A DNA stretch of 64,000 nt from Rhodoblastus sp. 17X3. Its GTDB lineage: Bacteria; Pseudomonadota; Alphaproteobacteria; Rhizobiales; Beijerinckiaceae. Positions 1 to 64,000 of this stretch are shown piece by piece (the first letter of the stretch is position 1; every line of letters starts with the position of its first letter). The stretch spans positions 186,001-250,000 of the forward strand of contig NZ_JASHHX010000003.1 in assembly GCF_030056575.1 (NCBI RefSeq), written 5' to 3'. The notes below the pieces were generated by a model. That model saw only the letters and a list, made by a program, of their open reading frames with translations, was not told where the DNA came from and searched no databases. A program made the position numbers and the translations under genes.

Positions 1-115
1 CGCGGTTTTCTCGACGTGATTGCGGCCTTACATTGAGCCGGCATTCGTTGACGCCGCCGTCCGATATGCTGCGGACAGGCGCGCGTTGGCGCCAGGACCC
101 GAGGAGTTCGTCATC

Positions 116-520
116 ATGGCTGCAGGCGATCCGACGAGTTGGATGTGGTCGGAGGCGATGGAAATGCTCGCCCGTGCGGAGCGTTTGCGCAGCCTCGCCT
201 TTCCGCCCAGGCGCGCCCAGGGCCGAAACGTCTGGGAGCCTCCGGTCGATGTGCTGGAAACCGAGGAAGAGGTCCTGATCTTCATCGCCCTGCCTGGCGT
301 TGGCGAAGAAAATGTCGAAGCCGCGATCGAGGACGGAGAATTGGTCATAGCAGGCCGTCGGGTCCTGCCGCCACAGTTGCGCACGGCTTTCATTCATCGC
401 CTTGAACTCCCGCAAGGCTGTTTCGAGCGGCGGGTTCGCCTTCCGCCCGGCCGCTATGATGGGCTTGCCCGGGCGGTCAGCAATGGCTGCCTGCTGATCA
501 GCCTTCGCAAGGCCATCTGA
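116..520 (+). CDS. Hsp20/alpha-crystallin family small heat-shock protein
   Basis: The 134-residue product has an alpha-crystallin-like core from about residue 35 (NVWEPPVDVLETEEEVLIF) through a LPGVGEENVEAAIEDGELVI strand region to the end. Small heat-shock proteins bind unfolding proteins as ATP-independent holdases in the cytoplasm. The ORF stays open to position 20, but the ATG at 116 has a GAGGAG ribosome site 9 nt upstream and gives a normal family length, so it was chosen. The stop lies 10 nt before lon, so the two form a chaperone-protease stress operon. The short C-terminus lacks an obvious IxI/V tail, as in many minor Hsp20 copies. Confidence 0.85.
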   Translation: MAAGDPTSWMWSEAMEMLARAERLRSLAFPPRRAQGRNVWEPPVDVLETEEEVLIFIALPGVGEENVEAAIEDGELVIAGRRVLPPQLRTAFIHRLELPQGCFERRVRLPPGRYDGLARAVSNGCLLISLRKAI

Positions 521-530
521 GGAGGCTCGC

Positions 531-2927
531 ATGGTTTCGCAATCTGAGATGGCTGTAGCCGAAGACACTGAAACCGGAACAGGGCCCGCGCGCGGCCCGG
601 AACCCGTTCCGCCCGACGGCCTGATCATTCTGCCGGTGCGCGATACGGTGCTGATGCCTGGGACGGTGATGCCGATCGCCATCAGCCGCGAACGCTCGAT
701 CGCGGCGGCGCAACGGGCCGTGCGTGAAGAACGCCAGATCGGGGTCTTGATGCAGCGCGACGCCGGAACGCTGGAGCCCTCCGCCGTCGATCTGCATCGC
801 GCCGGCACGGTCGCCAATGTGCTGCGCTACATCAACGCGCCCGACGGAACGCACCATCTGGTCCTGCAGGGCGAACAAAGATTCCGCGTGACGGATTTCG
901 TAAAGGAGCGGCCCATCTTTGTCGCGCGCATCCAGCGCATTGACGAGCCGGAGACCCGCACGCCCGATGTCGAGGCGCGCTTCCTCAATCTGAAGCGGCA
1001 TGCGCTGGAAGCCCTGCAATTGATGCCGCAGGCGCCGGGCGAGCTGATCGAGACGGTGCAGGCGATCGAGGCGCCGGGAATGCTCGCCGATGTCGTCGCC
1101 GCCTATATCGACATCGGCGCCAATGACAGGCAGGAATTGCTCGAAACCATCGATCTCGCCGCGCGCATCGACAAGGTGACGAAATTCCTGGCGGAACGGC
1201 TTGGCGTGTTGCGGCTGACCCATGAAATCGGCCAGCAGACCAAGGCCGCCTTCGATCAGCGCCAGCGCGAGGCGGTGCTGCGTGAACAGATGGCGACGAT
1301 CCAGCGTCAGCTTGGCGAAGAGGGCGGACGCGGCGAGGAAGTGCGCGAACTGGCCGAAAAAATTCCGCGCGCTGGCATGCCGGCGGATATCGAGGAGCAG
1401 GCGCGGCGCGAATTGCGCCGTTACGAGCGAATGCCCGAAGGCGCCGGCGAGGCGGGTCCGGCGCGGACCTATCTCGACTGGCTGATCGAACTTCCCTGGG
1501 CCTTGCCGGAGCCGAAGCCGATCGACATCGCCCTGGCGCGGAAAATTCTCGACGCCGACCATTTCGGGCTGGAAAAGATCAAGCAGCGGATCGTCGAATA
1601 TCTCGCCGTGCGCAAGCTCGCGCCGGGCGGCAAGGCGCCCATCCTCTGTTTCGCCGGGCCGCCCGGCGTCGGCAAGACGTCGCTCGGCCAGTCCATCGCC
1701 CGGGCGATGGGACGGGCCTTCGTCCGCGTCAGTCTCGGCGGCGTGCATGACGAGGCCGAAATTCGCGGCCATCGCCGCACCTATGTCGGCGCCCTGCCGG
1801 GGAATATCATCCAGTCGATCCGCAAGGCGGGAGCGCGCGATTGCGTGATGATGCTCGACGAGATCGACAAGATGGGGCAGGGCGCTCATGGCGATCCGGC
1901 GGCGGCCATGCTGGAGGTTCTCGATCCCGAGCAGAACGCCACGTTCCGCGACAATTATCTGGGCGTTCCGTTTGATCTGTCGCGCGTCGTCTTCATCGCC
2001 ACCGCCAATATGCTCGACACTGTGCCGGGTCCCCTGCGCGATCGCATGGAGATCATCAGCCTTGCCGGCTATACCGACGGGGAGAAGCTTGAGATCGCCC
2101 GCCGGTACCTGGCGCCCCGCCAGCTTGAGGCGAATGGCCTGAAGCCGGAGCAGGTCGAGATCGACGACGAGGCCCTGCGGCGCATTATCCGCGACTATAC
2201 CCGCGAGGCAGGCGTGCGCGGTCTTGAGCGCGAGATCGGGCGCGCCTTTCGCCATGCGGCGGTGCAGATCGCCGAAGGCAGCGTCGCTCAAGTGCGCATC
2301 GGCGCCGGAGACCTGGCTTCGATCATGGGGCCGCCGCGTTTCGAGGACGAGCTGGCGATGCGCACCAGCGTGCCGGGCGTTGCGACCGGGCTGGCGTGGA
2401 CGCCGGTTGGCGGCGACATCTTGTTTATCGAGGCCGCGCGTTCGCCCGGCCGTGGCGCTCTGGTCCTCACAGGCCAGCTGGGCGAGGTGATGCGCGAAAG
2501 CGCGCAGGCGGCGATGACTCTCGTCAAGAGCCGGGCCGAGTCCTTCGGGATTGAGCCGGAAGTCCTTGAAAAGAGCGATATACACATTCATGTGCCCGCC
2601 GGCGCCACACCGAAGGACGGGCCGAGCGCGGGAGTCGCGATCTTTACCGCTTTGGTCTCGCTCCTCGCCAATCGCACGGTTCGCAGCGATACGGCGATGA
2701 CCGGCGAAATTTCCCTGCGCGGGCTGGTGCTGCCTGTCGGCGGCATCAAGGAGAAGGTCACGGCGGCGGCGCGCGCCGGCATCAGGCGGGTGATGCTGCC
2801 CGCGCGCAATCGTCGGGATTTCGATGACATCCCGGACGAAGCGCGCGGGAAACTGGAGTTCATCTGGTTGGAGCGGGTCGACGACGCCATTGACGCTGCG
2901 CTTGAGACTCGTCTCGCGGATAAATGA
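531..2927 (+). CDS. lon: ATP-dependent Lon protease
   Basis: This is a full-length 798-residue Lon. It has an N-terminal LON substrate-binding domain (about residues 30-220), a coiled linker, an AAA+ module with Walker A GPPGVGKT at residues 376-383 and Walker B MMLDEIDK, and a C-terminal serine protease domain. The catalytic dyad is Ser699 in PKDGPSAG and Lys742 in GGIKEK, with the 43-residue spacing usual for Lon. It degrades damaged and regulatory proteins in the cytoplasm. It follows an hsp20 gene by 10 nt, which suggests heat or envelope stress induction. Alphaproteobacteria usually carry a main lon next to clpX, so this hsp20-linked copy may be an accessory paralogue; that is inference. 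Confidence 0.97.
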   Translation: MVSQSEMAVAEDTETGTGPARGPEPVPPDGLIILPVRDTVLMPGTVMPIAISRERSIAAAQRAVREERQIGVLMQRDAGTLEPSAVDLHRAGTVANVLRYINAPDGTHHLVLQGEQRFRVTDFVKERPIFVARIQRIDEPETRTPDVEARFLNLKRHALEALQLMPQAPGELIETVQAIEAPGMLADVVAAYIDIGANDRQELLETIDLAARIDKVTKFLAERLGVLRLTHEIGQQTKAAFDQRQREAVLREQMATIQRQLGEEGGRGEEVRELAEKIPRAGMPADIEEQARRELRRYERMPEGAGEAGPARTYLDWLIELPWALPEPKPIDIALARKILDADHFGLEKIKQRIVEYLAVRKLAPGGKAPILCFAGPPGVGKTSLGQSIARAMGRAFVRVSLGGVHDEAEIRGHRRTYVGALPGNIIQSIRKAGARDCVMMLDEIDKMGQGAHGDPAAAMLEVLDPEQNATFRDNYLGVPFDLSRVVFIATANMLDTVPGPLRDRMEIISLAGYTDGEKLEIARRYLAPRQLEANGLKPEQVEIDDEALRRIIRDYTREAGVRGLEREIGRAFRHAAVQIAEGSVAQVRIGAGDLASIMGPPRFEDELAMRTSVPGVATGLAWTPVGGDILFIEAARSPGRGALVLTGQLGEVMRESAQAAMTLVKSRAESFGIEPEVLEKSDIHIHVPAGATPKDGPSAGVAIFTALVSLLANRTVRSDTAMTGEISLRGLVLPVGGIKEKVTAAARAGIRRVMLPARNRRDFDDIPDEARGKLEFIWLERVDDAIDAALETRLADK

Positions 2928-3000
2928 TCGCGCCGCGATCGGAGCGCCTTCCGGATGGCCGTGGTTTGGCGCGCGAGGGAACGGAAGTTTCGCGGCCCGC

Positions 3001-5148
3001 TCAGCTTTCCCGGGCGCCGTGCGGAAGAGCGCGCAGACGCGTCGTCAGCAAGGTCCTGCGATCGGCGTTCAGGCCAACCAGAATGTCGAACTCGCCCGGT
3101 TCGAGCACCGGCCTGAAATCGTCGTCGAGGCAGCGGAGGCTTTCGGCGGAGAGCGTCAGCGCGACAGTTTTCGTCTGGCGCGCCGCGAGCGTGACTTTGG
3201 CCCAGGTTTTCAGTTCCAGCAGCGGGCGCGCCGTGCTCGCCACGAGGTCATGCGCAAACAGGAAGATCGTTTCTTCGGTGGCGATGGCGGATTCGTTGAC
3301 CGCGTCGATTTCGAATTCGAGGCTGTCTCCTCGTGAAAATTCGTGGCGGCTGGCGCGCAGGTTCCGCAAGGTCACCCGCGTATAGGAGAGGCCGTGGCCA
3401 AAGGGGAACAAGGGCTCGACCGGGAGATCGATATATTTGCTGGAAAAGGGCTCGGCCGGGTTGGCGGGCCGGCTGGACGGCTTTTCCGCATGATAGATCG
3501 GGATCTGTCCGACCTCGCGCGGCCAGGTGACGGCAAGCCGTCCCGTCGGATTGAAACGCCCCGTCAGAACGTCCGCGACCGCATGTCCCGCGAAATCGCC
3601 CAGGAACCAGGTCGCGACCATCGCGCGCGCCTTGTCCCGTAGCCAGGAAACCATCAGCGGACGGCCGGACGAAATCAGCGCGACGACCGGAACGCCGGTC
3701 GCGAGCACAGCCTCGGCAAGCTCGCGCTGCCGGCCCGGCAGGCCCGGCGCCGCCCGGCTCGCCGCCTCGCCGCTCATGTCCGCCGTCTCGCCGACGCACA
3801 GGATGACGACCTCCGCTTGCGCGCAGAGAGCGCAGGCCGCGGCGATGTCGCCTTCCTCTTCGCCTTTGGAGCTCACGCCCGGCTCGTAAGCAATCTCGCA
3901 CAGGGGCAGGGCGGCTCTCAAGCCCCGGAGGATCGTGACGCAACGGTTGGGGTCGCCAGCGAGCGACCACGGCCCGAGCATTTCCGCGGGCGCGTCGGCG
4001 AGCGGGCCTATGACCGCGATGCGACGCAGATCGGCAGCCAGCGGCAGAATATTGTCGTGATTGGCGAGCAGGGTGATTGACCGCCGTGCGACGTCGGCCG
4101 ACAGTTCGTCCTCTGGATGCATTTGGTGCGCCGCCGATGCTGCGCGCCGGTAGGGATCGTCGAACAGGCCCAGCTTTTGCTTGAGCGTCAGCACGCGCCG
4201 CACGGCGGCGTCGATGTCGTCCATGTCGACCAGCCCCCGAGCCAGGGCCTCCGGCAGATGGGCAAGGTAAACCCCGCCGACCATGTCAATATCGACGCCG
4301 GCCTTCAGCGCCAGCGTCGCGGCTTCGGCGCGGTCGGCGGCGACGCCGTGGATCAGCAGTTCGGCGATGGCGTCATAGTCGCTGATGATGGCGCCATCGA
4401 ACCGCAGCTCCCGCCTGAGATAGTCGCGCAGCAGCCGCAAGTTCGACGTCATCGGAACCCCGGCGACGCTGTTGAAGGCGGGCATGATCGCGGCGCAGCC
4501 GGCTTCCACCGCCGCGCGGAAAGGCGGCATGTAGACTTCGTGCAGCGTGCGTTCGGAAACATCGACAGCCGCGTATTCGCGCCCCGCCGCCGCGGCCCCG
4601 CCGGCGCAGAAATGTTTGGCGGTCGCGGCGATCGACTCCGGCGCGGCCAGATCGGCTCCTTGAAAGCCGCGGACCTTCGCCGTCGCGAAGCGTGCGCCCA
4701 GCCGAGGATCTTCCCCCGGTCCCTCGGCGATCCGCCCCCAGCGCGGATCGCGCGCTATGTCCAGCATTGGCGCAAAGGTGAGAGCGATTCCCTCGGCGGC
4801 GGCTTCGGCGGCCGCCGCGCGCGCCGTGCGCTCCCACGTTTCGGGATCGAACAGGCCCGCCTCGGCGAGCGGGATCGGGAAGGTCGTCCTGTGACCATGC
4901 AGGACATCGGCGCAGAAAAGCAGCGGGATCGCCAGTCGCGTCTGCTCGACCGCGAGCTTCTGGTAGCGCGCCGTGGCCTCGCTTCCAAACAGGTTGAGCA
5001 GGGAGCCGACCTTGCCGTCGCGAATGGCCTCGGTCGTCGGGGCGCCGACGATGGGTCCGGTGACGGCTTGACCAGCTGTCGCCATGTTGAGCTGGCCGAT
5101 CTTCTCGTCGAGCGTCATGCTGGCGAGCAGCTTGTCGATCCGGTTCAT
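3001..5148 (-). CDS. bglX: glycoside hydrolase family 3 beta-glucosidase (BglX-like)
   Basis: The product is about 715 residues. It opens with MNRIDKLLASMTLDEKIGQL, the typical BglX start, followed by a GH3 N-terminal TIM barrel with the conserved KHF motif (TAKHFCAGG) and the nucleophile region IISDYDAIAEL. Then come the GH3 C-terminal domain and a fibronectin-III-like domain ending near GEFDILVG. It should release glucose from beta-linked oligosaccharides. The frame is open another 208 codons upstream, but those codons run antisense into the divergent ABC transporter and have no GH3 similarity, so the ATG at 5148 was chosen. With this start there is no signal peptide, although many BglX are periplasmic. 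It is convergent with lon. Confidence 0.9.
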   Translation of the reverse strand: MNRIDKLLASMTLDEKIGQLNMATAGQAVTGPIVGAPTTEAIRDGKVGSLLNLFGSEATARYQKLAVEQTRLAIPLLFCADVLHGHRTTFPIPLAEAGLFDPETWERTARAAAAEAAAEGIALTFAPMLDIARDPRWGRIAEGPGEDPRLGARFATAKVRGFQGADLAAPESIAATAKHFCAGGAAAAGREYAAVDVSERTLHEVYMPPFRAAVEAGCAAIMPAFNSVAGVPMTSNLRLLRDYLRRELRFDGAIISDYDAIAELLIHGVAADRAEAATLALKAGVDIDMVGGVYLAHLPEALARGLVDMDDIDAAVRRVLTLKQKLGLFDDPYRRAASAAHQMHPEDELSADVARRSITLLANHDNILPLAADLRRIAVIGPLADAPAEMLGPWSLAGDPNRCVTILRGLRAALPLCEIAYEPGVSSKGEEEGDIAAACALCAQAEVVILCVGETADMSGEAASRAAPGLPGRQRELAEAVLATGVPVVALISSGRPLMVSWLRDKARAMVATWFLGDFAGHAVADVLTGRFNPTGRLAVTWPREVGQIPIYHAEKPSSRPANPAEPFSSKYIDLPVEPLFPFGHGLSYTRVTLRNLRASRHEFSRGDSLEFEIDAVNESAIATEETIFLFAHDLVASTARPLLELKTWAKVTLAARQTKTVALTLSAESLRCLDDDFRPVLEPGEFDILVGLNADRRTLLTTRLRALPHGARES

Positions 5149-5307
5149 CGCGGCGTCCGTATCGACCCGGCGCGACCATTCGTCTTCAAGAGCGGCGAAA
5201 ATCCGAAGGGGCGGGAGGCGGCGAGAAAGCGTGGCATGGCGATCGATCTTGCCGATGGGACATGTCGGTGATGTTATAGGCCACGAAGGCATTCCGGTCG
5301 AGGATTT

Positions 5308-7134
5308 ATGGTGGAACAGCCCGACACGGCGCTTCAGGACGCGGGCGATAGCCGTACCTCGCGCGTAAGCCTCGCTTCGCAATTGAAGTCGTTGCTTGAG
5401 CTCTTTCGCCATTCGCCCGAGCGGACGAAGCTGATGGGGCTGGTCGCGGGGCTCGTCGTCGTGGTCGGCGCAACCGCCGCCGCGCAGATCGGCCTCAATC
5501 GGTGGACCAGAGAGTTCTACGACGCCCTTTCGCGCAAGGACGTTGCGGCTTTCGTTGTCCAGCTTGAATTCTTCGCGGCGCTCGCCGGCGTCCTGCTCGT
5601 TCTGAACGTCGGCCAGATGTGGCTGAACCTGACGGCCAAAATGAAATTGCGGGAAGGGCTGACGCGCGATCTCGTTGAACAATGGCTCAACTCCAAACGC
5701 GCCTTTCTTATTGCCGGCGCGGGCAAGATCGGCGTCAATCCGGACCAGCGCATCCACGAGGACGCCCGCCACCTGGCGGACCTTTCGACGGATCTGGGCG
5801 TCGGCCTGTTTCAGGCCTTGCTGCTGCTGGTTTGCTTCGTCGGCGTGCTCTGGTTCCTGTCGTCCGGGGTCGTGTTCTCAATCGACGGCCTGAGTTTCAG
5901 CGTTCCAGGCTACATGGTCTGGTGCGCGTTTCTTTTGGCGGGCGCCGCCTCCCTGGCGGGCTGGCGCGCCGGCCGACCGCTCGTTGCTCTCAACGCCGAA
6001 CGCTATGCCCGCGAATCCAATCTCCGTTTCGCCCTCGTGCACGCTAACGAGCACAGCGAGGGCATCTCCGTCTATCGCGGCGAGGCAGGTGAAAGAAATC
6101 GGCTGCTGCAGGAACTCGGGCGCCTTCTCGTGATCTTGCGCGGGATCGTCGGGGCGACGACCGGCCTGACCTGGATCACCGCGGGGTATGGATGGTTCTT
6201 GATCGTTGCGCCGGTCATCGTCGCCTCGCCCGCCTATTTCGCCGGCAATCTATCGCTCGGCGGATTGCTGATGGCCGTCGGCGCCTTCGATCAGGTGCAG
6301 CAGTCGTTGCGCTGGTTTGTCGACAATGTCGGCGCCATCGCCGATTGGCGCGCCACTCTTTTTCGTGTCGGCGGCTTTCGCCAGGCCCTGCAGGAGTTGG
6401 ACCGGCTCGGCCAGCATGCAAGCCGCATCGAACTTGTCGAAAGCGCCGACGGCGATCTTCATTTCGACGATCTCAGAGTGATTTCGCCATCCGGCTGCGC
6501 GATTCTGGATAACCCGCGGATAGAAATCGCGGCCCGCGAGCATGTGCTGATCGTTGGATCGCCGGGCGTCGGCAAGACCAGCCTGTTCCGCGCGATCGCC
6601 GGCCTATGGCCCTGGGGAAGTGGCCAAATCCGCTTGCCGGCGACCGACGGCGTCATGTTCATGCCCAAGCGCGCCTATATTCCCGACGGAACCTTGCGCG
6701 ATGTCCTCGCTTATCCCGAAGCGGCGAAAAACTTCACGACGCAGGAGTTCCTCGCCGTTCTGACGCGCATCGGCTTGGGTCATCTCGCCCCCTTGCTCGA
6801 TCGCGCCGCACGATGGGACACGGATCTGACCGGTCCCGAACAACAGGCCCTCGCCTTTGCGCGCCTGCTGCTGCACAAGCCGTCGTGGGTGTTCGTCGAC
6901 GAGGCGATCGACGCGCTTTCGCCGGTGGCGCGCCGTGCCGTGTTCGACATTTTCAGGCACGAGTTGGCGACGGCGGGCCTCGTCTGCATTTCCGGTTCGC
7001 AAGCCGACGAAGCCTTTTTCACGCGAATTCTGTACTTGAACCGGGAGCCGCAAGGCGAATGCCTGATCGTTCCTGCGGCGCGAAATTTCGCGACGACGCC
7101 TGGCCCGTCTCCTCAGGCCCCAACGTCGCCATGA
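5308..7134 (+). CDS. ABC transporter permease/ATPase fusion, ABCD/YddA-SbmA type
   Basis: This 608-residue half-transporter has an N-terminal membrane domain of the ABC_membrane_2 (SbmA/BacA/YddA and peroxisomal ABCD) type. Membrane segments lie around residues 45-65, 88-110, 165-190, 205-225 and 275-310, and EFYDALSRKD is a family signature. The C-terminal ATPase has Walker A GSPGVGKTS at about residue 417 and Walker B WVFVDEAIDAL. The ABC signature reads LTGPEQQ instead of LSGGEQQ, a change typical of this subfamily. Relatives move peptides, fatty acyl groups or vitamin B12 across the inner membrane; the substrate here is unknown. It is divergent from the GH3 gene across about 160 nt. GTG at 5311 is an alternative start with better spacing to the AGGA site. 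Confidence 0.85.
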   Translation: MVEQPDTALQDAGDSRTSRVSLASQLKSLLELFRHSPERTKLMGLVAGLVVVVGATAAAQIGLNRWTREFYDALSRKDVAAFVVQLEFFAALAGVLLVLNVGQMWLNLTAKMKLREGLTRDLVEQWLNSKRAFLIAGAGKIGVNPDQRIHEDARHLADLSTDLGVGLFQALLLLVCFVGVLWFLSSGVVFSIDGLSFSVPGYMVWCAFLLAGAASLAGWRAGRPLVALNAERYARESNLRFALVHANEHSEGISVYRGEAGERNRLLQELGRLLVILRGIVGATTGLTWITAGYGWFLIVAPVIVASPAYFAGNLSLGGLLMAVGAFDQVQQSLRWFVDNVGAIADWRATLFRVGGFRQALQELDRLGQHASRIELVESADGDLHFDDLRVISPSGCAILDNPRIEIAAREHVLIVGSPGVGKTSLFRAIAGLWPWGSGQIRLPATDGVMFMPKRAYIPDGTLRDVLAYPEAAKNFTTQEFLAVLTRIGLGHLAPLLDRAARWDTDLTGPEQQALAFARLLLHKPSWVFVDEAIDALSPVARRAVFDIFRHELATAGLVCISGSQADEAFFTRILYLNREPQGECLIVPAARNFATTPGPSPQAPTSP

Positions 7135-7200
7135 TCGACGGCTAGCCTTCACGTTGCGCCGGCTCGGCTTTCAAAGCCCGCGCCTGAATTGAGGCCAATC

Positions 7201-8679
7201 ATGCACGCTGCGCACGGACAGGAGTCTCTGGGCGAATGGATGCAGCGGCAATATCGATTCAGCGCGACCGCCATGCTCCGCGCCGTCTCGGCGACGCATC
7301 TGGTCAAGCAGCGCCTCGCTTTCGGACAGACGGTCCGGCCCGCGCGCGGCTCGGTGCTGGCCTCGCCCGAACTCGGCGAAGACGATCCCAATCCGGACTA
7401 TTTTTTCCATTGGCTGCGCGATTCCGCTCTCGTCATCGACGCCTTGCGCGAATTGATCGAGGACCGGACGCTGGGGCCGGGCGCGCTGGACCATTTCAAC
7501 GATTTCGTCGAATTCAGCCTCGCCCTCAATAAGCTTGACGGTCCCGCATTGCTGCGGCTTGACGATTTTCGGCAAAAAGTCGATCCGGACGTTCTGAAAT
7601 TCGTCCGCGACGATGGAGATTTTAGCTCGGTCGTCGGCGACCGCGTTCTCGGCGAGGTGCGCTTCACCCCTGACGGGACGCTCGACATCTTCCGATGGTC
7701 GCGCCCGCAGAACGACGGTCCCGCGCTGCGCGCGCTCGCCGTTCTGCGTTTCTGGCGTCTTGAGTCCTTGCGTTCGCGCATGCGTCCGGCGTCAATGCGC
7801 GCGCTGCTCGAACGCGATATCGCCTTTACCTGCGCGGTTTGGCGGGAGCCTTGTTACGATCTCTGGGAGGAGAATTACGGGCGCCACTATTACACCCGCC
7901 TCGTTCAGCACGCCGCGCTGCGGGAAGGGGCGGCATGGGCGCAAGAGTTGGGCGAGGCGCAGCGCGCGCAAGAATGGCGCGAGGCGGCGGAGGCGATCGC
8001 CCGCGGCCTGGACGATCATTTTGACGCGGATGCCGGCGTCTATCTCACGCCCGCGAATGAAGATCCGGGCGAGCCGCGCCATCCCTTCGCCATGAGGCTC
8101 GACATCGCGGTGATTTTTGGCGTGATCCACGCCGACCGCCGCGACGGTTCGCATAGCGTGCTCGATCCGAAGGTTTTGGCCACAATGGTCGCGCTCGAAC
8201 AGCTTTTCGCCATGGACTATCCCATCAACTGGCGTCGGGCCCTGGATTGCGCTCCCGCCATCGGGCGTTATGCCAACGACAAATATTTCAGCGGCGGCGC
8301 CTATTATTTTTCGACGCTGGCCGCCGCACAATTCTATTATTGCTTCGCTGAGGCCGTAGGGACTGGCGCGGCCGTTGCGGTTTCGTCGGAAAACCGCGCA
8401 ATTTTGGCGGGCTGGCTAGGGCTGCCGCCGGAGGCGCTGGCCGCGGCGACGCTCGAAACGGGCTACAGGCCGTCGCTTTGCAAGGCCTTGGTCGCTTACG
8501 GCGACATGTTCATGGCCATGGTGCGCGCCCACGCGCCGGAGTCGGGAGAACTGTCGGAGCAATTTTCCCAGATCGACGGCGCCCCGACCTCCGCGAAGAA
8601 CCTGGCGTGGAGCTACGCCGCCTTCATCACTGCCTTTGCCTGCAGGAGGGAGGCGATCCGCTCTTCGGAAGCCGTCTGA
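7201..8679 (+). CDS. glycoside hydrolase family 15 glucoamylase
   Basis: The 492-residue protein matches GH15. It has PDYFFHWLRDSALVIDAL near the N-terminus, the general-acid block CYDLWEENYGRHYYT in the middle, and the C-terminal EQFSQIDGAPTSAKNLAWSY region that carries the second catalytic carboxylate. It should release beta-glucose from alpha-1,4 glucans such as glycogen or starch. There is no signal peptide, so a cytoplasmic role in glycogen turnover is more likely than extracellular starch use. The ATG at 7201 follows a GAGG site by 6 nt; a TTG at 7189 in the same frame is less likely. The gene stands alone after the ABC exporter. Confidence 0.9.
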   Translation: MHAAHGQESLGEWMQRQYRFSATAMLRAVSATHLVKQRLAFGQTVRPARGSVLASPELGEDDPNPDYFFHWLRDSALVIDALRELIEDRTLGPGALDHFNDFVEFSLALNKLDGPALLRLDDFRQKVDPDVLKFVRDDGDFSSVVGDRVLGEVRFTPDGTLDIFRWSRPQNDGPALRALAVLRFWRLESLRSRMRPASMRALLERDIAFTCAVWREPCYDLWEENYGRHYYTRLVQHAALREGAAWAQELGEAQRAQEWREAAEAIARGLDDHFDADAGVYLTPANEDPGEPRHPFAMRLDIAVIFGVIHADRRDGSHSVLDPKVLATMVALEQLFAMDYPINWRRALDCAPAIGRYANDKYFSGGAYYFSTLAAAQFYYCFAEAVGTGAAVAVSSENRAILAGWLGLPPEALAAATLETGYRPSLCKALVAYGDMFMAMVRAHAPESGELSEQFSQIDGAPTSAKNLAWSYAAFITAFACRREAIRSSEAV

Positions 8680-8746
8680 ACTTCGCCGCAAACGCCGACG
8701 GGACGCGCGCCCCTCTCATCGCACGCCACAGCCAAGGAGAAAGCGC

Positions 8747-8974
8747 ATGAAAACCATTTCAGGCGAGAGGAGCGCAGCCAACGCTCCCAGAGAACCAAAA
8801 CGCCGCCATTCCCATGACGAAAATCTCGACGAGCCGGCGAAGCTGATCGAGAGCGAGCCCGTCGACGCCGAGACGGAAACGCCCGAGGAAGAAAACGTCC
8901 CGGTTGAAAGCGTCGAAAATAACGACCAGTCGGGTCCGCCCGTCTTTGAGGACGACGAAACCGGAAACGGGTGA
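8747..8974 (+). CDS. small acidic hypothetical protein
   Basis: A 75-residue protein begins at an ATG with a clean AAGGAG site 7 nt upstream, which separates it from a longer out-of-context ORF. The first 25 residues are basic (KTISGERSAANAPREPKRR) and the rest is strongly acidic, rich in Glu, Asp, Val and Pro, with no cysteine and no membrane segment. It is probably intrinsically disordered. I recognise no family. It follows the glucoamylase by about 70 nt and could be co-transcribed with it. Confidence 0.55.
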   Translation: MKTISGERSAANAPREPKRRHSHDENLDEPAKLIESEPVDAETETPEEENVPVESVENNDQSGPPVFEDDETGNG

Positions 8975-9020
8975 AAAGACGGCGCGACACTTTGGGGGGC
9001 AGGCGCGCCCCACCTTTGGT

Positions 9021-9695
9021 TCAGAGGGCGCTGTTGGTTCCACCGTGGCCCAATGCAGGGGGTAAGCGCGCCAATGCGTCGATCACCTCCTCATCGCGCG
9101 TCTGCCGGAAATCGGAATAATACAGGCCGATCGCGCCGAGAAAATCGTAATCCTCCAGACAGATCACGTCGTCCGCGTCGCGGCGAATTTCTCTCAAAGT
9201 CTCGGCGGCGGCGACCGGGACCGCCAGAACAAGTTTCTTCGGCGCGCGCATGCGGGTCGCGCGGAGAGCCGCCCTTGTCGTCGCGCCGGTGGCGATCCCG
9301 TCATCCACCACGATCGCGATGCGGTCCTTCACCTCGACGGGCAGGCGATCGCCGAGGTAGAGGCGACGCCGGCGGGCAATTTCAGCAAGTTCCACATCGC
9401 AAACCTGCTTGAATTCGCTCTCGCTGATCATGGCCTCCCGAATTATTTCTTCGTTGCGGACGATGATGGGAGGGACGCCGTCGACCACTGCGCCCATGGC
9501 CAGTTCCGGCTGCATCGGAACGCCGATCTTGCGCACGAGCACCAGATCCAGAGGGGCGCGCAACGCGGCGGCGACTTCCGCCGCCACGGGGACGCCGCCG
9601 CGAGGCAAGGCGAGAATGACAGGATTCTGTCCGTCATATCGCTTGAGGGCCACCGCGAGTTTCTTTCCCGCATCCGATCTGTTTCTGAACGGCAT
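9021..9695 (-). CDS. phosphoribosyltransferase-family protein
   Basis: This is a 224-residue type I phosphoribosyltransferase fold. The PRPP-binding loop reads IAIVVDDGIATGATT (about residues 125-139), and the N-terminal ILALPRGGVPVAAEVAAAL block is typical of the stand-alone PRTase-like proteins often found in stress or dormancy gene islands with universal-stress and Hsp20 genes. The exact substrate is unknown; many members may not be purine salvage enzymes. The start ATG has GGGAGG 5 nt upstream. It lies convergent to the small acidic gene and directly downstream of an IS remnant. Confidence 0.8.
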   Translation of the reverse strand: MPFRNRSDAGKKLAVALKRYDGQNPVILALPRGGVPVAAEVAAALRAPLDLVLVRKIGVPMQPELAMGAVVDGVPPIIVRNEEIIREAMISESEFKQVCDVELAEIARRRRLYLGDRLPVEVKDRIAIVVDDGIATGATTRAALRATRMRAPKKLVLAVPVAAAETLREIRRDADDVICLEDYDFLGAIGLYYSDFRQTRDEEVIDALARLPPALGHGGTNSAL

Positions 9696-9784
9696 GATCG
9701 CCTCCCGTCAAACCAGGGCGCCGCCAAGGGTCCGCCGCCCGCTCGAAAATTATCGCGCGAGAGGCCGGCCCGGCAACCGATTGG

Positions 9785-9955
9785 CGCCGCCTCCGACACT
9801 TCCATGACGCCGTATTTCGAGCGCCAGCCATAAAAAAAAGTCGGGTCGCTGATCTCGTGCTTGCGGCGGACGCCCACGACAGCAATTCCCACCAGACGGT
9901 CCTTCAGGAATGCAATGATCTGCTCGTCTCTGAAACGGCTCTTCCTCATCTCCAT
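9785..9955 (-). pseudogene. IS3-family transposase OrfA, 5' remnant
   Basis: Read on the minus strand, the frame starts MRKSRFRDEQIIAFLK and continues to FFYGWRSKYGVMEVSEA. This is the helix-turn-helix N-terminus of IS3-family OrfA, which normally reads close to RFSEEQII...KHGISEATFYNWKAKYGGMEVS. Similarity stops after about 57 residues and the frame then runs into unrelated sequence, so the rest of OrfA and all of OrfB are missing. There is an extra Phe codon inside a run of seven T bases compared with the usual TFY motif. I could not identify terminal inverted repeats or target duplications. Confidence 0.75.
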
Positions 9956-10264
9956 CTCCTCCCGACGGGGCGAGCTCGGAAAGAGGGCCTTCCAAGGGGC
10001 AAGGTCCCCCCGACATTGATGTCTTTTTCAAGCGTCGCGCCTGCTCGGATCAGACCTCCCAGAGGTGCGACAACGCTCTATGGGAACCATTCATGTCATA
10101 TGGTCGCCTTCTGATTGTCGCACCACGCGTAAGTTATTGAAGTTCGTTTCGTATGCTGGTCCTACCTCTCCCACCATTCTTTTTCTTCTTTTGTTGTCGC
10201 TCATTCGACACGGCTGCGAGATCCGGGCCTGTGTCGCGACGCTTGGTCTGGTCCGGGAAATGTC
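9956..10264. other. gene-free stretch next to the IS remnant
   Basis: About 310 nt without a supported gene, lying between the OrfA remnant and the end of the GNAT gene. The stretch around 10150-10200 is unusually T-rich for this genome. It probably holds the decayed outer end of the insertion element, but I see no clear inverted repeat, promoter or RNA gene. Confidence 0.4.
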
Positions 10265-10768
10265 TCAGACCGGCGCTGTCATATATTTCGCGGTTGGGCC
10301 GTAAGAACTCAGTTTGTCTGCCAGGGCCGGATCCTGGACGGTTGAAAATCCGAAACGGCCCCACAAAAGATAGGTTTGATAGACAGACGCCAGCGCGAGC
10401 CAATGCAGATCGATCGATGTTGCGACTCGTCGCAATTCTTCGATCAATCGAGGCGATGCGGAATGTCCCCGAGCCTCCGGGAGCAGGGCGGCGTCATGCA
10501 GGTACAGGCATTCGGGCGCCTTCGGCAGTTCATTGAGAAACCCATCCAGCGGCGGAATCGCGCGCAGCGTCCACGGATGGGAAATCGCATAGCCAAGGAT
10601 GGCCTTGTCGCTTTCAAAAATGAAACAGCCTTGCGGGAAGAGGCGGAATTTTTCCGCGAGCACGTCAGGACGCTCCAGCAGTGAAGCGTGAACCTCGCCT
10701 GCGATCCGGCTGACCGTTTCAAGATCGGCGGCGGCCATTGGCCGCCACGAGGGCGGAAAGTTGGTCAT
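10265..10768 (-). CDS. GNAT-family N-acetyltransferase
   Basis: The 167-residue protein begins MTNFPPSWRPMAAADLETV and carries the GNAT order of strands: WRPMAAADLETVSRIA at the N-terminus, FIFESDKAILGYAISHPW (beta4), CLYLHDAALLPEARGHSASP (beta4-alpha3, the acetyl-CoA region) and VYQTYLLWGRFGFSTV near the end. It should transfer an acetyl group from acetyl-CoA to an unknown amine. The reading frame is open far upstream, but that part is antisense to the AmpG-like gene, so the ATG at 10768 was used. It is divergent from the permease gene. Confidence 0.8.
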   Translation of the reverse strand: MTNFPPSWRPMAAADLETVSRIAGEVHASLLERPDVLAEKFRLFPQGCFIFESDKAILGYAISHPWTLRAIPPLDGFLNELPKAPECLYLHDAALLPEARGHSASPRLIEELRRVATSIDLHWLALASVYQTYLLWGRFGFSTVQDPALADKLSSYGPTAKYMTAPV

Positions 10769-10975
10769 GTTCGTTGGCGCCGCGCTCGCTGAAAAAGGCT
10801 CTGAAAAACTTCTTCTAAAGCAAAATCGAGAATTGAGGGGCGCTTTTACCGCGACCGCGTCTCCTGACGCGCTTCGGTTCGCCGGAGTTGTTCTGGTCGC
10901 GTTACGCCATGGCTGACGGTTCGCGCATGGCGGTGTAGCCTTCCCTGGCCTCGGCCGCTGGCGAAGGAAATGCGT

Positions 10976-12280
10976 ATGACGACCGTTCCCGAAAAGGACA
11001 CCCTTCTCGCCCATTTGTCGGCGGACCGGCGCTATCTGGCGATGCTGGGGCTCGGTTTCAGCGCGGGCATGCCCTATCTGCTGGTCTATCCGACACAGGC
11101 CGCCTGGCTGTCGGACGCGCAGGTTCCGATCCAGACCATCGGGCTGATGAGCGAACTCACCATCGCCTATAAGCTCAAATTCATCTGGGCGCCGTTCCTC
11201 GACAAATATGACGCGCCGGTTTTCAGCGCGCTGCTGGGGCGCCGGCGCGGGTGGATTATCCTCTCGCAGATTGCTGTGATGCTGTCGCTGATGGGCGTCG
11301 CCTTTGGCGATCCAGCGCATTTCCTGGGCTACACCGTGGCTTTTTCGCTGGCGCTTGGGGTCGCGGGAGCGACGCAGGACGTGACCATCGACGGCTGGCG
11401 CATCACTTCCGTTCCCGTCGCCAAGCAATCCGTGATGACGGCTATCAGCGAGATGGGATATCGCTTCGGCAATCTCGCCGCCGGCGCCGGCGCCTTGCTG
11501 CTTGCCGACAGATATGGCTGGTCCACCGCCTATTTTTTCATGGCGGGCCTGATGCTGATCGGCGCGGTCTCGGCCTTCACCGCGCCGGAGCCCGAGTCCG
11601 ATTTTACGGTCAGCCACAAGCATCCGGGATTTGTCGCCACGGTCATCGCGCCGATCAAGGAAATGATCACGCGGCTCGGGCCGCTGGCCCTGCCGATCTT
11701 CCTGATGATCGCGGGCTTTCGCTTGCCTGGCTATATTTCGAGCGCCATGGCCATTCCGCTGTTCAAGAGCCTGCATTATTCGGATACCGAGATTGCGACG
11801 GTGACCAAATTATTCGGCTTCTGGATCGCGCTCGCCGCCACATTCTTCAGCGCCTATGTCATTCGCAGGATCGGCCTGATTCCGAGTCTGCTGGTTGGCA
11901 CGGTGGCGGGATCGGCCGCGCATCTGAGCCTCGCCTGGCTTGCCGCCGATGGCGGCGGCGATTTCTGGAGCTTCGCCGTCGCCGTCAGCATCGAAGGTTT
12001 CGCTTACGCCTTCGCGCAGGTAGTTCTCATCAATTACATGTCGTCGCTTACGGCGACCGAGCTTGCGGCGAGCCAATATGCCCTGCTCACCTCGCTTTGC
12101 GCCTTTCCCGGCAGCCTGCTCGCGGGCTCGTCGGGCTTTGTCATCGCGCATACGGGTTTCACGATGTTCTTCGTGGCGACCTCGCTGATCGGCATCCCGG
12201 TCGCGCTGCTGTGCTGGTATGTGGTGCGTCTGCACCCCGCCGTGACGCCGGATCCCGAACGGCATGGGTCGGCCGGCTAG
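10976..12280 (+). CDS. ampG: AmpG-like MFS permease (muropeptide transporter family)
   Basis: This 434-residue membrane protein has about 12 hydrophobic segments and the AmpG/PAT family landmarks LGFSAGMPYLLVYPTQAAWL in the first segment, KFIWAPFLDKYDAPVF after the third and ATQDVTIDGWR in the fourth to fifth. AmpG imports anhydro-muropeptides from cell-wall turnover into the cytoplasm. The ATG at 10976 is 7 nt after AAGGA, while the ATG at 10970 is too close, so the second was chosen. The C-terminal region is shorter than in Escherichia coli AmpG, which is common in alphaproteobacteria. It is convergent with the esterase gene. Confidence 0.85.
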   Translation: MTTVPEKDTLLAHLSADRRYLAMLGLGFSAGMPYLLVYPTQAAWLSDAQVPIQTIGLMSELTIAYKLKFIWAPFLDKYDAPVFSALLGRRRGWIILSQIAVMLSLMGVAFGDPAHFLGYTVAFSLALGVAGATQDVTIDGWRITSVPVAKQSVMTAISEMGYRFGNLAAGAGALLLADRYGWSTAYFFMAGLMLIGAVSAFTAPEPESDFTVSHKHPGFVATVIAPIKEMITRLGPLALPIFLMIAGFRLPGYISSAMAIPLFKSLHYSDTEIATVTKLFGFWIALAATFFSAYVIRRIGLIPSLLVGTVAGSAAHLSLAWLAADGGGDFWSFAVAVSIEGFAYAFAQVVLINYMSSLTATELAASQYALLTSLCAFPGSLLAGSSGFVIAHTGFTMFFVATSLIGIPVALLCWYVVRLHPAVTPDPERHGSAG

Positions 12281-12288
12281 ACGCAGGA

Positions 12289-12318
12289 AGAGCCGGGGCG
12301 GCGGCGGCCTCCGGCTCT
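12289..12318. terminator. hairpin between convergent genes
   Basis: AGAGCCGG (12289-12296) pairs with CCGGCTCT (12311-12318) around a G-rich loop, just after the ampG-like stop and before the esterase stop. There is no strong T-run, so intrinsic termination is only a possibility. Confidence 0.35.
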
Positions 12319-12332
12319 GGTCTTGAGCGCGT

Positions 12333-13481
12333 TTATCTGATCCGATGATGCGCGAAAAAGCGCATCATTTCCCGGCTGGCGTCCGGGCCATGCGGATCGG
12401 TGTAAGACCCCGCGGCGCTTCCGCCGGACCAGGCATGGCCGGATCCGTGGAGAACCCAATGCTCCGCCATTGGCCGCCCGCTCGCGTCCGCATGAACTGT
12501 CTGGGTGTATTTGCGCCCGCTGGGCGAGACGCCGCCGGTGACTTTCGGCTCAAGCTTCGCCCCGGCCTTTGCCTGCGCGATCACCTCATGGCCATTGAGC
12601 GGATGGACCGTGGTGTCGCGGTCGCCGTGGAACACGATGGCCGGGACAGCGCTTTCGGGCCTATACGATCTTGCGGCTGGCGCCCCGCCTTTCTGCATCG
12701 CCGTGAAGGCTGACGGCATGTCGCTGGCGGCGCCGCAGGCCAGTCCGGAGTGGACGCCGATCGCCGCATAAAGGTCAGGATAGGCCGAACCCATGATCGC
12801 CGCCGCCGCGCCCCCGGCTGACAGGCCGGCGATATAGACGCGCCCTTGCTCGACCGGAAATTCTTCCATGATCTGGCGCGTGATTCCCGCGATCAGGGAG
12901 GGCTCGCCGCGATCGCGCTGCTGATCGCCGGATTTGAACCAGTTCCAGCATTTCCCGGCATTGGCCGACTGCGGTTGCGCCGGATAGGCGACCAGGAAGG
13001 TCTGCTCCTCTGCCAGATGATTCATCCGTGTGCCGGCGGCGAAATCCTCGGGCGACTGGGCGCAGCCATGCAGCATCACGACAAGCGGCAGGGGCTGGCC
13101 ATTATAGCCGCCCGGCACATAGAGCTTGTAGGCGCGAGCGCCGGCGGCATTGGCGAAGCTGCGCTGTTCGAAACGCGATCCGCCCGGATGAGGGGTAGGC
13201 GCGGGGGCGGCGCCGGGCGCCAAAGCCTCGTCGAGTCCGGGCGCCGGACGAAGGCGGCCGAGGCGCTCGACGAGGCCGCCAAGGGCCTCGGGAATCGAGA
13301 TCCGCGGCAAGCTCAGGCCTGCCAGCGTTCGGGACGGGGAGGGAGCCTCGAAATCCGGCGTGGCGTTGGAGGGCGGAGCGCTTGAGAGCGCGCGGCGCAA
13401 GACGCTCATCGCCTCTTCGAGTCGACCCTCGCGGGTGAGGCGGGCTGCGGCAAGCATGTCGATCTTCGATGGAGCGTTCAT
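12333..13481 (-). CDS. PHB depolymerase-family esterase
   Basis: The 382-residue protein has a low-complexity N-terminal 110 residues and then an alpha/beta hydrolase of the esterase-PHB depolymerase family. The landmarks are VVMLHGCAQSPEDFA (oxyanion region), nucleophile box GLSAGG (YIAGLSAGGAAAAIM), IVFHGDRDTTVHP with the acid, and HAWSGG with the catalytic His. Members hydrolyse short-chain polyhydroxyalkanoates or acetyl and feruloyl esters. There is no clear signal peptide, so an intracellular storage-polymer role is plausible. It starts at an ATG with GAGGA 9 nt upstream. Confidence 0.85.
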   Translation of the reverse strand: MNAPSKIDMLAAARLTREGRLEEAMSVLRRALSSAPPSNATPDFEAPSPSRTLAGLSLPRISIPEALGGLVERLGRLRPAPGLDEALAPGAAPAPTPHPGGSRFEQRSFANAAGARAYKLYVPGGYNGQPLPLVVMLHGCAQSPEDFAAGTRMNHLAEEQTFLVAYPAQPQSANAGKCWNWFKSGDQQRDRGEPSLIAGITRQIMEEFPVEQGRVYIAGLSAGGAAAAIMGSAYPDLYAAIGVHSGLACGAASDMPSAFTAMQKGGAPAARSYRPESAVPAIVFHGDRDTTVHPLNGHEVIAQAKAGAKLEPKVTGGVSPSGRKYTQTVHADASGRPMAEHWVLHGSGHAWSGGSAAGSYTDPHGPDASREMMRFFAHHRIR

Positions 13482-13551
13482 GATCTGAATTCCTCGGTCA
13501 GCGGGAATAGCGGCGCGGGAAGGCGCGGGCTGTGATTTCGAGATGGGGCGG

Positions 13552-13971
13552 CTAGGTCACGCGGCCGGACAGCGCCGCTTTCACCGCCGGGCTGGCCTGC
13601 AAGGCGCCAAGGACGTGAATGGAGGCGATGGTTTCGGCCGCGAGGTCAGGCGGGACGTCATTGGCGATCACCGCCAGCCCGAGGACCTGAATATGAAGCC
13701 TTTCGCCGCGCGCCCGGGCGGCCTCAAGGTCCTCGCGGCTGTATCGCCGCAAGCCGAGGTCGAGCTTGTGCCGGCTGACGGATTGCTTCACCGCCTCCTG
13801 ATGGCGGTCGAGATGATTGCGGATTGCGGTGCGAATGAAATCGGTGCGGTTGGAAAAAAAGCCTTCCTCCACCAGCAAGTCGATATGGCCAAGATCGACA
13901 TAGCCCAAATTGATCGTGATCTTCTCGCTTTCGGGCGTTCGCGGGCGAAGCTCCTGAATATTTCCGGTCAT
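13552..13971 (-). CDS. ribbon-helix-helix (CopG/ParD-like) transcriptional regulator
   Basis: The 139-residue product carries a ribbon-helix-helix domain at about residues 15-52: ITINLGYVDLGHIDLLVEEG followed by FFSNRTDFIRTAIRNHLDRH. This is the fold of CopG/Arc-type repressors. The C-terminal 80 residues (GLRRYSREDLEAARARGERL and beyond) are probably a ligand or oligomerisation region of unknown type. The ATG at 13971 has AGGA 8 nt upstream, and upstream in-frame starts lack spacing. A 16-bp perfect palindrome lies 17 nt upstream of this start, which suggests autoregulation. The P-type ATPase gene is divergent and may be co-controlled. Confidence 0.75.
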   Translation of the reverse strand: MTGNIQELRPRTPESEKITINLGYVDLGHIDLLVEEGFFSNRTDFIRTAIRNHLDRHQEAVKQSVSRHKLDLGLRRYSREDLEAARARGERLHIQVLGLAVIANDVPPDLAAETIASIHVLGALQASPAVKAALSGRVT

Positions 13972-13987
13972 CACAATCATCCTGCCA

Positions 13988-14003
13988 CCATCCATATGGA
14001 TGG
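13988..14003. promoter_or_regulatory. 16-bp perfect palindrome, candidate RHH operator
   Basis: CCATCCATATGGATGG is its own reverse complement. It is followed by further ATGGA-type repeats up to about 14016. It lies in the divergent region between the ribbon-helix-helix gene and the proton ATPase gene, where an autoregulatory operator would be expected. Confidence 0.5.
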
Positions 14004-14164
14004 ATATAGGATGGAAATGATCGGCGTCAAGAGGGAGGATTAAAACGCCTGGTTCGGACGCGAGAGATAGCCTTGGCGCCATCCCTCGCGTTGCGTAATT
14101 TCACGCGCGCGGCGGCCGTTGCGCGAGCCAGCAAGGCGTCCGGCGATCGGCAAAGGAATGTTTC

Positions 14165-16480
14165 ATGGTTGATCCGTCGATTGGCTTGACGACGGACGAG
14201 GCGCGCCGCCGCGTGGCGGAGGGCGGCCCCAACGCGCTTGTCGACGTCGCGCAACATCCGCTCCGCCGCGCGATCACAAAGCTTTGGGCCCCGGTTCCCT
14301 GGATGCTCGAAGCCGCCATCCTGCTGCAACTGGCGCTTGGCGATTATGTCGAGGCGGCGATCATCGCCTTCCTGCTCGTCTTCAACGCCGCGCTGGGCTT
14401 TTTTCAGGAAAGCCGGGCGCAGGCGACGCTCGAAGCCCTCAAGGCGCGACTCGCCTTGATCTCCCCGGTCAAGCGCGATGGCGCCTGGACCAATCTGCCC
14501 GTCGCCGAACTTGCGCCGGGAGATGTGGTCAAGCTGTCGCTCGGCGCCGTGGCGCCGGCCGATGTGCGGATCATCGAAGGATCGATCCTGCTCGACCAGT
14601 CCATGCTGACGGGCGAGTCGATTCCGGTCGAGGCGGGCGCGGGCGCCGAGGCCTATGCGGGCGCGCTGGTGCGGCGCGGCGAAGCCCTGGCGGAAGTCAC
14701 CGCGACGGGAGCGCGCACCAGGTTCGGGCGCACAGCGGAGCTTGTCAGCACGGCCAAGGTCGAAAGCTCGCAGCAGAAAGCCATTCTGCGCATCGTGCGC
14801 AATCTCGTGATGTTCAATGGCGCGGTGACGATCGTGCTGGGCGCCTATGCGCTCTGGCTGCCGCTGCCTCTGGCGGAAGTGATCCCACTGCTGCTCGTGG
14901 CCGTGCTCGCGTCGATCCCGGTGGCTTTGCCATCCATGTTCACGCTCGCCTCGGCGATCGGCGCGCGGTCGCTGGCGGCGCGGGGCGTGTTGCCGACGCG
15001 GCTGTCGGCGGTCGACGAGGCCGCCGGCATCGACGTCCTGTGCGCGGACAAGACAGGGACCCTAACGCGCAACGAACTGGCCGTGGCTTCGGTCGAGACC
15101 ATGGCGGGACATGACGCCGCGCATGTGCTGGCGTTGGCGGCTCTGGCGAGTTCCGATGGCGGCAAGGATCCGGTGGACGCCGCCATCCGCCTTGCCGCCT
15201 CCCGGCAACCCATCGCCGATGGCCTGAAACTGGAGGCTTTCTCGCCCTTCGATCCGGCTTTGAAACGCTCCGGCGCCACGGCGCGTCTGGCCAATGGAGA
15301 CGCGATTGGCATTGTCAAAGGCGCCTATGAGGTCGTCGCCGGACTGTCGCAGCCAGTCATAGGCGCCGCAACGCGCGTCAATGCTTTGCAGGCCAAGGGG
15401 TTCAGGGTGCTCGCCGTCGCGTCCGGCGCGCCGGACAGGCTCGAACTGGCCGGGCTTGTCGCGCTCAACGACGCGCCGCGCGACGACGCCGGAGCGCTGG
15501 TCGCCGAATTGTGCGCGCTGGGCGTGCGCACTGTCATGGCGACGGGCGACGCCAGGACGACGGCGGAATTTGTCGCGGCGGCCGTCGGCATTGTCGGCCC
15601 CACCTGGGCGGAAACGCCGCTGCCCGATCAATTTGCGGCGGAAAAATACGCCATTTTCGCCGGCGTGCTGCCGGAGGACAAGTTTCGTCTCGCCAAGGCG
15701 CTGCAACGGGAAGGGCGGATCGTCGGCATGTGCGGCGATGGCGCCAATGATGCGCCGGCCCTGCGTCAGGCGCAGATGGGCATAGCTGTCGCCGCGGCGA
15801 CCGACGTCGCCAAATCCGCAGCCGGCGCCGTTCTGACCGAGCCGGGCCTCGGCGGCGTCGTCGCCCTGGTCAAGGAAGGACGCACGACCTTCCAGCGCAT
15901 CCTGACCTATACGCTCCGCTCGATCATCCACAAGGTCGTGCAGGTGCTGTTTCTGACCGCCGGGCTGATGATCACCGGTCACGCCATCCTGACGCCAATG
16001 CTGATGGTGCTGATGATGATTACCGGCGATTTCCTCGCCATGTCCTCTTCCACGGATAATGTGCGGCCATCATCAACTCCAAATGTCTGGCGCATTCGCC
16101 ATCTGACGATCGCTGGAATCATTCTCGGCTTCGTCGACCTGCTTTTCTGCGTCTCCTGCCTGCTAACCGGCAAATATATGCTTGGCCTCGACATTCTGGC
16201 GCTGCGCACCTTTACCGTCGCGACTCTTGTGTTGAGCAGTCAGGCGGTGTTTTACGTCGCGCGCGAAAGGCGCCGCCTCTGGAGTTCGCGCCCCGGCCGC
16301 TGGCTCATTCTGTCCTCCGCCATCGATCTCACGCTCATCGGCGGGCTCGCGCTGAACGGCGTCCTCATGGCCCCGCTGCCCTTCGCCGTGCTCGCCGGTC
16401 TGTTTGTTGCCGCCGTCGCTTTTGCGCTGGTTCTGGACAATGTGAAGCTTTTTCTGTTCCGGCGGCTGACGGTCGCGTGA
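14165..16480 (+). CDS. plasma-membrane H+-exporting P-type ATPase (P3A)
   Basis: This 771-residue pump has the P-type ATPase order: membrane segments 1-2 with VPWMLEAAILLQLALGDYVE, actuator loop DQSMLTGES, segment 4 with ASIPVALPSMF, phosphorylated Asp295 in DKTGTLT, hinge MCGDGANDAPALRQAQMGIA, and four C-terminal membrane segments. The MLEAAA-type first segment and GVALPS-type fourth segment place it with the fungal/plant-type proton ATPases, which occur in some bacteria and archaea. It would pump protons out using ATP, for acid tolerance or pH control. It is short, lacking the eukaryotic C-terminal autoinhibitory tail. The ATG follows AAGGA by 7 nt. The RHH gene is divergent. Confidence 0.9.
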   Translation: MVDPSIGLTTDEARRRVAEGGPNALVDVAQHPLRRAITKLWAPVPWMLEAAILLQLALGDYVEAAIIAFLLVFNAALGFFQESRAQATLEALKARLALISPVKRDGAWTNLPVAELAPGDVVKLSLGAVAPADVRIIEGSILLDQSMLTGESIPVEAGAGAEAYAGALVRRGEALAEVTATGARTRFGRTAELVSTAKVESSQQKAILRIVRNLVMFNGAVTIVLGAYALWLPLPLAEVIPLLLVAVLASIPVALPSMFTLASAIGARSLAARGVLPTRLSAVDEAAGIDVLCADKTGTLTRNELAVASVETMAGHDAAHVLALAALASSDGGKDPVDAAIRLAASRQPIADGLKLEAFSPFDPALKRSGATARLANGDAIGIVKGAYEVVAGLSQPVIGAATRVNALQAKGFRVLAVASGAPDRLELAGLVALNDAPRDDAGALVAELCALGVRTVMATGDARTTAEFVAAAVGIVGPTWAETPLPDQFAAEKYAIFAGVLPEDKFRLAKALQREGRIVGMCGDGANDAPALRQAQMGIAVAAATDVAKSAAGAVLTEPGLGGVVALVKEGRTTFQRILTYTLRSIIHKVVQVLFLTAGLMITGHAILTPMLMVLMMITGDFLAMSSSTDNVRPSSTPNVWRIRHLTIAGIILGFVDLLFCVSCLLTGKYMLGLDILALRTFTVATLVLSSQAVFYVARERRRLWSSRPGRWLILSSAIDLTLIGGLALNGVLMAPLPFAVLAGLFVAAVAFALVLDNVKLFLFRRLTVA

Positions 16481-16485
16481 GCTCT

Positions 16486-16956
16486 TCATGACGACTGGCG
16501 GCCGCGCGCCGCCTCCTTTGGACTTCGGACAAGTTTGAAGATCGGGTCGCTCATGGGGCGCCCGCTGACCGCATCGACCAGGATCGGATCGGCCTCGAGC
16601 CCCGTCTCCCTGTCGACCAAGCTGACCGCGCGCCCCTCGGGCGCGAAATGCCGGTTACCCCAGGCGAGCAGCGCGATGACGACCGGTCGGAAGTCGCGTC
16701 CGCAATTGGTCAGCACATATTCATGGCGCGCAGGACGCTCCTGATAGAGGCGGCGCTCCAGCAGGCCGGCGTCCACCAGAGCGCGCAGCCGCCGCGTCAG
16801 CATATTGGGCGCGATGTCGAGACTGCGCTGGAACTCGTCGAACCGTTTCAGCCCGTTCAGCGCGTCTCGCAAGATGAGAATGCTCCACCATTCGCCGACG
16901 CGCTCAAGGCTGCGGGCAATTGGACATTGCATTTCTCCAAAGGGCTTTCGCTTCAT
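16486..16956 (-). CDS. HxlR-family transcriptional regulator
   Basis: The 156-residue protein has the HxlR winged helix: CPIARSLERVGEWWSILILR with the single N-terminal Cys, DEFQRSLDIAPNMLTRRLRA as recognition helix, and YVLTNCGRDFRPVVIALLAW. HxlR proteins are dimeric regulators, some of them cysteine redox or aldehyde sensors. It is divergent from the MaoC gene with about 100 nt between the starts, so it may control the following three-gene set. It ends 6 nt from the ATPase stop in convergent orientation. Confidence 0.9.
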   Translation of the reverse strand: MKRKPFGEMQCPIARSLERVGEWWSILILRDALNGLKRFDEFQRSLDIAPNMLTRRLRALVDAGLLERRLYQERPARHEYVLTNCGRDFRPVVIALLAWGNRHFAPEGRAVSLVDRETGLEADPILVDAVSGRPMSDPIFKLVRSPKEAARGRQSS

Positions 16957-17057
16957 TTGAAATCTGTCCGAGCTTGCAGGATGCGCTTATTCCGCTCTAA
17001 TTTAGTCCGTCACTATCATCATGCAAGTTACGAGTGTTTATCCGACCGAGGTTGGCC

Positions 17058-17537
17058 ATGTCCGCTACGATCGCTCATCAGCCCCCCGCCTTTCTCGAAG
17101 ACCTGTCTGTCGGACAGCGGGTGGTCAGCGCGTCCTGCGAGCTGACCGCCGAGGACATCAAGGCCTTCGCCCGGCAATATGATCCCCAGCCGTTTCATAC
17201 CGACGAGGCGACGGCGCAAGATACGTTCTTTGGCGGGCTGGCGGCGTCGGGCTGGCATGTCGCGGCGGTCACCATGAGGCTTCTCGTCGGCGACGGCGCC
17301 TTTATCGCCAATGGGATCATCGGGGCGGGCGGCGAGATCGCCTGGCCGAGGCCGACCCGGCCCGGCGATATACTGACCGTCGAAAGCGAGGTGGTCGAGA
17401 TCAACCCGTCGCGCTCGCGGGCGGATCGTGGCATGGTCACAGTGCGCAGCGAAACCCGCAACCAGCGTGGAGAAATCGTGCAGATCCTGACCGCGAAACT
17501 GATTGCGCCGCGCCGTGGCGCGTCGGCTGAAAATTGA
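17058..17537 (+). CDS. MaoC-like dehydratase (hot-dog fold)
   Basis: The 159-residue protein has the hydratase-2/MaoC motif YDPQPFHTDEATA followed by FGGLAASGWHVAA. Members hydrate enoyl-CoA compounds or act on other acyl-CoA esters. The ATG at 17058 has GAGG 6 nt upstream and was preferred over an upstream start at 17034. The stop is 11 nt before the reductase start, so the two are probably in one operon. The substrate cannot be read from the sequence. Confidence 0.85.
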   Translation: MSATIAHQPPAFLEDLSVGQRVVSASCELTAEDIKAFARQYDPQPFHTDEATAQDTFFGGLAASGWHVAAVTMRLLVGDGAFIANGIIGAGGEIAWPRPTRPGDILTVESEVVEINPSRSRADRGMVTVRSETRNQRGEIVQILTAKLIAPRRGASAEN

Positions 17538-17548
17538 GGGCGCGCAGC

Positions 17549-18475
17549 ATGCGGATTCTTGTGATCGGCGCCGGCGCGGTCGGCGGCTATTTCGGCGGCA
17601 GGCTGGCGCAGGCCGGGCGCGACGTCACTTTTCTCGTGCGTCCCCGACGCGCCGCCGAATTGCGGCAAAACGGGCTGACGATCCTGAGCCCGCTTGGCGA
17701 CTGGCGCCTCGCCGCGCCGCAACTGGCGACTGCGGAGAACCTGGACGGGACTTACGACCTCATTCTACTGAGCTGCAAGGCCTATGATCTCGAAGCCGCG
17801 ATGGAGTCCTTCGCCGCCGCGGTCGGACCCGAAACCACCATTCTGCCGCTTCTCAACGGCATGAGGCATATCGACGCCCTGTCGGCGCGTTTCTCCGCCG
17901 AAAAAGTGCTCGGCGGCCTTTGCATGATTTCCGCGACGCTCAGCGGCGATGGCGTCATTTCGCACCTCAACACGACGCATGGCCTGACCTTCGGGGATCT
18001 CGATGGCGCGCGTTCGCCGCGCGTCGCGGCGGTGGCGGAACTCTTTGCCGGCGTCGGCTTCGATGCGCGGGAAAGCGTGTCCGTCCGGCAGGAAATGTGG
18101 GAGAAGTGGATTTTCATCGCGGCGCTGGCGGGCGCAACCTGCCTGATGCGCGCGGCGATCGGCGATATCGTCGCCGCCGGCGCCGGCGATATCGCCGCAG
18201 GTCTATTCGACGAATGCGCTTTGATCGCGGAAAGCAACGGCTTTCCGCCGCGGCAGGGCCATGTCGAGATGACGCGACAGATCCTCACGCAACACGGGTC
18301 GCCGATGACCGCCTCGATGCTACGCGATATCGAGGCTGGCGCGCGCATCGAGGCTGACCAGATTCTGGGCGACCTGCTGCGCCGCGCCGATGGGAAGGCC
18401 GGCGAGCCTATGCTGCTGCGCATTGCCTACGCCCACGCCAAAGCCTATGAGGCGCGCCGCCAGCGGGAGGCGTAA
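17549..18475 (+). CDS. 2-dehydropantoate 2-reductase-family oxidoreductase
   Basis: The 308-residue protein has an N-terminal NADPH-binding motif MRILVIGAGAVGGYFGGRLA, the family lysine in LLSCKAYD and a C-terminal all-helical ApbA/PanE domain (SMLRDIEAGARIEADQILGD). Family members reduce ketopantoate for pantothenate synthesis, but many paralogues act on other 2-keto acids. The operon partners (MaoC, SDR) suggest a role outside pantothenate synthesis. The ATG at 17549 has GAGGG 8 nt upstream. Confidence 0.85.
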   Translation: MRILVIGAGAVGGYFGGRLAQAGRDVTFLVRPRRAAELRQNGLTILSPLGDWRLAAPQLATAENLDGTYDLILLSCKAYDLEAAMESFAAAVGPETTILPLLNGMRHIDALSARFSAEKVLGGLCMISATLSGDGVISHLNTTHGLTFGDLDGARSPRVAAVAELFAGVGFDARESVSVRQEMWEKWIFIAALAGATCLMRAAIGDIVAAGAGDIAAGLFDECALIAESNGFPPRQGHVEMTRQILTQHGSPMTASMLRDIEAGARIEADQILGDLLRRADGKAGEPMLLRIAYAHAKAYEARRQREA

Positions 18476-18511
18476 AACCCGACAGAACGCCGACTGAACG
18501 AGGCAACGAAA

Positions 18512-19213
18512 ATGAGCGACTTTCCTTATCGCACGGCCCTGATCGTGGGCGCCGGACCCGGCGTCAGCGCCTCCGTCGCGCGCAAGCTCGCCGCGCTCGG
18601 CGTCAAGGTGGCGCTGGCCGCGCGCGACATCAGCAAGCTCGACGCCCTGTGCGCCGAGACGGGGGCCGTCGCCTTTGGCGCGGACGCCTCGGACGCGCAA
18701 TCGGTCGCGGCCCTGTTCGACGCGGTCGAAGCGCGGCTCGGCGCGCCCGACGTCGTGATCTTCAACGCCGGCGCCCGCCTGCGCGGCGGGATCGCGGAGC
18801 TTGATCCGGCGATGGTCGAAAAGGCGCTCGCCATAGGCGCATTCGGCGGCTTTCTGGTGGCGCAGCAGGCGGCGAAACGGATGGTCCCGCGCGGCGGCGG
18901 CGCGATCCTGTTCACTGGCGCGACGGCGAGCGTGAAAGGCTTTCCGCTCTCAGCCGGTTTCGCGATGAGCAAATTCGCCTTGCGCGGCCTTGCCCAGAGC
19001 GTGGCCCGCGAGCTTGGGCCGAAAGGCGTCCATGTCGCCCATTTCATCATCGACGGCGCCGTGCGTGGACCGGGACGCGCCGACCCGCCCGGCAGGCCCG
19101 ACAGCTTTCTCGATCCCGACGCCATCGCGCAGGCCTATGTCGATGTGCTGCGCCAGCCGCGCAGCGCCTGGTCGTTCGAGGTCGAGCTGCGGCCCTGGGT
19201 CGAGACGTTTTAG
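18512..19213 (+). CDS. short-chain dehydrogenase/reductase with Phe in place of the catalytic Tyr
   Basis: This 233-residue SDR has the cofactor motif ALIVGAGPGVSASVARKLA, an NAG motif (IFNAGAR) and the catalytic region LFTGATASVKGFPLSAGFAMSK. In the active-site block the usual YxxxK reads FAMSK, so the catalytic tyrosine is Phe while the lysine is kept. I know this FxxxK variant from a subgroup with the context KFALRGLAQSxARELGPKG, and its chemistry is unclear. It follows the reductase by 36 nt and ends the operon before a hairpin terminator. Confidence 0.8.
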   Translation: MSDFPYRTALIVGAGPGVSASVARKLAALGVKVALAARDISKLDALCAETGAVAFGADASDAQSVAALFDAVEARLGAPDVVIFNAGARLRGGIAELDPAMVEKALAIGAFGGFLVAQQAAKRMVPRGGGAILFTGATASVKGFPLSAGFAMSKFALRGLAQSVARELGPKGVHVAHFIIDGAVRGPGRADPPGRPDSFLDPDAIAQAYVDVLRQPRSAWSFEVELRPWVETF

Positions 19214-19233
19214 GGCCTCGAGGCCTCAATGAA

Positions 19234-19259
19234 GAAATCCCGGCCTGAGCCGGGATTTC
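19234..19259. terminator. bidirectional hairpin terminator
   Basis: GAAATCCCGGC (19234-19244) and GCCGGGATTTC (19249-19259) form an 11-bp stem with a 4-nt loop. On the minus strand it is followed by TTCATT, so it could end the MetA-like operon as well as the SDR operon. Confidence 0.6.
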
Positions 19260-19342
19260 ACGATGCGCAGCCACGACGACTGGGGAGGGGGGAGGAGGCA
19301 GTCGCCGGGCCGTCGCATCAACCTGCCGGGGGAGTGGCGACC

Positions 19343-20224
19343 TCACCAGACATAGGCGAATTTCAGGTAGCCCGCGTTGGTCAAGCCCGTGTTGTAGCCT
19401 TCCACGCCGCGCGAATAGCGCAACGTGAGCGACGCAACGGGGGAGAAATGAGCCATGACGCCGGCGCCGAGCGCCGTTTCCTGGTTCGCCAGCGCAGCGA
19501 CGCCGCCGCCATACGCGTAATTGGCGCCGCCCGTCGTCTGCCAGTCGAAGGCCACGAAGGGCTCCCAGAACGTCGTCGCCTTCCAGCTAAGACGCAGGTT
19601 GGTATGTAACGTCGTGCCCTCATTGACGCGGAGCGATCCGGGGGCGCTTTGAATCGAGCGGAAAACCGCGCCCGCATTTCCGGTAAATGCCAGCAGGGGC
19701 GATTGCCAGTCAAAGAAGATGGACGAATAATTCGCCCAATAGTGATTGCTGACTTCGGTCTGGCCGATCGGGATCTGAACGAAGCTCTGCAGGCCGAGGG
19801 TTGTGTCCTTGGTGGGCTTGAACCACACCGCTGGGCCGGTCAGCGGGTCGCCAATGCCCTTGACGGCGTCGAAGGGACCGGTGACCATCACCTCCGGCAC
19901 GATCACTTCATAGGCGAAGCCGACGTTCGGTATGCTGTCGAAGGTCCAGAACCGGACATATTTGGACAGGCCCACGAAAAGGTCCGTGTTGGGAGTCTTG
20001 TACAGTCCGCCCGACGGGCTCCAGGCCTGGTTCGTGCTGTTGAATTCGCCATATTGGACGAAGACGTTGAACGGGTCCTTGAAATTGACCGGAAGATTAT
20101 ATTCCTGCGGCCCGATCACCGCGAAGGTGATATCGGACGCGATTGCGTTCGTAGTTGCGCAAAGCGGGATCAGCATCGCCGCGCCCAATGCAAGGCTCTG
20201 AATTGTCGTCGATTTTGTTCTCAT
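19343..20224 (-). CDS. outer-membrane MetA-like (phenol degradation) protein
   Basis: The 293-residue protein has a signal peptide (about 30 residues, AMLIPLCATTNAIASD) and alternating beta strands through to a C-terminal YLKFAYVW ending on an aromatic residue, as expected for an outer-membrane barrel. The fold resembles the MetA/Phenol_MetA_deg family found next to catabolic oxygenases and PQQ enzymes. It is the last gene of the FMO-PQQ dehydrogenase-cytochrome operon, 19 nt after the cytochrome gene, with a GGAGGG site 6 nt before the ATG. It probably lets a hydrophobic substrate into the periplasm; that is inference. Confidence 0.75.
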   Translation of the reverse strand: MRTKSTTIQSLALGAAMLIPLCATTNAIASDITFAVIGPQEYNLPVNFKDPFNVFVQYGEFNSTNQAWSPSGGLYKTPNTDLFVGLSKYVRFWTFDSIPNVGFAYEVIVPEVMVTGPFDAVKGIGDPLTGPAVWFKPTKDTTLGLQSFVQIPIGQTEVSNHYWANYSSIFFDWQSPLLAFTGNAGAVFRSIQSAPGSLRVNEGTTLHTNLRLSWKATTFWEPFVAFDWQTTGGANYAYGGGVAALANQETALGAGVMAHFSPVASLTLRYSRGVEGYNTGLTNAGYLKFAYVW

Positions 20225-20243
20225 CGGTTTCCCTCCAAAAATG

Positions 20244-20597
20244 TCAAGTTTTCTTCTTGCTCAGGAATTGCAGATAGGCCACCAACTCCCAGATCTCTTC
20301 GGGCGAGTAGGTATCTCCCCAGCGCGGCATGATGAGACCGGAGTCCCGTTTTCCGTTCGTTATCGTGCGGAAGAAATAGTCGGCGTCGAAGTCATTGCGA
20401 TTGATGAAGTCCGGGGCCCTTCCGCCCCTTCCCTCGTTGCCATGACAATATCCAGTACAGGAGCCGCTGAAGCGCACTCGGCCAGCCTCTATCCGAGCGG
20501 GATCGTTGAGATCGAACGGCGGCGTTTCGCCTGCCCATGCAACGCCTGGAAAACCAGCCAGGCAAAGACAGACGACCTGAATCAATTTACGAACCAT
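20244..20597 (-). CDS. periplasmic cytochrome c with a CX3CH haem motif
   Basis: The 117-residue protein has a signal peptide ending AWA, then a single haem site in SGSCTGYCHGNEGRGG. The two cysteines are separated by three residues (C-T-G-Y-C-H), not the usual two. The distal Met is probably in GLIMPRWGDTYSPEEIW, typical of class I cytochromes. It lies 57 nt after the PQQ dehydrogenase stop and should be its electron acceptor, passing electrons to the terminal oxidase. The ribosome site GGAG is 7 nt before the ATG. I read the codons directly, and the motif does not depend on an indel that breaks the frame. Confidence 0.85.
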   Translation of the reverse strand: MVRKLIQVVCLCLAGFPGVAWAGETPPFDLNDPARIEAGRVRFSGSCTGYCHGNEGRGGRAPDFINRNDFDADYFFRTITNGKRDSGLIMPRWGDTYSPEEIWELVAYLQFLSKKKT

Positions 20598-20654
20598 ATT
20601 TATTCTCCGATGGAGACCGGGACGGCGCTTTTCGCGCGCCGTCCCGACCCTTCT

Positions 20655-22334
20655 TCAGTCCACGGAAAAAACGACGAGCGCGGCGCCCGCGGGCAGCTCC
20701 TTCACTTTCGGGAAGGCGTTGGCCATGAAGCCAACGGCGGCCGAGCCGAGGCCGGTGGGCACGGCGATATATTGCTTGCCCTTGATCGAATAGCTGATCA
20801 GACCGCCGCGCGCCCCCGAGCCCGCATTGAAATGCCACAAGGTCTTGCCGGTTTCGTCGTCGTAGGCGAAGATGTTGCCCTCTACATCCGCGTTGAACAC
20901 GAGGCCGCCCGCAGTCGCGAGCACGCTCGACAGTCCGGGAATGGGATAATCCACGCTCCATTTCTTGGCGCCGGTCACCGGGTCGCGCGCGACCAGCCGA
21001 CCGAGCGGCTTGGCGCCGGGAGGCGCCACGGTCGCCAGTTCGGCGGCGCCAAGAGACAAGGCTGTGACCGTTTTCAAGGAATTTGGATCGTCCTTCTTCG
21101 CGATCGCCGTATTGCAGGCTTCCATCGTGTTCGTGTACCAGAAGCCGGTCTTGGGGCTGTATGCGCCGTGGTTCCAGCTGCGCCCGCCCAGCAGCCATGG
21201 ACAGAGCAGCTTCGTCTCGGTCGCTGAGGGTTCGTTGCGGCCGATCAGTTCGCCTGTCTTCGGATTGATCTCCTTGATCGTGTTTTGAGCGTCGATAAGC
21301 TGCCAGACGTTCCTGAGATCGCCGTTGTCCTTGTCCATGACGAAGACATGGCCGCTCTTGTTGAGATGGACGAGCGACTTCTGGTCGCCCGTGGGCAGCA
21401 GCACCGCCTCGTAGGGAGCGCCATAATCCCAGACGTCATGCGGAATTTCCTGGCGGGCCCATTTCAGCTTGCCGGTCTTGGGATCGAGCGCCAGCAGGCT
21501 GCTGGTATATTTGTTGTCGCCCTCGCGGTCCGCGCCCCAAAAGTCCGGCGACGCATTGCCGATGCCGATATAGATCGTGTCGGTCGTTTCGTCATAGCTG
21601 CCGGGCAGCCAGGCGGCGCCGCCGCCGACATCGCCCGATTTGCCGGGCCAGCTCTTCGGATCATGTACGATCGTGTCGAAGGTCCAGACAGGTTCGCCGG
21701 TGTCGGCGTTGACCGCCCAGATCTTGCCGCGCGTGGGCTGGTCGCCGCCGGTCGAGCCGCCATACAAGACATTGCCCGCGAGCTGCGGCGGCGACGAGAA
21801 GACCGCTGCATACATGTTCTTCTGGTCGATCAGCTGTTGCGACCAGGCTTCCTTGCCGGTCTTCTGGTCCAGAGCAATGAAGCGACCGTCCAGCGAACCG
21901 ATGAAGACCTTTCCCCGTCCCACTGTCACGCCGCGACTTGTGGCGGCGTAAAATGAATCGTTGGAAATCGGGGCGAGCTTGGGCTTGTATTGCCAAATGA
22001 TCTGGCCCGTCTCGCCGTTGAGGGCGTAAACGTGATTATACGGGCCGATGTAATAGAGCACCCCGTCAACTTCGATCGGCGTGGCCTGCAGGCCTGAGGT
22101 GATGTCGCCCGGCTGGGCGATCCACGCGACTTTCAGATTCTTGATATTGCTTTTGTTGATCTTGTCGAGCGGGCTGTAGCGCCAGGCGGCGCCGGTGCGG
22201 TGATATTGCGGCCAGTCGTTGGGCGAGGCCATGCCCATGGCTTGGACCGTCTCGGCGCGCGCCGCGAAAGGAGCCGTGGTCGTGAGCAGGGCGAGGGCGA
22301 ACAGGCGCAGGCGGATATTGGACTGAAACTTCAT
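20655..22334 (-). CDS. PQQ-dependent alcohol dehydrogenase, divergent type
   Basis: The 559-residue protein has a signal peptide ending ARA and an eight-bladed propeller with repeated tryptophan-docking motifs (VWTFDTI, LWHFNAG). The likely Asn ligand is in GIGNASPDFW and the catalytic Asp in HDVWDYGAPYE. Three features differ from methanol/ethanol dehydrogenases. The vicinal Cys-Cys before the NRG motif is replaced by FYAATSRG. The metal-ligand Glu (usually GAEYGVRG) aligns with Asp in GGDQPTRG. The residue two after the catalytic Asp is Gly, so the lanthanide Asp of XoxF is absent. It should oxidise an alcohol in the periplasm, with the cytochrome downstream as acceptor. A GAGG site precedes the ATG. 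Confidence 0.88.
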   Translation of the reverse strand: MKFQSNIRLRLFALALLTTTAPFAARAETVQAMGMASPNDWPQYHRTGAAWRYSPLDKINKSNIKNLKVAWIAQPGDITSGLQATPIEVDGVLYYIGPYNHVYALNGETGQIIWQYKPKLAPISNDSFYAATSRGVTVGRGKVFIGSLDGRFIALDQKTGKEAWSQQLIDQKNMYAAVFSSPPQLAGNVLYGGSTGGDQPTRGKIWAVNADTGEPVWTFDTIVHDPKSWPGKSGDVGGGAAWLPGSYDETTDTIYIGIGNASPDFWGADREGDNKYTSSLLALDPKTGKLKWARQEIPHDVWDYGAPYEAVLLPTGDQKSLVHLNKSGHVFVMDKDNGDLRNVWQLIDAQNTIKEINPKTGELIGRNEPSATETKLLCPWLLGGRSWNHGAYSPKTGFWYTNTMEACNTAIAKKDDPNSLKTVTALSLGAAELATVAPPGAKPLGRLVARDPVTGAKKWSVDYPIPGLSSVLATAGGLVFNADVEGNIFAYDDETGKTLWHFNAGSGARGGLISYSIKGKQYIAVPTGLGSAAVGFMANAFPKVKELPAGAALVVFSVD

Positions 22335-22436
22335 TGAGCGCTTCCTCTTTGACTTTTTTGGTTTGGTTTAGGCATTGCGGCGCCTTGCCTGCGCGATCGC
22401 TCGCGCAGGATTGGAACGCCTTTGACGTCACTGAAC

Positions 22437-24242
22437 TCAGGACAGGTGATGAACGGGCTGCGGTCCGTAGACGGGGATCGGAAGTCCTTCCTTCCGGGCT
22501 TTCAGCTGCAGGGCCAGATAGAGCGAATAATGGCGCGACTGATGCAGGTTGCCGCCGTGGAGCCACAGCCCTTCCTGCTGGGTCGGCTTCCACATGTTGC
22601 GAAGCTCGCCTTCCCAGGGGCCGGGGTCCTTGCTGGTGTTCGAGCCGAGGCCCCAGACCTTGCCGATCCTGTCCGCGACTTCCTGCGAGATCAGATCGGC
22701 GGCCCAGCCGTTCATCGAGCTGAAGCCGGTGGCGTAGACGACCAGATCGGCGGGAAGCTCCGTCCCGTCGGTGAGGACGACGGCGTTCTCCGTCAGGCGC
22801 GCGACATTGACGCCGCTCTTGAGCTTGATGCGGCCGTCCGCGACCAGATCGCAGGCGCCGACGTCGATGTAATAGCCCGAGCCGCGTCGCAGATATTTCA
22901 TGAACAGGCCGGAGCCGTCGTCGCCGAAATCAAGCATGAAGCCGGCGTCCTCCAGCCGCTTGTAGAAATCGGCGTCGCGCTCGCGGATCCGGTCGTAGAT
23001 CGGAATCTGGAACTGGTGCATGATCTTGTAGGGCATGGAGGCGAAGGTCAGGTCCGCCTTCTTCGTGGTCATTCCGGACGCGACGGCGCGCTCGGAATAG
23101 AGGGCGCCAAGGCCGATCTCCATCAGGGAGTCCGATTTGACGATATGGGTGGACGAGCGCTGGACCATGGTCACGTCGGCGCCGCCTTCCCAAAGGGCCG
23201 CGCAGATGTCATGCGCCGAATTATTGCCGCCGACGACCACGACCTTCTTGCCGCGATAGGCGTCCGGGCCGGGGTGTTGCGAGCTGTGCTGCTGCTCGCC
23301 CTTGAAGATCTCCATGCCGGGAAATTTCGGCAGGTTCGGCTTGCCGGACATGCCGGTGGCGAGCACGAGCTGCTTGGGCTTCAGAACCAGTTCGCGGCCT
23401 TCGCGGCGGACGATGACCGTCCATTCCTTCGCGGTCTCGTCATAGGACGCTTTCACGCATTCGGTCGACGCCCAGTAATTGATCTCCATGACCTTGGCGT
23501 ACATTTCGAGCCAGTCGGCGATCTTGTCCTTGGGCGCGAAAACCGGCCAGTTGTCCGGGAAGGGCATATAGGGCAGGTGGTCGTACCAGACGGGATCGTG
23601 CAGGCACAAAGACTTGTACCGCTTGCGCCATTGGTCGCCCGGGCGGGCGTGCTTGTCGATGACGATGGTCGGCACGTCGAGCTGGCGCAGGCGCGCCGCC
23701 AAGGCGATGCCGCCCTGTCCGCCGCCGATGATGAGGCAATAGGGCTGGCGCGACACGCCTAGCTCCGCCTGTTCCTGCGCGCGCTCCTCGGCCCAGGTCT
23801 TGCGGCTGGCGTCGATGCCATGCTTGGCGCCGGCGGGGCGCCGGACGCCCATCGGCTCCTCGAAACCCTTCAACTCCTGCATCGTGGTGAGCAGGGTCCA
23901 GATTCGCCCCTCCTTGATGCGGATCTGGCCATAGCCTCGCGCCAGCGCCGTTTCGAATTCGATCCAGCTTTCGATGACATCGCCGGTCTCGCTCGCCACT
24001 TCGCCGTCGGCGATCCGCAAGTTTTCCGGGCGCGCTTCGGCAAGCTGGGCGCGCAGCATGTCGCCGATCTGCTCCTTGCCTTCCAGCGTCTTGAGGTTCC
24101 AGGTGAACGCCACGAGGTCGCGCCAATAGCAATCCGCCTGGAACAATTCGAGCGCCGCAGGAACATCGCCCGCCGCCAGCGCTTCGCCAAGCCGGTTCAG
24201 AACATCCGTCGCAACGGCTGTCGCCGACGCCTTGTCTCGCAT
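22437..24242 (-). CDS. flavin-containing monooxygenase with N-terminal NTF2-like domain
   Basis: The 601-residue protein has an N-terminal NTF2/SnoaL-like domain of about 120 residues (VLNRLGEALAAGDVPAALEL, ending near LLTTMQELKGFEEP). The class B flavoprotein monooxygenase follows, with FAD motif LIIGGGQGGIALAARL, fingerprint FKGEQQHSSQH, NADPH motif VVVGGNNSAHDICAAL and the ATG motif VVYATGFSSMNG. Such enzymes oxygenate ketones (Baeyer-Villiger) or soft heteroatoms with NADPH and O2. It is the first gene of the minus-strand operon. The ATG at 24242 has AGGGAG 7 nt upstream, while the ATG at 24281 has none. A sigma-54-type promoter lies 80-100 nt upstream. Confidence 0.85.
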   Translation of the reverse strand: MRDKASATAVATDVLNRLGEALAAGDVPAALELFQADCYWRDLVAFTWNLKTLEGKEQIGDMLRAQLAEARPENLRIADGEVASETGDVIESWIEFETALARGYGQIRIKEGRIWTLLTTMQELKGFEEPMGVRRPAGAKHGIDASRKTWAEERAQEQAELGVSRQPYCLIIGGGQGGIALAARLRQLDVPTIVIDKHARPGDQWRKRYKSLCLHDPVWYDHLPYMPFPDNWPVFAPKDKIADWLEMYAKVMEINYWASTECVKASYDETAKEWTVIVRREGRELVLKPKQLVLATGMSGKPNLPKFPGMEIFKGEQQHSSQHPGPDAYRGKKVVVVGGNNSAHDICAALWEGGADVTMVQRSSTHIVKSDSLMEIGLGALYSERAVASGMTTKKADLTFASMPYKIMHQFQIPIYDRIRERDADFYKRLEDAGFMLDFGDDGSGLFMKYLRRGSGYYIDVGACDLVADGRIKLKSGVNVARLTENAVVLTDGTELPADLVVYATGFSSMNGWAADLISQEVADRIGKVWGLGSNTSKDPGPWEGELRNMWKPTQQEGLWLHGGNLHQSRHYSLYLALQLKARKEGLPIPVYGPQPVHHLS

Positions 24243-24323
24243 TTGCAAACTCCCTGTCGCCGATTGCCGGCGAATCTTCATTTTCTGGGATTCGGTTTTG
24301 GGACCGAACCTGCGGAAAGGGAG

Positions 24324-24339
24324 AGCAAAGGCGGCGCCA
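24324..24339 (-). promoter_or_regulatory. sigma-54 (-24/-12) promoter for the FMO-PQQ dehydrogenase operon
   Basis: Read on the minus strand, TGGCGCCGCCTTTGCT has the GG-N10-GC spacing that defines sigma-54 promoters and matches the acoX promoter at 14 of 16 positions. The predicted transcript start is near 24313, 71 nt before the FMO ATG. Confidence 0.7.
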
Positions 24340-24413
24340 GAGAGAGGATTCGAAAAATATGAAAATAAGTCAATAAGTTAACGCGGTTGCAGCAAAGCCG
24401 GAGGCGCGGCGGC

Positions 24414-24433
24414 GGCGCCACATGTGTGGCGCC
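24414..24433. promoter_or_regulatory. inverted repeat, candidate AcoR upstream activator site
   Basis: GGCGCCACA and TGTGGCGCC form a perfect 9-bp inverted repeat with a 2-nt spacer. Its centre is about 110 bp upstream of the predicted FMO transcript start, the usual enhancer distance for sigma-54 activators. The TGTGGCG half-site recurs upstream of acoX. It also lies about 110 bp before the acoR start. Confidence 0.65.
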
Positions 24434-24542
24434 GGGGACGCCTCAGGTTGAAGGTTGAGCCGTTACATGCGAAATTCCCCGATTAACAAATCCAAAAAAT
24501 CATCCGCGAAAAAAAACAGCGGAATCCGGGAGGAACGTGGTG

Positions 24543-26453
24543 ATGCGCGGCGCGCAATCGGCCCATATCGACGAACTCGTGCGCGCGGCGGCGGAGCGCA
24601 ATTCGCGGCGCGACGCGATCATCCATGATTCATGGCTGCGCTGCGTGACCGAGCACAAGCTCGACCCGAGCGTGCTGCGCGAGGCGCGCATCGTCACGCC
24701 GGGGCAATTGCGCGAGCATCGCGACGCGATGGACGAGTTCCTGCACACGGCGCGCTTCGGCGTCGAGATGCTGTATCGGCAGGTGTCAGGCCTCGGCTAT
24801 GTCCTGCTTCTGACCGACGCCAATGGCGTCACCGTCGATTTCATGGGCGATCCGACCTTCGCCAATAATTGCCGCAAGGCAGGGCTTTATCTTGGCGCCG
24901 ACTGGAACGAGAGCTATGCCGGCACCTGCGCCGTCGGCACCTGCATTACGACGGGCGAGGCGCTGACCGTTCACCAGACCGATCATTTCGACGCCACTCA
25001 CATTCCGCTGACCTGCACCGCCGCGCCGATTTACGATCCCTCGGGCAATATGGCCGCTGTGCTCGATATTTCCGCCCTGCGGTCGCCCGAGCCGAAGGAG
25101 GGCCAATTGCTCGCCCAGCAACTGGTGAAATCCTTCGCGCACAAGATCGAGACGGCCAATCTCCTGAACCGCTTCCGCAACGAATGGATTCTGCGGCTCG
25201 CGGTGTGCCCGGAATTCGCCGACGTCGATCCGGATGTGGTCATCGCCGTCGACGGTTCCGGCTGGATCATCGGCGTGAACAATCAGGCCCGCATCATGCT
25301 GCAGCAGGAAATGCCGGCGCCCGATCCGTCCAGGCCGCCGCGCCGGGTGTCGATTTCAGACATCTTCGAGTGCAGCGTCGATGACTTTCCGTTTTACGTT
25401 CACTCGCGGCCGAGCGAACAGCGCGGGTTGCGGCTGCGTCGAAGCGGTCGGACTCTGTTCGGCCAGGCGCTGCCGCCGCCGCCAAAAAAGACGACGGGAG
25501 CGCCGCTGCGCGAGCGTCCTCTGCCGGCGGCGCTCGCGGCGCTGGCGGGCGATGACGACGCGATGCGCAATGTCCTTTCGCGTGCGACCAAGCTGGTCAA
25601 TACGCAGATGGGGCTGCTGATCCACGGCGAAACCGGCACCGGCAAGGAACATCTGACCAAGGCGCTGCACAGCGTCAGCCCGCGCGCGGGCAAGCCCTTC
25701 ATCGCCGTGAATTGCGCGGCTTTGCCTGAAGCCCTGATCGAGAGCGAATTGTTCGGCCATGAGTCCGGCGCCTTTACGGGCGCAAAAGCCAAGGGCAAGA
25801 AGGGACTGGTGCTTGAGGCCAATGGCGGCACCCTCTTCCTCGACGAGATCGGCGACATGCCGCTGGCCTCGCAGACCCGTCTGCTCCGCGTGCTGGCGGA
25901 ACGCGAGCTGACCCCAGTCGGGGCGACGCGCCCGATCCCGGTGGATATCCGCGTGATCGCCGCGACCCATCGCGATCTGGTCGAGCTGATAAAGAGCGGC
26001 AATTTCCGCGAGGACCTCTATTTCCGCCTCAGCGGCGCGGTGCTGAAACTGCCGCCGCTACGAGAGCGGCTGGATTTCGAATGGCTGGTGGAGAAGATGC
26101 TGGCCGAGCGGCGGGCGCAATTCGCGCGCGCCTTCGCCCTGTCGCCTGCGGCGCTCGCGCGGATGCGGCAATATGACTGGCCGGGCAATATTCGCGAGTT
26201 GATCAATGCGCTGGATTACGCCTGCGCGATCGCGGAAGGCGATCTGATCCAGCTCGACGATCTGCCGGACCGGATCGCCTGCGGCGACGCCGACGAGCGG
26301 AAGGTCAGCGGCTCGGCTGAAGAACTCCTCGCCGAATTGCGCCGCAATCGTTGGAACGTCTCCCAGGTCGCGCGGCTTCGCGGCGTGGACCGCACTACGA
26401 TCCACCGGCAGATTCGCCGCCACGGCTTGATGGCGTTCAGGAACCCCGGCTGA
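24543..26453 (+). CDS. acoR: AcoR-like sigma-54-dependent transcriptional activator
   Basis: The 636-residue enhancer-binding protein has an N-terminal GAF-type sensor (ESYAGTCAVGTCITTGEALT) and a second variable sensory part to about residue 330. The AAA+ domain has Walker A GETGTGKE at about residue 362 and the sigma-54 contact loop GAFTGA at about 409-414. It ends with a Fis-type HTH (WNVSQVARLRGVDRTTIHRQ). AcoR proteins activate acetoin catabolic genes. It lies between two operons that both have matching sigma-54 promoters and inverted-repeat sites, so it probably controls both. GGGAGG is 9 nt before the ATG; GTG at 24540 is an alternative start. Confidence 0.92.
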   Translation: MRGAQSAHIDELVRAAAERNSRRDAIIHDSWLRCVTEHKLDPSVLREARIVTPGQLREHRDAMDEFLHTARFGVEMLYRQVSGLGYVLLLTDANGVTVDFMGDPTFANNCRKAGLYLGADWNESYAGTCAVGTCITTGEALTVHQTDHFDATHIPLTCTAAPIYDPSGNMAAVLDISALRSPEPKEGQLLAQQLVKSFAHKIETANLLNRFRNEWILRLAVCPEFADVDPDVVIAVDGSGWIIGVNNQARIMLQQEMPAPDPSRPPRRVSISDIFECSVDDFPFYVHSRPSEQRGLRLRRSGRTLFGQALPPPPKKTTGAPLRERPLPAALAALAGDDDAMRNVLSRATKLVNTQMGLLIHGETGTGKEHLTKALHSVSPRAGKPFIAVNCAALPEALIESELFGHESGAFTGAKAKGKKGLVLEANGGTLFLDEIGDMPLASQTRLLRVLAERELTPVGATRPIPVDIRVIAATHRDLVELIKSGNFREDLYFRLSGAVLKLPPLRERLDFEWLVEKMLAERRAQFARAFALSPAALARMRQYDWPGNIRELINALDYACAIAEGDLIQLDDLPDRIACGDADERKVSGSAEELLAELRRNRWNVSQVARLRGVDRTTIHRQIRRHGLMAFRNPG

Positions 26454-26463
26454 GCGCGCCGAC

Positions 26464-26492
26464 CTGTGGCGCCGGACGCCACAGCTGTGGCG
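26464..26492. promoter_or_regulatory. AcoR-type upstream activator sites before acoX
   Basis: CTGTGGCG (26464-26471) and CGCCACAG (26477-26484) are a perfect 8-bp inverted repeat with a 5-nt spacer, followed directly by another CTGTGGCG half-site (26485-26492). They lie about 105-120 bp upstream of the predicted acoX transcript start and share the TGTGGCG core with the site at 24414-24433. Confidence 0.65.
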
Positions 26493-26567
26493 CGGCGCCC
26501 CGCCGGACCGCAGAGCGCCGTTTATTGAAATATAACTATTTCAATTAGATGCTGGCCTTTGCCGCGC

Positions 26568-26583
26568 TGGCGCCGCGCTTGCT
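26568..26583 (+). promoter_or_regulatory. sigma-54 (-24/-12) promoter for acoXABC
   Basis: TGGCGCCGCGCTTGCT has the invariant GG-N10-GC spacing and differs at only two of 16 positions from the promoter of the divergent operon. The predicted start is near 26594, giving a leader of about 25 nt before acoX. Confidence 0.75.
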
Positions 26584-26590
26584 GAGCACT

Positions 26591-26612
26591 CCTCAAGAAA
26601 AAAATCTTGAGG
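26591..26612 (+). repeat. hairpin overlapping the acoX ribosome site
   Basis: CCTCAAGA and TCTTGAGG pair perfectly around six A bases. The right arm contains the GAGG of the acoX ribosome site. If transcription starts near 26594, only about five base pairs would form in the RNA, so a role in translation is uncertain. Confidence 0.4.
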
Positions 26613-26618
26613 AAACCC

Positions 26619-27653
26619 ATGCCGCTCAAAGTCGGCGTCATCGCCAATCCGGTTTCTGGTCGCGACATCCGCCGCGTCATCGCTCAGGCCAACAGCCTGC
26701 AGGTCGCGGATCGCGCCAACATGCTTCTGCGCGCGCTCGCCGGCCTCGCCGCCTGCGGCGTGGCCGAGGCCGTGATGATGCTGGAACGCGGCGGCGTCGC
26801 CGGCCATGTCCTGCGCCATCTTACGCAGTCAGCCAATCGCGGCGAGACCCGCTTTCCGCGCCTGTCGTTCCTCGAAATGCCCGTCACCGGCACGGTCGAG
26901 GACTCGCGCCTCGCCGCGCGAAAATTGGCCGGCGAGGGCGTCGCCGCGATCATCGTTCTCGGCGGCGACGGCACGCATCGGGCTGTTGCGGCGGAATGCG
27001 GCGCCACGCCCATCGCTGGCATTTCGACCGGCACCAATAACGCCTTTCCAGAATATCGCGAGCCGACCGTCACGGGTTTCGCGACCGGCCTTGCCGCGAG
27101 CGGCGCTGTCCCGAAGGACGTGGCGATCGCGGCCAATAAATGGCTGAAGGTGAGCATCGAAGGCGCGCCGTCCGAAATCGCTTTGGTCGATGTCGCCGTC
27201 GTCACCGAGCAGAACCTCGGCGCCCGCGCGCTGTGGCGGGCCGACACCTTCCGCGAACTTTACGTGACCTTCGCCGATCCGCAGGTCATCGGCATGTCCG
27301 CGATCGCCGGGCTGGTCGAGCCGATGGGGCGGGACGAGGCGGACGGCCTGATGCTTCGGCTGGCGCCGGCGCACGCAGCCGCGGCAATCGTGCGGGCGCC
27401 GATCGCTCCCGGCCTGGTCGTGTCGATCGGGGTGGAAGACTGGCGCCGTCTCCCGGCCGGTCGCGCTTTCACCCCTGCGCTTGCGGCGGGGTCGATCGCG
27501 CTCGACGGCGAGCGCGAATTGTCCTTCGGCCCGAAGCGGAAGGTTTCGATCGAGCTGGTCGAAAACGCCTTCTCCACCATCAATGTCGCGGCCGTCATGC
27601 GCTACGCGGCGGCCAAAGGGCTGCTGCGCGAAGGCTGCCTCGCCTGCGCCTGA
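26619..27653 (+). CDS. acoX: AcoX, ATP-NAD kinase-like acetoin catabolism protein
   Basis: The 344-residue protein has the NAD-kinase/diacylglycerol-kinase fold motif IIVLGGDGTHRAVAAECG and the N-terminal KVGVIANPVSGRDIRR. AcoX is regularly the first gene of acetoin dehydrogenase operons in proteobacteria, and its biochemical role is still unclear. The ATG has GAGGA 5 nt upstream. It is followed by acoA after 39 nt and preceded by a sigma-54 promoter and activator sites. Confidence 0.88.
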   Translation: MPLKVGVIANPVSGRDIRRVIAQANSLQVADRANMLLRALAGLAACGVAEAVMMLERGGVAGHVLRHLTQSANRGETRFPRLSFLEMPVTGTVEDSRLAARKLAGEGVAAIIVLGGDGTHRAVAAECGATPIAGISTGTNNAFPEYREPTVTGFATGLAASGAVPKDVAIAANKWLKVSIEGAPSEIALVDVAVVTEQNLGARALWRADTFRELYVTFADPQVIGMSAIAGLVEPMGRDEADGLMLRLAPAHAAAAIVRAPIAPGLVVSIGVEDWRRLPAGRAFTPALAAGSIALDGERELSFGPKRKVSIELVENAFSTINVAAVMRYAAAKGLLREGCLACA

Positions 27654-27692
27654 GAAAACCAATCCAAAACCAGAAGAAGGAGGAAACGACAG

Positions 27693-28676
27693 ATGTCCAG
27701 CAATCCATTTCCCTTGTCGAGGGACGAGCTGTTGCGGGCCTACCGCACCATGCGCACCATCCGCGATTTCGAGGAGCGGCTGCATTTCGAATTCGCCAAG
27801 GGCGACATTCCCGGCTTCGTCCATCTCTATGCCGGCGAGGAAGCCTGCGCGACCGGCATCATGATGCACCTCACGGACATCGACCGCATCGCCTCGACCC
27901 ATCGCGGCCATGGCCATTGCATCGCCAAGGGCGTCGACGTCCATGAAATGATGGCCGAGATCTATGGCAAGGCCACGGGCTCGTGTCGGGGCAAGGGCGG
28001 CTCGATGCATATCGCAGACCTCTCCAAGGGCATGATGGGCGCAAATGGCATTCTGGGCGCCGGCGCGCCCTTGATCTGCGGCGCCGCGCTCGCCTCGAAA
28101 TTCCGTGGCGACCACGGTGTAGGCGTCACCTTTTTCGGCGATGGCGCAGCCAATCAGGGCACTGTGCTGGAAAGCATGAATCTCGCCGCCGTGTGGAATC
28201 TTCCGGTCCTCTTCGTCGTCGAGAACAATGGTTACGCCGAAGCTACGTCGGTCGAATACGCTACGGCGGTTGATTCCTATGTCGATCGCGCTTCGGGCTT
28301 CGGCATGCCGGGCGTCACCGTCGACGGGACCGACTTTTTCGCGGTCTATGAGGCGGCGGGCGAGATTATCAATCGCGCGCGCGAGGGCGGCGGGCCGGCC
28401 TTGCTCGAATGCAGCGTCACGCGCTTCTACGGCCATTTTGAAGGCGACGCCCAGACATATAAGGCCAAGGGCGAAAATGAGTTCAACCGCGCCAATCGCG
28501 ACTGCCTGAAGATCTTTCGCGCGCGCGTTTGCGACGCCGGACTGGCGAGCGAGCGCGACTTCGCCCTGATCGATGTTGAGGTCGCGGCGTTGATCGACGC
28601 CGCTGTTTCATCGGCCAAGGACGCGCCCCTGCCGCATGCGCGCGAATTGCTCACCGACGTTTACGTTTCCTACTGA
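27693..28676 (+). CDS. acoA: acetoin dehydrogenase E1 alpha subunit (TPP-dependent)
   Basis: This 327-residue E1 alpha has the thiamine diphosphate motif GDGAANQGTVLESMNLAAVW ending near VENNGYAE, and the phosphorylation-loop-like STHRGHGHCIAKG region. With AcoB it cleaves acetoin into acetaldehyde and an acetyl group handed to the lipoyl arm of AcoC. It has a strong AAGGAGG site. The position between acoX and acoB and the family order acoXABC support the acetoin assignment over pyruvate dehydrogenase. Confidence 0.9.
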   Translation: MSSNPFPLSRDELLRAYRTMRTIRDFEERLHFEFAKGDIPGFVHLYAGEEACATGIMMHLTDIDRIASTHRGHGHCIAKGVDVHEMMAEIYGKATGSCRGKGGSMHIADLSKGMMGANGILGAGAPLICGAALASKFRGDHGVGVTFFGDGAANQGTVLESMNLAAVWNLPVLFVVENNGYAEATSVEYATAVDSYVDRASGFGMPGVTVDGTDFFAVYEAAGEIINRAREGGGPALLECSVTRFYGHFEGDAQTYKAKGENEFNRANRDCLKIFRARVCDAGLASERDFALIDVEVAALIDAAVSSAKDAPLPHARELLTDVYVSY

Positions 28677-28700
28677 CGCCACGATCGAAGGAGAAAAATC

Positions 28701-29723
28701 ATGACACGCAAGATCAGCTTCAAGACGGCGATCAACGAGGCGCTGGACCTCGAAATGACCCGCGACCCAAATGTCATCCTGCTCGGCGAGGATATTGTCG
28801 GCGGCTCCGGCGCGCCCGGCGAAGCCGACGCCTGGGGCGGTGTGCTGGGCGTCACCAAGGGGCTTTACGCCAAGCACGGCGGCCGCCTGCTCGACACGCC
28901 GCTGTCGGAATCGGCCTATGTCGGCGCGGCCATCGGCGCCGCCGCCTGCGGCATGCGCCCGGTCGCAGAACTAATGTTTATCGATTTCATGGGCGTCTGT
29001 TTCGACCAGATTTTCAACCAGGCGGCCAAGTTCCGCTACATGTTCGGCGGCAAGGCCAAGACGCCCGTGGTCATCCGCGCCATGGTCGGCGCGGGCTTCC
29101 GCGCCGCCGCCCAGCATTCGCAGATGCTCACGCCGCTTTTCACCCATATTCCGGGGCTGAAGGTGGTCTGTCCGTCGAACGCCTATGAGGCGAAAGGCCT
29201 GCTCATTCAGGCCATCCGCGACGACGATCCGGTCATTTTCTGCGAGCACAAGAACCTCTATGGCCTCGAATGCGAGGTTCCGGAGGAGTCCTACGCTATT
29301 CCGTTCGGCGAGGCGAATATCGCGCGCGAGGGCAAGGACGTCACCATCGTCAGCTATGGCCTGACCGTCAACCGCGCGCTCGAAGCGGCGGAAAAACTCG
29401 CCCGCAAGGATCGCGTCGAGGCGGAGGTGATCGACCTGCGCACCCTGTCGCCGATCGATTGGGACACGGTTCTTGAAAGCGTCGAGAGCACCGGACGCCT
29501 CGTCGTGGTGGACGAGGCCAATCCGCGCTGCTCGCTCGCCAGCGACGTCGCGGCCTATGTGGCGCAGCACGCCTTCGGCGCGCTCAAGTCCGCGCCGCAG
29601 ATGGTGACGGCGCCGCATACGCCGACGCCCTTCTCGCCTTCGCTGGAAGACCTCTATGTCCCCTCGGCGGACGCCATCGTCGCCGCCGTCGGCAAGACCA
29701 TCGCCCGCGCCAAAGCGGCCTGA
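28701..29723 (+). CDS. acoB: acetoin dehydrogenase E1 beta subunit
   Basis: This 340-residue transketolase-like E1 beta has NVILLGEDIVGGSGAPGEAD near the N-terminus, the pyrimidine-binding Glu in this block, and the C-terminal domain VEAEVIDLRTLSPIDWDT. It forms the alpha2beta2 E1 with AcoA. It follows acoA by 24 nt with a GAAGGAG site and precedes acoC by 11 nt, so the three genes are clearly one operon. Confidence 0.92.
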   Translation: MTRKISFKTAINEALDLEMTRDPNVILLGEDIVGGSGAPGEADAWGGVLGVTKGLYAKHGGRLLDTPLSESAYVGAAIGAAACGMRPVAELMFIDFMGVCFDQIFNQAAKFRYMFGGKAKTPVVIRAMVGAGFRAAAQHSQMLTPLFTHIPGLKVVCPSNAYEAKGLLIQAIRDDDPVIFCEHKNLYGLECEVPEESYAIPFGEANIAREGKDVTIVSYGLTVNRALEAAEKLARKDRVEAEVIDLRTLSPIDWDTVLESVESTGRLVVVDEANPRCSLASDVAAYVAQHAFGALKSAPQMVTAPHTPTPFSPSLEDLYVPSADAIVAAVGKTIARAKAA

Positions 29724-29734
29724 AGGAGCGCCAT

Positions 29735-30850
29735 ATGAATGCGAATATCACGCCGATCGTCATGCCCAAATGGGGCCTGTCGATGTCGGAAGGAAAGCTG
29801 ACCGGCTGGCTGAAGCCGGTCGGCGCCAAAATCGCTGTCGGCGACGAGATCATGGAGGTCGAGACCGACAAGATCGTCAATGTCGTCGAGGCGGACGCTG
29901 CGGGAACCTTGCGCCGCGTCATTGGCGAAGACGGCGTCGTCTATCCGGTCAAGGCGCTCATTGGCGTCATCGCCGGCGATGACGTCGCGGACGAGGAGAT
30001 CGAGGCTTTCGTCGCCGGTTACTCCGCTCCCGCCAGCGAGGAGGGCGGCGACGAGGACTCCGGTGCGCGCTATGAGTTCGTCGCCACGCCCTTTGGCCGA
30101 CTACGCTACGCCAAGCGGGGCGAGGGCGCGGAGGTCGTCATTCTGGTTCATGGCTTCGGCGGCGACCTCGACAACTGGCTTTTCAATATCGAGGCACTGG
30201 CCGGAGCAGGGACGGTTTACGCTCTCGATCTGCCCGGCCACGGCCAGTCGGACAAGAAGCTTGGCGAGGCGAGCCTTGGCTGGCTGGCGTCGGCCGTCAT
30301 CGCCTTCATGGACGCTGTCGGCGAGTCATCAGCGCATCTGGTCGGTCATTCCATGGGCGGCGCCGTCGCCGCCCGCGTGGCGCTGGACCAGCCGGGGCGG
30401 GTCAAATCGCTGGCGTTGATCGGTTCGGCGGGACTCGGCCCCGAGATCAATGGAGCCTACCTCGATGGCTTTGTGGCGGCTGGCGCGCGGCGCGATCTCA
30501 AGCCTCTGCTTGAACAACTGTTCGACGACCCGGCGCTCGTCAACCGCCAGCTGGTCGACGAGGTTCTTAAATACAAGCGCATCGATGGGGTCGAAGCCGC
30601 CTTGCGGAGCCTCGCGGCGGGCGTGTTCCCCGAAGGGCGTCAGACTTCAGTGCTCGCTGAAGGCCTGAAAGCGTCCGGAATCCCCGCTCTGGTGATCTGG
30701 GGCGAGACGGATCGCATCATCCCGGCCGCGCATGCGTCGGCTCTGGGCGCAGGCGCCAAATCGGAGACGCTCGCCGGCGCCGGCCACATGGTCCAGATGG
30801 AAAAGGCTGGCCGCGTGAACGAACTGCTGCTCGCGCATCTTTCGGCCTAA
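29735..30850 (+). CDS. acoC: acetoin dehydrogenase E2: lipoyl domain fused to alpha/beta hydrolase
   Basis: The 371-residue protein has a lipoyl domain in the first 80 residues (PKWGLSMSEGKLTGWLKPVG, lipoylated Lys in VETDKIVN), a short linker rich in Ala and Glu, and then an alpha/beta hydrolase (VILVHGFGGDLDNWLF, nucleophile elbow GHSMGG, C-terminal GAGHMVQME). This lipoyl-hydrolase layout replaces the classical E2 acyltransferase core in proteobacterial acetoin dehydrogenases. It takes the acetyl group from E1 to CoA. No E3 (dihydrolipoamide dehydrogenase) gene is in the window. A strong terminator follows. Confidence 0.92.
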   Translation: MNANITPIVMPKWGLSMSEGKLTGWLKPVGAKIAVGDEIMEVETDKIVNVVEADAAGTLRRVIGEDGVVYPVKALIGVIAGDDVADEEIEAFVAGYSAPASEEGGDEDSGARYEFVATPFGRLRYAKRGEGAEVVILVHGFGGDLDNWLFNIEALAGAGTVYALDLPGHGQSDKKLGEASLGWLASAVIAFMDAVGESSAHLVGHSMGGAVAARVALDQPGRVKSLALIGSAGLGPEINGAYLDGFVAAGARRDLKPLLEQLFDDPALVNRQLVDEVLKYKRIDGVEAALRSLAAGVFPEGRQTSVLAEGLKASGIPALVIWGETDRIIPAAHASALGAGAKSETLAGAGHMVQMEKAGRVNELLLAHLSA

Positions 30851-30864
30851 CTGGCCGGGCGCCG

Positions 30865-30900
30865 AGGCGAACCGCCGCGTCTCGCGGCGGTTCGCCTTTT
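30865..30900 (+). terminator. rho-independent terminator after acoC
   Basis: GGCGAACCGCCGCG (30866-30879) and CGCGGCGGTTCGCC (30883-30896) make a 14-bp stem with a 3-nt loop, followed by TTTT. It closes the acoXABC operon and abuts the stop of the convergent TSUP gene. Confidence 0.85.
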
Positions 30901-31648
30901 AGCGATAGGCGCGCCAGAAGACGAGCAGGGTGATTGTGGCGTTGAGGCAGGAGATCACGATCCGCGCCTTCGCGGGATCCAGCCGTCTCCCGTAATGCCC
31001 GGCGAGATAGCCGCCCACCGTCGATGAGACAAGCAGCACCGCCATTTCCCTCCAGTAGATCAAGCCGCCGACAATGAAGAACAGGGACGCTGTGGCGTTC
31101 ATCGACGCGTTGAGCAAGTGACGCGACGCCTGCATGGAATTGATGGTCGCCTTGGTCAGGACGCTCCAGGCCGCCAGCATCATGACGCCGACCGCGCCGC
31201 CGAAATAGCCGCCGTAAACGCCGAGGACGAACTGGACCGCGGGAAGGGCGTGCGGATGGATGTTGACGCGTTTGCGCAGTTCTTCGCCCAGCTTCCGGCC
31301 GAAGGCGAAGACCAGGACGCCAAACAGCAGCAGGAACGGGAAGATATTGTCGAAAAATTTCTGCGAGGATTTGAGCAGCAGGACCGCGCCGATCACGCCG
31401 CCGATCACGCTCACCGCCGCCATGGTCGAGAGCTTCACGCCGTCGAAGCCGCGGAAGTCGTGGCGATAGGCGAAGGCCGTCGCGAGCGCGCTCGGCACCA
31501 GCGCGACCGTGCTGGTCGCATTGGCGAAAAGCGAGGGCACGCCGGCGGCGACCAGCGCCGGCAGCGTCACGAAGGAGCCTCCGCCGGCGATGGCGTTCAT
31601 GGCGCCGCCGAGCAAGCCGGCGCCCGCGACAAGGATCGCGCTTTGCAT
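30899..31648 (-). CDS. TSUP-family (TauE/SafE) permease
   Basis: This 249-residue membrane protein has about eight segments and the TSUP repeat motifs GGAMNAIAGGGSFVTLPAL (first repeat) and YGGYFGGAVGVMMLAAW (second repeat). The family moves small organic or sulfur anions such as sulfoacetate or sulfite. It is 19 nt downstream of the GntR gene in the same direction and so is controlled with it, next to the malonate operon. A role in malonate or acetate exchange is an inference. A GAGGA site is 6 nt before the ATG. Confidence 0.85.
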   Translation of the reverse strand: MQSAILVAGAGLLGGAMNAIAGGGSFVTLPALVAAGVPSLFANATSTVALVPSALATAFAYRHDFRGFDGVKLSTMAAVSVIGGVIGAVLLLKSSQKFFDNIFPFLLLFGVLVFAFGRKLGEELRKRVNIHPHALPAVQFVLGVYGGYFGGAVGVMMLAAWSVLTKATINSMQASRHLLNASMNATASLFFIVGGLIYWREMAVLLVSSTVGGYLAGHYGRRLDPAKARIVISCLNATITLLVFWRAYR

Positions 31649-31667
31649 TTTGTTCCTCGGGCTGGGG

Positions 31668-32384
31668 TCAGGCCCGCCGCTTGACGTCGGCGGTCGATAA
31701 TTTTTCGACGGACTGGATGAGATTGGCGAAGCGTTCCCCCTGCACCATGACGTGCTGGCGCAGTTTTTCCGCCGCGAGATCGGCGTTATTGGCGAGGATC
31801 GTGGCGACAATCTGCTCATGCTCGGCGAAGGACGACGCAATGCGTGCGGGAACGCGCAATTGCAGACGCCGGTAAGGCCGCGCGCGGCGCTGCATTTCCA
31901 GCGTTTGCTCGATCAGGAATTCGTTGCCGCTCGCCTGGTAGAGCGCGACGTGGAAGATTTCGTTCAAACGGTAATATTCGTCCGGGTCATTCACGCCCCG
32001 GCAGGCCTCATGCGCCGCTAGCAGCTTCTGCAGTTGGAACGGCGTCGCGCGCCTGGCGGCGAAACTGCCGCAGAGCGCTTCCAGCTCGGCCATGAATTCA
32101 AACATTTCACACAGCCGGCGCGGCGAGGCCGGGGCGACGGCCCAGCCCTTGCGCGGCATTTTCTCGATCATGTGGATCGAGCCGAGGCGGATCAACGCCT
32201 CGCGGATCGGCGTGCGCGAGACGCCGAAGGCTTCGGCGAGCTCGACTTCGTCGAGGCGCGCGCCCGGCGGATATTCCCCGGTGACGATCCGTTCCTCGAT
32301 GGCTTCGAGCAATTGTTCCGACAGGCGGTGTGGCGATTGGTCCATGGCGTCGACGCTGGAAAAAATGATTTCTGAATCCTTCAT
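31668..32384 (-). CDS. mdcY: GntR/FCD-family regulator of malonate genes (MdcY-like)
   Basis: The 238-residue protein has an N-terminal GntR winged helix (RIVTGEYPPGARLDEVELAE then FGVSRTPIREALIRL) and a C-terminal FCD domain (EYYRLNEIFHVALYQASGNE, EHEQIVATILANNADLAAEK). It is divergent from madL, and MdcY of Acinetobacter is the repressor of an operon with the same gene order. ATG at 32384 was chosen; ATG at 32345 is possible, and neither has a strong ribosome site. GTATAC-centred repeats lie in the shared promoter region. Confidence 0.8.
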   Translation of the reverse strand: MKDSEIIFSSVDAMDQSPHRLSEQLLEAIEERIVTGEYPPGARLDEVELAEAFGVSRTPIREALIRLGSIHMIEKMPRKGWAVAPASPRRLCEMFEFMAELEALCGSFAARRATPFQLQKLLAAHEACRGVNDPDEYYRLNEIFHVALYQASGNEFLIEQTLEMQRRARPYRRLQLRVPARIASSFAEHEQIVATILANNADLAAEKLRQHVMVQGERFANLIQSVEKLSTADVKRRA

Positions 32385-32417
32385 ACAAAATGCTTGACAC
32401 TGTGTCCACATCAATGT

Positions 32418-32453
32418 TTTCTGTATACATAAATTGGAATTGGAATACAGAAA
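32418..32453. promoter_or_regulatory. inverted repeat in mdcY-madL intergenic region, candidate MdcY operator
   Basis: TTTCTGTAT (32418-32426) and ATACAGAAA (32445-32453) form a perfect 9-bp inverted repeat with an 18-nt spacer. The left arm includes the small palindrome TGTATACA (32422-32429). A further TTCATACAA half-site overlaps the mdcY start. GTATAC-centred palindromes are typical operators of FCD-type GntR repressors. Confidence 0.55.
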
Positions 32454-32479
32454 TCCAACCAGCACAGGGGAGGGAAGCG

Positions 32480-32920
32480 ATGGTGATTTTTGGCACCGCG
32501 CTATTGGCGGCCTGCTATCTTGCAGGCGTCATCATAGGCGAGGGAATTGCGGCGCTGATCGGCGTCAAGGCGAATGTCGGCGGCGTCGGCATCGCGATGC
32601 TGCTTTTGATAGCGGCGCAGCATTATTTGCAAAAGCGCGGTCTGTTCGCTGTCGACACCGCCAAAGGCGTGACTTTCTGGGCGATGATGTACATCCCCGT
32701 GGTCGTCGCGATGGCGGCGACGCAGAACGTGATCGTCGCGTTCAAGAGCGGCCCGATCGCCCTGCTCGCCGCCGCCGGCTCCTTCGCGATCTGCATATTG
32801 TTCATCTCATTGATCAATCGGGTCATCGAACGCGCCCATATCGCCAGCGCGGCGCTCGAGCCGGTCTCGGACGATCACGATCCCGCCAGCGACCTCTCCG
32901 TCGCCCCCGACCATCGCTGA
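32480..32920 (+). CDS. madL: malonate transporter subunit MadL
   Basis: The 146-residue membrane protein has four hydrophobic segments and begins MVIFGTALLAACYLAGVIIG, with the MadL GVKANVGGVGIAMLLL loop. With MadM it forms the sodium-dependent malonate importer. The ATG has GGAGG 6 nt upstream, and the longer frame from 32390 overlaps the operator region and was rejected. It is the first gene of the mdc operon, 11 nt before madM. Confidence 0.93.
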   Translation: MVIFGTALLAACYLAGVIIGEGIAALIGVKANVGGVGIAMLLLIAAQHYLQKRGLFAVDTAKGVTFWAMMYIPVVVAMAATQNVIVAFKSGPIALLAAAGSFAICILFISLINRVIERAHIASAALEPVSDDHDPASDLSVAPDHR

Positions 32921-32931
32921 GGACCGTCGCC

Positions 32932-33696
32932 ATGCTGCACATGATCGAAAAAACCATTCTCGACAATCCGCTGATCACCGCCTTCGCCTTCGTCGGCGCT
33001 GTGATCTGGGTTTCGAACCAGTTGGCCCACCATCTCACCCGTGGCCGCGTCGCAGGCTCCGCCATCGCCGTTCTCGCTGGACTGGCGCTCGCTTATTGGG
33101 GCGGCGCGATCACCGGAAAGGCCAAGGGTCTCGCCGATGTCGCCCAATTTGGCGGCCTCGCCTTGATGGGCGGCGCCATGATGCGGGATTTCACCATCGT
33201 CGCCACCGCGAGCGAGGTTCATGTCGATGAGGCGAAAAAGGCCGGCTGGCTCGGCTTTCTCGCTCTGGTGCTGGGCACGGTTCTGCCCTTCATCGTCGGC
33301 GTCGGCGTGGCTTACGCCTTTGGGCATCGCGACCCGGTGACGCTCACCACCATCGGCGCGGGCGCCGTCACCTATATCGTCGGGCCGATCACCGGAGCCG
33401 CAATCGGCGCCTCCTCGGACGTCATTGCGCTCAGCATCGCCACTGGCGTGATCAAGGCGATCCTGGTGATGATCTTCACCCCGGTGTTCGCCCGCTTCAT
33501 GCGGCTGAATAATCCGCAGGCGGCCATGGTCTTCGGCGGTCTCGCAGGAACCGTCAGCGGCGTGAGCGCGGGACTTGCCGCGACCGACCGTCGCCTTGTG
33601 CCTTATGGCGCGCTGGTCGCGACCTTCCACACCGGGTTCGGCTGCCTGCTTGGCCCTTCCATTCTCTTCCTCGCGGTCAAGGCCCTGTTCGGCTGA
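32932..33696 (+). CDS. madM: malonate transporter subunit MadM
   Basis: The 254-residue protein has about seven membrane segments and MadM features such as QFGGLALMGGAMMRDFTIVA and GAVTYIVGPITGAAIGASSD. It is the larger subunit of the MadLM malonate symporter. The ATG has GAGGA 8 nt upstream. The reading frame opens far upstream inside madL in another frame, and that part is not real. Confidence 0.93.
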   Translation: MLHMIEKTILDNPLITAFAFVGAVIWVSNQLAHHLTRGRVAGSAIAVLAGLALAYWGGAITGKAKGLADVAQFGGLALMGGAMMRDFTIVATASEVHVDEAKKAGWLGFLALVLGTVLPFIVGVGVAYAFGHRDPVTLTTIGAGAVTYIVGPITGAAIGASSDVIALSIATGVIKAILVMIFTPVFARFMRLNNPQAAMVFGGLAGTVSGVSAGLAATDRRLVPYGALVATFHTGFGCLLGPSILFLAVKALFG

Positions 33697-33725
33697 GAAC
33701 GGGACGAACACAGAAAGGCATGTTC

Positions 33726-35369
33726 ATGCGAGACTGGAACGCTCAGGCGCGCAACCGGCAGGCGCGGCTCGCCCGCGCCGCTACCCTGGCGAAAGGCAAG
33801 GAAGTCGCCGCCGCCAACATCGGCGCCTTGCTCGAAGCCGTGCTGGAGCCCGGCGACCGCGTCTGCCTCGAAGGCAACAATCAGAAGCAGGCGGATTTTC
33901 TCGCCGCCGCGCTTGCCGGTCTGGACTCCGAAACGGTCCACGACCTGCATATGGTGCAGTCCGTCCTGGCTCTGCCCGAACATATTGACGTGTTCGAACG
34001 CGGCGTCGCCTCGAAGCTGGATTTCTCCTTTTCCGGCCCGCAGGCGGGCCGCCTCGCCAAGCTGGTCGGCGCCAATCAGATCAGGATCGGCGCGATCCAC
34101 ACCTATCTCGAATTGTTCGGGCGCTATTTCGTCGATCTGACGCCCCGCGTCAGCCTCGTCTGCGCCCAGGCCGCAGACAGGCAAGGCAATCTCTACACCG
34201 GCCCGAACACCGAGGATACGCCGGTGATCGTCGAGGCGACCGCATTCAAGAGCGGTATCGTCATTGCCCAGGTCAACGAGATCGTCGATACGCTGCCGCG
34301 CGTCGATATTCCCGGCGGCTGGGTGGACTTTGTCGTGCAAAGCCCGAAGCCGCATTTCATCGAGCCTCTGTTCACCCGCGATCCGGCCCAGATTTCCGAA
34401 ATCCAGGTCCTGATGGCCATGATGGCGATCAAGGGAATTTACGCCGAATATGGCGTGAACCGCCTGAACCACGGCATCGGCTTCGACACCGCGGCGATCG
34501 AGCTGATTCTGCCGACCTATGCGGAATCGCTCGGGCTGAAAGGAAAGATCTGCCAGCATTGGGCGCTCAACCCGCACCCGGCGCTGATCCCGGCCATCGA
34601 GGCCGGCTTTGTCGAGAGCGTGCATTCCTTCGGCTCCGAGCTTGGCATGGAGGCCTATATCCGCGCCCGGCCCGATATTTTCTTCACCGGCGCCGATGGC
34701 TCGATGCGCTCCAACCGCGCCATGTGCCAGGCGGCGGGCCATTACGCCTGCGACATGTTCATCGGTTCGACCTTGCAGGTCGATCTCGCGGGCAATTCCT
34801 CCACCGCCACGCTCGGCCGCATCGCCGGCTTCGGCGGCGCGCCGAACATGGGTTCTGACGCGCGCGGCAGACGTCATGCCAGCAATGCGTGGCTAAAGGC
34901 GGGTCGCGAGGCGCGCGAAGGCCGCAATCTCATCCCGCGCGGCCAGAAACTGGTCGTGCAGATGGTCGAGACCTTCCGCGAGCATATGCAGCCCGCCTTC
35001 GTGGAAAAGCTCGACGCCTGGGAGCTGGCCGAAACCGCCAATATGGATCTGCCGCCGGTGATGATCTACGGCGAGGACGTCAGCCATATCCTGACGGAAG
35101 AAGGCATCGCCAACCTGCTGCTCTGCCGCACCGACGAGGAGCGCGAGCAGGCCATTCGCGGCGTCGCCGGCTATACGCCCGTGGGCCTCGGACGCGACAA
35201 GCGAATGGTCGAAAATTTGCGTGACCGCGGCATCATCCGCCGTCCCGAAGACCTCGGCATCGACAAGCGTCACGCCACCCGCGACCTGCTCGCCGCGCGC
35301 TCCGTCAAAGACCTCGTGCGCGCTTCCGGCGGTCTCTACGACCCGCCCAAACGTTTCCGCAACTGGTAG
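33726..35369 (+). CDS. mdcA: malonate decarboxylase alpha subunit (acetyl-S-ACP:malonate ACP transferase)
   Basis: The 547-residue subunit is of usual length, with the start RDWNAQARNRQARLARA, the GDRVCLEGNNQKQADFLA block and GADGSMRSNRAMCQAAGHYA. It swaps the acetyl group on the ACP thiol for malonate, giving malonyl-ACP and free acetate. ATG at 33726 is 7 nt after AAAGG, so it is preferred over ATG at 33720. It is followed 7 nt later by mdcC. Confidence 0.95.
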   Translation: MRDWNAQARNRQARLARAATLAKGKEVAAANIGALLEAVLEPGDRVCLEGNNQKQADFLAAALAGLDSETVHDLHMVQSVLALPEHIDVFERGVASKLDFSFSGPQAGRLAKLVGANQIRIGAIHTYLELFGRYFVDLTPRVSLVCAQAADRQGNLYTGPNTEDTPVIVEATAFKSGIVIAQVNEIVDTLPRVDIPGGWVDFVVQSPKPHFIEPLFTRDPAQISEIQVLMAMMAIKGIYAEYGVNRLNHGIGFDTAAIELILPTYAESLGLKGKICQHWALNPHPALIPAIEAGFVESVHSFGSELGMEAYIRARPDIFFTGADGSMRSNRAMCQAAGHYACDMFIGSTLQVDLAGNSSTATLGRIAGFGGAPNMGSDARGRRHASNAWLKAGREAREGRNLIPRGQKLVVQMVETFREHMQPAFVEKLDAWELAETANMDLPPVMIYGEDVSHILTEEGIANLLLCRTDEEREQAIRGVAGYTPVGLGRDKRMVENLRDRGIIRRPEDLGIDKRHATRDLLAARSVKDLVRASGGLYDPPKRFRNW

Positions 35370-35376
35370 GCCCAAC

Positions 35377-35694
35377 ATGGAAAAGCTGACCTTTGAATTT
35401 CTTGGCGGCGCCCCTGTGAATGCGACGCGCGCGCCCGCCCTTGTCGGCGTCGTCGGCTCGGGCAATCTCGAAATCCTGATCGAGCCCGAAAAACTTGGCG
35501 GCCGTTGCGCCGTCGAGATCCTGACCGCCGCGCGTGGTTTCGGCGCCACCTGGGAGGCCGTCCTCGACGATTTTTTCGCGCGGCACAAGCTGGCCGACGT
35601 GCGCATTTCGATCAACGACGTTGGCGCGACGCCGGCGGTGGTTTCACTGCGGCTGGACCAGGCCGTGGAGAATTTTCTGGGGGGCGCGCAATGA
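35377..35694 (+). CDS. mdcC: malonate decarboxylase acyl carrier protein (delta subunit)
   Basis: The 105-residue carrier has the modified serine in GVVGSGNLEILIE, where the phosphoribosyl-dephospho-CoA arm is attached by MdcG. It carries acetyl and malonyl groups between MdcA and the MdcDE decarboxylase. Its stop overlaps the mdcD start as ATGA, so translation of the two is coupled. Confidence 0.93.
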   Translation: MEKLTFEFLGGAPVNATRAPALVGVVGSGNLEILIEPEKLGGRCAVEILTAARGFGATWEAVLDDFFARHKLADVRISINDVGATPAVVSLRLDQAVENFLGGAQ

Positions 35695-36566
35695 CCAGCT
35701 ATTACGAGGCCAGCGCCCGCGAGCGCCTGGCGGATCTGCTTGATCCGGGCAGCTTCCACGAATTCCTGCCGGCGACCGAGCGCGTCGTCAGCCCGCATCT
35801 CGTGCAGCTCGAAACGCCCGCCGCTTTTGACGATGGCGTCATCGTCGGCCGGGGGACTCTCGATGGCCGTCCCGTACTGGCGGCGGCGCAGGAGGGCGGT
35901 TTCATGGGCGGCGCCGTGGGCGAGGTTCATGGCGCCAAGCTCGTCGGCCTGCTGGAGCGGGCGCGCGACGAAAAGCCCGCCGCGGTGCTGCTGCTGGTGG
36001 AATCCGGCGGCGTGCGGCTGCATGAAGCCAACGCCGGATTGATCGGGGTTTCCGAAATCATGCGCGCGGTGCTGGCCTTGCGCAGCGCGGGCGTTCCCGT
36101 GCTTGTGCTGGACGGCGGCCAGTTCGGCTGTTTCGGCGGCATGGGCATTGTCGCGCGGCTCTGCGACGCGATCGTGATGAGCGAGGAGGGGCGGCTCGGC
36201 CTTTCCGGCCCTGAGGTGATCGAGACGACCTGCGGCGTCGAGGAATTCGACTCGCGCGACCGCGCACTGGTCTGGCGCACGGTCGGCGGCAAGCATCGCT
36301 ATCTGCTTGGCGAGGCCGACGCGCTCGTCGCGGATAATATCGCCGCCTTCCGCAAGGCCGCGATCAGCCTGCTCGACACGAAGCCCGATCTCTCAATTGA
36401 GGCCCTGACGACAGAACACGAAAAACTCGGCGCGCGGCTGGAAAAATTCGGCTCCTGTCATGACGCGCTCGACATCTGGTCGGCGCTGGGGATCGAAGCC
36501 CCGGAAGGCCTGCCCTTGCTGGAGGCCGATTCTTTTGTAGCCAAGGTTGCTGGAAGGAGAGCCTGA
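35691..36566 (+). CDS. mdcD: malonate decarboxylase beta subunit
   Basis: The 291-residue carboxyltransferase-fold subunit has QEGGFMGGAVGEVHGAKLV and VLLLVESGGVRLHEANAG, typical of MdcD. With MdcE it decarboxylates malonyl-S-ACP to acetyl-S-ACP. It starts in an ATGA overlap with mdcC and is followed by mdcE after 1 nt plus stop, consistent with a tightly coupled complex. Confidence 0.94.
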   Translation: MTSYYEASARERLADLLDPGSFHEFLPATERVVSPHLVQLETPAAFDDGVIVGRGTLDGRPVLAAAQEGGFMGGAVGEVHGAKLVGLLERARDEKPAAVLLLVESGGVRLHEANAGLIGVSEIMRAVLALRSAGVPVLVLDGGQFGCFGGMGIVARLCDAIVMSEEGRLGLSGPEVIETTCGVEEFDSRDRALVWRTVGGKHRYLLGEADALVADNIAAFRKAAISLLDTKPDLSIEALTTEHEKLGARLEKFGSCHDALDIWSALGIEAPEGLPLLEADSFVAKVAGRRA

Positions 36567-36567
36567 C

Positions 36568-37290
36568 ATGGACGCCAGAACCCTGCTCGAAAAGCTTTTT
36601 CCCAACGGCAGCGAGGTCGCTTTCGACGGCCTTTATTTTGCCGGAACGGGCGAGAGCTCGAATGGAAAAGTCGCGGTCATCGGCTCGATCGACGCGGCGC
36701 CGATCGGCGTTGAACTCGCCTTCCGCATGGCGGGCGAGGTCCTGCGCATCGTGCGCGAATATCCCGCCAGGCCAGATTTGCCCGCCCGCCCGATCCTGCT
36801 GCTGGTGGACACGCAAGGCCAGCGGCTGAGCCGCCGCGACGAATTGCTCGGCATCAACGGCTATATGGCGCATCTCGCCAAATGCCTGCAACTGGCGCGC
36901 AACAAGGGCCACAAGATCGTCGGCCTCGTCTATTCCGAGGCGGTGAGCGGCGGCTTCCTCGCCTCCAGCCTGCTGGCCGACCGCTGCTACGCGCTGCCCG
37001 AGTCGCAGGTGCGCGTGATGAATCTCCCGGCCATGTCGCGCATCACCAAGATCCCGCTCGAACGGCTGGAAGAATTGAGCAAGTCGTCGCCGGTTTTCGC
37101 GCCTGGCGTCGGAAATTATCTGAAAATGGGCGCGGTCAATGCTCTGTGGGAAGGCGATCTGTCCCAGCGCCTGGCCGAGGCGCTCGACGTTCCGCCGGAG
37201 GGCGACAGCCGCCGCCAATGGGGCGAGGAGCGCGACGGCCGCAGGCTGGCGCGCGGCGTGGCCGAAAGGGTGCGCCATGCGGCAGGCTGA
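36568..37290 (+). CDS. mdcE: malonate decarboxylase gamma subunit
   Basis: The 240-residue partner of MdcD has RPILLLVDTQGQRLSRRDEL and VYSEAVSGGFLASSLLADRC, the crotonase-like oxyanion region of MdcE. ATG at 36568 has AGGAG upstream. The last codons overlap the start of mdcG by 14 nt, another sign of translational coupling. Confidence 0.93.
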   Translation: MDARTLLEKLFPNGSEVAFDGLYFAGTGESSNGKVAVIGSIDAAPIGVELAFRMAGEVLRIVREYPARPDLPARPILLLVDTQGQRLSRRDELLGINGYMAHLAKCLQLARNKGHKIVGLVYSEAVSGGFLASSLLADRCYALPESQVRVMNLPAMSRITKIPLERLEELSKSSPVFAPGVGNYLKMGAVNALWEGDLSQRLAEALDVPPEGDSRRQWGEERDGRRLARGVAERVRHAAG

Positions 37291-37951
37291 CCTCTACCGC
37301 CGCCACGACTGGGTCTATCTGCCGGACGACTGGCGCCGCAGGCTGGCGGCGCCGCTCGCGGCGGAGGATGAAGACGCGCTCGCGCGCTGGAGCGAGAAAG
37401 GGCGGCCTCTGGTTGTCGCGCGGCGGCAGGAGGGCGACGCGCCGGGCCTGCTTCGGCTGGGCCTCGCCTTGCCGGGCAAGAGGCGGGTTGGCGTGATCCT
37501 CCCGACTGAAGCGGTCGCTCTGCGCCGCCAGCCTCCCTTCTTCCTCGACGTCGTTGAAAATGGCGCGGCGCTTTGGCCCGAGGCGATGCGCGAACTGGCG
37601 GGCGTGGTCGCCCGCATCGCGCCGGAAATGCGCGTGTTCGGATCGTTCGCCTGGCAGTTTTTCGCCGCTGACCCCGCCCTTGTTTACGTCACGCGCAATT
37701 CCGACATCGACCTGTTGCTGACCCCGGCCCATGGCACCCAGCTGGCGGCGTGGATCGCCCTGTTGCAGAATTTCGAAAGCCGCTGGCCGGCGCCGCGCCT
37801 CGACGGCGAGATCGCCTTGCCCGGCGGAGATTTTGTCGCCTGGCGCGAATTTGCCGCGCGCCCGCAAAAAATTCTGGTCAAGGGCGCCGATAATGTCAGC
37901 CTGCGCTCGATCGAGGACATCGACGCTCTACTCTCCGCGAGGGCCGCATGA
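37277..37951 (+). CDS. mdcG: phosphoribosyl-dephospho-CoA transferase MdcG
   Basis: The 224-residue nucleotidyltransferase has the motif FGSFAWQ followed by TRNSDIDLLL with the two metal-binding Asp residues. It attaches the 2'-(5''-triphosphoribosyl)-3'-dephospho-CoA prosthetic group to Ser of MdcC. It overlaps mdcE by 14 nt and its stop overlaps mdcB as ATGA. Confidence 0.92.
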   Translation: MRQADLYRRHDWVYLPDDWRRRLAAPLAAEDEDALARWSEKGRPLVVARRQEGDAPGLLRLGLALPGKRRVGVILPTEAVALRRQPPFFLDVVENGAALWPEAMRELAGVVARIAPEMRVFGSFAWQFFAADPALVYVTRNSDIDLLLTPAHGTQLAAWIALLQNFESRWPAPRLDGEIALPGGDFVAWREFAARPQKILVKGADNVSLRSIEDIDALLSARAA

Positions 37952-38799
37952 CCAGTCAGACTCGTTTCGCGCCTGATCTACGCAGCGCATCGGGCGATAT
38001 CGGGCGCCTCGCCATCCGCGCGCTACTGACGGAACTGAAGCTTCATCCCAAGCCCGGCCTCGTCAGCCCTGTCGATAATGGCGCGCATGACGACATGAAC
38101 CTGACGACTTTTGTTCGCTCCCTTCTCGCGTTGCGCTTCTATTTCACGGCTATCGCGGAGGCCGGCGCGCGCGAGGCGTCTTTTGATGAATTGCGGCGTC
38201 TGGGGATCGAGGCCGAGCGGCGGATGCTGGCGGCGACGGGCGGAATCAACACCCATCGCGGCGCGATTTTCTGTCTCGGCTTTCTCGCCGCGGCGGCGGG
38301 CTGGCGGCGCGCGCGTGGCCTCGGCCTCCAAGGCGAATTGCTGACGGAAACGGTCCTCCAATTATGGGGCGAAGGCGTCGCGGAAGTGGGGCGCGTAGCG
38401 CCGGACTCTCATGGCGCGCGCGTGATCCGGCGCTATGGCGCGCGCGGGGCGCGGGAGGAATTGCTGGCGGGCCTGCCGACACTGCTCGGAATCGCCGTTC
38501 CGGCGCTGCGCGAAACGCTGAAGCGAACGTCCTGCGCGGAGCGCGCCTCCATTCAATGCCTTTTCGCCATTATGGCCGAATTGCAGGACACCAACCTGTT
38601 GCATCGCGGCGGGCTCGAAGGCCTCGGTTTTGTCCAGAACGCGGCGCGCCGGTTCCTCGACGCGGGCGGCGTGCATGCGCGGGACTGGCGCCAGCGCGCG
38701 CTCGACCTGCACGGCGATTGCGTCGCCCTGCATCTTTCGCCCGGCGGCGCGGCGGATTGTCTCGCCGCCGCCTGGTTCGTCCACGGGCTTGCCCCATGA
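37948..38799 (+). CDS. mdcB: triphosphoribosyl-dephospho-CoA synthase MdcB
   Basis: The 283-residue CitG/MdcB-family protein has ELKLHPKPGLVSPVDNGAHD near the start and GINTHRGAIFCLGFLAAAAG, the signature of the family. It makes the prosthetic-group precursor from ATP and dephospho-CoA. It starts in an ATGA overlap with mdcG. Its own stop is the first unit of the start/stop ladder before mdcH. Confidence 0.93.
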   Translation: MTSQTRFAPDLRSASGDIGRLAIRALLTELKLHPKPGLVSPVDNGAHDDMNLTTFVRSLLALRFYFTAIAEAGAREASFDELRRLGIEAERRMLAATGGINTHRGAIFCLGFLAAAAGWRRARGLGLQGELLTETVLQLWGEGVAEVGRVAPDSHGARVIRRYGARGAREELLAGLPTLLGIAVPALRETLKRTSCAERASIQCLFAIMAELQDTNLLHRGGLEGLGFVQNAARRFLDAGGVHARDWRQRALDLHGDCVALHLSPGGAADCLAAAWFVHGLAP

Positions 38800-38841
38800 G
38801 TCTCGTCGCATGAGCCTTATCCCATGAGCCTTATCCCGTGA
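38796..38841 (+). repeat. 14-bp tandem repeat forming three chained mini-ORFs between mdcB and mdcH
   Basis: The unit ATGAGCCTTATCCC is repeated with drift at 38796, 38810, 38824 and, as GTGAGCCTTGGCC, at 38838. Each start codon overlaps the stop of the previous frame as ATGA or GTGA. This gives MSLVA-stop (38796-38813), MSLIP-stop (38810-38827) and MSLIP-stop (38824-38841), then mdcH from the GTG at 38838. The 14-bp unit shifts frame at each step, so the overlap is kept at every junction. Confidence 0.85.
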
Positions 38842-39746
38842 GCCTTGGCCTGCTGTGTCCCGGACAGGGAGACCAGTCGCCTGGCATGTTCGGCGTTCTC
38901 GCGCGATGCGGCGAGGCCCAGCCGATCTGGGACATTTTCGTGCGCGAAACCGGATGCGACCCCTTCGCGCTCACCGCCGAAGAGATGCAGGTCAATGTCG
39001 TCGCGCAGCCTTTGGTCTGCGCCTTTCAACTCGCGGTCTGGGCGGCGATCGGCGACAGGCTGCCGCAGGTCCACGCACTCGCGGGCTATAGCGTTGGCGA
39101 ACTGGCGGCCTATGGTTGCGCGGGCGCGCTTTCGCCGCAGGATGTCGTCGCGCTGGCCCGGCGGCGGGCCAAATTGATGGACGAAGCCTTTCGGGGAGGC
39201 GGCGCCATGCTGGCGTTGCGCGGTCTGGACCGCGCGACGGTTCGCGCGCTCTGCGACCGGCATGGCGTCGAAATCGCCATCGTCAACGCCGACGACAGGC
39301 TCGTCGTCGGCGGCGCCCCGGCGGCGGTCGCCGCCTGCGGCGAGGAAGCGCAGGCGCGCGGCGCGAAGGCCACGCCGCTGGCGATCCATATTCCGTCGCA
39401 CACCAGCCTGATGCAGACCGCCGTCGCGCCCTTCGGTCTTGCGCTCGATCAAGCGGAATGGAAAAGGCCGTCGGCGCCCGTGCTGGCGGGGATCAGCGGC
39501 GCGCCCGTTTTCGCTCCGGGGCCGGCGCGGGAGGCTTTGGCAGCCCAATTGGCGGAAACGATCGACTGGGCCGCCTGCCTCGATGGCTTGCGCGAAAGAG
39601 GCTGCACGGTCCTGCTTGAACTCGGCCCCGGCGCCGGGCTGTCGCGCATGGCGCGCGACCGAATGCCGGATATGCCGGCGCGTTCGGTCGCGGAATTCAA
39701 CAGTCTTGACGGCGTGCTGGACTGGGTGTCGCGTCAAATCGCCTAG
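38838..39746 (+). CDS. mdcH: malonate decarboxylase epsilon subunit (malonyl-CoA:ACP transacylase)
   Basis: The 302-residue acyltransferase-fold protein has CPGQGDQSPGM at the N-terminus, nucleophile Ser in GYSVGELAAYG and the His in IHIPSHTSLM. It loads malonyl from malonyl-CoA to prime the MdcC carrier. It starts with GTG at 38838, the last unit of the tandem repeat, and is the last mdc gene. The order madL, madM, mdcA, C, D, E, G, B, H is complete. Confidence 0.93.
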   Translation: MSLGLLCPGQGDQSPGMFGVLARCGEAQPIWDIFVRETGCDPFALTAEEMQVNVVAQPLVCAFQLAVWAAIGDRLPQVHALAGYSVGELAAYGCAGALSPQDVVALARRRAKLMDEAFRGGGAMLALRGLDRATVRALCDRHGVEIAIVNADDRLVVGGAPAAVAACGEEAQARGAKATPLAIHIPSHTSLMQTAVAPFGLALDQAEWKRPSAPVLAGISGAPVFAPGPAREALAAQLAETIDWAACLDGLRERGCTVLLELGPGAGLSRMARDRMPDMPARSVAEFNSLDGVLDWVSRQIA

Positions 39747-39933
39747 AGGCCGCGCCCGCCGAACAGGAGAGGCTAGAACAGACCTTGACCGCCAAATAGG
39801 TTCGGACGGGCAAGGCTCGTTCGACTCTGGCGCGGGGAAGGCTTTGCCAGTTCTCTCTCTCTCAAGCTAAGCTTCGCCGAATCTGCAATTGGGCGAGAGC
39901 GCCCGATTGCCTCCCTCGAGCGAGGTTCTTGAG

Positions 39934-40962
39934 TTGGGAAATCCGAGTCGGAAGGCCGCGGTTTTTGTCTGGGGCCTGGTCGCCCTGTTCGTCATCTTTC
40001 CGGTCGGCGTATGGGCTTCGCTCGCGCTCTGGTTCCGCACGCCAGGGCCGGAATGGGTCAGGGCCATTGCGGCAGGCGCCTTCGGCCTCCTCGCGCTCGC
40101 GACGATCGTCCGGCTGTTTTCCGGACGCCGCCTGCGGTCGCTCGGCCTGTTTGCTGCGGCTTTTGGCGCCGTTCTGATCTGGTGGGGCACGATCAAGCCG
40201 CCGGAGACCGGGAACTGGTCGCCGGACGTCGCCCGTCAGGTGACGGGCGTGGTCGACGGGGACATCCTGACGCTTACCAACGTCCGCGACTTCGATTGGA
40301 GCAGCCGCACGGAGTTCAAGGAACGCTGGGTGACCGAGTCCTACGACCTGTCGAAGCTGCGCTATCTCGATCTGTTTCTGGCCTATTGGGCGGGGCCGGA
40401 AATGGCCCATGTCATCATGAGCTTTGGCTTCGAGGACGGGCGTTATCTCGCCTGGTCGATCGAGGTCCGCAGCCTGAAGGGCGGCGAATTCGCGCCCATC
40501 GCGGATCTTTTCAGGAACAGTCCGCTGGTGATCATCGCGTCGGAAGAGCGCGATGTCGTTCGGCTGCGCTCGAATATCAGGGAGGAGGACGTCCAGCTCT
40601 ACCGTCTGCGCACGCCGCCCGCCATCGCCCGCGCCATCATGCTGCAATATGTCGAGGAATCCAACGATCTCGCTGCGAGGCCGCGATTCTATAATTCGAT
40701 CGTGACCAATTGCACGACGGCGGTCGTGAAGCTGATCCGCGCCGCCGGCGGACACATGCCGCTCGACTGGCGCCTGATCGTCAATGGCTTCCTGCCGGGC
40801 TATCTTTACGATCACGGCGCGGTCGACACCGGCATCTCGCTTGAGGAACTGCGCGCGCGCTCCCGCATCAGCCCGCGCGCTCGCGAGGTTGATGGTTCGC
40901 CGGATTTTTCGAAACTCATCCGCGAGGGCGTGCCGTCGCCCGCCGCGAATGCCGCCCGCTGA
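39934..40962 (+). CDS. DUF4105 (Lnb N-terminal periplasmic domain) membrane protein
   Basis: The protein has two or three membrane segments in the first 90 residues (AAVFVWGLVALFVIFPVGVW, AIAAGAFGLLALATIV, LGLFAAAFGAVLIWW) and then a periplasmic DUF4105 domain with YNSIVTNCTTAVVKLIRAAG, the cysteine motif of that family. Its role is unknown; relatives are sometimes near envelope or lipoprotein genes. No ATG is available. A TTG at 39934 has GAGG 8 nt upstream and was chosen over TTG at 39889. It is not part of the malonate operon by spacing (about 190 nt). Confidence 0.75.
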   Translation: MGNPSRKAAVFVWGLVALFVIFPVGVWASLALWFRTPGPEWVRAIAAGAFGLLALATIVRLFSGRRLRSLGLFAAAFGAVLIWWGTIKPPETGNWSPDVARQVTGVVDGDILTLTNVRDFDWSSRTEFKERWVTESYDLSKLRYLDLFLAYWAGPEMAHVIMSFGFEDGRYLAWSIEVRSLKGGEFAPIADLFRNSPLVIIASEERDVVRLRSNIREEDVQLYRLRTPPAIARAIMLQYVEESNDLAARPRFYNSIVTNCTTAVVKLIRAAGGHMPLDWRLIVNGFLPGYLYDHGAVDTGISLEELRARSRISPRAREVDGSPDFSKLIREGVPSPAANAAR

Positions 40963-40987
40963 TCAAAACCTGCGCTGCGCGAGGTGG

Positions 40988-41375
40988 TCAGTGCTCGTGC
41001 TCGCCGCCGAATTTGCCCTGAACCGCGCCGCCGGTCTGCGTGGTGATCTGTACGGCGCCTTCCAGCTCGGCGTGCAGCGGCGACGGCGCGACTCCGGTGA
41101 GCTTGTTGTCGCTGGCGGGCGCGAGGGGGATGCGGACCGGCTTGCCGTCCGCCGCCTTGAATATGGCCACGCCCTTGAACCCCGCCGAAGCCATCGGCTT
41201 GGCCGAATGGTCGTTGAGATAGACGTCCATCGTCATGTCCTTGACGACGACTTCGACATGGAAGGAGCCTGCGTCGGCCTTGGGGGCCGCCATGCTCGCC
41301 GATTTTCGGCGCATGGGCGAAACAGGCGGGCGCGGCGGACAGCAGCAAAGTAAAAGCGAGAAGGGAGCGTTTCAT
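40988..41375 (-). pseudogene. small exported protein of an RND metal-efflux locus, frameshifted
   Basis: The minus strand encodes a signal peptide MKRSLLAFTLLLSAAPACFA followed by HAPKIGEHGGP in one frame. It then continues as KADAGSFHVEVVVKDMTMDV, VYLNDHSAKPMASAGFKGVA and VQGKFGGEHEH in the next frame. The switch falls at a run of five G (41282-41286). One G fewer would restore a single reading frame of about 128 residues. His-rich ends and the neighbouring adaptor remnant fit an accessory periplasmic protein of a heavy-metal RND pump. A sequencing error at the homopolymer cannot be excluded. Confidence 0.7.
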
Positions 41376-41401
41376 TGGATTGGCTCCTTCGTTTTGTTTC
41401 A

Positions 41402-41790
41402 CTAGATCGGAATTTCGGCGGCGGCCCGAGCCGGAGCGGCGTCGGAGGCTTCCGCGCGACGCCCTTGCCGGCATAGGTTTCGGGATCGAAAGCCAGCGCT
41501 TCGACCCACAGGCGCTGCGGATCGACGATCTGGAAGATGACCGCATTGGCCTCCGCGATCTGGCCGGCCATGGCGTTGGCCGAGGCGATGATTCCATCGA
41601 CCGGCGCGACCAGCGGCTCCGGCTCGCGCTTGACTTTCTCGACGTCGGCGCGGCGTTCGCGCATGCCCTGCAGCGCGAGGCGGGCCTCGTCCAGCGTCGC
41701 CTGCGCCGCGGACTGGGTCTTGATCAGGATTTCATAACGGGCGACCCGCCGCTCGGCGATGGCGATCTGCTGGTTGCAGCCTCCTCGTAG
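41402..41790 (-). pseudogene. RND efflux periplasmic adaptor (CusB/CzcB-like), remnant
   Basis: The minus strand encodes IAIAERRVARYEILIKTQSA, a coiled hairpin, then LVAPVDGIIASANAMAGQIA and VIFQIVDPQRLWVEALAFDP, the lipoyl/barrel region of membrane-fusion adaptors. The N-terminal part (signal, first strands) is missing. The C-terminus breaks after the barrel, with a likely frameshift near 41450-41460 followed by EIPI and a TAG. The outer-membrane factor and the pump gene are absent. It lies just upstream of the frameshifted small protein in the same direction. Confidence 0.65.
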
Positions 41791-41936
41791 AACGAGAGGC
41801 GCAAAAACGCCATTCCGAGAATGATGAGCGTCAACGCCGCAGCCTGAGCGCCGCTCTGGCGGCCAGCCAAGCCTAGGTCTATGGTCGCCGTCCGCGCTCT
41901 CGGGCGCATTTTCGGGCGCAGTTTTGGAGGCGGCTC

Positions 41937-43691
41937 TTGAAGCCCATCATAGATCCTCGTCTTGGCGATATCGAGAATGACGCGTCCAGCACCAAGAGCC
42001 GTTCGCTGCTGTCGCTCGCCGGCACCCTGCTGACGGAGATCAGCCTGCCGAAACTGGCGGTGACCTGGGTGCTGCTGATCCTGCTCCCCGGCCTGCTGCT
42101 CGGAATGGCGCCGGTTGTCGCCTCGATCTGGCTCAGCGCCTTTTTCGACAGGGTCGAGGCCTTTCAGGCGGGGCTGTGGTCCGCGGCGGTTCTCGCCGTG
42201 CTGCTCGCCGTTGCGCTTTTCAGCTCCCGCCGCCTGTTTCGTTTGGCCGAGAGAAATTTTTGGGCGCTGAACGCGCTCGCCGTCCAGCCCATTTACGCGG
42301 CCTGCCGGGAAGCGATGCGCCAGCTGTTCGAAGGGCGGTTCGCGCCCGACAGCGCCCACCTCGCGAAATTGCGCGCCGCAGCCGCTTTGGTGTCGGGCTT
42401 CGCGATCTGCGCGATTTCGCTCTGGGTGCTGGCCGCGGCGTGGCCATCGACGCTCATCGTGAGCGATATCGCCATTCTGCACGCCCCGTGGCGGCTGGCG
42501 CGGGCCGCGTTGGCCAACAGCGCCGTGCTGGTGAGCGCCTATGTCGCCGTGGCGGCGCTGGCCTGGGCGATCGCCGATGCGACAATGGACCAGCCGCACG
42601 ATCTGGAGCGCTTCGACGAAGAGCCGCGCGACGGAGCGACTTCGGGCGCGGTCTGGCGTGTCGCGCATCTGTCGGATATCCATGTCGTCGGGGAGAATTA
42701 CGGCTTTCGCATCGAAAGCGGCCGCTCGGGCCCGCGCGGCAACGAGCGGCTGGATCAGGCCTTCATCCGGCTGGAGGCCCTTCACGCCGCCGATCCGCTC
42801 CACGCGATCCTGATCACCGGCGATGTGACCGACGCTGGCCTTTCCACGGAATGGGCCGAGTTTCTCGACATTGTCGCGCGCCATCCCGCCATCGCCGATT
42901 TGATCGTGATGGCGCCGGGCAATCACGATCTGAATATTGTCGATCGCGCCAATCCGGCGCGGCTGGACCTGCCGACGAGCCCCAACAAGAAATTGCGCAA
43001 ATTGCGCGTCCTGTCCGCCATGGCCACGCTCCACGGCGAGCGCGTCCGGGTCGTCGATGAGGCGGCGGGGCGATTGGGCGGCAGCCTTGCGACGGCTCTG
43101 GCGCCCTTCGCGGATTTGATGAGTTCCTTCGTCGATTCCGGAAAGCCGTGGTTCTCGCAGGACCTGTCCGACCTTTGGGCCAAGGCCTTTCCGCTGGTGG
43201 TTGCGCCGGACCGGGAGGATGGCCTCGGGATGATCCTGCTCAACTCCAGCGCCGACACGCATTTTTCCTTCACCAACGCGCTGGGCATGGTCTCGATGGA
43301 GCAGGTCCGCGCGCTGGAGAAGGTCATGGCCCTTTATCCGACGACCTGTTGGGTCGTCGCGCTGCATCACCATCTCGTCGAATATCCGCGCCCAGCCAAG
43401 GCGCTTTCCGAGCGTATCGGGACCGCTCTCGTCAATGGCAACTGGTTCGTCCGGCGGTTGCGGCCGCTCGCGGGCCGCGTCGTGGCGATGCACGGCCATC
43501 GCCACATCGATTGGGTTGGGGAATGCGCCGGGCTGCGGCTCGTCTCGGCCCCGTCGCCGGTCATGGACGCGAAGGACCGGGACGACACCTGTTTCTACGT
43601 GCATCGTCTGGCCATCGGGCCAGACCGGCGGCTCAAGCTGTTGCAGCCCCAAAAAATCGTCCTCGCCGGCCTGCCGAAGGCGCAAGCCTGA
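41937..43691 (+). CDS. membrane-anchored metallophosphoesterase
   Basis: The 584-residue protein has four N-terminal membrane segments (about residues 38-62, 80-100, 148-172 and 195-215) and a calcineurin-type phosphoesterase domain with all metal motifs: HLSDIHVV, ITGDVTDAG, APGNHDLN, ALHHH and MHGHRH. The substrate is unknown. The start is TTG with GGAGG 6 nt upstream, a convincing non-ATG start. The adaptor remnant is divergent and the AI-2E-type gene convergent, 7 nt after the stop. Confidence 0.85.
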   Translation: MKPIIDPRLGDIENDASSTKSRSLLSLAGTLLTEISLPKLAVTWVLLILLPGLLLGMAPVVASIWLSAFFDRVEAFQAGLWSAAVLAVLLAVALFSSRRLFRLAERNFWALNALAVQPIYAACREAMRQLFEGRFAPDSAHLAKLRAAAALVSGFAICAISLWVLAAAWPSTLIVSDIAILHAPWRLARAALANSAVLVSAYVAVAALAWAIADATMDQPHDLERFDEEPRDGATSGAVWRVAHLSDIHVVGENYGFRIESGRSGPRGNERLDQAFIRLEALHAADPLHAILITGDVTDAGLSTEWAEFLDIVARHPAIADLIVMAPGNHDLNIVDRANPARLDLPTSPNKKLRKLRVLSAMATLHGERVRVVDEAAGRLGGSLATALAPFADLMSSFVDSGKPWFSQDLSDLWAKAFPLVVAPDREDGLGMILLNSSADTHFSFTNALGMVSMEQVRALEKVMALYPTTCWVVALHHHLVEYPRPAKALSERIGTALVNGNWFVRRLRPLAGRVVAMHGHRHIDWVGECAGLRLVSAPSPVMDAKDRDDTCFYVHRLAIGPDRRLKLLQPQKIVLAGLPKAQA

Positions 43692-43698
43692 CACAGCG

Positions 43699-44733
43699 TC
43701 AGGTCGCCTTGTTTCGATCGCCGCCCGACAAAAGGATCGCGATCCATTTCGATGGCTCGTGCTCGCCGCAGATGGTGAGAACCGCGATCAGGATCGGCAC
43801 GCCGATGAACGCCCCTGCGATGCCCCACAGAAAGCTCCAGAAAAACACCGCGAACAGGACCATGAAGGGCGAGAGCGACAGGCGGGCGCCCGCAATGCGC
43901 GGTTCGAGATAGCTGCCGATGAAGAACTGGATGGCGTTCAGGCAGGCGAAGACCACCAGCGCGAGATTCCACGACTCGAATTGCGCCAGGGCGAAGAGGG
44001 ACGGGAACACGGTCGCGACCAGAGGCCCGATGAAGGGAATATAGTTCAGGACGAAGGCGATCACGCCCCAGGCGGTGGCCAGTTCGATGCCGGCGGCCAG
44101 AGCAAAAACCCAGACGACGGCGCCCGTCAACGCGCTCATCGTACTGCGGACCAGCATGTATTTCTGGAATTTTGCGGAGATTTCCTTCGCCGGGGTCAGC
44201 AGGGATTCGCGCAGGCGCGCGTTTTCGAGGCGCTGGATATTGTGGTGGGCGAGATCGACTTCGAGCAGGCCCAGCACCGTGAAGGCGAAGGCGATGACGA
44301 CGAAGGACAGCAGGCCATAGCCCTGTCCGCCGATTTCTCGCACGGCGCCGGTGATCCAGGCCGGACTGAAACTGGTCGCCATCAGCGGCTGAACGGCGAG
44401 GCCATGCGTTTCGAGCCAGGTGACGGCCTGACCGTAAAGCGCCTGGAAGCGCGCGGTATTATTGAGCAGCCATTGCGCGACATGGCCAAAGGCCCAGACC
44501 ACGAGATAGCCGAGAATTGAAATCGCCGCGAGCGTCGAGAGCAGGGTGACGACCATCGCCAGCAGCTTCGGGACCCGCCGCTGCATCGCGCCCTGGATCG
44601 GCCAGACGACGGCGACGATGAAAATGGCGAAGGTGACGGGGGCGAGGATGGGCCGGGCGAAAAAAGCCGCCGCGAGGAGGATCACCATTGCGGCGAGAAG
44701 AAGCGACGCGGTCGCCGCGCGATCTTGAGTCAT
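43699..44733 (-). CDS. AI-2E family transporter (UPF0118)
   Basis: The 344-residue membrane protein has paired N-terminal segments (LLLAAMVILLAAAFFARPIL) and the family C-terminal block YIPFIGPLVATVFPSLFAL, SYLEPRIAGARLSLSPFMVL and GIAGAFIGVPILIAVL. Despite its name the family includes sodium/proton antiporters and general exporters, so the substrate is open. It is convergent with the phosphoesterase gene. Confidence 0.9.
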   Translation of the reverse strand: MTQDRAATASLLLAAMVILLAAAFFARPILAPVTFAIFIVAVVWPIQGAMQRRVPKLLAMVVTLLSTLAAISILGYLVVWAFGHVAQWLLNNTARFQALYGQAVTWLETHGLAVQPLMATSFSPAWITGAVREIGGQGYGLLSFVVIAFAFTVLGLLEVDLAHHNIQRLENARLRESLLTPAKEISAKFQKYMLVRSTMSALTGAVVWVFALAAGIELATAWGVIAFVLNYIPFIGPLVATVFPSLFALAQFESWNLALVVFACLNAIQFFIGSYLEPRIAGARLSLSPFMVLFAVFFWSFLWGIAGAFIGVPILIAVLTICGEHEPSKWIAILLSGGDRNKAT

Positions 44734-44799
44734 GAAACGGCTTTCCGGCCTTGAGCCTTGCGTGGTCCGGCCCAGAGTTAAGCCGCTTTTCGCGTCAAC

Positions 44800-45600
44800 T
44801 CAACCGTCGGGGGAATTTCGTCGCGGGCCGGGGAAGAAGACGTTGACGCGCCGCGTATAGGCCTCGAAAGCGGCGCCGCGCGAGGCGCGCAGGTGCTTCT
44901 CCAGCGGGGGGACGCCGCTGACGTGAACCAGCAGCCAATAGATGAAAGCCGGGGCGGCCAGGGCGAGCAGGCCTTGCGGAAAAGCGCCCGAGAAATCGAG
45001 CGCGAGCAAGGGCCAGGCGCACCAGAACAGGAACTCGAAAAAATAATTGGGATGGCGCGAATATTTCCACAGGCCGATCTCGCAGATCCCCCTCGCAGGC
45101 GCGGCGCGGCGGAATTGGCTCAGTTGCGAATCGGCCAGCGCCTCGCCGCAGAGCGCCGTCGCCGCGACAACGACCCCGGCGAGATCGAAGACATCAGGAA
45201 AGGGGCGCGGCGCACGGGCGGCCAAAGCGACCGCGCCGACCAGAGGCAAGGCCGCCGCCGCCTGAATTTGCAGAAAGGCGAACAGCCGGCGTGGAAAATC
45301 CGCGCCCCATTCCTGCGCCAGCGCGGCATAGCGCGGATCGTCGCCGGCGCCGCGCGTCCGCGAGAAGATATGGCCTGCGAGCCGCGCCGACCAGACCGCG
45401 ACCAGCCCGGCGGCCAGCGCGCCGCGGCCGCAAGGAGCCGCCCCGGAGCAGGGCGCCAAGGCGAGAATAGCGGCGACCAGTCCGGTCGCCGCTGACCAAA
45501 TCGTGTCGATCCAGCCGCTGCGGCCCGTGCGCATCCTGACCAGCCATGCCAAGGCCATGGCGAGGTTGAGCGTGGCGACCGCCGTCAGGCCGTAAAACAT
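44800..45600 (-). CDS. DUF1295 membrane protein (steroid 5-alpha-reductase fold)
   Basis: The 266-residue protein has about six membrane segments and the DUF1295 signature GICEIGLWKYSRHPNYFFEF followed by HVSGVPPLEKHLRASRG near the end, as in the NADPH-dependent reductase/methyltransferase superfamily. It is divergent from the flavin oxidoreductase operon and homologues often accompany that operon, so it may act on the same modified fatty acids. The ATG at 45600 was preferred over a TTG two codons upstream. Confidence 0.85.
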   Translation of the reverse strand: MFYGLTAVATLNLAMALAWLVRMRTGRSGWIDTIWSAATGLVAAILALAPCSGAAPCGRGALAAGLVAVWSARLAGHIFSRTRGAGDDPRYAALAQEWGADFPRRLFAFLQIQAAAALPLVGAVALAARAPRPFPDVFDLAGVVVAATALCGEALADSQLSQFRRAAPARGICEIGLWKYSRHPNYFFEFLFWCAWPLLALDFSGAFPQGLLALAAPAFIYWLLVHVSGVPPLEKHLRASRGAAFEAYTRRVNVFFPGPRRNSPDG

Positions 45601-45661
45601 GAGCAAAACCTGCCTCCTTCGCCCCTTTTAACGTCATGCCGAAGCTTTTGGATCGCGCCGG

Positions 45662-45691
45662 TGAACCGCCGCGCCGCCCGACGCGTAGAAT
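45662..45691 (+). promoter_or_regulatory. candidate RpoE/ECF promoter for the lipid-modification operon
   Basis: TGAACC (45662-45667) is separated by 16 nt from CGTAGAAT (45684-45691). The same TGAACC-N16-CGTA arrangement lies upstream of the ECF sigma gene. It is 31 nt before the flavin oxidoreductase ATG. Confidence 0.6.
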
Positions 45692-45722
45692 TCCTGTCCG
45701 CCCCCTCACCTCTGGACTTGCA

Positions 45723-47075
45723 ATGGATCGATCAATCTCTCCCGGACCGCTCCCTCAAAGGCTTGCGGTGCTCGGGGCCGGCGTCTCCGGGCTTTCCTGC
45801 GCCTGGGCCTTGTCGCGCGATCATGACGTCGTGCTTTATGAGGCGGAGCGCCGTCTGGGCGGCCACGCCAACACCTGCGAACTGGCGCTGGGCGGGCGCA
45901 ATATCGCCGTGGATACCGGCTTCATCGTCTATAATGAGCCGACCTATCCCAATCTCACCGCGCTTTTCGCCCATATCGGCGTCGAAACGGCGCCGGCAGA
46001 GATGTCCTTCGCGGTTTCGCTGGACGGCGGCGCCTATGAATATGCGGGCAAGGATTTTCGCGGCTTGTTCGCCCAGCCCGCAAATGTGTTCAAGCCGCGT
46101 TTCTGGTCGATGATCCGCGACCTGCTGCGCTTCTATCGCGAAGCCCCGCGCGACCTGCCGCGCATGGGCGGCATCAGCCTTGACGAATATCTGGCGCGCG
46201 GCGGCTATGGCGCGGCTTTCGTCCGCGACCATCTCTACCCGATGGCGGCGGCGATCTGGTCCACGCCCGCCGCCGAGGTGGGCGCCTATCCCGCCGCTTC
46301 CTTCGTCCGCTTCTGCGACAATCACGGACTTCTGAAGATTGTAGGGCGTCCGGTCTGGCGCACTGTGCGCGGCGGCTCCCGCGCCTATGTGCGGCGCCTT
46401 GCTGAAAACATTCCGGACATTCGGCTCTGCGCCCCGGTCGCCCGGGTGTCGCGGCTGGCGGACGGCGTCGAAGTGCGGGATGCGACTGGCGGGGTCGATC
46501 GCTTCGACGCCGTGGTGATCGCCGCCCATGCCGACGCCGCGCTCGCCATGCTGGAGCGCCCGAGCGAAGCGGAGCGGCGCATACTCGGCGCGTTCCGCTA
46601 CGCCGACAACGAGGCCTTCCTCCATTCCGACGCCAGCCTGATGCCGCGCCGCAAGGCGGCCTGGGCGGCGTGGAACTATCTCGCCGAGGGTGGCGGCGAA
46701 ACCGAACTGGCCGTCACTTACTGGATGAACGCGCTACAGCCGCTTGGGTCAACGCCGGAGCTTTTTGTCACGCTCAATCCGCCGCGGCGGCCTGACGCCG
46801 CCAAGACGCATTTGCGCCAAAACTATCGCCATCCGCAATTCGACGGGGCCGCGATGAAGGCGCAAAGGCAATTGTGGTCACTGCAGGGCGTGGACCGGAT
46901 CTGGTATTGCGGCGCCTATTTCGGCTCCGGCTTTCACGAGGACGGCTTGCAGGCGGGCCTCGCCGTGGCCGAGCAATTGGGCGGCGGCAAAAGGCCATGG
47001 CGCGTGGCGCAGGAGAGCGGCCGGATCTTTATCGGCGCCGCGCCGCAGGCTCGCGAGAAGGCGCTGGCCCCATGA
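45723..47075 (+). CDS. FAD/NAD-binding oxidoreductase (amine-oxidase-like, UfaD-type)
   Basis: The 450-residue flavoprotein has the dinucleotide motif LAVLGAGVSGLSCAWALS, the amine-oxidase block RRLGGHANTC and VDTGFIVYNEPTYPNLTALF, and a C-terminal FAD contact YCGAYFGSGFHEDGLQAGLA. Homologues sit beside DUF1365 and cyclopropane-synthase-like genes. In Rhodobacter sphaeroides the comparable gene of the RpoE-ChrR regulon is linked to desaturation during methylated furan fatty acid synthesis (from memory). Its stop overlaps the next start as ATGA. The ATG at 45723 was used, since upstream codons overlap the candidate promoter. Confidence 0.85.
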   Translation: MDRSISPGPLPQRLAVLGAGVSGLSCAWALSRDHDVVLYEAERRLGGHANTCELALGGRNIAVDTGFIVYNEPTYPNLTALFAHIGVETAPAEMSFAVSLDGGAYEYAGKDFRGLFAQPANVFKPRFWSMIRDLLRFYREAPRDLPRMGGISLDEYLARGGYGAAFVRDHLYPMAAAIWSTPAAEVGAYPAASFVRFCDNHGLLKIVGRPVWRTVRGGSRAYVRRLAENIPDIRLCAPVARVSRLADGVEVRDATGGVDRFDAVVIAAHADAALAMLERPSEAERRILGAFRYADNEAFLHSDASLMPRRKAAWAAWNYLAEGGGETELAVTYWMNALQPLGSTPELFVTLNPPRRPDAAKTHLRQNYRHPQFDGAAMKAQRQLWSLQGVDRIWYCGAYFGSGFHEDGLQAGLAVAEQLGGGKRPWRVAQESGRIFIGAAPQAREKALAP

Positions 47076-47893
47076 TGGCGCCCGCACTCTATTCAGGCTT
47101 GGTGACGCATCACCGGCTGCGGCCGCGCGTCCATCGCCTCGCCTACCGCATCTATTCGCTGCTGCTCGATCTCGACCGGCTGGAGGAGTTCGACTCGCGC
47201 CTGCGCTGGTTCTCGCTCGACCGCTTCAATCTGTTCTCTTTCCATCGGCGCGATCGCGGCGACGGCTCAGGCCGCCCGCTGCGTGAACAGGTGGAGGCCG
47301 CCATGCGCGCCGGGGGCGTCGAGCCGGACGGCGGCAGGATTTTCCTGCTCACCATGCCGCGCCTGCTCGGCTGGGCCTTCAATCCGATCAGCGTCTATTA
47401 TTGCTGCCGTTGCTCGGGCGAACTCGCGGCGCTTCTCTATGAGGTGGACAATACGTTTGGCGAGCGCCACGCCTACATGATCCCCGTCGAGGACGCGGAA
47501 GAAGGCGAGGTCAGGCAGGCCTGCCGCAAGCAACTCCATGTCTCGCCCTTCATGAACATGGAGCTGGACTATGGCTTCCGCCTGCGCGCGCCCGACGAAA
47601 ACCTGAGCCTCGCCATCGACGTCTCGGACCCCGCGGGCCTGCTGCTGACAGCGCATTATCGCGCCCGGCGGTTGGAGCTGAACGACGCCAATCTGCTGCG
47701 CCTGTTCTTCTCCATTCCGCTGCTGACCTTGCGGGTGGTGGGCGGCATCCATTGGGAGGCTCTGAAGCTGTGGCGCAAGGGCGTCGGCCTGCGCGCCAAG
47801 CCGCCGCCGCCCGAGCAATTCCTCACCATTGTCCAAGCCGGCGCGCCGCGCCCCGTCCCGCAGCACCGAGTTCCCGCCCATGACCAGCATTGA
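47072..47893 (+). CDS. DUF1365 protein (UfaO-type)
   Basis: The 273-residue protein starts MMAPALYSGLVTHHRLRPRV and has RLLGWAFNPISVYYCCRCSG and KQLHVSPFMNMELDYGFRLR, hallmark DUF1365 blocks. The family is nearly always encoded between a flavin amine oxidase and a cyclopropane-synthase-like gene. It is thought to act on methylated or cyclopropane fatty acids, probably in the oxygen-dependent furan step. It overlaps both neighbours (ATGA with the flavoprotein, 14 nt with the methyltransferase). Confidence 0.88.
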   Translation: MMAPALYSGLVTHHRLRPRVHRLAYRIYSLLLDLDRLEEFDSRLRWFSLDRFNLFSFHRRDRGDGSGRPLREQVEAAMRAGGVEPDGGRIFLLTMPRLLGWAFNPISVYYCCRCSGELAALLYEVDNTFGERHAYMIPVEDAEEGEVRQACRKQLHVSPFMNMELDYGFRLRAPDENLSLAIDVSDPAGLLLTAHYRARRLELNDANLLRLFFSIPLLTLRVVGGIHWEALKLWRKGVGLRAKPPPPEQFLTIVQAGAPRPVPQHRVPAHDQH

Positions 47894-49124
47894 AGCCCCG
47901 ACCGCGAACATCGCCGCCGCGCCGCGCGGAAAAAGAATCGCCCATCCCTATGCTCTGGCCTTGCGCCGCCTGCTCGACCGCATGGTTGCGGGCCGCTTGA
48001 CGGTGCGGCTTCCCTCCGGCGCAATTCTGGAGGCGGCGGGCGCGGCGGCCGGGCCTGAGGCCGCGATCGACATTCGGGCATGGCGCGCCCTGCGCCGCTT
48101 GCTGTTGCGCGGCGACATCGGCTTTTCCGACGGCTTCATCGCGGGCGAATGGACCAGTCCAGATCTCGTGGCGCTGATCCGACTCGCCGCCGCCAATTCG
48201 GCTGCTTTGGGCGCGCTTGTCGCGGGCGGCCCGGCGCACCGGCTGGTCAACAAGCTGCGGCATTGGCGGCGCGCCAATTCCCGGCGCGGCAGCCGCCGCA
48301 ACATCATGAGCCATTACGATCTGGGCAATGATTTCTTCCGCCTCTGGCTCGATCCGACCATGTTCTATTCGTCCGCGCTCTGGGACGAGGCGACCGGCGG
48401 TCTCGAACAGGCGCAGCGCAACAAGCTGGCGCGCGCCGCCGCTTTGCTCGACCTGCGCGGCGGCGAGACGATTCTGGAAATCGGCTTCGGCTGGGGCGCG
48501 CTCGCGCTGCATCTGGCGCAGGGGGGCGCGGAAAGCGTCACCGGCCTGACGCTTTCGCCCGCGCAGCTCGAACTCGCGCGCGAACGCATCGCGCGGGAAG
48601 GCCTGGACAAGAGGGTGTCGCTGCGCCTCGAAGACTACCGCGACACGCAGGGCGCCTATGACCGCGTGGTGTCGATCGAAATGATCGAAGCCGTCGGCGA
48701 GGCCTATTGGCCCGCCTATTTCGGCAAGATCGCGCAGGTGCTGAAGCCGGGCGGCAAGGCGCTGATCCAGGCGATCACGATCGACGAGCCGCGCTTTGAA
48801 GATTATCGCGCCCGGCCGGATTTCATCCAGCGCCATATCTTCCCCGGCGGCTTTCTGCCAACCAAGACCATCATGCGAGATCAGGCCGAAGCCGCCGGGC
48901 TGCGGCTGGCCAAGGCCGAATATTTCGGCCTCTCCTATGCGAAGACGCTGGACGAATGGCGCCGGCGTTTCACCGCGCGCAAGGATGAGATCGCAGCTCT
49001 GGGCTTCGACGGGAAATTCTTTCGCCTGTGGACCTATTACCTTTGCTATTGCGAGGCGGGGTTCCGCGAACAGGCGACCGATGTCGGCTTTTATCTCCTC
49101 GAAAAGCCGGGAGCGGAGTCATGA
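47880..49124 (+). CDS. cfa: cyclopropane-fatty-acid-synthase-family SAM methyltransferase
   Basis: The 414-residue enzyme has an N-terminal domain (FSDGFIAGEWTSPDLVALIR), SHYDLGNDFFRLWLDPTMFY, the SAM site ILEIGFGWGALALHLAQ and QRHIFPGGFLPT, all as in Cfa/UfaM-type enzymes. It methylates the double bond of membrane phospholipid acyl chains. The context with DUF1365 and the flavoprotein suggests methylated or furan fatty acids more than simple cyclopropanes. It overlaps the DUF2177 start as ATGA. Confidence 0.9.
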   Translation: MTSIEAPTANIAAAPRGKRIAHPYALALRRLLDRMVAGRLTVRLPSGAILEAAGAAAGPEAAIDIRAWRALRRLLLRGDIGFSDGFIAGEWTSPDLVALIRLAAANSAALGALVAGGPAHRLVNKLRHWRRANSRRGSRRNIMSHYDLGNDFFRLWLDPTMFYSSALWDEATGGLEQAQRNKLARAAALLDLRGGETILEIGFGWGALALHLAQGGAESVTGLTLSPAQLELARERIAREGLDKRVSLRLEDYRDTQGAYDRVVSIEMIEAVGEAYWPAYFGKIAQVLKPGGKALIQAITIDEPRFEDYRARPDFIQRHIFPGGFLPTKTIMRDQAEAAGLRLAKAEYFGLSYAKTLDEWRRRFTARKDEIAALGFDGKFFRLWTYYLCYCEAGFREQATDVGFYLLEKPGAES

Positions 49125-49516
49125 AAATCATCGCGGTCTATATCGCGACCCTCGTCGTCTTCACCGGCATTGATTTCGTCTGGCTCGGCCGCATGGGCGA
49201 TTCCTTCTACCGCCCGGCGATGGGCGGGTTGGCCATGGACGGCTTTCGGCTCGGGCCGGCAGTCGTCTTTTACCTGCTCTATGCGTTCGGAATCGTGTTT
49301 TTCGCCGTCAACCCGGCGCTGGCGGCGCAAAGCTGGAAGGTGGCGGCGACACATGGCCTGTTGCTCGGCCTGATCGGCTATGGCGTCTATGACCTGACCA
49401 ATCAGGCCACGCTGAAGAGCTGGCCGCTGTCCCTGACCTTGGTGGACATGGCCTGGGGCTGTTTCCTGACCGGACTCGCCGCTCTGGCCGGTTACCTCGC
49501 CGGACGGCTCTCTTGA
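49121..49516 (+). CDS. DUF2177 membrane protein
   Basis: The 131-residue protein has four membrane segments, starts MKIIAVYIATLVVFTGIDFV and has YGVYDLTNQATLKSWPLSLT, the DUF2177 signature. It is the last gene of the lipid-modification operon, in an ATGA overlap with the methyltransferase. Its function is unknown. It is convergent with chrR. Confidence 0.88.
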   Translation: MKIIAVYIATLVVFTGIDFVWLGRMGDSFYRPAMGGLAMDGFRLGPAVVFYLLYAFGIVFFAVNPALAAQSWKVAATHGLLLGLIGYGVYDLTNQATLKSWPLSLTLVDMAWGCFLTGLAALAGYLAGRLS

Positions 49517-49538
49517 AAACCCGCCGGCGCTCGCGGGA

Positions 49539-50198
49539 TCAGATCCCCATCAGTGGCTGGAACAAACGTCCCAGCAGGGACTTGATGCGCAGCGGCGACT
49601 CGACCGCCGCGAGGCACAGGCATTCGCCGTCCTCGGTCACGCGGGGCTCGTGATCCTTCACATCTTCGTCTGCTTCTTCCAGGTCGCCGGGGCCGTAAAG
49701 GCCATGCGCGCTGGCGAAGGCGCCGTACAGAACCTGGGTCAGCTCCAACCCGCCGTGGCCATGGGCCGGCGTGGCGTGGCCGGGCGCGATCTTCAGCAGG
49801 ATCACGCGTTCTCGCGGAGCGTCGGGCAGGCGGACGCGCGCCCAGCGCAATTTGGGATGGACGAAACGCCAGGGACCGATCTCGCAGTCCGCCATGGCGG
49901 CGGGCAAGGCGAAGCCATTGTCGAGAACCGGCGCGCACGGCGCGGCGCGCGACCATTGCGGCGCGGCGGCTTTCGCATCGATGCGGGCGAAAATCTTTTC
50001 CAGCAGAACCGGCGAAACCGGCGCCGGCGCCAAGCCTTCCAGCAGCGCGCCGCCCGCGGCCTCGAACAGGCGGACCTGCTCGCGGCAACACGGACACGAC
50101 TCGAGATGGACGTCGACGACAAGCCGCAGGCCCGCGCCCAGCGTGCCGGCGGCGTGGCGGAGCAGGGTTTCGTCGCTGGGGTGCTGGCGCGGGCTCAC
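49539..50198 (-). CDS. chrR: ChrR-like cupin anti-sigma factor
   Basis: The 219-residue protein has an N-terminal zinc anti-sigma domain (DETLLRHAAGTL, then HLESCPCC with the His-Cys-Cys ligands) and a C-terminal cupin with HATPAHGHGGLELTQVLYG. In Rhodobacter ChrR holds the RpoE sigma factor and releases it on singlet oxygen. The start is GTG in a GTGA overlap with the sigma gene stop, giving 1:1 coupled synthesis. Confidence 0.88.
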   Translation of the reverse strand: MSPRQHPSDETLLRHAAGTLGAGLRLVVDVHLESCPCCREQVRLFEAAGGALLEGLAPAPVSPVLLEKIFARIDAKAAAPQWSRAAPCAPVLDNGFALPAAMADCEIGPWRFVHPKLRWARVRLPDAPRERVILLKIAPGHATPAHGHGGLELTQVLYGAFASAHGLYGPGDLEEADEDVKDHEPRVTEDGECLCLAAVESPLRIKSLLGRLFQPLMGI

Positions 50199-50860
50199 GG
50201 CTTTTCCTCCAGCAGAGTCCTGAGGCGGGCGAGCGCGAGGCGCATGCGGGACTTCACCGTGCCGAGCGGGATGCCCAGATCGCGCGCGATCGCGGACTGC
50301 GGCTTGTCGGCGAAATAGGCCTGCTCCAGCACCAGCGCCTGATCGCGCGTCAATTTTCCCAGAGCTTCCCGCACCTTGCTTTCGCGTTCGGCGGTCAGCA
50401 GGTTTTCCTCGCCGCCGGGGCTGTCGTCGATCGGGTCCCAATCTTCCAGCGGTTGGGCCACGCGATTGGCCTTGCGACGCTGGAAATCGACGCGCAAATT
50501 GCGCGCGATGACAAAAACCCAGGTCGAGACGCCGCCATATTTGGCGTTGTAAAGGCCGGCCTTGCGCCAGATCGCAATCATTGTCTCCTGGACGATGTCC
50601 TCGATCTGGACGGGAGAGAGGCCGGAGCGGCTGAGCCACGCCGTCAGGCGCGGGGCGAAATAGACATGCAGCCGCGCGAAGGCGTCGCGGTCCTGGCTTT
50701 CGGCCACCGCCTGCAGCCATGAATTGAGCGTCTCTGCGGTGGGAGCCGCAATATTCGCGCTGTCCGACTGCACCCGAATTGCGTCGCCTTCTTTCGAACC
50801 TGCCGGTTTCGCGCGCGGCGAAGGCCCGAATGGAACGCCCCGGCGTTTAAGGGAAGGCAT
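50195..50860 (-). CDS. rpoE: RpoE-type ECF sigma factor (ChrR partner)
   Basis: The C-terminal 175 residues are an ECF sigma factor: region 2 AFARLHVYFAPRLTAWLSRS with DIVQETMIAIWRKAGLY, and region 4 LTRDQALVLEQAYFADKPQS with AIARDLGIPLGTVKSRMRLA. It directs transcription of singlet-oxygen and lipid-repair genes when released from ChrR. ATG at 50860 gives 221 residues. The frame stays open to 51193 through a 24-bp tandem repeat, and the candidate promoter lies upstream of that point, so a longer N-terminal form of about 332 residues is possible. Confidence 0.85.
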   Translation of the reverse strand: MPSLKRRGVPFGPSPRAKPAGSKEGDAIRVQSDSANIAAPTAETLNSWLQAVAESQDRDAFARLHVYFAPRLTAWLSRSGLSPVQIEDIVQETMIAIWRKAGLYNAKYGGVSTWVFVIARNLRVDFQRRKANRVAQPLEDWDPIDDSPGGEENLLTAERESKVREALGKLTRDQALVLEQAYFADKPQSAIARDLGIPLGTVKSRMRLALARLRTLLEEKP

Positions 50861-50876
50861 TATCGCCAATCGACTG

Positions 50877-50948
50877 CCCAGGTCCAGCGCCATGGGCGCG
50901 CCCAGGTCCAGCGCCATGGACGCGCCAAGATCCAGCGCCACGGGCGCA
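50877..50948. repeat. three 24-bp tandem repeats in the rpoE leader or N-terminal extension
   Basis: Units at 50877-50900, 50901-50924 and 50925-50948 differ by a few bases around the core CCAGCGCCATGG. In the sigma frame on the minus strand each encodes an eight-residue unit close to MALDLGAP. The unit length is a multiple of three, so copy number changes would keep the frame. Confidence 0.8.
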
Positions 50949-51193
50949 AAAAGCGCGCCGATCTGGGAGAGAACCGCGCTCATCTTCCGCGCGCCAGCGT
51001 AAAGAAGCGGGCCTGTTCCGGCGGATCGTCGCGGAAGCGCCCGGAAAAGCGCGGGGTCGTCGCCCGCCCAGGCCAGCAACACGGCCACCGCCGCCTCCGC
51101 CTCGGCCCGGGCCGGGCGTGACAGCGGGGCATGCGCGTCATCGAGTTTAAATCTGAGGGATTCGCCGTCCACGCCCTGAGCCAGTTCGTCCAT
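50949..51193 (-). other. ORF segment upstream of rpoE, possible folE-like fragment
   Basis: From an ATG at 51193 the minus strand reads MDELAQGVDGESLRFKLDDA and then RPARAEAEAAVAVLLAWAGD. The second block resembles the start of GTP cyclohydrolase I, but the similarity stops there. It is in frame with the repeats and with rpoE. It could be a natural N-terminal extension, a leader peptide or a captured fragment. Confidence 0.35.
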
Positions 51194-51235
51194 TTCGCGC
51201 ACCCGTCCGACTGCGGCCTTTGCAGGTCCCTGGCG

Positions 51236-51265
51236 CTGTTACGTGGCGAACGCGGCTATGGTTCA
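51236..51265 (-). promoter_or_regulatory. candidate autoregulated RpoE/ECF promoter
   Basis: On the minus strand TGAACC (51265-51260) is followed after 16 nt by CGTAACAG (51243-51236), the same layout as before the flavin oxidoreductase operon. ECF sigma factors commonly drive their own gene. It lies about 43 nt upstream of the ATG at 51193. Confidence 0.6.
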
Positions 51266-51282
51266 ACTGGGCCTATGCTTTT

Positions 51283-52281
51283 TCACGTCCCGCGCGGGCC
51301 GAATTTCTGGCGCCAGCTCGGCAGGGAGTTGGCGAAGGGCAGGGGCTCCGCCTCGAACACTGCGCGCGCGACCGCGCGGGCGAGGCAATCGGCGGCGACG
51401 GCCCCGATTCGCGTCAGCGCAATGGCGTCGACCGGGCCTTCGGCGCGCCCCGTGGCCGCCGAAAAGACCACGTCGCCGTCCATGGCCGCATGGACGGGCC
51501 GCAGCGCCCGCGCCAATCCGTCCTGCGCCATGACCGCCACGCGCTTGGCCTCGGCCTTGGTGAGGGCGGCGTCGGTCGCGACAATCGCGATATTGGTGTT
51601 TTGCGGCGCGGCGCCTTTCATCTTCAGCGCCAGGGCGTTGGCCGGCAGGGGCGCCGGCCAGCCAAGCCCGCCGAATTCGCCGTCGCGCTCAAAGGGCGCG
51701 GCCCAGAAATGGCCTGTCTCGCCAATGGTCGCCTGTCCCACGGCGTTGACGGCGACCAAAGCCCCGACCCGGAAGCCGTCAGAAGTCTGGCCGCTGGCCG
51801 AGCCGAGTCCGCCCTTGAGGTCGACGACGGTCGCGCCATGGCCCGCGCCATGGCTGCCAAGCCGGAAATCCAGCGCCGCCGCCTGCGCAGCGGCATGGCC
51901 GAGCCGCCAATAGGCCGGCTCGCGCCAAAAGCTCTTGTCGCCGCCATTGGCGAGGTCGAACAATATGGCGCCGGGCGCGATCGGCACGAGCTGGCCCGCA
52001 ACGTCGAAGCCACGTCCGCTCTCGCGCAGGGCGGCCTGCACGCCGCCGACCGAATCGAGCCCGAAGGCTGAGCCGCCTGACAGGACCAGAGCGTCGATCT
52101 GCTGCACCGTCATGTCGGCTTCGAGCAAAGCCGCGTCGCGCAGGCCCGGCGCGCCGCCGGAAATCGCGATGGAGGCCGTTGCGGGCGCGTCGAAGACGAG
52201 CGCCGTGACGCCCGAGGCCAGCAGGGGATCATGGGCGGAGCCGACCTTCAGGCCGGCGACGTCGGTGATGAGGTTGCGCAC
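51283..52281 (-). CDS. P1 (S58/DmpA) family peptidase
   Basis: The 332-residue protein begins with RNLITDVAGLKVGSAHDPLL and has VLSGGSAFGLDSVGGVQAAL and the NTNIAIVATDA block around the autocatalytic nucleophile. Members self-cleave into two chains and act as aminopeptidases or amidases on small D/L-peptides. GTG at 52281 was chosen to match the usual family start; TTG at 52287 is also in frame. It lies upstream of the rpoE promoter on the same strand. Confidence 0.88.
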   Translation of the reverse strand: MRNLITDVAGLKVGSAHDPLLASGVTALVFDAPATASIAISGGAPGLRDAALLEADMTVQQIDALVLSGGSAFGLDSVGGVQAALRESGRGFDVAGQLVPIAPGAILFDLANGGDKSFWREPAYWRLGHAAAQAAALDFRLGSHGAGHGATVVDLKGGLGSASGQTSDGFRVGALVAVNAVGQATIGETGHFWAAPFERDGEFGGLGWPAPLPANALALKMKGAAPQNTNIAIVATDAALTKAEAKRVAVMAQDGLARALRPVHAAMDGDVVFSAATGRAEGPVDAIALTRIGAVAADCLARAVARAVFEAEPLPFANSLPSWRQKFGPRGT

Positions 52282-52395
52282 GAACAAATTTTCCGGGCTT
52301 GAAATGCCGCATGAATTTTATCGTATAAGCAGATATCTGACAGAACTATCGCGCGGCGCCGGAAAAATGCGCCGGCGCGACGCCAGGAATGATGC

Positions 52396-53127
52396 ATGAG
52401 CAGCAATGTGACCCTGTCGGCGGCGGCCCTGGCCGGACTGCTGTCCTTTCTCAGCCCCTGCGTCCTGCCGCTGGTCCCGCCCTATCTCACCTTCATCGCG
52501 GGCGCGGGGCTGGAAGAGCTGGTCGAGGGCGGCGAGCGGCGCGCGCGCCGCGACACCCTGATCGCGGCGATTCTGTTCGTGCTTGGCTTTTCCACCGTTT
52601 TCGTGCTGCTCGGCGCGACCGCCTCCGCGCTCGGCCAGACCGTGCGCGCCTATCTGCCGCTGCTCACGACGCTGGCGGGACTCGCCATTATCGGCATGGG
52701 CCTGCACTTCCTTGGCGTGTTCCAGCTCAGCCTGATGTACCGCGAAAAGCGGGTCAGCGTCGAAAAGCCGATCGGCCTCTGGGGCGCCTATGTCATGGGC
52801 CTGGCCTTCGCCTTCGGCTGGACGCCCTGCATCGGGCCGATCCTCGCCGCCATCCTCGCCGTGGCCTCGTCCGAGGATACGGTGGCGCGCGGCGCCGGAC
52901 TGCTCGCGGTCTATTCCTTCGGGCTCGGCCTGCCGTTCCTGCTGGCGGCGCTGGCGATGGAGCCGTTCATCCATTTCCTGAAGCGGTTCAAGGCCCATTT
53001 CGGCAAGGTCGAGCGCATCGTCGGCGTGCTGCTGGTGATCACCGGCGTGATGTTCCTCACCGGCGGCATCCAGAATGTCAGCTTCTGGCTGCTCCAGACC
53101 TTTCCCGGCCTCGCCACGCTGGGCTGA
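52396..53127 (+). CDS. ccdA: CcdA-type thiol-disulfide transporter
   Basis: The 243-residue protein has six membrane segments and the two redox cysteines in SFLSPCVLPLVPPYL and FGWTPCIGPILAA. CcdA carries reducing power across the inner membrane to keep apocytochrome c cysteines reduced for haem attachment. No CcmG/thioredoxin gene is next to it. It is convergent with livK across a terminator. Confidence 0.93.
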   Translation: MSSNVTLSAAALAGLLSFLSPCVLPLVPPYLTFIAGAGLEELVEGGERRARRDTLIAAILFVLGFSTVFVLLGATASALGQTVRAYLPLLTTLAGLAIIGMGLHFLGVFQLSLMYREKRVSVEKPIGLWGAYVMGLAFAFGWTPCIGPILAAILAVASSEDTVARGAGLLAVYSFGLGLPFLLAALAMEPFIHFLKRFKAHFGKVERIVGVLLVITGVMFLTGGIQNVSFWLLQTFPGLATLG

Positions 53128-53130
53128 GCG

Positions 53131-53166
53131 AACAAAAGGGAAGGGGCCGGCGCTGCCGACCCCTTC
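53131..53166 (-). terminator. rho-independent terminator after livK
   Basis: On the minus strand GAAGGGGTCGGC and GCCGGCCCCTTC form a 12-bp stem (one G-U pair) with a 3-nt loop, followed by CCTTTTGTT. It ends the liv operon before ccdA. Confidence 0.75.
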
Positions 53167-53225
53167 GTGTTATGATTCAGCCTTGTTTTCCTGCTTGAAC
53201 AGTTTGTTAACCATAAAAGCTCAGC

Positions 53226-54341
53226 TTATTTGTCAAGCTGGACATAGCTGATTTTGCCGTCCGGGCCTTTACGCCATTCATAGACGACATAGTCGGCGCG
53301 GGTGACGTCGCCCTTGCCGTCGAAGGACAGGTCGCCGACGACCGTCGAGAACGGGCCGCCCTCGTGCAGGACCTTGGCCACCGCCACAGGATCGGTCGAC
53401 TTGGCCTTTTCAATGCCCTGCTTGATGGCCTGCACCGCGGCATAGCTGTAGAGCGTATAGGTTTCCGGATTGTAGTTCTTCGCCTCGAATTCCTTGACCA
53501 CGGCGGCCGCTTCCGGGCGCAGGCGCGGGTCCGGCGGGAAGGTCATCAACGTGCCTTCGACGCCCGGCCCCGCAATGGCCGCGAATTCCTGGCTGGCGAT
53601 GCCGTCGCCGCCCATCAGCACGGCCTTCACGCCCTGATCGCGCATCTGGCGCACCAGCAGCCCGCCCTCGGTATGGACGCCGCCGAAAAACACGATGTCG
53701 GCGTCCACGGACTTGAGCTTGGAGACGATGCCGGAGAAATCCTTCTCGCCCTTGTTCAGGCCTTCATACATGACCTCATGGACGCCGGCGGCGGCGAGCG
53801 CCTTGCGCGTCTCGTCGGCGAGGCCTTTGCCATAGGTCGATTTGTCGTGAAGGATGGCGATCTTCTTGCCCTTGGCGTGGGCGACGAGATAGGCGGCCGC
53901 CACCGCGCCTTGCTGGTCGTCACGCCCGCAGGTGCGGAACAGCATGGGATAGCCGCGCTCGGTAATTTGCGGATTGGTCGAGCCGGGGGTGATCTGGAGC
54001 ACGCCAGCCTCGTTATAGGCGTCGGAGGCCGGCATGGTGACGGACGAGTTGAAATGGCCGACGACGAAGGTCACGCCGTCGCCGACGAACTGATTGGCGA
54101 CCGAGCGGCCCTGCTTGGCGTCGGCGGCGTCGTCCCCGCTTTCGATCGTGACCTTCTGCCCCAAAATGCCGCCCGAGGCGTTGATGTCGGCCACGGCTTG
54201 TTCCGCGCCATTTTTGAGTTGCAGGCCGAAGGCCGCGTCCGGGCCGGTTACCGGCGCGCCGACGCCCATCTTGATCTGGGCCTGGGCGGCGCCCGACAAA
54301 AGCACTGCGGCCAGGCAGATGGCCCCCAAATTTCTTCGCAT
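53226..54341 (-). CDS. livK: branched-chain amino acid ABC transporter substrate-binding protein
   Basis: The 371-residue protein has a signal peptide (ICLAAVLLSGAAQAQ) and the periplasmic binding protein fold with MGVGAPVTGPDAAFGLQLKN, ITPGSTNPQITERGYP and FFGGVHTEGGLLVRQMRD. It binds leucine, isoleucine, valine or a related amide for the LivHMGF transporter. ATG at 54341 was used. It is about 1.6 kb from the rest of the operon, separated by two secreted-protein genes and a livK fragment. Confidence 0.93.
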   Translation of the reverse strand: MRRNLGAICLAAVLLSGAAQAQIKMGVGAPVTGPDAAFGLQLKNGAEQAVADINASGGILGQKVTIESGDDAADAKQGRSVANQFVGDGVTFVVGHFNSSVTMPASDAYNEAGVLQITPGSTNPQITERGYPMLFRTCGRDDQQGAVAAAYLVAHAKGKKIAILHDKSTYGKGLADETRKALAAAGVHEVMYEGLNKGEKDFSGIVSKLKSVDADIVFFGGVHTEGGLLVRQMRDQGVKAVLMGGDGIASQEFAAIAGPGVEGTLMTFPPDPRLRPEAAAVVKEFEAKNYNPETYTLYSYAAVQAIKQGIEKAKSTDPVAVAKVLHEGGPFSTVVGDLSFDGKGDVTRADYVVYEWRKGPDGKISYVQLDK

Positions 54342-54444
54342 GAATCGGCTCCGACGCCATTGTTGATCGGGGCCAATCTTGCCGGCGGTCAATCAGGTTG
54401 TCGATCGATTTTGCGGGCTTGGCGCAAACAAAGCGTCTCGACGT

Positions 54445-54996
54445 TCAGCGATGGGCATGGCCGCCGCCGCCATGGAAGCCACCGCCATGGAACCCACCGC
54501 CGTGAAAGCCGCCGCCGTGGAACCCACCGCCGTGAAAGCCGCCGAAACCCCGTCCCCCATAGTAGCCGCCGTGGCGCCAACGGCCGCCATAACCGCCATA
54601 ACCGCCATAACCGCCGTAACCGCGATAGCCGCCATAGCCGCCATAGCCGTAGACAGGGTATCCGCCATAGCCGCCATAACCGTAATAGCCGCAGTCACCG
54701 TAATAGCAACCGTTGCTCAATATGCCAGCTGCGACCGCGCCGAACATCGCCGCTGCCGCTGCGTTGCTTCCATAATAATACCGATGATGTCGATAATAGT
54801 GATGGTGACGATAATAGTGGCGATAATGGTGATGGCGATAGTGGTGGTGATAGTAGTAGGCCACCCTCTCGATTCCCACCGGCGAAGAGTCGAAGGCAGG
54901 TTTCGGCAATCCCAATGGCGCGGCGATGACCGGATCGCCAGCAAAATTGCCCAACGCCAAGGATATAGCGAGTATGCTTGCGAAAATTCTGGGCAT
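54445..54996 (-). CDS. secreted Gly/Tyr/His-rich low-complexity protein
   Basis: The 183-residue protein has a signal peptide (ILAISLALGNFAGDPVIA), then a His/Tyr block of YRHHHYRHYYRHHHYYRHH type, a short hydrophobic stretch NAAAAAMFGAVAAGI, a run of GGY units and a C-terminal series of five FHGGG units ending HAHR. It resembles structural or metal-binding surface proteins. ATG at 54996 has GGGAGGG 8 nt upstream. Its repeats make the DNA locally repetitive. I do not know its function. Confidence 0.75.
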   Translation of the reverse strand: MPRIFASILAISLALGNFAGDPVIAAPLGLPKPAFDSSPVGIERVAYYYHHHYRHHHYRHYYRHHHYYRHHRYYYGSNAAAAAMFGAVAAGILSNGCYYGDCGYYGYGGYGGYPVYGYGGYGGYRGYGGYGGYGGYGGRWRHGGYYGGRGFGGFHGGGFHGGGFHGGGFHGGGFHGGGGHAHR

Positions 54997-55247
54997 TTTC
55001 GGCGCCCTCCCGATCGAACTCGTCCGTTGCAGCATCATGCTGGAACATTGAATGACGTTTCGCACGGAATAGGCATCGGGAAACGTCGTCGGAGCGAGTT
55101 GCTGCTACTCAATGCGCGTAAAGCGCTCAACGTTCCCAAAAAATGTAATAACGGCGCCATCGCGGCGCCAGTCCCCTCGGCGGAATTGCGCCGAAGCGGT
55201 AATACGACCGCAAATTTGAGGCGTTTTTTCGAGATCCAGAGATATTG

Positions 55248-55313
55248 CTTTATTTGGGCCTGGGCTGCGCCGGAAAGGAAAGTGGCCGCCAGGAAAATCG
55301 CCGCAATTCGCAG
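55248..55313 (-). pseudogene. 5' fragment of a second livK
   Basis: In the 361-nt gene-free stretch 54997-55357 the minus strand encodes RIAAIFLAATFLSGAAQAQI, nearly the signal peptide of livK (AICLAAVLLSGAAQAQI), with CTG where the ATG should be. The similarity ends within a few codons after the cleavage site. The rest of the stretch shows no gene. Confidence 0.6.
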
Positions 55314-55357
55314 CGCCGGCGGAGCCTCCGCGCGGGCAGGATTTTCAAAGCCTATGC

Positions 55358-55852
55358 TTAAGGCTGCTTCTGGTCGTGAGCATGGCGCTGCTTGCGCGCC
55401 ACATGAGGCGCCGCCCGGCTTCCAGGTTCGATCATGACAGAGGAAACCGCCGCTCTGGCGGCCTGCCGGGAAATGGCCTGGTAGGCGTCCAGGATGGCAT
55501 GCTCGTCAGCCGCCGTTGGGCCGCCCCAGCTTCCGCTGCAGGAGTGACCCGGATAACAGGCGTCGCGAGGGTCATAATAGCAGCCGCCGGAGAAGCAGGG
55601 ATTGGTCAGCAGGCCACCAACGAGGACGCCGACAACCGCAGGGCCCGTTTCGGCGCCATAACCCGGTGGATAGCGCCGCCAGCCGCGCCAGTCATGATGG
55701 CGATATGGATAGGTTGAGTAAAAGTCGACCTGTATAATCGGGATTGGTTGGTCGGGGCGCAGACCCGATGGCGAAAGGGGCGCAGCCTCGGCTCTTGCGA
55801 GATGGCCGCCGGCCAGAGAGGTCGCGAGCAGGACAATGAAAAACCGGAGCAT
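55358..55852 (-). CDS. small secreted protein, unknown function
   Basis: The 164-residue protein has a signal peptide (FFIVLLATSLAGGHLARA), an aromatic/Arg segment YSTYPYRHHDWRGWRRYPPG, a short hydrophobic VVGVLVGGLLTNPC stretch and four cysteines in CFSGGCYYDPRDACYPGHSC. Its layout (signal, aromatic-rich, hydrophobic, cysteine/tyrosine-rich) resembles the Gly/Tyr-rich neighbour, so the two may be distant relatives. I recognise no family. It lies within the liv gene cluster. Confidence 0.65.
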   Translation of the reverse strand: MLRFFIVLLATSLAGGHLARAEAAPLSPSGLRPDQPIPIIQVDFYSTYPYRHHDWRGWRRYPPGYGAETGPAVVGVLVGGLLTNPCFSGGCYYDPRDACYPGHSCSGSWGGPTAADEHAILDAYQAISRQAARAAVSSVMIEPGSRAAPHVARKQRHAHDQKQP

Positions 55853-55954
55853 CTGACGTCTCCTTCAAGAATTCCACCTTTTTCGAATATAGCGCTCGAC
55901 GTCGTGGCGGTCATCTTCCGAGAACCGAAAAATCGCGAAAAAGCTGCAAAGGCT

Positions 55955-56263
55955 TCAAATGAGCCAAGGGTATTGGCGTTTGACCAGTCCACCGTGTGCG
56001 GCGCGCCAGGCGAGGCCCTGCACGGCGAGCGTCCAGGCATAGGCGATGAGAACCGCGACCGGCGCGGCGAGCGGCTCGCCGAACAGCGCCCAATGCAGGA
56101 AGCGCATGGCGAAGGCCAAGGGCAGGCCATAGAGCGGCAGCAGCCAGAGCGGGCGCCATGTGCTCGCCACGGCGCGGCCGGCGGCGAAGGAGGCGAGTCC
56201 GCCGAGCAACAAGGTCACGCCGATGAAGACGCGCGGATCGCCAAGGATGAAGCTCTCGTTCAA
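55955..56263 (-). CDS. DUF6867 small membrane protein of the liv operon
   Basis: The 102-residue protein has three membrane segments with AGRAVASTWRPLWLLPLYGL and LAFAMRFLHWALFGEPLAA, as in the small protein found between livF and livK in many Hyphomicrobiales. It is probably an accessory subunit of the transporter. It starts with TTG in a TTGA overlap with the livF stop. Confidence 0.75.
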   Translation of the reverse strand: MNESFILGDPRVFIGVTLLLGGLASFAAGRAVASTWRPLWLLPLYGLPLAFAMRFLHWALFGEPLAAPVAVLIAYAWTLAVQGLAWRAAHGGLVKRQYPWLI

Positions 56264-56997
56264 TGCGCGCCCCCTTCGAGATAGGCGGCGCGTATTTTCG
56301 GGTCCTGTAGTAGTTCGCGCCCCGGCCCCTGCAGCGCGATGGCGCCATTGACCATGACATAGCCGCGATCCGCCAGCTTTAGGGCGTGATGCGCGTCCTG
56401 CTCGACCAGAAAGACCGAAAGGCCTTCCTCCTTGTTGAGCCGCCGCACGACCTCGAAAATTTGCTTGCAGATCAGCGGCGCGAGGCCGAGTGAGGGCTCG
56501 TCGAGCAGCAGCAGCTTGGGCCGGCTCATCAAGGCGCGGGCGATGGCCAGCATCTGCTGCTCGCCGCCGGAAAGCGTGCCGCCGCGCTGGGCGACGCGCT
56601 CCTTGAGGCGAGGGAAGATGGCGAAGACCCGCTCCAGATTCTCCTCGAACAGATTGTCCTGGAAACGGTCGAAACGCGCCACCGCCGCGCCCATTTGCAG
56701 GTTTTCGTAAACGGTCATGCGCGCGAAAATGCGCCGCCCCTCTGGCGATTGCGCAATGGAAAGCCTTGCGATTTCATGGGTCGGCAGGTCGGTGATGTCG
56801 CGTCCGTCATAAAAGATGCTGCCGCTGCGCAGGCGCGGCGCCCCGAACACGCTCATCATCAAGGTCGATTTGCCGGCGCCATTGGCGCCGATCAGCGCCA
56901 CGATCTCGCCCTGTCCGACGTCGAGATCGACGCCCTTCAGCGCCTGGACCGCGCCGTAATAGGCGGTCGCGCCGCGAATGGAGAGCAAAGCGCTCAC
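56260..56997 (-). CDS. livF: branched-chain amino acid ABC transporter ATPase LivF
   Basis: The 245-residue ATPase has Walker A LIGANGAGKST, signature LSGGEQQMLAIARAL and Walker B LLLLDEPSLGLAP, the LivF pattern. With LivG it powers the LivHM permease. It starts with GTG in a GTGA overlap with the livG stop. Confidence 0.95.
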   Translation of the reverse strand: MSALLSIRGATAYYGAVQALKGVDLDVGQGEIVALIGANGAGKSTLMMSVFGAPRLRSGSIFYDGRDITDLPTHEIARLSIAQSPEGRRIFARMTVYENLQMGAAVARFDRFQDNLFEENLERVFAIFPRLKERVAQRGGTLSGGEQQMLAIARALMSRPKLLLLDEPSLGLAPLICKQIFEVVRRLNKEEGLSVFLVEQDAHHALKLADRGYVMVNGAIALQGPGRELLQDPKIRAAYLEGGAH

Positions 56998-57923
56998 TTT
57001 TGCTCCTCCAGCCCCAGTATGGATTCAATCGCGTCGGCTTCGGCCTCCTCGACGCCGAGATAGGCCGCGATCACGGCGGGGTCCTCGCGCACCTGCGCCG
57101 GCGAGCCGTCGGCGATCTTCTGGCCATAATCGAGCACGACGATATGGTCGGAAATAGCCATGACCACCGACATGTCGTGCTCGATCAGCAGGATCGAGAC
57201 GCCGTCCAAATCGCGGATTTCGCGCAGGAGTCGCGCGAGTTCGGCGGATTCGTGGCCGTTGAGGCCGGCTGCAGGCTCGTCGAGGCAGAGCAGGCACGGC
57301 TCCGCGCACATGGCGCGGGCGATCTCCAGCCGGCGCTGGTCGCCGTATGGCAAGGCGCCGGCGGGGTCGTTGGCGCGATCGCGCAGGCCGATGCGCTCCA
57401 GCCATCGCTCTGCTTTTTCCACGGCGGCTTGTTCCGCGCGGCGGTAGATCGGCAAGCCCAGCAAGCCGAACAAGCCATAGCCTGACGCCGGGGCCAGCGC
57501 GACATGCTGGGCGACGATGAGATTTTCCAGCGCGCTCATGCCCGCGAACAGCCGGATGTTCTGGAATGTGCGGGCGACCTTGGCCCTTTTGGCGATTTCG
57601 TAATCCGGCATCCGCTCCAGCAGGAACAGGTCCTGGCCGCCGTCGCGCGAATAGCGGCGCGCCGAGGCGGTCAGCGCCTCAATGCGGCTGTCGTCCTGCA
57701 GGCCCATCCGTGAAAAGGCGATGCGGCCGACGGTCGGCTTGTAGAAGCCGGTCAGGCAGTTGAAGAGGGTGGTCTTGCCCGCGCCATTGGGGCCGATCAG
57801 CGCCGTGACGTCGCCGCGCCCGACCGCGAAAGACACGTCATTGACCGCGACGAGGCCGCCAAAGCGCATGGTGAGGCGATCGACCCGCAGCAGCGGCTCG
57901 GCGATCCAGCGCGGGGCGGTCAT
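56994..57923 (-). CDS. livG: branched-chain amino acid ABC transporter ATPase LivG
   Basis: The 309-residue ATPase has Walker A LIGPNGAGKTTLFNCLTGFY, the LivG motif ARTFQNIRLF, signature-region LPYGDQRRLEIARAM and Walker B LCLDEPAAGLN. It has the longer insert between Walker A and the signature seen in alphaproteobacterial LivG (DSRIEALTASARRYSRDGGQ). It starts in an ATGA overlap with the livM stop. Confidence 0.95.
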   Translation of the reverse strand: MTAPRWIAEPLLRVDRLTMRFGGLVAVNDVSFAVGRGDVTALIGPNGAGKTTLFNCLTGFYKPTVGRIAFSRMGLQDDSRIEALTASARRYSRDGGQDLFLLERMPDYEIAKRAKVARTFQNIRLFAGMSALENLIVAQHVALAPASGYGLFGLLGLPIYRRAEQAAVEKAERWLERIGLRDRANDPAGALPYGDQRRLEIARAMCAEPCLLCLDEPAAGLNGHESAELARLLREIRDLDGVSILLIEHDMSVVMAISDHIVVLDYGQKIADGSPAQVREDPAVIAAYLGVEEAEADAIESILGLEEQK

Positions 57924-59248
57924 GCTCGCTCCCCGGCTGGCGGCAGTGTAATGGTCGGCTGGCGCGCCGAGACGATGCCGCGCGGGCGGAAATTCATCAT
58001 CGCCACCATGGCGAGGCCGACCAGCAGCATGCGATATTGCGCGGGGTCGAAATCGGGACCGAAGATCGCCTTGAGGAAGGCGAGTTCGCGCAGCAGCTCC
58101 GAGGCGCCGACGATCAATACGGCGGCCAGCGCCACGCCCCATTGCGAGCCGCGCCCACCCAGCACGACAATGGCGAGAATTGTCGCGCTTTCGTTGAAGG
58201 TGAAGCTCGACGGCGACACCACGCCCTGCCGCAGAGCGAAGATGCAGCCCGCGATCCCGGCGAAAAAGGCCCCGAGCGCGAAGGCGGTGAGCTTGATATT
58301 GGCGGTGTCGAGGCCAAGCGCCCGACAGGCGATCTCATCCTCTCGCAAAGCTTCCCAAGCGCGTCCGAGCGGCAGGCGGCGAAGCCTGATCGACACGAAA
58401 TTGGCGAGCAGCGCCAGCGCCAGCACCACGAAATAGAGGAAGATCAACTTGTGGACGGCGGCAAAGGGCAGGCCGACATGCGCCGCGAAGCCGCGCGGGC
58501 CGGGAATGAAGGGCAGGCCGAAAAAGGTGACGGGCGGAAAGCCGAACAGGCCGGCCTCGCCATGGGTCACGACGTCCCAGTTGACCAGAACGATGCGGAC
58601 GATTTCCGCGAAGGCCAGAGTGACGATGGCGAGATAGTCGCCGCGCAGGCGCAGCACGGGAAAGCCGATGCAGAAGCCCCAGAACGCCGCGAGCAGGCCG
58701 CAAACCGGCAGCAGCGCCCAGAACGACAGGCCCGTGAGGGGCACGAGCAGGGCATAGGCATAGGCGCCGACGGCATAGAAGGCGGCATAGCCGAGATCGA
58801 GCAGTCCGGCGAGGCCGACGGCGATGTTCAGCCCCCAGCCGAGCAGAATGTAAAGCAGGATCTGCACCCCGAAAGTGTCGACCCATTTCAACGCGGCCTG
58901 CGGTCCGAGCAAAACCAGGATGACGATGGGATAGGCGACCAGGGCGGCCAGGCCGAGCGGCGCCAGCCAGCGGCTTTTCGTCATTGCGCCGGGTTTTTCG
59001 AGCGCCGGCGCGGCTTCGCTGCGCGCCGGCTTGGGCCGTCCGGACCAGAGCGTGAGCAGGAAGCGCAAGCCGAAGCCGAGCGCGCAGAAAATGAAGAACA
59101 GCGGCCAGCGCGAGGTCAGCGCCAAAGCGTTGTTGAAATCCGGCTCGGCCCGGAAGGCGATAATGGGATAGCTCAGACCCCCGACGATGACCGCCGCGAG
59201 GCTCGCTTCCTTGAAGGCGCGAGGGAGGAGGGGCTGCGGCGCGCTCAA
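57920..59248 (-). CDS. livM: branched-chain amino acid ABC transporter permease LivM
   Basis: The 442-residue permease has a LivM N-terminal extension (about 100 residues with two membrane segments) and then the core with GYAAFYAVGAYAYALL, RGDYLAIVTLAFAEIVRIVL and the ATPase-contact loop GRAWEALREDEIACRALGLD. It starts with TTG three nt after the livH stop, an unusual but well-placed start given AAGG 8 nt upstream. Confidence 0.93.
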   Translation of the reverse strand: MSAPQPLLPRAFKEASLAAVIVGGLSYPIIAFRAEPDFNNALALTSRWPLFFIFCALGFGLRFLLTLWSGRPKPARSEAAPALEKPGAMTKSRWLAPLGLAALVAYPIVILVLLGPQAALKWVDTFGVQILLYILLGWGLNIAVGLAGLLDLGYAAFYAVGAYAYALLVPLTGLSFWALLPVCGLLAAFWGFCIGFPVLRLRGDYLAIVTLAFAEIVRIVLVNWDVVTHGEAGLFGFPPVTFFGLPFIPGPRGFAAHVGLPFAAVHKLIFLYFVVLALALLANFVSIRLRRLPLGRAWEALREDEIACRALGLDTANIKLTAFALGAFFAGIAGCIFALRQGVVSPSSFTFNESATILAIVVLGGRGSQWGVALAAVLIVGASELLRELAFLKAIFGPDFDPAQYRMLLVGLAMVAMMNFRPRGIVSARQPTITLPPAGERA

Positions 59249-59251
59249 ATG

Positions 59252-60166
59252 TCAGACCTTTTCGACATCTGGCCGCCCCAGCAGGCCGGAGGGCATGAAG
59301 ATCAGCGTGATCGCCAGGATCGAAAAGGCCGCGACATCCTTGTAGTCGCTGGAAAAATATTGCCCCCACAGGGTTTCGATCAGGCCGATGGCCAGCCCGC
59401 CGAGCACGGCGCCCGGCAGCGAGCCGATGCCGCCGAGCACGGCGGCGGTAAAGGCCTTCACGCCCGGCACGAAGCCGTCCGAGGATTTGACCACGCCATA
59501 TTGCAGCAGGAACAGGCAGCCGGCGACCGCCGCCAGCGCCGCGCCGATGACGAAGGTGAGCGCGATGGTGCGGTTGACGTCCACGCCCAGCAGGGCCGCC
59601 ATTTTGGCGTCCTGCTCGCAGGCGCGCTGGGCCCGGCCGAGCGAGGTCTTCTGCACCACGAACCAGAAGGCCGCGAGCAGGATCGCGGTGACGACGACGA
59701 TCAGGATCTGCTTGTAAGACAGCGTGACGTCATAGGCGCCGCCGGTGGTGAGCGGGATGATATGATCGAGCAGGGGCGGAATGGACTTGTTGTTCGGCCC
59801 CTGCGTCACGGTGACGAAATTGGCCAGAAAGGTCGACATGCCAATGGCCGAGATCAGCGGCGCGAGGCGGAAGGAGCCGCGCAGGCGGCGGTAGGCGACC
59901 CGCTCGATGACGAAATTCCATAACGCCGTCAGGCACATGGCGCCGAAAAGCACGGGGACGAAGGCGAGGCCGGCGGGCATGCCCAAAACCTGGGTCAGCA
60001 GCAGCAGGAGCAGCAGGGCGATGAATGCCGACAGCATGAACACGTCGCCATGGGCGAAATTGACCATGCCGATAATGCCGAACACCATCGTGTAGCCGAT
60101 GGCGATCAGCCCGTAGATCGAGCCGAGCGTTACGCCATTGATGAGCTGTTGCAGAAAGATTTCCAT
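59252..60166 (-). CDS. livH: branched-chain amino acid ABC transporter permease LivH
   Basis: The 304-residue permease starts MEIFLQQLINGVTLGSIYGL and has MVNFAHGDVFMLSAF and the contact loop RAQRACEQDAKMAALLGVDV. It is the first gene of the liv operon. The frame is open upstream into the flavin reductase gene antisense, so the ATG at 60166 was used. Confidence 0.95.
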   Translation of the reverse strand: MEIFLQQLINGVTLGSIYGLIAIGYTMVFGIIGMVNFAHGDVFMLSAFIALLLLLLLTQVLGMPAGLAFVPVLFGAMCLTALWNFVIERVAYRRLRGSFRLAPLISAIGMSTFLANFVTVTQGPNNKSIPPLLDHIIPLTTGGAYDVTLSYKQILIVVVTAILLAAFWFVVQKTSLGRAQRACEQDAKMAALLGVDVNRTIALTFVIGAALAAVAGCLFLLQYGVVKSSDGFVPGVKAFTAAVLGGIGSLPGAVLGGLAIGLIETLWGQYFSSDYKDVAAFSILAITLIFMPSGLLGRPDVEKV

Positions 60167-60343
60167 TCGCCATCCAGAATCGGCGCGCGCGCCATGTGAC
60201 GCTAGCAAGCGCCGCGCCGCGCCGCAATGTTGCGGTTTTGGCGGCGTTTTGCGGCTGTGGGGTTCCCTTGTGCGCGGGCTACGGGTAAGACCGGCCTGAA
60301 ACATGCCTGACGGAGAGACTGGTTGCGCGCGGAAGAGGTGGTA

Positions 60344-60829
60344 ATGCTCGATCCCCAGGCCTATCGCGATGCGATGAGCGAGATCGCCTCGCCGGTCCAC
60401 CTCGTCGCGACCGACGGCCCGGCCGGGCTCGCCGGCATGACGGTGACGGCTCTGGCCTCGATTTCCGACCATCCGCCGACCTTGCTGGTCTGCATCAACC
60501 GCAATTCGCCCTCGGCGGCGCGCTTCATCGAAAACGGATTCTTCAGCGTCAATTCGCTCTGCGTCGAGGACCGTCCGCTGGCGGAAATTTTCGCCGGGCG
60601 CACCAATGAGCATTTTGCCGAAAAATTCACCCATGGCGTGTGGCGCAAGGGGCTGACCGGCGCGCCCTTGCTGGAAAGCGCGCTCGCCAATTTCGACTGC
60701 CGGCTGATCGAAGTGAAGGATGTCGGCACGCACCACATCTTTTTCGGCCGTGTCGAGGCCGTGGCGCGGCGTGACGAGGGGCCCGGGCTGCTCTATCAAC
60801 GCCGCGGCTACCGGCGCAGCGCCGAATAA
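60344..60829 (+). CDS. flavin reductase family protein
   Basis: The 161-residue FMN-binding split-barrel protein has MTVTALASISDHPPTLLVCI and NSPSAARFIENGFFSVN, and ends with HHIFFGRVEAVARRDEGPGL, the flavin reductase (HpaC/DIM6) pattern. It supplies reduced flavin to a two-component monooxygenase; the partner is not in this window. ATG at 60344 has GAGG 5 nt upstream. It is divergent from livH. Confidence 0.88.
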   Translation: MLDPQAYRDAMSEIASPVHLVATDGPAGLAGMTVTALASISDHPPTLLVCINRNSPSAARFIENGFFSVNSLCVEDRPLAEIFAGRTNEHFAEKFTHGVWRKGLTGAPLLESALANFDCRLIEVKDVGTHHIFFGRVEAVARRDEGPGLLYQRRGYRRSAE

Positions 60830-60950
60830 GTTACGGCGCAAGAACTTATTGAAATGAAAAGTCTTAACCTTTCCAAGCGTTCACTTTGTCTCTTTAGGAA
60901 CGGGCAAGGCGCGGGGCGCTAGGCTTCATCTGTCGATGGAGTTCCCAGTG

Positions 60951-61427
60951 ATGAGCACCGCCCGCGCCGTGAAATTTTCCCTCTATGGCCTGGAAGCCCT
61001 GAATGAGCGCCGCGCCCTGATCGCCGCGCTGGCCCGGCAGGGCCGCAATCTGACCTCCTCCGAGGTCCGCCAGCTGCGCCGCGCCTTGTTCGAGGACGAG
61101 GCCGCGACGCAGGATGAGATCGCCGCCCTGTTCGATCTGGAGCGCGTCCAGGACGCGCCCTGCGCCGAATGGACCGAGTTTTTCATCCAATGCGTCACCG
61201 ACCACATGGTCTGGCAGCGCCGTCCGACCGGCGTGGTGATCGGCGAGCAGGCCGAATGGCTGCTGGCTGAGGCGGACCGTTGCCGCGCCCTCACTGCCGT
61301 CGCGCTGCTCGCAAATGTGCTGGCGGAAGCCCATCGCGCGCCGGAATGGCTGGTCGCCGCCGTGCGCGGGCGGATCGAGGCCCCCGAGGTCCAGGCCGCG
61401 CTGGCCCGGGAGGCCGCGCTCGTTTAA
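60951..61427 (+). CDS. conserved hypothetical protein
   Basis: The 158-residue protein starts MSTARAVKFSLYGLEALNER, is mostly helical, and has EWTEFFIQCVTDHMVWQRRP and EQAEWLLAEADRCRALTAVA. No signal peptide or membrane segment is seen. I have seen similar proteins in alphaproteobacteria without a known function. ATG at 60951 follows GGAG by 9 nt; an ATG five codons upstream is also in frame. Confidence 0.65.
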   Translation: MSTARAVKFSLYGLEALNERRALIAALARQGRNLTSSEVRQLRRALFEDEAATQDEIAALFDLERVQDAPCAEWTEFFIQCVTDHMVWQRRPTGVVIGEQAEWLLAEADRCRALTAVALLANVLAEAHRAPEWLVAAVRGRIEAPEVQAALAREAALV

Positions 61428-61569
61428 GAGGCAGCGCGTGAAGTCGAGGCCGCATCAGCCCTTTGACGGCTGGACGAGGGCGGAGACTTCCCATAAAAGC
61501 GGTCCCGATCCAACCGTAAGCACGGGCCTTGTGATCGCAAGGCCGCTTCCGTTCAGCTCCGGGGCCTGA

Positions 61570-63576
<2,007 letters not shown>

Positions 63577-63628
63577 TCTGAGTTTTTGGCCGCCCGCTCT
63601 GGCGTGCGCCAACCGCTCGCGGAAATGA

Positions 63629-63663
63629 TTGCCGCACGCCCCTCGCGTGCGGCAAAGCTTTTT
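63629..63663 (+). terminator. first terminator after pccA
   Basis: TTGCCGCACG (63629-63638) and CGTGCGGCAA (63646-63655) form a 10-bp stem, followed by a five-T run at 63659-63663. Confidence 0.65.
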
Positions 63664-63664
63664 G

Positions 63665-63699
63665 CGCCAGTCCCGTCGCTCGGGACTGGCGTTTTTTTT
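63665..63699 (+). terminator. second, strong rho-independent terminator after pccA
   Basis: CGCCAGTCCCG (63665-63675) and CGGGACTGGCG (63681-63691) form an 11-bp stem with a TCGCT loop, followed by eight T bases. Confidence 0.9.
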
Positions 63700-63756
63700 G
63701 GCTGCGCCGCAGACTGGCGGCGCAGTTGAGCACCGAGGCAAATTGAGGACCGGCTC

Positions 63757-64000
63757 ATGGCGGGAAATTATTATTTCAAGGATCGTTCGGGCGCGCAGAA
63801 CGGCCCTGTCTCCGTCGAAGAGCTTGAGACTCTGGCCCGAACCGGCCGGATCGCGCGCGACTGTCTGGTCTGGGTCGAGGGCGGCGCGCCCACTCTGGCG
63901 GCGAATCATCCCGCGCTCGCGGCGATCTTCGCGCAGATCGCGGCCGCCAATCCGGCGGGCGCAGGGCCCTTGCAACCCTCCTTTCCGGTCTGGGGCCTGT
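63757..64000 (+). CDS. GYF_2 (DUF4339) domain protein, truncated at window end
   Basis: From an ATG with GAGGA 7 nt upstream the frame reads MAGNYYFKDRSGAQNGPVSV, a GYF_2/DUF4339 domain (YYFKDRSGAQNGPVS, then TGRIARDCLVWVEGG). Such domains are often at the N-terminus of RDD-type or other membrane proteins. The 81 codons seen are open to the last base, so the C-terminal part lies outside the window. Confidence 0.75.
   Translation, partial: MAGNYYFKDRSGAQNGPVSVEELETLARTGRIARDCLVWVEGGAPTLAANHPALAAIFAQIAAANPAGAGPLQPSFPVWGL

Follow-up and report, generated by a model that had tools for sequence, protein, structure and literature searches.

A predicted AcoR regulon joins acetoin catabolism and a JsFMO-type monooxygenase operon through shared candidate operators in Rhodoblastus

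In Rhodoblastus sp. 17X3, the regulator AcoR, once activated by its ligand, very probably drives both acoXABC and a flavin monooxygenase (FMO) operon through RpoN, acting from operators that the two promoters share. A two-operon AcoR regulon with a common site had been proposed in a preliminary description of this DNA, and sequence comparison supports that proposal once the register of the acoX-side repeat is corrected. The mode of control is already known; what appears to be new is a member of the regulon, together with an operator code that we propose. Positions given here refer to the window, by which we mean the whole 64,000-nucleotide stretch that was analysed, and the genome comprises 4,183,822 bases in 68 contigs. 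The gene map bears out the placement of acoR between the minus-strand FMO gene and the plus-strand acoXABC genes (region 24313–26594), and the features of the locus are as follows.

19343–20224, minus strand: gene whose product matches no Pfam or NCBIfam model
20655–22334, minus strand: PQQ-dependent alcohol dehydrogenase, the gene after FMO (domain search)
22437–24281, minus strand: FMO gene, a JsFMO-type flavin monooxygenase (domain search and alignment to 8ACS)
24324–24339, minus strand: −24/−12 element of the FMO operon, TGGCGCCGCCTTTGCT, with a predicted start near 24313
24368–24380, plus strand: IHF-like site, one mismatch to WATCAANNNNTTR, between the FMO operator and promoter
24414–24433: candidate operator for AcoR at the FMO operon, with GCCACA-TG-TGTGGC at 24417–24430 as its core; it also lies upstream of acoR
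24537–26453, plus strand: acoR, with GAF, AAA+ (GAFTGA) and Fis-type helix-turn-helix (HTH) domains and the helix VDRTTIHRQ
26465–26470, plus strand: distal half-site TGTGGC; two helical turns (21 bp) separate it from the matching arm of the proximal operator
26478–26491: candidate AcoR operator of acoX, GCCACA-GC-TGTGGC
26568–26583, plus strand: −24/−12 element of acoX, TGGCGCCGCGCTTGCT, with a predicted start near 26594
26619–27653, plus strand: acoX, ATP-NAD-kinase-like, first gene of acoXABC
27693–28676, plus strand: acoA, E1 alpha
28701–29723, plus strand: acoB, E1 beta
29735–30850, plus strand: acoC, acetoin dehydrogenase dihydrolipoyl acetyltransferase (NF011457, 471.7 bits against a cut-off of 307)

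AcoR has the architecture of an AcoR-type activator and is linked to acoXABC: it combines a GAF sensor (domain score 36.1), an AAA+ domain with the GAFTGA motif (Sigma54_activat, 222.1) and a Fis-type HTH (HTH_8, 23.0 against a cut-off of 22). Among the 25 listed of the 28 NCBIfam models that AcoR matched, none bears the name AcoR and none reaches its cut-off. AcoC contains lipoyl and hydrolase domains and lies above the curated cut-off for the acetoin dehydrogenase E2 component. The closest named locus (L005), in a Rhodoblastus metagenome bin, encodes an AcoR that is 97% identical.

On the other side of acoR, the FMO has an N-terminal SnoaL-like domain (SnoaL_2, 26.0 bits, just under the cut-off of 27) and a monooxygenase domain. 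Its residues 24–614 align to JsFMO (PDB 8ACS), a type II flavin monooxygenase from Janthinobacterium svalbardensis, with 1031 bits, an almost full-length match that runs through the SnoaL-like domain. The catalytic residues His-216, Asp-217 and Tyr-458 of that enzyme (PMC10028610) are aligned in the FMO, with an inferred numbering offset of 16. Translation more likely starts at the ATG at 24242 than at the ATG at 24281, because one relative (L115) has no ATG corresponding to 24281. The PQQ dehydrogenase gene probably belongs to the FMO operon, to judge from gene order and strand, and would be co-transcribed with FMO. Membership of the gene at 19343–20224, whose product is outer-membrane-like when judged by eye, is uncertain; the order FMO, PQQ dehydrogenase and this gene also occurs in L133 and L135.

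Both operons are preceded by elements with GG at −24, GC at −12 and fixed spacing, as in sigma-54-dependent promoters. The two were described at the outset as near-identical and do share 14 of their 16 bases; the FMO element is also found in three relatives (L005, L057 and L115). No other stretch of the window matches TGGCRC-N5-TTGCW exactly. If one mismatch is tolerated, the window contains 11 matches against 6.96 expected, so by themselves the −24/−12 elements are weak evidence. A scan of the whole genome gave 25 exact matches, compared with 7 when the pattern was reversed, and rpoN is present, identified by a single match to the DNA-binding domain of sigma-54.

Within the genome, the candidate operators are restricted to these two promoters. 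GCCACANNTGTGGC, that is, the perfect palindrome GCCACA-NN-TGTGGC, occurs twice in the genome, both times at this locus, and widening the pattern to GCMACANNTGTKGC yielded no further perfect site genome-wide. From the palindrome centre to the −12 G downstream of it, the distance is 97.5 bp at FMO and 96.5 bp at acoX. Were sites placed at random, the probability that both fell in the intervals 70–130 bp upstream of the genome's 25 elements would be about 1e-7.

The inverted TGTGGCG repeats of the preliminary description both exist, but they are not the same object. The FMO repeat reads CGCCACA-TG-TGTGGCG, whereas the acoX repeat had been formed by pairing TGTGGCG (26465–26471) with CGCCACA (26477–26483), which is the opposite arrangement and places the arms in the wrong register. 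In that form it occurs once in the window, against 0.00 expected, and it consists of one arm of the 26478–26491 palindrome together with an additional upstream TGTGGC. We dropped TGTGGCG-N5-CGCCACA as the common acoX operator because relatives share the opposite form with a 2-bp gap. In the corrected register both centres lie about 110 bp from the predicted starts, rather than at 110 and 120 bp. The additional TGTGGC, the distal half-site, is kept in the window and in L005, L057, L115 and L054; at its position relatives frequently carry a further complete palindrome, and 16 of 25 within-promoter spacings between sites of at least 10/12 are 21 or 23 bp.

A search of related genomes, which had been suggested as a check, found the sites and promoters kept in orthologous loci. 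The comparison drew on 84 promoter regions, each belonging to an acoR-linked FMO, acoX, acoA or PQQ gene, which reduce to 51 once near-copies are removed; acoR loci with no recognised target gene contribute none, and AcoR loci collected later are excluded. From the 78 loci, the 16 weakest (L067–L082) were left out of these promoter counts and of the helix counts below, and L083–L111 were unused. A perfect (12/12) GCMACA-NN-TGTKGC site is present in 36 of the 51 non-redundant promoters (65 of 84 with near-copies), and a site of at least 11/12 in 41 (74 of 84). In the same 51 promoters, half-site gaps of 0, 1 or 3–12 instead of 2 gave 0–1 perfect sites, and the 175 rearranged half-sites that have no word in common with GCMACA averaged 0.03 and never exceeded 2. 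Of the rearrangements that do share words with it, two reach 15/51 and two reach 7, scores that are high because of those shared words.

A sigma-54-like element scoring at least 10 precedes 48 of the 51 promoters, a count that includes two errors (L046 and L047) in which the scan took the palindrome itself as the element and which give no distance. Of the distances from operator to −12, 44 of 53 fall at 85.5–86.5, 96.5–99.5, 107.5–109.5 or 118.5–121.5 and 9 lie outside; these are not independent observations. On these promoters, which share ancestry, the resultant length is 0.62–0.63 for periods of 10.5–11.5 and 0.52–0.61 for periods of 10, 10.3 and 12, which is consistent with helical phasing without proving it. 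Between 30 and 60 bp upstream of −12 the promoters are AT-rich, and an IHF-like site occurs in 15 of 39 promoters against 1.2 expected from single-base shuffles, an expectation that is probably too low because such shuffling breaks up the AT-rich stretch. On the acoX side of the window, the IHF-like sites have two mismatches. A hairpin in the acoX leader was not general among relatives, and its covariation was not above shuffles (112 of 500 were as high).

AcoR is present in 5 of the 10 sampled genomes of the genus. Exact sites are found in four of these five and in none of the five genomes without AcoR (Fisher p 0.048); the fifth AcoR-bearing genome (G197) has 11/12 sites at both promoters. 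Among 199 sampled genomes of the family, exact sites occur in 10 of 20 with a close AcoR and in 25 of 179 without one, so the motif alone is not specific.

The inclusion of the FMO operon in the regulon is supported by a comparison of FMO genes across genomes. FMO is present in 38 of 398 genomes of the phylum and 32 of 199 genomes of the family, from which 59 loci were taken, the window included and several of them near-copies. A sigma-54-like element scoring at least 11.9 precedes FMO in all 17 loci beside an AcoR relative of at least 42% identity, a cut chosen after seeing the table, and in 1 of the 42 others. These 42 divide into loci beside weaker, partial AcoR matches of 31–41% (0 of 7) and loci without such a neighbour (1 of 35, L205).

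Three gene orders recur: acoR with acoXABC, acoR with FMO, and acoR between both. The both-sided order forms one supported clade (the window, L005, L057 and L115). Next to it are L054 and L116, with a PQQ gene in the FMO place, and further out lie FMO-only loci and then an aco-only Bradyrhizobium. This history bears on what AcoR senses. It is possible, though in our view rather unlikely, that AcoR controls both operons in response to a ketone or alcohol of the FMO and PQQ dehydrogenase instead of acetoin, with acoXABC as a downstream module. The window's AcoR clade joins FMO-only activators (Bradyrhizobium and others) before any aco-only one, AcoR is again found next to FMO in three families (f43, f51 and f55) that do not belong to the class, and JsFMO, according to the partial source available, oxidises a range of ketones (PMC10028610). 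However, the next outer branch (L013) is aco-only, and L054 and L116 have acoXABC and the dehydrogenase with no FMO seen beside them, nor is there one in genome G197. On these grounds the aco linkage is about as old as the FMO linkage.

Evidence that AcoR itself is the binder comes from its recognition helix, from two related loci in which the AcoR frame is cut short, and from a Bacillus thuringiensis site considered further below. We defined class A as [DN]R[ST]TxHR, class B as [SA]RMTxYR and class C as SRPTxYR, and counted sites of at least 11/12 within 600 bp of acoR at 108 loci, or 55 after near-copy removal. In the non-redundant set, GCMACA accompanies 30 of 32 class-A helices. Class B (n=8) has GTGACA in four loci, GCMACA in none and four loci without a GTGACA site, and class C (n=4) has GTTACA in three, GTGACA in one and GCMACA in none. 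The remaining helices (n=11) have GCMACA once and GTTACA once. Over all 108 loci, GCMACA is found in 67 of 79 class-A, GTGACA in 4 of 10 class-B and GTTACA in 6 of 7 class-C loci, and neither GTGACA nor GTTACA occurs in any of the 79 class-A loci. The AcoRs of Burkholderiales in this comparison have class-B helices, and three of their loci (L042, L044 and L051) carry a perfect GTGACA-NN-TGTCAC.

When near-copies are kept, 12 of the 79 class-A loci lack a GCMACA site of at least 11/12 within 600 bp of acoR. Ten of the 12 belong to Azospirillum and have neither aco nor FMO genes beside acoR; they have no perfect site anywhere in the DNA examined and count against reading the motif as the AcoR site; near-copy removal dropped all ten. 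In a tree built without the HTH, two helix-class changes separate the classes, and a tree-based sign test offers one independent pair and cannot reach significance. Because there are only two class changes, the association of half-site sequence with AcoR helix class is suggestive and not statistically independent. In L052 and L053 the AcoR frame ends before the HTH; the acoX sigma-54-like element is kept, and no GCMACA site of at least 10/12 is present.

The same data bear on a pair of alternatives that we regard as very unlikely: that some other regulator binds the palindromes, or that their role is to repress acoR, with AcoR acting elsewhere. The FMO-side palindrome ends 107 bp before the GTG codon at which acoR begins, so autoregulation is possible, and of 17 genome matches to the sigma-54 activator domain, 12 of them strong, the comparison of C-termini covered 10 of the strong ones. 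Yet a class-A helix is found in AcoR and in none of the nine other activators compared, the identity of the site follows the helix class, and the site recurs at acoX promoters that lie downstream of acoR, away from its own promoter. That the repeats are instead transcript hairpins (an acoR terminator at about 26465–26489) or chance products is strongly disfavoured and, in our estimate, barely credible: the acoX repeat does begin 12 bp after the acoR stop codon and the DNA is GC-rich, but no T-run follows that repeat, no gene ends at the FMO copy, and the exact gap and a similar distance are kept across gene orders while rearranged half-sites do not recur.

Known AcoR systems share parts of this arrangement. 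As quoted in PMC12648084, the AcoR site of Bacillus thuringiensis (Peng et al. 2020) contains GAGACA-GA-TGTCTC, which resembles the sites described here in its ACA-NN-TGT core, its gap and its inverted arms, and Bacillus AcoR is likewise a sigma-54-type activator of acetoin catabolism. It differs in the outer half-site bases (GAG, against GCC or GCA here), and the quoted material mentions no FMO partner. GAGACA, entered in our half-site test as an arbitrary control word, is thus also the Bacillus half-site. The B. subtilis operator, in the part of PMC10018347 available, is said to be palindromic and to have two pairs of sites. In Alcaligenes eutrophus, acoR provides a proteobacterial parallel as an activator of acetoin catabolism (Kruger and Steinbuchel 1992, as cited in PMC3543383). 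By contrast, the excerpt of PMC12648084 on Phytobacter AcoR proposes, on the basis of EMSA, a non-palindromic site downstream of the aldB start, which does not fit a palindromic operator and counts against one. A reconstruction of sigma-54 regulons in Clostridiales used comparable motif inference for AcoR and other activators, but in a different phylum, and the AcoR target given in the available part of that paper is acoABCL (PMC6615313). The JsFMO paper, in the portions available, concerns enzymology and structure and does not use the term 'gene cluster' (PMC10028610), whereas here the FMO is tied to AcoR and acoXABC. Our literature search, in the sources as far as they were accessible, returned no GCMACA or GTGACA AcoR operator and no AcoR–FMO regulon.

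We propose that AcoR acts as a ligand-sensing enhancer-binding protein whose GAF domain would sense acetoin or a related small ketone. On sensing its ligand it would assemble into an AAA+ oligomer and bind NNNACA-NN-TGTNNN (here GCCACA-NN-TGTGGC) about 110 bp upstream of both sigma-54 promoter starts. The acoX operator would comprise the full palindrome and the conserved distal half-site, and the FMO operator a single palindrome. A DNA loop, aided by the AT-rich bend and perhaps by an IHF site, would bring AcoR into contact with RNA polymerase–sigma54, so that acoXABC and the FMO–PQQ dehydrogenase operon are turned on together. The PQQ dehydrogenase may make acetoin or another ketone from a diol or alcohol, the aco enzymes would cleave acetoin, and the FMO would oxidise ketones, in keeping with the oxidation of ketones by JsFMO (PMC10028610), a Baeyer–Villiger enzyme.

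More broadly, and tentatively, with chances that we place just short of even, AcoR relatives may be Proteobacteria-wide regulators of JsFMO-type Baeyer–Villiger monooxygenases and of acetoin dehydrogenase that read NNNACA-NN-TGTNNN by a helix code, the Rhodoblastus AcoR joining both modules for C4 diols and ketones. In such a code, class A would specify GCC or GCA, class B GTG and class C GTT, a few helix residues setting the outer bases.

What began as a guess from one sequence thus becomes a regulon that is conserved and can be put to the test. For proteobacterial AcoR it suggests both operators and helix residues, and a predictable half-site code would aid the building of acetoin or ketone sensors. 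The locus also offers a pointer to the natural inducer and role of JsFMO-type monooxygenases; if the Proteobacteria-wide link between AcoR and FMO is true, it would give these orphan enzymes a physiological role.

Translation of the flavin monooxygenase (FMO) gene probably starts at ATG 24242 rather than at ATG 24281, because L115, a relative in which acoR likewise lies between FMO and acoXABC, has no ATG equivalent to 24281, whereas the surroundings of 24242 are conserved. Hairpins recur in the FMO leader. A further FMO gene, at locus L205, has a consensus sigma-54-like element with the -12 G 12 bp ahead of the FMO match, and no AcoR relative was found at this locus.

The acoX leader contains a perfect 8-bp hairpin at 26591-26612 (arms CCTCAAGA and TCTTGAGG), within which the presumed ribosome-binding site of acoX falls. 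Shorter forms occur in L115 and in L057, a second relative with the same gene arrangement, and the hairpin is not a general feature of the acoX leaders compared. The acoXABC operon is followed by:

31671-35369, a gene for a GntR-type regulator, with mdcA (malonate decarboxylase) lying farther along

Ten AcoR relatives from Azospirillum (L021-L024, L026, L033, L035, L036, L049 and L056) carry class-A recognition helices ([DN]R[ST]TxHR). In the locus DNA examined, none of the ten is accompanied by an aco or FMO gene or by a perfect operator (GCMACA-NN-TGTKGC). The large gene adjoining the relative in L022 is, presumably, hydantoinase-like, judging by its sequence.

The genome of the window encodes a second AcoR relative (L132, G000:C5:103373-105322; 41% identity), with a PQQ-type gene nearby. 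Its helix, VARITLYRS, is unlike that of the window AcoR, and tandem TGTTACA words lie upstream of the gene (L132:1336-1353).

In Ruegeria and a Roseovarius (L052 and L053), the AcoR frame stops after the AAA+ region and lacks the HTH. These frames adjoin acoXABC and a sigma-54-like element is present; a search of both loci for the operator found none. The HTH-less frames may have arisen by frameshift.
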